In this document: piece by piece, positions 1 through 21,240 of the stretch | Position numbering within the stretch: position 1 is the first letter of the stretch | Layout: each line of letters starts with the position of its first letter | IMG/VR virus record: IMGVR_UViG_3300035698_005624 | Location: 1 to 21,240 of that record | Strand: one strand, 5' to 3' | DNA from: a virus | Length of the DNA stretch: 21,240 nucleotides | Program-made: the position numbers and the translations under genes | The notes under the pieces: model-generated | What the model was told of the DNA's origin: nothing | Seen by the model: the letters and a program-made list of their open reading frames with translations, nothing else | Database searches by the model: none

Positions 1-15
1 GGCGGAGGACAAGTC

Positions 16-459
16 ATGAGTAAAAACGGCTTATACATTCGCCAACAACTGCGAGAGATAGATATCATTTTGAAAAACAAAAACATTGGCTTATCGCAGG
101 CCCGATTGACCGAACTGCAACATATCGAACCAATGGTGTCTGAATATCAATATATGATAAACGATTATCTGATGATGTTGCAGGCTTGGCAAAATGGGGA
201 AGCTGTGGAAGTAAAACGGGAATTTATGGAATACGGGTTCCGCCGAGCGCAGGCTGTGGCGTATCAGGAAAAGTGCGTTAGTAAAAAGGTTAAGATTGCT
301 GCGAGATATCAAATGTGCGTCCGAGTTATGCAAGCCATGAATGAACGCTTCAAGAGTTCTGTTGAGGACAAAGAGGAGGAAATGTTCCCGGGGTCGGAAG
401 TCCAAGTATTAACCCTCGAAGAGGCGGGGAAGGAAATTGAACAGGGTGAATTATTATGA
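16..459 (+). CDS. Hypothetical phage protein, 147 aa
   Basis: I do not recognise the family. The ATG at 16 follows a GGAGG-type ribosome binding site at about 4-8, so the start is well supported. The product is soluble, mostly helical by composition, rich in Gln, Glu, Lys and Met, with no signal peptide or membrane segment. Residues 1-60 look like a helical hairpin, and the last 35 residues are acidic. The stop overlaps the next start as ATGA at 456-459, so the two are translationally coupled. Its place just upstream of the recombination genes suggests an early DNA-metabolism accessory role, but that is inference from position only. Confidence 0.8.
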   Translation: MSKNGLYIRQQLREIDIILKNKNIGLSQARLTELQHIEPMVSEYQYMINDYLMMLQAWQNGEAVEVKREFMEYGFRRAQAVAYQEKCVSKKVKIAARYQMCVRVMQAMNERFKSSVEDKEEEMFPGSEVQVLTLEEAGKEIEQGELL

Positions 460-752
460 GTAAATCAATCACCTATTATCATAGACCCGCCGACAACCGG
501 GACGGAAGCTGGTCATGTAGCGAGTGTGATTCTGTCCCGGACGAACTCTGGGAATGCGAATCATGTGGGAAACATTTCTGCAAAGAATGTGCGGAGGCTT
601 TACTGAAAGTATGCGGGGGGTATTCTCTCGACTACTATACCGGCAAATCCGGATTTTGTGATGAACTGATCTGTGAGGAATGCCGGGACAAACAGGGATT
701 TTGTAACGATTGTGTGGAAAACGGGGCGGTAAGGAGTGCCGCTTTGACATAG
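456..752 (+). CDS. Cys-rich putative zinc-binding protein, 98 aa
   Basis: The start overlaps the previous stop (ATGA). The protein carries five CxxC pairs, at residues 21/24, 34/37, 42/45, 73/76 and 83/86, plus single cysteines at 53 and 68. This spacing fits two treble-clef or zinc-ribbon/RING-like modules binding two or three zinc ions. The segment around residues 34-45 (CESCGKHFCKEC) looks like a RING or B-box type knuckle. There is no signal peptide. Small phage zinc proteins often bind nucleic acid or act as protein adaptors that redirect host factors, but no specific function can be given. Confidence 0.75.
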   Translation: MSKSITYYHRPADNRDGSWSCSECDSVPDELWECESCGKHFCKECAEALLKVCGGYSLDYYTGKSGFCDELICEECRDKQGFCNDCVENGAVRSAALT

Positions 753-873
753 GCACGGAGGCCACTGGAGCAAGGACGCCCGGCTGCTCGGCTGTAAATA
801 GCAGAGCCGGGCAGCAACAACCAACGGTGAAGCAGAGAGCCGATAATTGAAAGATAGAAAGGAAAGTCAAATC
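753..873 (+). other. Intergenic leader with strong hairpin, before nuclease gene
   Basis: This 121-base gap holds no open frame. It contains a GC-rich hairpin at 778-812: an 8-bp outer stem GCCCGGCT/AGCCGGGC, with a possible inner GCT/AGC pairing. No T-tract follows, so it is not a canonical Rho-independent terminator. It could be a processing site or a structured leader for the recombination operon. The ribosome binding site of the next gene (AAGGAAAG, about 859-866) lies beyond it. Confidence 0.45.
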
Positions 874-1959
874 ATGATTATTACTCACAGCGAAATGCAA
901 ACCGCCAAAACCTGTTTGCGAAAAGAATTCTTGTCCTACAAATTAGGGATTCGTCCCATTGCGGATGCGAAACCTCTGCGAATGGGCAAGGCGTTCCATG
1001 AGGGGTTAGATCGATACAAACAAGGCAAAATAGCCGGTACATCGATTGATACCAGCGAAATCATTCGAACCATTATGGATGAATACAGGGCGTGCCGTCC
1101 GGGGATGGAAGATAAGAGGCTTTATGATTACCGGATCGAGGAGCAGACAGTAGCCCACATGCTCAATGCCTACTTCTGGCGTTGGGAGCAGATGGATACA
1201 GAAATGGAATACATCGTATCCGAACAAGAATTCGAGATGCCGATTATCAATCCCGATTCCAATCGTTCCAGCCGGATCGCTATCGCGCAAGGAAAAATTG
1301 ATGGGATCGTAAAACTATCCGATGGAAGATTGGCGGTAATCGAACACAAAACAACCAGTGACGATTTGCCAGTAGAATCTGACTACTGGAAACGGTTGCG
1401 GATCGATGCCCAAATCAGTCTGTATTATCTGGCTGCCCGACACCTGGGATATGATGTGCAAACGGTGTTGTACGATGTTGTCAAAAAGCCCACTATTCTA
1501 TTGAAGCGAATACCCATTTTGGATGATGAAGGACTAAAACAAGTAATAGATGTTAATAGCGGTGAACGGGTGCAAAACAAAACCGGCTCTTGGAAACAAG
1601 CGGTATTAAACAAAGAAGAGCAAACTCTTGTTTCCCGTTCAGAAACACCGCAAGAATACGGACAACGTTATACCGATCAGGTAGTTGAAGATCCGGACCG
1701 GTTCCTGGCCCGTAAAGAGATTCCCCGTCTGGAAGCGGACATCGAGGAATACCAATATGAGTTATGGCAGATGACACACCTGATTCACGATTGCGGACGG
1801 TTTGGACGTTGGCCCCGAAATACCGGTGCCTGTATCGGGTTCGGGAAATGCCCGTACTTCGATTCGATATGTACTGACGGTTACGATATTACTTCCGGTG
1901 TGGCACCGGAGGGATTTGAAATCATAGAAAATGTTCATCCCGAACTAACGGAGGTTTAA
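874..1959 (+). CDS. PD-(D/E)XK nuclease, Cas4/AddB-like, probable Fe-S protein
   Basis: A 361-residue exonuclease-type protein of the PDDEXK_1/RecB-nuclease superfamily. Visible motifs are His42 (AFHEGLD), Asp143 (GKIDGI), Glu157-x-Lys159 (VIEHKTT) and the Gln180/Tyr184 QxxxY motif (AQISLYY), in the order typical of RecB, AddB and Cas4 nucleases. Cys14 near the N terminus together with Cys320, Cys326 and Cys333 at the C terminus reproduces the split four-cysteine arrangement that holds a 4Fe-4S cluster in AddB and Cas4. The ATG at 874 is preferred because AAGGAAAG lies 7-8 bases upstream; an in-frame TTG at 847 has no such site. It sits directly ahead of a RecA-like ATPase and an SSB-like gene, which suggests end resection for phage recombination or replication. 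It is not linked to any CRISPR array here. Confidence 0.9.
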   Translation: MIITHSEMQTAKTCLRKEFLSYKLGIRPIADAKPLRMGKAFHEGLDRYKQGKIAGTSIDTSEIIRTIMDEYRACRPGMEDKRLYDYRIEEQTVAHMLNAYFWRWEQMDTEMEYIVSEQEFEMPIINPDSNRSSRIAIAQGKIDGIVKLSDGRLAVIEHKTTSDDLPVESDYWKRLRIDAQISLYYLAARHLGYDVQTVLYDVVKKPTILLKRIPILDDEGLKQVIDVNSGERVQNKTGSWKQAVLNKEEQTLVSRSETPQEYGQRYTDQVVEDPDRFLARKEIPRLEADIEEYQYELWQMTHLIHDCGRFGRWPRNTGACIGFGKCPYFDSICTDGYDITSGVAPEGFEIIENVHPELTEV

Positions 1960-1963
1960 AATT

Positions 1964-2833
1964 ATGACTACTGCAACTTTACCCAAAATGCCGCCCCCGC
2001 TTCCCACTACCACCCGGCGCACTGGGAACGGAAACGAGAAAAAAGCGGCTAACGTCCCTGCACTGGGAAAACTGGAACCGGTATTCCAACCCCCCCGGAT
2101 TATCCTGAATGCGGTAGAAGGTTGGGGGAAAACGACAATGGGAACTTATGCCCCGAATCCGGCTATTCTGATGGCAACCGGAGAAACCGGATACACGACG
2201 TTGCTGGGTGCCGGGCTGGTACCGAATGTGGATGCCGCTCACATTGCCACCTGGGAGGAACTGTTGGCTATGCTGGATCATGTGGGCGGGCATGATACGG
2301 TAGTCCTGGATGCTCTGGGTGGATTTGAGAGATTGTGTCATGTCAACGTTTGCGACCGTGACTTCAATGGGGACTGGGGCGAACGAGGATTCGCAAGCTA
2401 CAAGCGAGGGTATGAAGTTGCTGTTAATGAGTGGCTGAAATTATTGGTTAAGCTGGATCAGTTACGCAGCGAAGGGATTACTATCTTGATTTTATCCCAT
2501 TGTAAAATCAAGACGTTCAAGAATCCCCTGGGTGCCGACTATGATCGGTATGTGTCGGATGTTCACGACAAGACGTGGGCGGCAACGGCAAAATGGGGTG
2601 ATGCGGTTTTGTTCGGTAATTTCTATTCGGTAGTCGATACCGAGCGAGGTGGGAAACCGGAAGCATTAAAGAAGGGAAAAGGGATTGGGGGAACGGAAAG
2701 AATTGTTTACACAGAACGCCGGGATGCGTTCGATGCCAAAAACCGATACGGGATGGAAAACGAGATTGATATTCCCAACGATCCGTCCAAAAGTTGGAAC
2801 ACTATTTACACGCAAATTCGAAAGGACAAGTAA
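1964..2833 (+). CDS. RecA-fold ATPase, Sak4/AAA_24-like recombination protein
   Basis: A 289-residue P-loop protein of the phage AAA_24 (Sak4-like) type, a compact RecA-fold ATPase that promotes single-strand annealing with a phage SSB. The Walker A motif is at residues 49-58 (NAVEGWGKTT), with the first Gly of the canonical GxxGxGKT replaced, as is common in this family. Walker B is at about 112-116 (TVVLD). A later beta strand plus His (ITILILSHCKIK) matches the sensor region. The first 45 residues are a Pro/Thr-rich, probably disordered lead-in. GGAGG is placed just before the ATG at 1964, 5 bases after the nuclease stop. The trio of nuclease, ATPase and SSB-like protein is a known phage recombination layout; the annealing role is inferred from family. 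Confidence 0.85.
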   Translation: MTTATLPKMPPPLPTTTRRTGNGNEKKAANVPALGKLEPVFQPPRIILNAVEGWGKTTMGTYAPNPAILMATGETGYTTLLGAGLVPNVDAAHIATWEELLAMLDHVGGHDTVVLDALGGFERLCHVNVCDRDFNGDWGERGFASYKRGYEVAVNEWLKLLVKLDQLRSEGITILILSHCKIKTFKNPLGADYDRYVSDVHDKTWAATAKWGDAVLFGNFYSVVDTERGGKPEALKKGKGIGGTERIVYTERRDAFDAKNRYGMENEIDIPNDPSKSWNTIYTQIRKDK

Positions 2834-2837
2834 AATT

Positions 2838-3323
2838 ATGAATGCAGAAGGAATTTATTCAGGCGGTTTGGTTGAAGGAGGGATGGAGGAACTAGGGAAA
2901 AACAAATATCCCTGTATGTACCTTACGTATGAAATTACTCACATCTCCGACGGTAAAGACTGGACACCCCTGGAACGTCCGATGCGCCGGGATGTGAAAC
3001 TCTGGTTGAGCGAGACGGCTTATGACAATACCTACGATATTTTGGAATCTATGGGATGGAACTATGATTTCGACCGTCCGGTATTCGCCAACGAGAATGT
3101 CAACAATGCTATTTTGGAATGTGCTCATGAAGAATATAAGGGCAATACAAACGACCGCTGGTATTTAAATGAATACAAAGGGTTTTCTCGTCAGGCTCTC
3201 CCGAAAGAGGTTTTGCGGAAGTTGAACGCCCGGATGAATACCCGCAAAGCAACGGCCACTAAGCCAGCAGCGGCAACACCCCCGGCCCTGGTGCCGCCCT
3301 CCGGTAAAGATATCCCATTTTAA
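2838..3323 (+). CDS. Putative single-stranded DNA-binding protein (DUF669-like), SSB-type tail
   Basis: A 161-residue protein. The ATG at 2838 lies 4 bases after the ATPase stop; a longer frame from 2685 would run inside that gene and is unlikely. The core (residues 1-125) has alternating strands and aromatic residues of the kind seen in small OB-like phage proteins. It is followed by a Thr/Ala/Pro-rich linker, and the protein ends in GKDIPF. A terminal DIPF/DDIPF peptide is the hallmark by which bacterial SSB and several phage SSBs recruit partner proteins. The position directly after a Sak4-like ATPase matches phages where a DUF669-type SSB partners that ATPase. Family assignment is by context, general look and tail, so it is moderate. 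Confidence 0.65.
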   Translation: MNAEGIYSGGLVEGGMEELGKNKYPCMYLTYEITHISDGKDWTPLERPMRRDVKLWLSETAYDNTYDILESMGWNYDFDRPVFANENVNNAILECAHEEYKGNTNDRWYLNEYKGFSRQALPKEVLRKLNARMNTRKATATKPAAATPPALVPPSGKDIPF

Positions 3324-3330
3324 TCAAACC

Positions 3331-3468
3331 AAGCGACTCGCAGTGAACAGAACGTAATAATGACTTATGTGGAGACACTCACACGGACCCAAAAAATGCT
3401 AAAGAATCCAAAAGATGTAGGTGAAACTAATAAGTCGGGACGGTCCCGGCGTGCGAGTCGTTTTTTTT
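3331..3468 (+). ncRNA. Structured RNA element 1 with terminator-like end
   Basis: A 9-bp perfect inverted repeat, CGACTCGCA (3334-3342) and TGCGAGTCG (3452-3460), closes a region of about 109 bases and is followed directly by eight Ts (3461-3468). Adding AAG/TTT extends the stem to about 12 bp. Inside it are a second nested pairing, GACTTAT (3362-3368) with ATAAGTC (3430-3436), and a small hairpin CGGGA-CGG-TCCCG (3436-3448; C3436 can serve only one of the two). The nesting suggests a folded RNA ending in its own Rho-independent terminator rather than a plain terminator. It lies downstream of the recombination operon. No coding frame fits it. The RNA class is unknown. Confidence 0.45.
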
Positions 3469-3493
3469 CTACCCCCGAATTTTCCATGATTGG

Positions 3494-3544
3494 CAGGCGC
3501 GGAATAGCTGACTCGGGACTATCCCGTACCGCGCCTGTTTTTTT
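3494..3544 (+). terminator. Structured terminator (RNA element 2)
   Basis: A 9-bp perfect stem CAGGCGCGG (3494-3502) / CCGCGCCTG (3529-3537) is followed by seven Ts (3538-3544). Within it, close to the 3' strand, is an inner hairpin CGGGA-CTA-TCCCG (3514-3526), nearly the same as the one in the preceding element. This is a good Rho-independent terminator sitting just before the DUF2829 gene, so transcription from the recombination operon probably attenuates or ends here. Confidence 0.7.
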
Positions 3545-3565
3545 GACAAGTAAAACCTATTTTTA

Positions 3566-3572
3566 TAAGGAG
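3566..3572 (+). promoter_or_regulatory. Ribosome binding site of the DUF2829 gene
   Basis: TAAGGAG, 7 bases before the ATG at 3580. It fixes the start of the Tad2-like gene to just after the structured terminator, so the whole gene lies between two T-tract elements. Confidence 0.75.
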
Positions 3573-3579
3573 TATTGCT

Positions 3580-4020
3580 ATGGATGATTATGTTGGACAA
3601 AAATTGATTGCTGCACACAGAGCCTCGAAGGATGGACTTCCCGGTTACGACGTAACTTATGGTGGATATCTTTCGTGGTCACCAGAGGAAGCCTTTGAGG
3701 AAGCCTACCAGGACGTTCGCCAAGGCATGAATTTTGGAGGGGCCATCTTCATGCTGAAGCGAGGCAAGAAGGTCGCGCGTAAGGGCTGGAACGGCAAGGA
3801 CATGTGGATTGCATTGATGGATGGCATGTCGTTGCCTCCGTTCAATTCTCAAGAGCCGGGGAAAAAGGTGAACGACCGAACAGCGGCGTTTATCGGTGAA
3901 GATACACCTTTGGTCACACTGCCCTATATTGCCACATGGACCGCTGATGGAAAGTGGCTTCCTGGTTGGCTGGCAAGTCAGACTGATATGCTGGCGGATG
4001 ATTGGGTTGTCGTTGATTGA
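3580..4020 (+). CDS. DUF2829/Tad2-like protein with Gp49-like N-terminal domain
   Basis: A 146-residue protein in two parts. Residues about 1-46, ending in GYLSWSPEEAFEEAY, resemble the small phage Gp49/Sf6-gp66 family (motif SWSPxxxFExAY). Residues about 49-146 match DUF2829: NFGGAIFMLKRGKKVARKGW (51-70), a central PFNS...TLPYIATWTADG, and the closing WLASQTDMLADDWVVV. DUF2829 includes Tad2, a phage protein shown to sequester the cyclic ADP-ribose-type signal of Thoeris immunity. Anti-Thoeris activity here is inferred from family only, as DUF2829 proteins are widespread and few have been tested. The gene stands alone between structured, T-tract-ended elements, which fits an accessory (moron-like) cassette in the early region. 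Confidence 0.85.
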   Translation: MDDYVGQKLIAAHRASKDGLPGYDVTYGGYLSWSPEEAFEEAYQDVRQGMNFGGAIFMLKRGKKVARKGWNGKDMWIALMDGMSLPPFNSQEPGKKVNDRTAAFIGEDTPLVTLPYIATWTADGKWLPGWLASQTDMLADDWVVVD

Positions 4021-4031
4021 CAAGTGAATAC

Positions 4032-4177
4032 GGTCCCGTGGCGGAATGCTTAACGAGACGCTACATACGGATTGCGGCAACATAGCATAAAAAAGGGTAT
4101 AGCGGTTGAAATACCGATGATGAGCCAATTGACGATGAAGAATGCAGGTATCGAATCCTGCCGGGGCTATTTTTTTG
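4032..4177 (+). ncRNA. tRNA-like structured RNA (element 3) ending in T-tract
   Basis: GGTCCCG (4032-4038) can pair over 7 bp with CGGGGCT (4162-4168), allowing G-T pairs, and is followed by A and seven Ts. Directly inside the 3' strand is a T-arm-like hairpin GCAGG-TATCGAAT-CCTGC (4144-4161), whose loop resembles TTCGAAT with one extra base. After the 5' strand comes TG and a D-arm-like GCG...CGC (4041-4061) whose start, TGGCGGAAT, looks like a class II (Leu-type) tRNA. The middle, 4062-4143, is far too long, holds a hairpin GGTAT/ATACC (4096-4115), and shows no good anticodon stem. It is therefore tRNA-shaped but not a recognisable functional tRNA. Confidence 0.45.
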
Positions 4178-4189
4178 ACAACCTAACCC

Positions 4190-4205
4190 GTCACGGAGGC
4201 GTGAC
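4190..4205 (+). promoter_or_regulatory. Small hairpin in leader of the 219-aa gene
   Basis: Perfect 6-bp inverted repeat GTCACG/CGTGAC with a GAGG loop, placed between the T-tract of the preceding element and the ATG at 4225. The loop region contains GGAGG, but that is too far (about 25 bases) from the start to be its ribosome binding site; AAAGGAAAA at 4211-4219 is the likelier one. A protein-binding operator or an RNA hairpin are both possible. Confidence 0.4.
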
Positions 4206-4224
4206 AACAGAAAGGAAAAATACA

Positions 4225-4884
4225 ATGACAGACCATTATTGTGATTACAAAGAAGAGGAAGTTACTGATTATGATTGCCGCAGGTGTGATATGACCGATT
4301 GCGAACATCACCCAGAAAACGTAAAGGCGGAAGTTGTAATGCTTAATCTTGCAGGTAGCGAAATCCTGCAAGAGCTACGTACCCAGTTAGAATCCAGTTG
4401 TTTGCCAACCAACCGAATCGACACCATGATTGATTCGTTAATCGACATGATACAGAACACGATTCAGTCCAACTTTGAGAAACTGGTTAAAGCCTACGCC
4501 CATCTTACTGTAAGTAAATTCTGGACTGACAAGATGATAAAAAAGGCGGATGAGCAGATCGAAGTGGCAATGACTGAAAAAGTGCTGGAATTCAGTTCTG
4601 ACGGCAAGGCCCACATGCAGAGCATTCAAAAAATCCTTGGTAAACGAATAGCTAGACATTTTTCCAGCAAGGATTCACGGGGTCGAGAAATCATTGAGGA
4701 AACGATAGGGAAGGCGATTGAGAACCAAGTTGCCACCACGGTCAATGAGGCGTTCGAGGAACTCAAAGAAGAAACTATCACGAAGTACAACAAAGAAGCC
4801 ATAAAACACATGATGCAGATTTTGGCTAATGGAATCAGGGACGATAAGCGGTTGATGGAATTGATGACCGAAAGCGATAAGTAA
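4225..4884 (+). CDS. Hypothetical helical protein with N-terminal Cys/His knuckle, 219 aa
   Basis: Family not recognised. The ATG at 4225 follows AAAGGAAAA at a workable distance; the frame opens upstream, but that part would run through the tRNA-like RNA. Residues 6, 18, 21 and 26 are Cys and 28-29 are His, which could form a small zinc knuckle. From about residue 35 to the end the sequence is strongly helical and rich in Glu, Lys, Met and Ile with heptad-like spacing, so an elongated coiled-coil or oligomer is plausible. No membrane segment. It lies directly before the replicative helicase, and a role in replication is possible but not shown. Confidence 0.75.
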   Translation: MTDHYCDYKEEEVTDYDCRRCDMTDCEHHPENVKAEVVMLNLAGSEILQELRTQLESSCLPTNRIDTMIDSLIDMIQNTIQSNFEKLVKAYAHLTVSKFWTDKMIKKADEQIEVAMTEKVLEFSSDGKAHMQSIQKILGKRIARHFSSKDSRGREIIEETIGKAIENQVATTVNEAFEELKEETITKYNKEAIKHMMQILANGIRDDKRLMELMTESDK

Positions 4885-4899
4885 AACGGAGTAACTCTA

Positions 4900-6258
4900 G
4901 TGGAACGGATTCCAAAACACACCTCCAACGCCCCTATCGTCCCAATGTCGCAGGAAGCGGAAATGTGCGTTCTCGGCTCCCTGATACTGGACGGGGAAGA
5001 ACAAACGATTTATCCCGATATACTCCCCTTTCTGAAACCGGATGATTTCTTCATCCTTCATCACAAAATGATCTACCGGGCCATTCAATCCCTCTATGAA
5101 GAGCGGAAACCGATTGATGGGGTGATGCTCCTAAATGAACTGGAGGCCCGGAAAACCGAAGTACCGGCCCAAACCCTTTCTGATATTCTGCAATCTGTCC
5201 CCTCCTTCACTAACGGCAAATATTATGCCGATACCGTGTTGGAATTATCCCAACGGCGAGCATTGATTCGCCAGTGTGACAAAACCCTCAAAACCGCCCT
5301 GGACGAAGCCACCAAAACGACAGAACTGATTGGGAACCACGAACGGGATATCTTTCAAATCTCCCAGCGGCGACTCACCCAAACGATTGTCCCGGTCAAA
5401 GATACTGTCCATGATTTAATGATGCGGCTAAACGACCCGAACCGGAAACCGATGGTAGGGATCCCGACTGGATTCGAGGAATACGATACTCCCTATGGCG
5501 GCTTGCATCCTGGGGAATTGGTTATTGTGGCAGGAAGGCCGAGTATGGGTAAATCTGCCCTTTCCCTGAACATTGCCGAATACCTGCTAAACGAGGATTT
5601 CGGGGTGCTGTTGTTTTCTGTAGAAATGCGTCAGGAAGAAATAGTAAAACGATTATTGTCCCAACGCAGCGGTATTTCTTATTACGCTATTCATAATGAG
5701 AAGGTGAATCCGGAAGCCGAACGGGGGCGGTTGGCTGATTTTACAAACTGGATCCAGGATCGAAAGTTTGTGATTGTGGACACCCCGCAAATGCAGCCTA
5801 CCGAAATACTATCCATCTCCCGCACACTGAAACACAAGCACGATATCCGGCTGGTAATCCTGGACTATCTGCAACTGCTCACTATGTCTGGGTACCACCA
5901 CCGTAATGATGAGATAGCCAGTATCTCACGGCAAATGAAACTGTTGGCGCGGGAACTGGATATCCCGGTGATTGTCGTATCCCAGTTGAATCGGCAACTG
6001 GAGAACCGGGAAGATAAGCGTCCGCAAATGGCGGATTTACGAGAGTCGGGAGCGATTGAGCAGGATGCGGATGTAATTCTGTTTCTGTATCGAGAGGATT
6101 ATTATAAGAAAAAGCAAAAGGGATACACGGTGAACAATGAGGTGGAATTGATTGTCGCCAAACACCGCAACGGCCCCACCAGTACAATCCCGCTGCAATG
6201 GCAAGGGGGAATCATGCGGTTTGATAATTTAGCCATTGTAGGAAAGGATGAGAAGTAA
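4900..6258 (+). CDS. dnaB: Replicative DNA helicase, DnaB family
   Basis: A 452-residue DnaB-type hexameric helicase that unwinds DNA ahead of the fork. It has the N-terminal domain (about 16-130, with EAEMCVLGSLIL and the FFILHHKMIYRAI helix) and the RecA-like C-terminal domain. Walker A is AGRPSMGKS (211-219); the catalytic-strand FSVEM is at 239-243; Walker B is LVILDYLQLL (318-327). It ends with the VSQLNRQLENRE and RESGAIEQDADVILFLYR motifs and the arginine-finger region KHRNGPT. Length is normal for the family. The start is GTG at 4900 with GGAG 8 bases upstream. No separate helicase loader is visible; the initiator-like gene further downstream may fill that role. Confidence 0.97.
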   Translation: MERIPKHTSNAPIVPMSQEAEMCVLGSLILDGEEQTIYPDILPFLKPDDFFILHHKMIYRAIQSLYEERKPIDGVMLLNELEARKTEVPAQTLSDILQSVPSFTNGKYYADTVLELSQRRALIRQCDKTLKTALDEATKTTELIGNHERDIFQISQRRLTQTIVPVKDTVHDLMMRLNDPNRKPMVGIPTGFEEYDTPYGGLHPGELVIVAGRPSMGKSALSLNIAEYLLNEDFGVLLFSVEMRQEEIVKRLLSQRSGISYYAIHNEKVNPEAERGRLADFTNWIQDRKFVIVDTPQMQPTEILSISRTLKHKHDIRLVILDYLQLLTMSGYHHRNDEIASISRQMKLLARELDIPVIVVSQLNRQLENREDKRPQMADLRESGAIEQDADVILFLYREDYYKKKQKGYTVNNEVELIVAKHRNGPTSTIPLQWQGGIMRFDNLAIVGKDEK

Positions 6259-6259
6259 T

Positions 6260-6475
6260 ATGACTCCTGAAGAAACAACGGCAATAGAAAGAGAGTGGGA
6301 GGAAAGGCTTAACGTCATCAAGATTACCTTCCTAAAAATCCAACAAAAGAAACAGAAACAAGGGGTAATTGACTGCCCACAATGCGGTAAGAAATTGCAA
6401 TATTCTATCAGTTCCTATAACGGGCATATCTGGATGAAATGCGAAACACAAGGATGTTTGAATATGATGCAATAG
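6260..6475 (+). CDS. Small zinc-ribbon protein, 71 aa
   Basis: Begins 1 base after the helicase stop at ATG 6260; an alternative in-frame ATG at 6248 overlaps the helicase end but has no ribosome binding site at proper spacing. Residues 1-35 form a charged helix, followed by a CxxC...CxxxxC zinc ribbon (Cys39, Cys42, Cys61, Cys66). Likely a small nucleic-acid-binding or adaptor protein. The family is not recognised beyond the zinc ribbon. Confidence 0.7.
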   Translation: MTPEETTAIEREWEERLNVIKITFLKIQQKKQKQGVIDCPQCGKKLQYSISSYNGHIWMKCETQGCLNMMQ

Positions 6476-6499
6476 GAAGCGTAGGAAAGGAAGTATAAA

Positions 6500-6877
6500 A
6501 TGCCAGCCCTGAATTTTTATGAAGAATTTGCGGATAAAGTTTTTGCGGGTATCAAGAATCAGACGATACGAAAGACCCGAAAGCATCCGATCAAAAGGGG
6601 CGATACGCTCTATCTTTATACTGGGCAGCGGACGAAGCAATGCCGGTTGTTAAAAACGGTGGTTTGTGTGCGAACATTTGAAGTTAAGTTTACAAAACAA
6701 TGGTATTACTGGCGGGAGTGCGGGTGGCTTAAAAGGTGGCGAAAATTTGAAATCTACGAATTGGAGTATTTGGCACAGAAAGACGGCTTTGGTACCGACT
6801 TGGACATGATTCACTGGTTTCAAAAACACCACGGCCTCCCCTTTGAAGGACAGGTGATACGGTGGGGAGATGAATAA
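6500..6877 (+). CDS. ASCH-domain protein
   Basis: A 125-residue protein with the layout of phage ASCH (PUA-like) domain proteins: KNQTIRKTRKHPIKRGDTLY (about 20-39), where the TIR-K and GD turn are characteristic, then YTGQRTKQCR, a Trp/Tyr-rich strand region, and the C-terminal DGFGTDLDMIHWFQKHHGLP followed by VIRW. ASCH domains bind RNA or modified nucleotides and some act as deacetylases or ribonucleases, but the role of phage copies is not settled. A GGAAAGGAAG ribosome binding site precedes the ATG. Next gene follows after 2 bases. Confidence 0.85.
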   Translation: MPALNFYEEFADKVFAGIKNQTIRKTRKHPIKRGDTLYLYTGQRTKQCRLLKTVVCVRTFEVKFTKQWYYWRECGWLKRWRKFEIYELEYLAQKDGFGTDLDMIHWFQKHHGLPFEGQVIRWGDE

Positions 6878-6879
6878 CG

Positions 6880-7080
6880 ATGTCAAAGACAGTTAGAATG
6901 GAATTTATAGGCGGCCAACAGGATGGGGCTATTCATCAACCACCAATGCCGCTTCCAGAAGAATACTTGTTTCCTATAGCAGAACAGATGGAGTTGAAAC
7001 GCCGCAAAAAGAAACAACATCTTGCAGTCTACAAATTGAATTCCACCAAAACAAAGTACGTTTTTGAAAGGTATGAATAG
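6880..7080 (+). CDS. Hypothetical protein, 66 aa
   Basis: Not recognised. A short basic protein starting FIGGQQDGA, a motif reminiscent of many small phage proteins, followed by a PPMPLPEEY stretch and an RRKKKQH run. The ATG at 6880 lies 2 bases after the ASCH-gene stop in a tightly packed operon, so expression is probably coupled. Confidence 0.65.
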   Translation: MSKTVRMEFIGGQQDGAIHQPPMPLPEEYLFPIAEQMELKRRKKKQHLAVYKLNSTKTKYVFERYE

Positions 7081-7089
7081 AGGCGAAGC

Positions 7090-7308
7090 ATGGAGAAATG
7101 TCCTGACCATCCGAATAGCGAGATACTACACACAGGAGATAAATTGTATTATCCGATGGGTTTTTTCGTAGGCGAGGGTTTTGTGAAAAGAAGTGTTACT
7201 GTTGATTCCCCTGCATGTTTGGCTTGTTTCATAGAGGGTCGGGGATACGGTGAAAGTCTTTTAAAGAACAAACTTACTTATTACGAAAAAGAGGTGGAAG
7301 GTGACTAA
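7090..7308 (+). CDS. Hypothetical protein with possible Cys/His metal site, 72 aa
   Basis: Not recognised. Starts at ATG 7090 after GAGGCGAAGC. Contains Cys4-Pro-Asp-His7 and a later CxxC (CLAC, about residues 43-46), which together could bind one zinc. The rest is aromatic and Gly-rich. Its end overlaps the start of the next gene by 8 bases. Confidence 0.6.
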   Translation: MEKCPDHPNSEILHTGDKLYYPMGFFVGEGFVKRSVTVDSPACLACFIEGRGYGESLLKNKLTYYEKEVEGD

Positions 7309-7612
7309 TTGGAAAACCATCCTACTGTATTTCATTCTGCTGTTGATGGCAATGGGCTGCAAGTCTACGCCAAAGCAAGAACCAGCAACGGAGGAACCGA
7401 ATAATATATTCCGCTGGACACCCACTTTTGAACAGGCGGGGGAATACCTGGTGACATTCCGGGTGAGCGACGGGAACTCTGTTACAGAAGAAACCATTGT
7501 AATCACTGTCGAGGATGTGGGCTATGACGGGCGACGGGATTGGTTGGAGGATGAGGGTAAGGTGAATCTGTATGATCTTGCAAGGTTGAAGTGTCCGGGG
7601 GAGGAGGAGTAA
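7301..7612 (+). CDS. Putative lipoprotein with Ig-like domain, 103 aa
   Basis: GTG start at 7301 with GAGGTGGAAG upstream, overlapping the previous stop. Residues 3-19 are a short hydrophobic signal ending MAMGC, with Cys20 as the likely lipidated residue (signal peptidase II type, somewhat imperfect lipobox). A Pro/Glu-rich linker follows, then residues 35-72 (FRWTPTFEQAGEYLVTFRVS, closing VITVED) match the PKD/He_PIG type Ig-like fold found in surface proteins. The C-terminal 30 residues are acidic. A surface-anchored Ig-like protein within the replication arm might act at the envelope, for example in superinfection exclusion; that is speculation from topology. Confidence 0.75.
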   Translation: MTNWKTILLYFILLLMAMGCKSTPKQEPATEEPNNIFRWTPTFEQAGEYLVTFRVSDGNSVTEETIVITVEDVGYDGRRDWLEDEGKVNLYDLARLKCPGEEE

Positions 7613-8011
7613 GTGACAAAAACTAATATCCACTTTTCAAGTATGCGGATTAACCAGCAAACACCGAGGGAGGTCTATCAAATCCTTGATGCAGAATTTA
7701 GGTTCGACTTCGATCCATGCCCCAAATATCCAAAATTTAACGGATTGCAAACAGGATGGGGGCAATCGAGTTTTGTCAATCCTCCATACGGCAGAGAAAT
7801 CGGGAAGTGGCTAAAAAAAGGATATGAGGAATTCCTTAAAGGGAAAACGGTGGTGTTTTTGATTCCGAGCCGAACAGATACTCGATGGTGGCATGACTAT
7901 TGTATGAAGGCAACAGAAATACGCTACATCGAAGGGCGGTTGAAATTCGGTGGGGCAAAATACAACGCCTCATTTCCTAGTGCTATTGTGATATTTAAGC
8001 AAGAAGACTGA
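7613..8011 (+). CDS. dam: Phage-type DNA N6-adenine methyltransferase (Dam family)
   Basis: A 132-residue methyltransferase of the compact phage Dam type (PF05869). The N-terminal QTPREVYQILDAEFRFDFDP is characteristic of this family, and the catalytic motif IV is NPPYG at residues 56-60, which flips and methylates adenine. SAM is the donor. The GTG start at 7613 follows GGGGGAGGAGG. There is no companion endonuclease nearby, so it is an orphan, most likely protecting phage DNA from host restriction or marking it for replication or packaging. Target sequence cannot be read from the protein. Confidence 0.88.
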   Translation: MTKTNIHFSSMRINQQTPREVYQILDAEFRFDFDPCPKYPKFNGLQTGWGQSSFVNPPYGREIGKWLKKGYEEFLKGKTVVFLIPSRTDTRWWHDYCMKATEIRYIEGRLKFGGAKYNASFPSAIVIFKQED

Positions 8012-8014
8012 CAA

Positions 8015-8287
8015 ATGAATCCAAAAACACTCATAGATTTAATCGTAAAATATGGCGACTTGCGGGAAACCATTGGCATGAAAGCGGTTGCAGACGAAAC
8101 CTTCATCCGTAAAACCAAGAAAAAACTGTTCTACGATCTGCAAGAAGAGGCAACCCGAACCATAACAGACCTGTCTTTAATTGTAAATGAATTAGGTAAG
8201 GAGACACAAAATGAAGGACAAAAAAGCCCGAGAACAGATGAAACATTTCATCCAAAAAAGCCATACCCAGGGGTTGACCATTGCTAG
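8015..8287 (+). CDS. Hypothetical protein, 90 aa
   Basis: Not recognised. ATG 8015 follows the methyltransferase stop by 3 bases. The first 65 residues are helical (TLIDLIVKYGDLRETIG), while the last 20-25 are Pro/His-rich and lie over the start of the next gene in another frame (77-base overlap). The weak ribosome binding site and the long overlap lower confidence. The tail may be real coding or read-through after an ancestral stop was lost. Confidence 0.5.
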   Translation: MNPKTLIDLIVKYGDLRETIGMKAVADETFIRKTKKKLFYDLQEEATRTITDLSLIVNELGKETQNEGQKSPRTDETFHPKKPYPGVDHC

Positions 8288-8423
8288 CCTGAAAGCAGAA
8301 AACGCCCGGATGCGGAAGCTGTTGGGTGAGGCGAAAGAGATGTTGGAAATGTTGGACGTGGTGGATTGTAGCGAGGGTAGTACATATCAACAATGGCTAG
8401 ATAAGGTCAATGAAACAAAATGA
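8211..8423 (+). CDS. Small coiled-coil protein, 70 aa
   Basis: ATG 8211 has a strong ribosome binding site (AAGGAG about 8 bases upstream). The sequence is helical with a Leu/Met-rich heptad segment (about residues 24-47), so a small coiled-coil. Family not recognised. Its stop overlaps the initiator start as ATGA at 8420-8423. Confidence 0.7.
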   Translation: MKDKKAREQMKHFIQKSHTQGLTIASLKAENARMRKLLGEAKEMLEMLDVVDCSEGSTYQQWLDKVNETK

Positions 8424-9277
8424 GCAAAAGTACCAATAATGGCTGGATTAAATTGCACCGGAAAATGACAGAATGGGAGTGGTACACCGACCCTAATACC
8501 TGTCATTTATTTCAGCATTTGGTTTTGATGGCCCAGCATAAAGCCACCAAATTCAGAGGAGTAATTCTACAACCCGGGCAGTTGATTACCGGCAGAGATA
8601 CGTTATCTGAACAAACGGGGATTTCAGTACGTTCTGTGCGTACTTCATTAAAACACCTAAAATCGACCAACGAAGTGACCATCAAGACGACCCGCCATTT
8701 TAGCGTTATAACTATTGTTAAATACAAGGATTACCAATACAACGAAATCCCTACTAACCAACAAAGTGACCAACAAAGTGACCAACAAGTGACCAACAAC
8801 CGACCAACAACCGACCACATGCAAGAATGTAAAGAATGTAAGAATGTAAAGAAGACTACTGTAGCCGATCTCGATTTTTCTCAAAATCATAAGATTTACT
8901 TCGACTGGGAAGGGAACTGCATACGGGGGGTCACACAGGAAATCATGGAGGATTATCACGAGAGATATCCCGGGTTGGATATCGTGGTTGGTATCAAAGA
9001 TTTTCAAGAGTGGATCCTCAACCATTGGAAACCTCTTCCCGGTCAAAAGCAACTCTGTACCAACCAGGTAGAAAAAAGCCTGTTAAAAAAATATCAGGAA
9101 ATCCGCAAATTGGATTCTAACAAAAACGAAATCAAAACATCGGCAGAGATATTCCAGGAATCTCGGGAACAGCGGGAAAAGTTGGAAGGGGGAAAAGATG
9201 CTTACCTAAAACGAATTCAAACAATACGAGAACTGCATATAGAAAACGTAAAACAAGCAAAAAAGAAAGGAGCCTGA
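8420..9277 (+). CDS. Replication initiator-like protein (winged-helix, DnaD/replisome-organizer type)
   Basis: A 285-residue protein. Residues 1-110 match the N-terminal winged-helix domain of phage replisome organizers: GWIKLHRKM..WEWY, then LQPGQLITGRDTLSEQTGIS, and a helix SVRSVRTSLKHLKSTNEVTI as recognition element. A low-complexity Gln/Asn/Asp linker (about 112-135) and Cys-containing ECKECKNVKK follow, and the C-terminal half (about 150-285) is helical and charged, as expected for helicase or DnaC-type contacts. Start overlaps the upstream stop (ATGA). The linker is encoded by iteron-like DNA repeats, so the gene likely contains its own binding sites, as lambda O does. Pairing with the DnaB helicase is inferred. 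Confidence 0.75.
   Translation: MSKSTNNGWIKLHRKMTEWEWYTDPNTCHLFQHLVLMAQHKATKFRGVILQPGQLITGRDTLSEQTGISVRSVRTSLKHLKSTNEVTIKTTRHFSVITIVKYKDYQYNEIPTNQQSDQQSDQQVTNNRPTTDHMQECKECKNVKKTTVADLDFSQNHKIYFDWEGNCIRGVTQEIMEDYHERYPGLDIVVGIKDFQEWILNHWKPLPGQKQLCTNQVEKSLLKKYQEIRKLDSNKNEIKTSAEIFQESREQREKLEGGKDAYLKRIQTIRELHIENVKQAKKKGA
8757..8849 (+). repeat. Iteron-like direct repeats inside initiator gene, possible origin
   Basis: Five head-to-tail copies of an 11-12 base unit: ACCAACAAAGTG at 8757 and 8769, ACCAACAAGTG at 8781, ACCAACAACCG at 8792 and 8803, then a broken sixth (8814). Directly after this come three copies of GAATGTAA at 8825, 8834 and 8842. Helical-turn spacing, strand asymmetry (A/C-rich, then A/G-rich) and the position within a replication initiator gene match phage origins with iterons plus an unwinding segment. 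That this is the origin is inference. Confidence 0.6.
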
Positions 9278-9281
9278 AATT

Positions 9282-9539
9282 ATGGCCAAAGCAACGAAGA
9301 AAGTAGCGAAGAAAGTCACACCACCCCAAAAGCCGGATGATGTGTATGCCAAGGCGCATGCCTTCGATGAAATCTGCAAACAGAGCGCTGAAGTTGAGAA
9401 GTGTGGGAAAAAGGCGGCACAAACCCAGGAAGCCCACACCATTGCCAAGAGTGCCTGGAAAGAAGCGGTTGAGCAACTCCAAGAACTCATTAAAACCGAG
9501 AGCCAGGAACTTCCGCTTCTGGAAGGAGGCTTCAACTGA
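9282..9539 (+). CDS. Hypothetical Lys/Ala-rich protein, 85 aa
   Basis: Not recognised. The ATG at 9282 follows AAAGGAG at good spacing. The first 13 residues (MAKATKKVAKKVT) are a basic lysine-rich tail, followed by a helical, Glu/Gln-rich body that looks like a short coiled-coil. Could bind nucleic acid through its tail. Stop and next start share a base. Confidence 0.7.
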   Translation: MAKATKKVAKKVTPPQKPDDVYAKAHAFDEICKQSAEVEKCGKKAAQTQEAHTIAKSAWKEAVEQLQELIKTESQELPLLEGGFN

Positions 9540-9739
9540 TGAGTTCAGTAGGTGAAGAATTCCCAAAAGAACAGGCGAGGGTGCGAGAGATACTGGGTTA
9601 TTACAAAGAAATTGGGCCGCCAGGTATGTTTGGAGCAATTACCATTAGGCAAAAATTGTCCCGTGCTGACAAAGCAATGGCGAGTGGTAATATAATAGCG
9701 ATTTTGCAGTCTTTCGAGGAACTTAAGGCAGTCAAATGA
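9539..9739 (+). CDS. Hypothetical protein, 66 aa
   Basis: Not recognised. GGAAGGAGG lies within the end of the preceding gene, giving a good ribosome binding site for ATG 9539. Small helical protein with an EIGPPGMFGAITIR turn in the middle; the second half (SRADKAMASGNIIAILQSFE) is a helix pair. It belongs to the same operon as the resolvase. Confidence 0.7.
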   Translation: MSSVGEEFPKEQARVREILGYYKEIGPPGMFGAITIRQKLSRADKAMASGNIIAILQSFEELKAVK

Positions 9740-9752
9740 AAAGAGCCAACTG

Positions 9753-10298
9753 ATGAAAATCTCCTTCTTTGTCCCAGGAATCCCCAGACCGGGGGGTAGT
9801 AAAACCGGGCAAACCATTACTCGCAAAGATGGATCCTTGGTAATGAACCCCAAAACTCATAAGCCTGTTGTGGTGATAAGAGATGCGGGGAAATATACCA
9901 AAACATGGCAATCGACTGTATCCTCCTTTGCGTTAATGGCCTATCGGGGAATCCTGCTCACGGGACCGGTCTATTTGTATGCTGTCTTCGTGATGCCGTA
10001 CCGGAAAGGGGATTATGGGACTGGGAGAAACGCCGGGGTGCTGAAAGCAAAGGCACCTCATTATCACATTAGCAAGCCAGACCGAGGTAAACTTATGCGA
10101 GCCTTGGAGGATGCTTTGACAGGCATTATATGGCACGATGACAGTCAGTCATGTGTTAGTTTGGGTAAAAAAATATACGGAGAAAAACCAGGTGTTCATA
10201 TAGAAATCGAAACTCTTAGCGAAAGGAATCGCGATGAAAACGACGAACAGGATTTATTTGCTGGTGCTGCTGTTGATGGTAGTGTCAGTACTCGGTAG
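9753..10298 (+). CDS. rusA: RusA-family Holliday junction resolvase
   Basis: A 181-residue RusA-type endonuclease that cuts four-way DNA junctions in recombination and before packaging. The N terminus (SFFVPGIPRPGGSK) is the typical first strand and turn. The catalytic core is KPDRGKLMRALEDALTG at about 108-124, with Asp110 and Asp120, followed by IWHDDSQ (Asp129/Asp130), and KKIYGEKPGVHIEIE closes the fold. This acidic trio and the conserved lysines match E. coli RusA. The C-terminal 25 residues are acidic and extend past the usual end because the frame runs over the start of the next gene by 65 bases. Start ATG 9753. Confidence 0.92.
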   Translation: MKISFFVPGIPRPGGSKTGQTITRKDGSLVMNPKTHKPVVVIRDAGKYTKTWQSTVSSFALMAYRGILLTGPVYLYAVFVMPYRKGDYGTGRNAGVLKAKAPHYHISKPDRGKLMRALEDALTGIIWHDDSQSCVSLGKKIYGEKPGVHIEIETLSERNRDENDEQDLFAGAAVDGSVSTR

Positions 10299-10662
10299 CG
10301 GATGCGTCTACGATGAGCAGACCGGGCAAAAGATACTGGATCCCAATGTAACCGCCAAGGTGGACGTTGTGACCAAACAGGCGGAGCCTCTGGCTATAGG
10401 ATTAACACCAATCCTCCAGGCAGTGTATCCACCAGCGGCGGCCATACTGGGAATTTTAGGATTTGCTTTTGGTGCCTGGAATAGACGCAAAGCTAATACT
10501 AGCTACGCACTCACGGAAACTGTGGTGGGAGCGATTGACGTCTGGAAGAAAGAACGGCCCAACGATTGGGTATTCTTGGAAGCCAAGCTAACCAAACTGA
10601 TCGGACCGGAAGCGGAGAACATTATTCGCAAGATGAGAGGACTCCCAGAAAGAGTAGCATAA
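10234..10662 (+). CDS. Putative lipoprotein with one membrane segment, 142 aa
   Basis: ATG 10234 has an AAAGGAA ribosome binding site inside the resolvase gene. Residues 7-23 form a signal peptide ending VLGSGC with Cys24 as the lipidation site. Residues 66-82 (PPAAAILGILGFAFGAW) form a hydrophobic segment followed by RRK. Thus the protein is tethered by lipid and may also span the membrane. Residues 90-142 are amphipathic and basic. Lipoproteins of this shape sit at the end of early phage operons, and a lysis-timing (holin/spanin-like) or superinfection-blocking role is possible; none is proven. The gene ends the left arm just before a terminator. Confidence 0.75.
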   Translation: MKTTNRIYLLVLLLMVVSVLGSGCVYDEQTGQKILDPNVTAKVDVVTKQAEPLAIGLTPILQAVYPPAAAILGILGFAFGAWNRRKANTSYALTETVVGAIDVWKKERPNDWVFLEAKLTKLIGPEAENIIRKMRGLPERVA

Positions 10663-10671
10663 TTACACCTG

Positions 10672-10725
10672 GGGGCGGCGGCTTACTCTCCTTACTCCCT
10701 CAACGAGTCGTCGCCCCTAAATTTT
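10672..10725 (+). terminator. Rho-independent terminator ending the early arm
   Basis: A 12-bp stem, GGGGCGGCGGCT (10672-10683) with AGTCGTCGCCCC (10706-10717), with two G-T pairs and a 22-base loop, followed by TAAATTTTT. It lies 9 bases after the lipoprotein stop and separates the replication arm from the packaging genes. Confidence 0.8.
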
Positions 10726-10746
10726 TCAGGGGAAAGGGGAAGGTAA

Positions 10747-10780
10747 TACTTTTGGGGTATCATATGTTACTTTTGGGGTA
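10747..10780 (+). promoter_or_regulatory. Paired 13-bp direct repeats before the packaging genes
   Basis: TACTTTTGGGGTA occurs at 10747-10759 and again at 10768-10780, identical, with starts 21 bases apart, that is two helical turns. A second, shorter pair CCGTCTAT is at 10800-10807 and 10818-10825. Between them lies AT-rich DNA (10781-10798). This arrangement suits an operator or activator site for the late operon. I see no convincing sigma-70 promoter. Confidence 0.5.
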
Positions 10781-10879
10781 ATAAATAAAAAATATTTAAC
10801 CGTCTATCCAACCTATCCCGTCTATTCTTTCATATCTAACTAACTTCCCAAAGATTTATCTTGTAATCCGTGAATCTGC

Positions 10880-11383
10880 ATGTTTATGCTAATGGTAAAG
10901 AGTAAAGATAGGGAAGATAGGCAAGCAAGAAAGATTATGAAAGAGAAGCGGAGCAAAAAACGAAAACCAAGATTCACCGACAAACAGAAACGATTCGTAG
11001 CCGAATACCTCAAGGACTGCAATGCCTTACAAGCAGCGATTCGTGCCGGCTACGATCCCCAAAGCTCTACCACCAACACTCCTAGGTTGATACGGATACC
11101 CCATGTAGCAAAGGCAATCGAGCAGGGGTTGATGCTCCAGCAGCAACGGACCGGCATAGTAGCGGACGAGATACTGGAACGGATCAACAAACAGGCAATA
11201 GCGGCAGAAGCCGACGGGGACCGGCCAAACGCTCTCAAGGCCCTGGAACTACTTGGCAAACATCTACGACTCTTTCCGAATTCGATGGAGCATTCTTTGC
11301 AAGGTGATCTCAATGTAAGTATCAAAATTACGGATAACTTTGAGGCCAAGGATGGTAGCAACAACTCAAAAGCAAAGCATTGA
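10880..11383 (+). CDS. terS: Terminase small subunit
   Basis: A 167-residue small terminase (Terminase_2 type) that recognises phage DNA for packaging. After a very basic leader, residues 31-70 (RFTDKQKRFVAEYLKDCNAL, QAAIRAGYDPQSS) form the characteristic helix-turn-helix, followed by PHVAKAIEQG and a central oligomerization helix with a KALELLGKHLRLF motif. The start is uncertain: in-frame ATGs at 10880, 10886, 10892 and 10937 all lack a strong ribosome binding site; 10880 is used as the longest and 10937 is also plausible. The C terminus overlaps the large terminase by 32 bases. Confidence 0.9.
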   Translation: MFMLMVKSKDREDRQARKIMKEKRSKKRKPRFTDKQKRFVAEYLKDCNALQAAIRAGYDPQSSTTNTPRLIRIPHVAKAIEQGLMLQQQRTGIVADEILERINKQAIAAEADGDRPNALKALELLGKHLRLFPNSMEHSLQGDLNVSIKITDNFEAKDGSNNSKAKH

Positions 11384-12758
11384 TATCGATCTGGACTGGA
11401 AATTCTCTTCCAGACAGACAGAGGCCAGGTTGACCCTGGACAGTGATGAGTGCGATGAGATGACCTACGGGGGCGCTAAGGGGGGCGGCAAGAGCGTGTT
11501 GGGTGTGCGGTGGAGTTTCCTACATTGCTGGGATGTGATTGAGAAATTCAACATTGCCCGGCGTAAATTCCCGATCCCGTTAGGGTTCATGGGGCGTAAA
11601 CAATCCACTGATTTCAGTGATACCACTCTCGAAACCTGGAAGCGGGAGGTACCGGAAGAGCTTTACCAACTGCGTACCCAGGCGAAGGAAATCGTGATCG
11701 ATAGTCGAGTGAAGTTGTGCTATGGGGGCATGGACGATCGGGAGGTGGTCAATAAATTCAACAGTGCGGAGTTCGGGTTTATCTTCGTGGACCAGGCGGA
11801 AGAACTAACCCTGGACGATGTGGGGATGTTACGGGGTACGCTGCGGTTGGGGATTGAGGGAACTCATGTATCTACCAAATGCTTATGGACAGCGAATCCG
11901 GCCCAGTGCTGGATCAAGGACGAATTCATTACCCATCCAAAACCGGGGAAACAGTTTGTTCGCTCCCTGCCTTCGGATAACCCCTTTCTGCCCGGGAGAT
12001 ACGTCGAGCAACTACAAGATGCCTGGAAGCATCGACCGGAAATCTTGCGGGCTTATCTGTACGGGGATTGGGATTCTCTGGCGGCGAACAACCAGATGAT
12101 TCGAAGCGAGTGGATCCAGAACGCATTTGACCGAGTCATACACGTACCCGGGAAGCGGATATTCATTGTCTGTGATCCGGCCCGGTTTGGGGATGACGAG
12201 ACGGTGATCTATGTGATGAATAACACCGACATCGAAGAGGAAGAAATTTACGGGCAAAAGGATCTGATGTACACGGCAAACCGACTACACTCCCAGGCGA
12301 TAAAGCACAGGGCTTCTGTAATTGCCGTGGACGAGATCGGGCTGGGGGCGGGGATCGTGGATCGACTGCGAGAGATGAGTGGCGGGAAGTATCTGGTGTG
12401 GGGAATCAATGGGGCATCCAAAGCAGTGGACACGGACAAATATTTTAATCTGCGAGCAGAGATATACGACACTGCGGCGCAGATGTTGCAGGAAGGGGAT
12501 GTGGATTTATCCTGGGAAGACGAGACGCTACAGAATCAACTTTGTACTCCCACGTATGAGTTCCGGGGCAGTCGGATGATTGTGGAGCCAAAGGAAGACA
12601 TCAAGAAACGGTTGACCCGGTCTCCGGATCGAGGGGACACATATACAATGGGATTATATTTATATAACCAGGTGCCGGATGAGAGTAAACGGAACAAACG
12701 AAACTGGAAAGATGCGTATCGCCGTGACAATGCAAGTACCACGGCTATGAGCGCGTAA
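11352..12758 (+). CDS. terL: Terminase large subunit (packaging ATPase and nuclease)
   Basis: A 468-residue motor that pumps DNA into the prohead and cuts the concatemer. ATPase: Walker A is GGAKGGGKS (40-48), Walker B is FIFVDQAEE (Asp147, Glu150/151), followed by the coupling motif region LWTANPAQ. Nuclease: RNase H-like acidic residues are Asp275 (VCDPARFGDDE), Asp327 (AVDEIGLG) and Asp426/Asp429 (SPDRGDTYTMGL). All are present, so it looks active. ATG 11352 is chosen because TGAGG lies 6 bases upstream; a TTG at 11340 is also in frame. Length is at the low end of the normal range. Confidence 0.95.
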   Translation: MVATTQKQSIDIDLDWKFSSRQTEARLTLDSDECDEMTYGGAKGGGKSVLGVRWSFLHCWDVIEKFNIARRKFPIPLGFMGRKQSTDFSDTTLETWKREVPEELYQLRTQAKEIVIDSRVKLCYGGMDDREVVNKFNSAEFGFIFVDQAEELTLDDVGMLRGTLRLGIEGTHVSTKCLWTANPAQCWIKDEFITHPKPGKQFVRSLPSDNPFLPGRYVEQLQDAWKHRPEILRAYLYGDWDSLAANNQMIRSEWIQNAFDRVIHVPGKRIFIVCDPARFGDDETVIYVMNNTDIEEEEIYGQKDLMYTANRLHSQAIKHRASVIAVDEIGLGAGIVDRLREMSGGKYLVWGINGASKAVDTDKYFNLRAEIYDTAAQMLQEGDVDLSWEDETLQNQLCTPTYEFRGSRMIVEPKEDIKKRLTRSPDRGDTYTMGLYLYNQVPDESKRNKRNWKDAYRRDNASTTAMSA

Positions 12759-12789
12759 CCATTAACTCCAAACAGGAGAGTAATTCATT

Positions 12790-13101
12790 ATGGATGATGA
12801 CGGAAGATTAGCACAGTTTCAGCAGGAATATGATTTGCTGCAAGTGGAGTTATATACCCCGAAATCGGGTAAACTTCGCAAAGGTGTCGATCCCCAAAAG
12901 GTTAAACGGTTCCAGGAGTTGAAAAACTATCTGGATGTCATGGAGGGACCGGATGGGGAAGAGACGAAGGAGATGGAGGCAGAGGTATTGGTAGAGGTAG
13001 GAGTTCCCAACGCCGAATCAATCCATGAGTTACCCTGGGATTTACAACAAAAGGCTAAACGGGAACTGCGCAGGCGGAAACAGGAAGCGAGACGTCCATG
13101 A
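12790..13101 (+). CDS. Hypothetical charged protein between terminase and portal, 103 aa
   Basis: Not recognised. AACAGGAG precedes the ATG at 12790. Charged and helical, with a coiled-coil-like first half, an acidic middle (GEETKEMEAEVLVEVG) and a basic tail (KRELRRRKQEARRP). Stop and next start overlap as ATGA at 13098-13101. No membrane segment. Confidence 0.75.
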   Translation: MDDDGRLAQFQQEYDLLQVELYTPKSGKLRKGVDPQKVKRFQELKNYLDVMEGPDGEETKEMEAEVLVEVGVPNAESIHELPWDLQQKAKRELRRRKQEARRP

Positions 13102-13319
13102 AAACGTGTCTGGCATGTGGCCGAGAGTTTAGCGTAGGAAACTATCGTGCAAGTAAAAAAACCAACTGGGCGTGTCCTTATTGTGAATTCAATAACACTC
13201 TTCGTAGTTATAATCCTCGGAAGTTGGCAAGCCTAAAAGATCGGATAACTGATAGTGGATTTCATTTAAGCATAATAAACCAAGAACAATTAAGAAATAT
13301 GGGATACAGATATAAATGA
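13098..13319 (+). CDS. Zinc-ribbon protein, 73 aa
   Basis: Cys4-x2-Cys7 and Cys26-x2-Cys29 (CLACG, then CPYC) form a textbook four-cysteine zinc ribbon. The remainder is basic and helical. Likely a nucleic-acid or protein-binding adaptor; the exact function is unknown. Coupled to both neighbours through 4-base overlaps (13098-13101 and 13316-13319). Confidence 0.75.
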   Translation: MKTCLACGREFSVGNYRASKKTNWACPYCEFNNTLRSYNPRKLASLKDRITDSGFHLSIINQEQLRNMGYRYK

Positions 13320-13708
13320 TTGCTAATTCATTAAAAACAGTACGCAGGCAGAATTCGGTGAACCGGATCATTCAGCCGAGTCCGAGCGGATTGATAACCC
13401 AGGTGGGTCCAACGCATATCCCAGTGGACGATGTGCCGTTGGCGAAACTACCGGAAGCGTTAGAGTCGTTTGAAAAGCATAAGGATCCCAATAATCAATT
13501 AGCGATAATCATTCGTCCGTCACTTTGGAAGATGTTTGATGAGGCTTTATTTCCGCTTAATGGAAAGACAATTGAAGAAACTTTTCACGAGAAGAAAGTT
13601 GCCGTGTACCTGGCTTTGCATGGATCGGCGGTGAAACGGGCGATGATGGAGATTGTGCATTACTGGCAAGATAAAGCGGTGATATTTTACGTGCATCGAG
13701 CGGAGTAA
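13316..13708 (+). CDS. Hypothetical protein, 130 aa
   Basis: Not recognised. Starts by ATGA overlap at 13316. Mixed alpha/beta by appearance, with a Pro-rich N-terminal third (IQPSPSGLITQVGPTHIPVD) and a core containing LAIIIRPSLWKMFDEALFPL and a C-terminal strand VIFYVHRAE. No signal or membrane segment. Its place between terminase and portal suggests a minor head or packaging accessory, not supported further. Confidence 0.7.
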   Translation: MIANSLKTVRRQNSVNRIIQPSPSGLITQVGPTHIPVDDVPLAKLPEALESFEKHKDPNNQLAIIIRPSLWKMFDEALFPLNGKTIEETFHEKKVAVYLALHGSAVKRAMMEIVHYWQDKAVIFYVHRAE

Positions 13709-13711
13709 AGA

Positions 13712-14059
13712 ATGGGTGACAATTTGTATAAATATTCACTTGAATCATTACGGGCAATTCAGACAACAAACGGAATTCCCGATGAATGTGATGCTGTATA
13801 TATTCTTCCCGGCACAAAAGTACACGAAAGCGGTTATATGTGCCTTGATTTAGTATTCGAGTGCGGCAATACGATGTTCAGGCTTCACGATGAATACCAT
13901 GATGCTATTTACATTATGGATGGAAGAGTAACGATAGACTCAATGCCCCCTGATGGAATATCCAGAATCCAACGAAGTACTTATAAGCTAAAAGTAGAGG
14001 ATGAGACAACGACCATAAATATAAGTTTGGGCCGTTGTTTAGGTGAGCGAGCGGAATGA
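13712..14059 (+). CDS. Hypothetical beta-rich protein, 115 aa
   Basis: Not recognised. ATG 13712 lies 3 bases after the previous stop. Beta-rich, with Cys and Tyr scattered, and a HDEYHDAIYIMDG segment. Base composition is more AT-rich than the flanking terminase and portal genes, so this block (about 13100-14060) may be a later insertion. Confidence 0.65.
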   Translation: MGDNLYKYSLESLRAIQTTNGIPDECDAVYILPGTKVHESGYMCLDLVFECGNTMFRLHDEYHDAIYIMDGRVTIDSMPPDGISRIQRSTYKLKVEDETTTINISLGRCLGERAE

Positions 14060-14072
14060 AAGGAAATTGATT

Positions 14073-14222
14073 ATGGCATTAGGAAAGAAAAAAGGGGCTG
14101 GACAAAGTAAAGGACAAGCAGGTGGTGGGCGACGAAATGCGAACACCGGCGGCTGTGCTTCTGATGGACCTGGACATGGTAAAGGGGGTGGCAGAGGCAA
14201 AGGGAAGAATAGAAAAGGCTAA
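14073..14222 (+). CDS. Gly/Lys-rich basic mini-protein, 49 aa
   Basis: A short gene with a good AAAGGAAA ribosome binding site and ATG at 14073, ending TAATG with the portal start, so it is coupled to portal translation. Of 49 residues, 18 are Gly and 12 are Lys or Arg, with one acidic residue and one Cys (residue 28). No fold is expected on its own. Such composition suits nucleic-acid binding or a disordered head-interior peptide. The ribosome binding site and exact fit between genes argue that it is real. Confidence 0.65.
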   Translation: MALGKKKGAGQSKGQAGGGRRNANTGGCASDGPGHGKGGGRGKGKNRKG

Positions 14223-15973
14223 TGGAAAAGCTAAACGCACAAGAAAAAGACAAACTCCTCAAGCGGATGCGACGCTATTACCGGATCGGGTTGCGTACTA
14301 ACCGTGACTGGATTAAGCGGGCAAAGCAGGGGTACGCATTTTACTTTGGGGATCAGTGGGATGCAGCCGACCGAAGGAAATGCGAATCCGAGAATCGACC
14401 AGCATTAACCGTCAATAAGATATTCCCAGTAATCAATACCGTCAGCGGGATCAAGCGTAAGAATAAGCAGGATTTCAAGGTGTACCCGTTCAAGGGATCG
14501 AATCAGAACTGGGCACAGGTCTATACCACGTTACTCAAAGACACAGCAGATGATGCGGAATCCGAATGGGAAACGGCTGCGATGTTCGACGATGGGATAA
14601 TCTCGGGCAAGGGTTGGGTGGGCCTGGATGTGGATTATAGCGAGGATCCATTGCAAGGGGATTTGACGTTGGAGCGACTGTCTCCGTTCGAAGTGTTGGA
14701 AGATGGGCGGGACAAACACTACAACCTGAACAAAGGGGCGGAGTTCGTTATTCGGCTCAAGCGAATGACAAAGCAAGAGTTACAAGACGAATTTCCGGAC
14801 GTGAAGCTGGATAATGTATCCTACGATGATTTGGCAGAGGCTTACGGATTACCGGATGCGTCCACAGTGGAAACCGAGGACTATCCGGAAGAAGAAGCTT
14901 ACTTTGCCGAGCACGAAGGAGAGGGTGATGAGGAAGAAGAGTCACGGAAATTGTGGGTCAAGCAATGCTGGTGGAAGTCAAAAGAATATTTCAATCTACT
15001 GATAAATACAACCACAGATGAAGTGAGACGGGTTACTGATAAAGACGGAATCGAATATGCTAAATATTTAGTAGATACCTATCCAGATAAATACGATTTT
15101 CTGGAACACCAACGAGTAAACAATATGCACGTCACAACCTGGATCGGGAATAAGCTTCTGGATCATCGGGACGATCCGTTGCAGGGATGCTGCAAGTTCC
15201 CACTGGTTCGATTCTGTGCGTATTACATGGAGGGGTTCAACATTGGGATGGTGGATAACTTGGTCGATCCACAACAGGAGCACAACAAGCGACGCAGCCA
15301 GGTATTGCATCATTTGAATTCTACTGCCAACAGTGGATGGATTGGGGATGATGATGCGTTGGCAGATTGGTCCGTGCTGGAGGATTTCGGATCGAAGCCA
15401 GGCATAATCATTAAGAAACGACCGGGCAAAGAGTTACAGCGAATCATTCCTGTTCCCGCATCACCAGGTCATTTGGCCATGTCAGAACTGCCCGATAGCG
15501 ATATCAAGGATATTTCCGGGGTAAATAGCCAGTTGCAAGCACAGACTCCAGATAGGAAGATCAGCGGGAAGGCGATTGCATTACAACAAGAGCAGGGGTT
15601 GACCGCTAATACGATGTTGTTTGATAATTATAATCATACCAAGATCATCCTGGGTAAAACCATGCTGGATATCATCCGGAAAAACGGATTGTATTCCTTG
15701 GAGGAAATAACCCAACTGATTGATGTAACCGAAGAGATGGCGAAAGAGTTAGAGAGTGCACCATCAGGCCGGTTCAAGGTGAAAGTAAGCCTTAGTCCAC
15801 AAATGCCCACGGTGCGAATAGCCAACTATCAGACGTTAAAGGAAATGATAGTTGACGGTGTGCCCATCCATCCGAGACATTTGATTGCGGCCTCCGATGT
15901 GGAAAACAAGGATGAGATTATTCAGGACATGGCGCAGATGTCCGAGCAGGGACCGGGGGGAAATGCAGCCTAA
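14222..15973 (+). CDS. Portal protein, P22-like
   Basis: A 583-residue portal forming the dodecameric DNA channel at one capsid vertex. The N terminus (YYRIGLRTNRDWIKRAKQGY, FYFGDQWD, then NRPALTVNKIFPVINTVSGI) is the hallmark of P22-type portals. Further support comes from SPFEVLEDGRD, an acidic insert at about 215-240 (EDYPEEEAYFAEHEGEGDEE), the DPQQEHNKRRSQVLHHLNST helix, and SGVNSQLQAQTPDRKISGKA. Length is shorter than P22 gp1 (about 725 aa) but in range for related phages. It precedes the scaffold and capsid genes as expected. Confidence 0.9.
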   Translation: MEKLNAQEKDKLLKRMRRYYRIGLRTNRDWIKRAKQGYAFYFGDQWDAADRRKCESENRPALTVNKIFPVINTVSGIKRKNKQDFKVYPFKGSNQNWAQVYTTLLKDTADDAESEWETAAMFDDGIISGKGWVGLDVDYSEDPLQGDLTLERLSPFEVLEDGRDKHYNLNKGAEFVIRLKRMTKQELQDEFPDVKLDNVSYDDLAEAYGLPDASTVETEDYPEEEAYFAEHEGEGDEEEESRKLWVKQCWWKSKEYFNLLINTTTDEVRRVTDKDGIEYAKYLVDTYPDKYDFLEHQRVNNMHVTTWIGNKLLDHRDDPLQGCCKFPLVRFCAYYMEGFNIGMVDNLVDPQQEHNKRRSQVLHHLNSTANSGWIGDDDALADWSVLEDFGSKPGIIIKKRPGKELQRIIPVPASPGHLAMSELPDSDIKDISGVNSQLQAQTPDRKISGKAIALQQEQGLTANTMLFDNYNHTKIILGKTMLDIIRKNGLYSLEEITQLIDVTEEMAKELESAPSGRFKVKVSLSPQMPTVRIANYQTLKEMIVDGVPIHPRHLIAASDVENKDEIIQDMAQMSEQGPGGNAA

Positions 15974-16137
15974 TGGATAAACCACATAACACGATTGCGA
16001 AACTTTCCCAGTTTTTTCGGCAATTACTGGAATCAAAACCAAAGTTCTTCGGATCGGTGGAAGTAAATTTCCATGATGGCAACGTACCGAATGTAAATGT
16101 GAAGGAGAGCGTTAAACTGACTGATACTGACAACTAA
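15973..16137 (+). CDS. Small DUF2292/YezD-like protein, 54 aa
   Basis: ATG at 15973 overlaps the portal stop as TAATG. Residues 25-49 (FFGSVEVNFHDGNVPNVNVK and on) resemble the DUF2292/YezD pattern of GSV, a short beta strand, DG, then a second strand ending near EKIRL. The N-terminal 24 residues form an amphipathic helix. Function of that family is unknown. The resemblance is judged by eye and is moderate; the reading frame and coupling make the gene itself likely. Confidence 0.6.
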   Translation: MDKPHNTIAKLSQFFRQLLESKPKFFGSVEVNFHDGNVPNVNVKESVKLTDTDN

Positions 16138-16170
16138 ATAGACCCGAACCAGGGACAATCGTAAAACGCG

Positions 16171-16226
16171 AAGCCTCGGTGAACAATAGAACTTTTCTTT
16201 CTATTGTTTTGCCGGGGCTTTTTTAA
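16171..16226 (+). terminator. Two-tier Rho-independent terminator after portal
   Basis: Outer stem AAGCCTCGG (16171-16179) pairs with CCGGGGCTT (16212-16220, one G-T), and an inner stem ACAATAGAA/TTCTATTGT (16183-16207) pairs within it, followed by six Ts in all. It would stop or reduce readthrough from the terminase-portal operon before the scaffold and capsid genes. Confidence 0.8.
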
Positions 16227-16347
16227 TTCCCGTTCCCGTGCCGGGCAAAGCACGGGCCAAACTGTTTCCCGAACCGTCAGGGATATTTGACGGGGGTAAC
16301 CGGTAACTTACGCCGGAATTCAAGTAAGTACGTTAGGAGCAATTGAA
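16227..16347 (+). promoter_or_regulatory. Hairpin-rich leader before scaffold and capsid genes
   Basis: Non-coding stretch following the terminator. It holds three more inverted repeats in series: CCCGTGC/GCACGGG (16235-16256), CCGTCA/TGACGG (16274-16293), and ACTTAC/GTAAGT (16306-16329), ending just before the AGGAG ribosome binding site. No recognisable sigma-70 promoter is seen. It may be an mRNA-stabilising or regulatory leader for the highly expressed capsid genes. Confidence 0.5.
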
Positions 16348-17079
16348 ATGAGTGAAAAAATGTTAGACACAGCAACACAAACTACTGAACCGAACACGGA
16401 ACCGGTAACGATTCCCGACGATGCGGATGTCAGCCATACCGCTGCCTTTAAAGGATTGCTGGGCGACAAACAGCATGAAACACAACGACGGCAGGAAGCG
16501 GAGCAACGGTCGCTGGACATGCAGGCAGAGCTGGAAGAGTTGCGGGGCAAGAAATCTGCGGAGTCCAATCCGGAGGAATTGCCCGACACGGAAATTCTGA
16601 CCGCTGGGGATTTGAAGAAAATCCGAAAGCAGGAAAAAGAACAGCAAGATAAAGAAAAAAAGCAGCAGCAGCAAGTGGATATGAATCGGCGGTTCTTTGA
16701 ATCAGAAACCCGTGCCAAAGAAAAACACACGGTCGAAAGTGCCGGTAAAGGGCTGGACTTCGATACTGTGTTTCAGGAAGGGTTTGCACCGTTGGCCAAG
16801 CTCAAGCCACATTTGGTTCAAACCGTAGCCCAAGACGATAACCCGGCAGAGTTAGCTTATACCCTGGGTTGTACGTTCCCGGCTATTGCCCAACGCATTG
16901 ATGCGGTTCGGACGGTGAAGTTGCTGGAAAAACTAAAATCGAGTGGCGGTTCTTCCCGCAAAGGCTCCGGTTCGTTAAGTCAACTCTTGGGTCAGGATGA
17001 ACATAGTTCTTCCTTTGACGATTTGATGGACAAGCCGGAATCTGAACTCCTTAAGATGATTGAGGAGGCGGAGGACTAG
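16348..17079 (+). CDS. Scaffold-like head assembly protein
   Basis: A 243-residue acidic, coiled-coil protein with no globular motif: Thr/Glu-rich N terminus, then a Gln/Glu/Lys heptad region (about 48-122, with EKEQQDKEKKQQQQ), an Ala/Leu-rich middle, and a Ser/Gly linker followed by a short helical C terminus (SSSFDDLMDKPESELLKMIE). Directly before the capsid gene, this is the usual make-up and position of a scaffolding protein that guides prohead assembly. AGGAG precedes the ATG at 16348. A structural role beyond position and composition is inferred. Confidence 0.8.
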   Translation: MSEKMLDTATQTTEPNTEPVTIPDDADVSHTAAFKGLLGDKQHETQRRQEAEQRSLDMQAELEELRGKKSAESNPEELPDTEILTAGDLKKIRKQEKEQQDKEKKQQQQVDMNRRFFESETRAKEKHTVESAGKGLDFDTVFQEGFAPLAKLKPHLVQTVAQDDNPAELAYTLGCTFPAIAQRIDAVRTVKLLEKLKSSGGSSRKGSGSLSQLLGQDEHSSSFDDLMDKPESELLKMIEEAED

Positions 17080-17105
17080 CCACATAACCAACAAGGAGTT
17101 ATGTT

Positions 17106-18227
17106 ATGGCTACGACCCCCTTTTCTACCGATGCGGCACAAACCATAAGTATATGGTCTGCGCTGTTGATGAAACAGGCGCAGAAACAAACGTATTTCAA
17201 GAAATTTATGGGCACTTCCCAGGATGACATGATCCAAAAGATCACGGACCTGGAGAAAGGCGAGAAGGGCGATACGATCAAGTATGACTTGCTGATGAAC
17301 TTGGTCGGCGAAGGCGTTGACGGGGACAGCGAGATCGAAGGGAACGAAGAGCAACTAGTCTTCTACCAGGATTCCGTAGACGTGAATTTGCGCGGGAACG
17401 GTGTTCGGGCAGCAGGCAAGATGTCAATGAAGCGCACCAAGCGCAACATCCAGACGAATGGCAAAACAGCGCTCGGGAACTGGATGGGGCAGTTGACAGA
17501 CGATGATTTCGTTCTGGCTTTGTCCGGACTGGTTAACAGCGCCGGTCAGACCACGGCGGTTGCCCCGGATACGTCGGTCAGTGCTACCGATTCCGGGCAT
17601 AAGTGGTGTGGTGGTGATGTGGCGGCGAGTGGAAGTTTTGCCCGTGTTGCCGGGGATTCATCTCTGGTACAGGCAACGCATCGATTCAATACCCAAACTA
17701 TCTCTGCTGTCAAACGCCATGCGACGGTCAAGTGTAATCCGATGTTGCGCCCGCTCAAGATCGATGGTGTAGATCATTTCGTGATGCTGATTCATCCGTA
17801 TCAGTTGAAAGCGTTGCGAGCGGAAACCGCCTGGTTAGCTGCGCAACGAGACGCCGGTGTGCGAGGTAACAAGAACCCCATCTTTAGCGGAGCGGCTGGA
17901 ATCTGGGACGATGTGATTATTCACTCCTACGCGAAGATCACAACTCGACTGGGAGCCGGGGGAACGGCAGCGACGGAAGCGTGGGAAACCACGGACACCG
18001 CTACGAATATCTTGGGTAATGCCATTTACGGAGCGCGTGCCCTGTTCTGCGGAGCACAGGCGGGCGTTGTGGCCTACGGTCAGTATCCGGGCTGGTACGA
18101 GAAGAACTTCGATTACGGGCGTGTCCCGGGTGTGGCAACAGATGTGGTCTATGGGATCAAGAAGACCCGCTACAACTCCAAAGATTTCGGCGTGATTGCC
18201 GTTGATACCGTGTACGTTTCCGATTAA
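17106..18227 (+). CDS. Major capsid protein, N4-gp56 family
   Basis: A 373-residue HK97-fold capsid subunit. The N terminus (about 10-60: AAQTISIWSALLMKQAQKQT then KKFMGTS and KITDLEKGEKGDTIKYDLL) and the DSVDVNLRGNGVRAAGKMS / KRTKRNIQTNGKTALGNWM stretch match the N4 gp56-like family, as do FVMLIHPYQLKALRAE and the C-terminal DYGRVPGVATDVVYGIKKTR. Length is typical. AAGGAG precedes the ATG. A hairpin lies just after the stop. Confidence 0.93.
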   Translation: MATTPFSTDAAQTISIWSALLMKQAQKQTYFKKFMGTSQDDMIQKITDLEKGEKGDTIKYDLLMNLVGEGVDGDSEIEGNEEQLVFYQDSVDVNLRGNGVRAAGKMSMKRTKRNIQTNGKTALGNWMGQLTDDDFVLALSGLVNSAGQTTAVAPDTSVSATDSGHKWCGGDVAASGSFARVAGDSSLVQATHRFNTQTISAVKRHATVKCNPMLRPLKIDGVDHFVMLIHPYQLKALRAETAWLAAQRDAGVRGNKNPIFSGAAGIWDDVIIHSYAKITTRLGAGGTAATEAWETTDTATNILGNAIYGARALFCGAQAGVVAYGQYPGWYEKNFDYGRVPGVATDVVYGIKKTRYNSKDFGVIAVDTVYVSD

Positions 18228-18248
18228 CCGAACCGGTGACAGGTTTGG
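18228..18248 (+). other. Hairpin after capsid gene
   Basis: CCGAACC (18228-18234) and GGTTTGG (18242-18248) pair over 7 bp with one G-T pair and a 7-base loop, starting right after the capsid stop codon. No T-tract follows. It may protect the 3' end of the capsid message. The rest of the gap (18249-18299) is A-rich and ends in the TAAGGAG ribosome binding site of the next gene. Confidence 0.4.
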
Positions 18249-18299
18249 AACGATGGGAAGAAACTTTGAACTAAAAAAACTTCGTAAGGAGTATTGACA

Positions 18300-19259
18300 A
18301 TGGACGGACTTAAAAACTTTTGGGTGCAGGTCATTGATGAGAACGGTCAACCCGTGGAAGACGATTTGACCGTATCCATCGACCAAAGCGCCATTTATTC
18401 GGATGATAGCGGGACGGCGAAAACGAACCCGGTCACTACGGTAACGAACGGGGTGGTAAGCTGGTGGCAAACCGCTGATGATGCCAACATCATCGTATCT
18501 AATACGGAAGGTGGAATTTCCGTGAAACGGTATTTGTCGGCAGCCAACGCCGATCATCGTATCGTTTTGCCAACGCACATGAACGTGCTGGAACAGGCAA
18601 TGCCTCGGGTGGAATTCTTCGACGATTTCATGGTTCCTTATGTCGATGCCGACCGGTGGACTCTTACGGACGAAGACGCCGGAGGGTCTGCTGCGGTTGT
18701 CGGCGGGCGTGATGGAATTATCAACGTACTGACTGGCGGAAGTCAAGACGATGGTATTACGCTACATAGCACTTACGAGAATTTCATTATCGATGCCGAT
18801 AAGAACATTTTCTTCGAGTGTCGTGTTAGGTGTACTGAGATAGACGCATCCAACTACGATGCAAGTTGGTGTGTCGGACTGTCTAGTGTAAGTGACGGGC
18901 TAATGCAGGCTGATGGTTCAGCCCCAATCGCTACCCACGACGGTATCTTGTTTTTCAAACTCGAGACTAATAAGTTTATAGAATTTGAAACGTCTAATGC
19001 TACTGATAAGGGATCGCTTTCTGATATGCTAGCTTATGTCACAGATACTTGGTATCGGCTGGGCTTCAAGGTTGACTGCAATGATGGTGTAACCGCTAAG
19101 GTAACACCTTACATCAACGGCAAGGCATATGCTACGCAGGATTTGACGATCGCTGGTATGGTAGCGATGCACGTTGTTCTTTCGGCTAAGACACATGCCG
19201 CGCAGGTCGAAACTCTTGATGTTGACTATGTTCGTGTTGTAGCGGACCGTGACGATTAA
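18300..19259 (+). CDS. Putative virion surface protein with lectin-like domain
   Basis: A 319-residue protein right after the capsid gene. Start ATG 18300 has TAAGGAG 8 bases upstream; a TTG 6 bases earlier also fits the frame. Residues 1-85 (FWVQVIDENGQPVEDDLTVS) look like a beta-rich phage attachment domain. Residues 100-319 (VEFFDDFM...DRWTL, WCVGLSS, WYRLGFKVDCNDGVTAKVTP, LDVDYVRV) have the spacing of a concanavalin/LamG-like jelly roll. It could decorate the capsid or form part of a tail or head fibre. Position favours a head decoration or fibre protein; the exact place in the virion is not shown. Confidence 0.75.
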   Translation: MDGLKNFWVQVIDENGQPVEDDLTVSIDQSAIYSDDSGTAKTNPVTTVTNGVVSWWQTADDANIIVSNTEGGISVKRYLSAANADHRIVLPTHMNVLEQAMPRVEFFDDFMVPYVDADRWTLTDEDAGGSAAVVGGRDGIINVLTGGSQDDGITLHSTYENFIIDADKNIFFECRVRCTEIDASNYDASWCVGLSSVSDGLMQADGSAPIATHDGILFFKLETNKFIEFETSNATDKGSLSDMLAYVTDTWYRLGFKVDCNDGVTAKVTPYINGKAYATQDLTIAGMVAMHVVLSAKTHAAQVETLDVDYVRVVADRDD

Positions 19260-19276
19260 CGCCCTTTGAGCCATGC

Positions 19277-19315
19277 GGGATCCTGGACAGGGGCGTGTAC
19301 TCTCTGTCCGATCCC
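19277..19315 (+). promoter_or_regulatory. Long hairpin before the glycosyltransferase gene
   Basis: GGGATC-CT-GGACAG (19277-19290) pairs with CTGTCC-GATCCC (19304-19315), 12 bp with a 2-base bulge and a 13-base loop. It lies 18 bases ahead of the glycosyltransferase ribosome binding site and has no T-tract. It could limit transcription or translation of the downstream genes. Confidence 0.5.
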
Positions 19316-19345
19316 CTGTGGTTCTATGTTGCAGGAGATACAAAG

Positions 19346-20083
19346 GTGACTCATTCCCTTGTCAGCGTAATTATTTCCGACTTATTCGAGCGGTATTTGC
19401 CCGAGACTATTATGAATCTGCGCGCAACAGCGGATGGACCGGTGGAGATACTGGTGGAAACCGATGAAGACGGACAGGGAATGCGCCATTGTCTGAACGT
19501 AGCAGCGAACCGGGCAAACGGGGAGTATTTATTCAAAGTAGATGGGCACTGCATTATGTCGCCGCACTGGGATACGTTAATGAAAGAAGTATGCCAGGCT
19601 AACGATATGGTTGTGGCCTGTATCCGAGAGATAGACGATGAGACGTGGACTGTTCGGGATAAGGGTTTTGACTTTGTGACTATCAAGCCCGACTTGAACG
19701 TAGTTAAAACTGATAAGCAGAAATTCAACGGCGAAAAAGTGGCTGAGACTATGGCCTCTATCGGTTGTGCCTGGATGATACATAAAGACAGGTTCAATGA
19801 GCTGGAACAAAACTGGGAAGAGTTGGGTCGGTTAGGTGCTTTGGGTGTAGAGTGGGCTTTGAAGATATGGCTTTCCGGCGGTCGAACGTTGGTTCATAAA
19901 GACGTAATATGTGGTCATTTGTTTCGGTATGGCGGGACAATGAAACCAAACGATCTTATCTTTGCTCGCAAGATTTTGGGTCAACGATTCGCCAATATGC
20001 AAGGTCCGCAACAGATTCACCCGCTGAACTGGTTGGCAGAACGATTTAACAAAAAAACCGAAACAGTAAAGGACGGTGTGTAA
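19346..20083 (+). CDS. Glycosyltransferase, GT-A fold, pp-GalNAc-transferase-like
   Basis: A 245-residue enzyme that should transfer a sugar from a nucleotide sugar. GTG 19346 is chosen because AGGAG lies 8 bases upstream; an in-frame GTG at 19295 sits inside the hairpin. The first strand is SLVSVIISDLFERYL. The metal-binding DxH is KVDGHC (66-68), and SIGCAWMIHKDRF resembles the GGLFAIDKxxF segment. GVEWALKIWLSGG (Glu169) followed by CGHLFRY (His191) parallels the WGGENxEL...IWxCGG...VGHxFR order of polypeptide GalNAc-transferases, in which His completes the metal site. No lectin domain and no signal or membrane segment, so it acts in the cytoplasm. Placed among virion genes, it may decorate phage structural proteins. 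Confidence 0.82.
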   Translation: MTHSLVSVIISDLFERYLPETIMNLRATADGPVEILVETDEDGQGMRHCLNVAANRANGEYLFKVDGHCIMSPHWDTLMKEVCQANDMVVACIREIDDETWTVRDKGFDFVTIKPDLNVVKTDKQKFNGEKVAETMASIGCAWMIHKDRFNELEQNWEELGRLGALGVEWALKIWLSGGRTLVHKDVICGHLFRYGGTMKPNDLIFARKILGQRFANMQGPQQIHPLNWLAERFNKKTETVKDGV

Positions 20084-20084
20084 G

Positions 20085-21240
20085 ATGAAACGATTTCGAG
20101 CAAGTTGGATAGGAATAGGTTTGGTAGTTCTGCTTCTGGGTGCGGTTGTTCAGGTTCCTGCACAATGGGGAAACGATCTGTATGGGGGTGGGCGAAATGA
20201 TTTGTACGGTAGCACGGATGGAGCAATCATTTCGGTATCGGCAAGTGATTCCCCTGCCGGAGCCAAAGCACGGGCAGATTATCGCTGCAACGGTACAGCG
20301 GACCAGGTAGAGATCCAGGCGGCCATTGACAAGGTGTACGCTTCCGGGGTCGGTGGAGTTGTTGCTCTGATGGCGGGCAACTATTTATTGTCTGACGGAA
20401 TTACGTTATATCGAGGAGTTAAGTTCAGGGGCACTGGTAACGGCAACCACAAGGATGATGGGACTGTCTTAAAGTTGGCGGATAATACCACTTTAACGAA
20501 CGGAGGCATGATTTTTTATAATGGCCTTCGCTTAGCCTCATTTTTAGAAATCAGCAATATGACCATCAATGGTAATCGAGACAATCAGACTGGTGCTCAA
20601 GGTGGTCACGGGATTTTCATGTACAATAGTAGTAGTGGGGCGATCATGGATATACATATTGACCGTGTGTTTAGCCTGTATCACGAAGACTGTGCAGCTA
20701 TGATCGGTACAGATGCTAATAGTGTGGATGGGGAAGGTTCGTGGGGTGTACGAATAACTGACTCATTGTTCGAAATGAGTGATGGTCATGGAATGTATAT
20801 TCAATCGGATGAGTCCTATATTCACAACTGTTATTTTGCGGCAAATGGCTTAGATGGTTTGCGGATGGGGGGTTGCCATAGTACGTCTGTCATGCAGTGT
20901 AACTTTGGTAATAACAAACAAAATGGTTTATACACCGAAAAGATTGCGAATGTGAATTACGATAATATTATTATGGGTTGTATAGCCTGGAACAACGACG
21001 CAGAAACTGGAAGCACATCTTGTGCCAACTATTATTTAAATGGTGGCTTTCAGACGATTTTTAGCAACAACCAATCTATAGCGTCGGGGACGGAAGACGT
21101 CCATTATGGACTAGTCTTTTCTGGGAACAATAATATTATTACCAATAACATAATTCGTGATGTGGACCAGGGCGTGCGGTGTTTGAATACCACCGTACAA
21201 AACTCCATTATTTTCCGAAACAATGCTATTAAAGATTGTA
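20085..21240 (+). CDS. Exported right-handed beta-helix protein, possible tail spike/depolymerase (partial)
   Basis: ATG 20085 runs open to the window edge: 385 codons seen, no stop. AAAGGA lies 11 bases upstream, just inside the preceding gene. Residues 1-27 (basic MKRFR, a hydrophobic IGIGLVVLLLGAVVQV and PAQ) look like a cleavable signal peptide. From about 55 (DSPAGAKARADYRCNGTADQ, VEIQAAIDKV) it follows the pectate-lyase/phage spike opening, and then turns with repeated NxxI/NC and NGL segments give a right-handed beta-helix. Such folds form tail spikes or polysaccharide lyases. A signal peptide on a spike is unusual, so a secreted enzyme or exported protein is an alternative. The catalytic residues are not identifiable from the visible part. 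Confidence 0.8.
   Translation, partial: MKRFRASWIGIGLVVLLLGAVVQVPAQWGNDLYGGGRNDLYGSTDGAIISVSASDSPAGAKARADYRCNGTADQVEIQAAIDKVYASGVGGVVALMAGNYLLSDGITLYRGVKFRGTGNGNHKDDGTVLKLADNTTLTNGGMIFYNGLRLASFLEISNMTINGNRDNQTGAQGGHGIFMYNSSSGAIMDIHIDRVFSLYHEDCAAMIGTDANSVDGEGSWGVRITDSLFEMSDGHGMYIQSDESYIHNCYFAANGLDGLRMGGCHSTSVMQCNFGNNKQNGLYTEKIANVNYDNIIMGCIAWNNDAETGSTSCANYYLNGGFQTIFSNNQSIASGTEDVHYGLVFSGNNNIITNNIIRDVDQGVRCLNTTVQNSIIFRNNAIKDC

Follow-up and report, generated by a model that had tools for sequence, protein, structure and literature searches.

A phage protein joining a Tad2 domain to a recurrent N-terminal module is a probable counter-defence nucleotide sponge

A 146-residue open reading frame lies at exactly 3580-4020 (+) of the window, by which is meant the whole stretch of 21,240 bases of a virus record that was analysed. 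Its product joins a C-terminal Tad2 domain to a short N-terminal module with the motif SWSPxxxFExAY, referred to below as SWSP. The protein is read, with a probability of about three in four, as a counter-defence nucleotide sponge in which SWSP serves as an accessory module. The analysis gave directly the Tad2 homology and fold, the conservation of the pocket loops, the class of the insertion, the recurrence and swapping of SWSP, and the adjacency of related genes to Acb4 and Acb2 genes.

The window comes from a tailed phage. It encodes an exonuclease, Sak4, DnaB helicase, a DnaD-like loader, RusA, terminase, portal, scaffold and the major head protein, all on the + strand, and its head protein is only about 34% identical to those of phages of Burkholderia, Ochrobactrum and Sinorhizobium. 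The SWSP-Tad2 gene sits amid early replication and recombination genes, with Sak4 upstream and DnaB downstream, and a Shine-Dalgarno AAGGAG can be read at 3567-3572 (+), 7 nt 5' of the ATG. An Acb4 gene is absent from the window, including the places beside the SWSP-Tad2 gene, no Acb2 gene was seen in the window, and NCBIfam and PADLOC scans gave no useful match. Two other genes of the early region encode an ASCH-domain protein (6500-6877, E=1.5e-5) and, at 7613-8011, a short DNA methyltransferase of the Dam type (PHROG 111). A Glycosyltransferase-2-like protein (19295-20083, E=2.1e-4, just below the cut-off) is found between the head genes and a beta-helix tail protein (20076 to the end of the window).

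The assignment of residues 50-145 as a Tad2 domain is firmly supported by profile searches and by the predicted structure. This part of the protein matches PF11195 (Tad2-like) over the full profile (1-73) with E=1.7e-23 and 83.4 bits against a cut-off of 25, so that the DUF2829 match proposed in the sequence-only reading is not missing. The closest solved relatives of the domain (residues 50-146, 3727-4017, +) by phmmer are SptTad2 (8wjd, 3.8e-18), then HgmTad2/AcrIIA7 (8kbi, E=1.8e-16; 9kzr, 1.3e-14), SPO1 Tad2 and ModTad2. The full-length AlphaFold2 model, built on an alignment of 48 relatives, has a mean pLDDT of 92.0, and all 24 of its Foldseek hits in the PDB at E<=0.001 are Tad2/AcrIIA7 chains, with SptTad2 bound to cGG at the top (8wjd, 7e-9). 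The same four proteins are recovered by sequence and fold alike. The ligand pocket of Tad2 is built from the beta1-beta2 loop, the beta4-alpha3 loop and helix alpha3 (PMC12043709). The corresponding elements of the window protein are GWNGK, in the beta1-beta2 loop (residues 68-75, 3781-3804, +), and W-ASQTDMLADDW, in the beta4-alpha3 loop and helix alpha3 (PGWLASQTDMLADDW, residues 128-142, 3961-4005, +). GWNGK is identical in SPO1, Mod, Hgm and Spt Tad2. Most columns of residues 128-142 are invariant or nearly so among the 48 relatives and are shared with the solved Tad2 proteins. When compared at the level of loops with the four characterised Tad2 proteins, GWNGK and W-ASQTD-LA-DW are identical or conservatively replaced, and a loss of pocket residues, which would have spoken against a Tad2 function, is not seen.

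In other Tad2 proteins, cyclic dinucleotides bind at the insertion between beta2 and beta5. In the window protein it is long (residues 81-115, 3820-3924, +). The distance from the Lys of GWNGK to the Trp is 57 residues, as in SptTad2, compared with 63 in HgmTad2 and 45 in SPO1 Tad2 and ModTad2, which puts the window protein in the long-insertion class of the cGG binders SptTad2 and HgmTad2. However, the sequence of the insertion, KVNDRT, differs from the Spt and Hgm insertions. It places the protein in a subfamily of 13 rows on the Tad2 tree (support 99/97), which includes members from KVP40, Paenibacillus and Syntrophaceae that have no N-terminal module. Because the insertion is long, it is plausible from the sequence that CBASS cyclic dinucleotides are bound in addition to Thoeris ligands. 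The ligand is not to be assumed from the family, since SPO1 Tad2 does not bind 3'3'-cGAMP (PMC11722364).

The N-terminal 49 residues (3580-3726, +) are the short form of SWSP. The sequence-only reading had recognized a distinct N-terminal segment with the SWSPxxxFExAY motif and had named it a Gp49/Sf6-gp66 domain. The segment and its motif are borne out, the motif being kept in dozens of relatives, but the name is not. Residues 1-49 give no match to PF13876 at E<=10, nor does any of 36 SWSP segments. PF13876 was hit three times in 12 contigs with SWSP-Tad2 genes, each time in a separate gene; in the contigs of these relatives it is a distinct neighbouring gene and never the SWSP segment. In phage N4, gp48 matches PF13876 and gp49 is an SWSP-Tad2 fusion. 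It was also observed that, in the GenBank numbering of this gene pair (locus L085, 1103-1956), it is gp48 and not gp49 that matches the family called 'N4 Gp49'. The misassigned label probably traces to the Pfam name 'N4 Gp49/Sf6 gp66'. PF13876 has been shown to be the Acb4 family of anti-CBASS sponges (PMC11722364). N4 gp48 acts as Acb4 in vivo and is both necessary and sufficient to trigger Panoptes (PMC12657230). PF13876/Acb4 is usually a separate protein from SWSP-Tad2, yet it is often encoded by the adjoining gene.

SWSP is an unnamed and highly conserved module whose predicted fold weakly resembles the chromo/Tudor type. It is conserved in 36-64 relatives, with 11 invariant columns among 36 proteins, and the aromatics Y27, Y30, W33, F39 and Y43 are highly conserved. 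When it is modelled alone, three strands form a sheet and a helix follows at the C-terminus (strands 9-17, 20-27 and 30-35, helix 36-42; pLDDT 92.7). Pfam has no match to residues 1 to about 49, alone or within the whole protein, and no convincing match, chromo included, to any of the 36 aligned segments; no solved structure for the N-terminus was found by sequence. The profile of PHROG 872 spans the SWSP core plus Tad2 (E=9.5e-36). The top 11 Foldseek hits of the SWSP model in the PDB are all chromodomains, but they are weak (E 0.26-2.8). An hhalign comparison with approximate chromodomain sequences gave a probability of 4% and a score of 15.9; 59 of 60 column-permuted controls scored lower and one scored higher (21.8). 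On a by-eye alignment we take the chromodomain pattern YxVKWKGY...TWEPE to correspond to GYxVxYxDGY..SWSPK in SWSP, which would presumably bring the conserved aromatics near the positions of the chromodomain cage. Kinship with chromodomains is suggestive only, a lead and not homology.

Another theme that emerges is that SWSP is attached to several different partners. Among the proteins fetched by similarity to the window gene or to its N-terminus, the distinct architectures are SWSP-Tad2 (208), SWSP-Acb4 (19), SWSP-crAss001_48 (18), SWSP alone (11, defined as fewer than 25 residues after SWSP) and Tad2 alone (24); as the queries held SWSP or Tad2, the sample behind these counts is biased. The SWSP-Tad2 fusion, the commonest architecture among these relatives, is not peculiar to the window phage. 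Free-standing SWSP proteins have 54-58 residues. The partner domains Acb4, crAss001_48 (PF21825) and Acb2/Tad1 were confirmed with Pfam on examples. The fusion to the Acb2/Tad1 hairpin (PF24729, E=1.5e-13) is found in one unique protein (locus L319, 1501-1986); the C-terminal part of this protein matches 8h2j and 8ixz, solved chains named 'p26' that we take to be Acb2. A profile comparison of crAss001_48 with the Acb2 hairpin scored 15.7, against a permuted maximum of 15.5, with a probability of 2%. A single Pararobbsia frame that fuses PF13876 (Acb4) and Tad2 was also seen (locus L242, 1248-2372). Supported branches of the Tad2 tree imply at least 11 gains or losses of SWSP, and near relatives from KVP40 and a Paenibacillus prophage lack it. 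Since SWSP occurs on Tad2, Acb4, crAss001_48 and Acb2/Tad1, or alone, it looks like a mobile anti-defence module, and its function is put forward by inference only. Acb4 proteins bear unexplained 'additional extensions' (PMC11722364). In the parts available of that paper and of a review on sponges, a module shared by sponges is not named.

The genes that neighbour SWSP-Tad2 point in a similar direction. A PF13876-type frame is present in the fetched flanks of 44 of 247 SWSP-Tad2 loci, some of which are redundant; in all 44 it is the adjacent gene, on one side or the other and no more than about 270 bases away. The choice of query does not explain this adjacency, because the 247 loci were not chosen for Acb4. 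At other loci an Acb2 gene adjoins the SWSP-Tad2 gene. In one locus (L313, 845-1928) SWSP-crAss001_48, Tad2 and PF13876 (Acb4) occupy three consecutive frames with ATGA start/stop overlaps, an arrangement suggestive of a sponge operon in which crAss001_48 too would act against defence.

The sequence-only reading had also placed the gene between terminator-like elements, which is borne out only partly. Upstream, a stem at 3492-3539 with a T7 tail (3492-3546, +) resembles an intrinsic terminator (-25.7 kcal/mol, z=-4.03), and a second structured element (3326-3468, +) with 17-nt inverted arms at 3326-3342 and 3452-3468 and a T8 tail is moderate (z=-2.05). The downstream T-tailed element (4032-4176, +), with a hairpin at 4144-4161, folds no better than shuffled sequences (z=0.17). 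The 3326-3468 element holds AAAAAATGCTAAAG, a stretch weakly like SAM-II; its match (16.8 bits against a cut-off of 44, E=2.9) was treated as chance. The downstream element has a tRNA-like layout, in which GGTCCCG (4032-4038) could pair with CGGGGCT (4162-4168), a D-arm-like TGGCGGAAT...GACGCTA lies 3' of the 5' arm, the hairpin at 4144-4161 resembles a T arm before the 3' arm, and T7 follows. Rfam and ARAGORN searches of the flanks gave no match for it, and neither they nor the shuffled folds support a tRNA; it may be a decayed tRNA or chance. A sigma-70 promoter was considered and rejected: TTGACA occurs at 3543 and TATAAG just 15 nt further on, overlapping the ribosome-binding site. Direct repeats (CCGCGCCTGTTTTTTTGACAA / CCGGGGCTATTTTTTTGACAA, 86%, and TTGACAAGTRAA) occur at 3529-3554, 4017-4028 and 4161-4181, at the ends of the gene and of the terminators, and may be the borders of a cassette. 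No relatives of the two flanking genes were found in viral contigs.

How might such a protein work? The gene would be expressed early. By analogy with the solved proteins, the Tad2 domain would assemble, probably as a tetramer, and would bind nucleotide immune signals without degrading them. A cADPR-type Thoeris signal made by a TIR protein would occupy the pocket lined by the GWNGK and W-ASQTD loops; CBASS cyclic dinucleotides may be bound as well, given the long insertion. SWSP would be a small beta domain, chromo/Tudor-like, with which phages equip sponges of several unrelated families, most likely as an accessory module for binding or assembly. It could give the sponge a second contact, be it with an effector or enzyme of the host or with another ligand. 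As the sequence-only reading proposed, it might thereby change the ligand, assembly or partner of the Tad2 part.

The role of SWSP can be read in other ways. It could itself be a separate ligand-binding sponge or inhibitor, so that the protein has two unrelated targets. The existence of SWSP alone and with varied C-terminal partners would fit this, as would its conserved aromatics, but structure and Pfam searches found no solved or named relative of SWSP that acts as a sponge or inhibitor, and SWSP is fused far more often than it is alone, in a biased sample of loci; we regard this as possible but doubtful. It is rather unlikely that SWSP is a passive linker that sets only solubility or oligomer geometry. 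Its frequent gain and loss and its absence from the KVP40 and Paenibacillus prophage proteins are consistent with such a role, whereas the invariant columns and the occurrence of SWSP as a free protein argue against it.

Other functions can likewise be considered for the Tad2 domain. HgmTad2 and AcrIIA7 are one protein (8kbi, 8kbk), AcrIIA7 bears a DUF2829 domain (PMC6739104) and the relatives in several phages are annotated as anti-CRISPR, so the window protein might inhibit Cas9 instead of, or besides, sequestering nucleotides. However, the solved AcrIIA7 structures contain cADPR and cGG, genomes with II-A self-targeting rarely hold AcrIIA7 homologues (PMC6739104), and the neighbours of related genes are nucleotide sponges, which makes anti-CRISPR activity very improbable. 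A role of the domain in the nucleotide metabolism of the phage, outside defence, would suit a gene that lies amid replication genes and whose relatives are mostly annotated as hypothetical. It too has little to recommend it, since the family members characterised so far sequester immune signals (PMC12043709) and the pocket loops are kept.

Within the reading as a sponge with an accessory module, a more specific proposal can be made only tentatively. SWSP may be a dedicated, mobile, chromo-like aromatic-cage module common to the structurally unrelated sponge families Tad2, Acb4 and, rarely, Acb2, which confers a common second function and marks further, as yet unrecognised sponges, crAss001_48 (PF21825) being the first. 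If so, that function could be to dock onto an effector or a signalling enzyme, or to conceal the sponge from systems such as Panoptes that sense sponges. One small unnamed domain ties Tad2 and Acb4 to each other and to a third, uncharacterised family, and the genes of these families lie side by side. SWSP therefore offers a simple route to new counter-defence proteins, and it is through this link that a function is predicted for the crAss001_48 proteins.

Among the known systems close to the window protein are SptTad2 (8wjd) and HgmTad2/AcrIIA7 (8kbi, 8kbk), which have been solved with cGG and with 1',2'-cADPR. They share its long insertion and pocket loops and are about 40-45% identical to it by structural alignment, but they have no SWSP. 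SPO1 Tad2 (8sme, 8smf), which binds gcADPR, and ModTad2 (9eib), which binds His-ADPR, have the same fold and the same GWNGK and W-S-D loops; they also lack SWSP and have a short insertion (45 versus 57 residues). KVP40.0296 of Vibrio phage KVP40 is a Tad2 of the KVNDRT subfamily, 62% identical to the window protein, and it is a schizotequatrovirus core gene that has been called an AcrIIA7 homologue (PMC12028318). It is a Tad2 alone and lies directly 3' of the anti-sigma gene asiA (locus L251, 893-1497), a position that Tad2 also occupies in phage QD01 (L250). Acb4/PF13876 has a different, dsRBD-like fold that is absent from the window protein; some of its members carry SWSP, and it is often the neighbour of SWSP-Tad2. 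Escherichia phage N4 gp49 (ABK54417.1) has the same order of domains, SWSP then Tad2, but with a long-form SWSP, a diverged Tad2 with a shorter insertion, and an adjoining Acb4 (gp48), which the window lacks. With the Gp49/Sf6-gp66 reading corrected, N4 gp49 can be re-labelled, from its sequence, as a putative sponge of the Tad2 type whose neighbour gp48 is a proven Acb4. The window protein is a new member of a known family, and its architecture was already known within PHROG 872, which is listed as of unknown function, but undescribed. What is new here is the wider occurrence of SWSP: joined to Acb4, to crAss001_48 (PF21825) and, once, to the Acb2/Tad1 hairpin, and also as a protein by itself.
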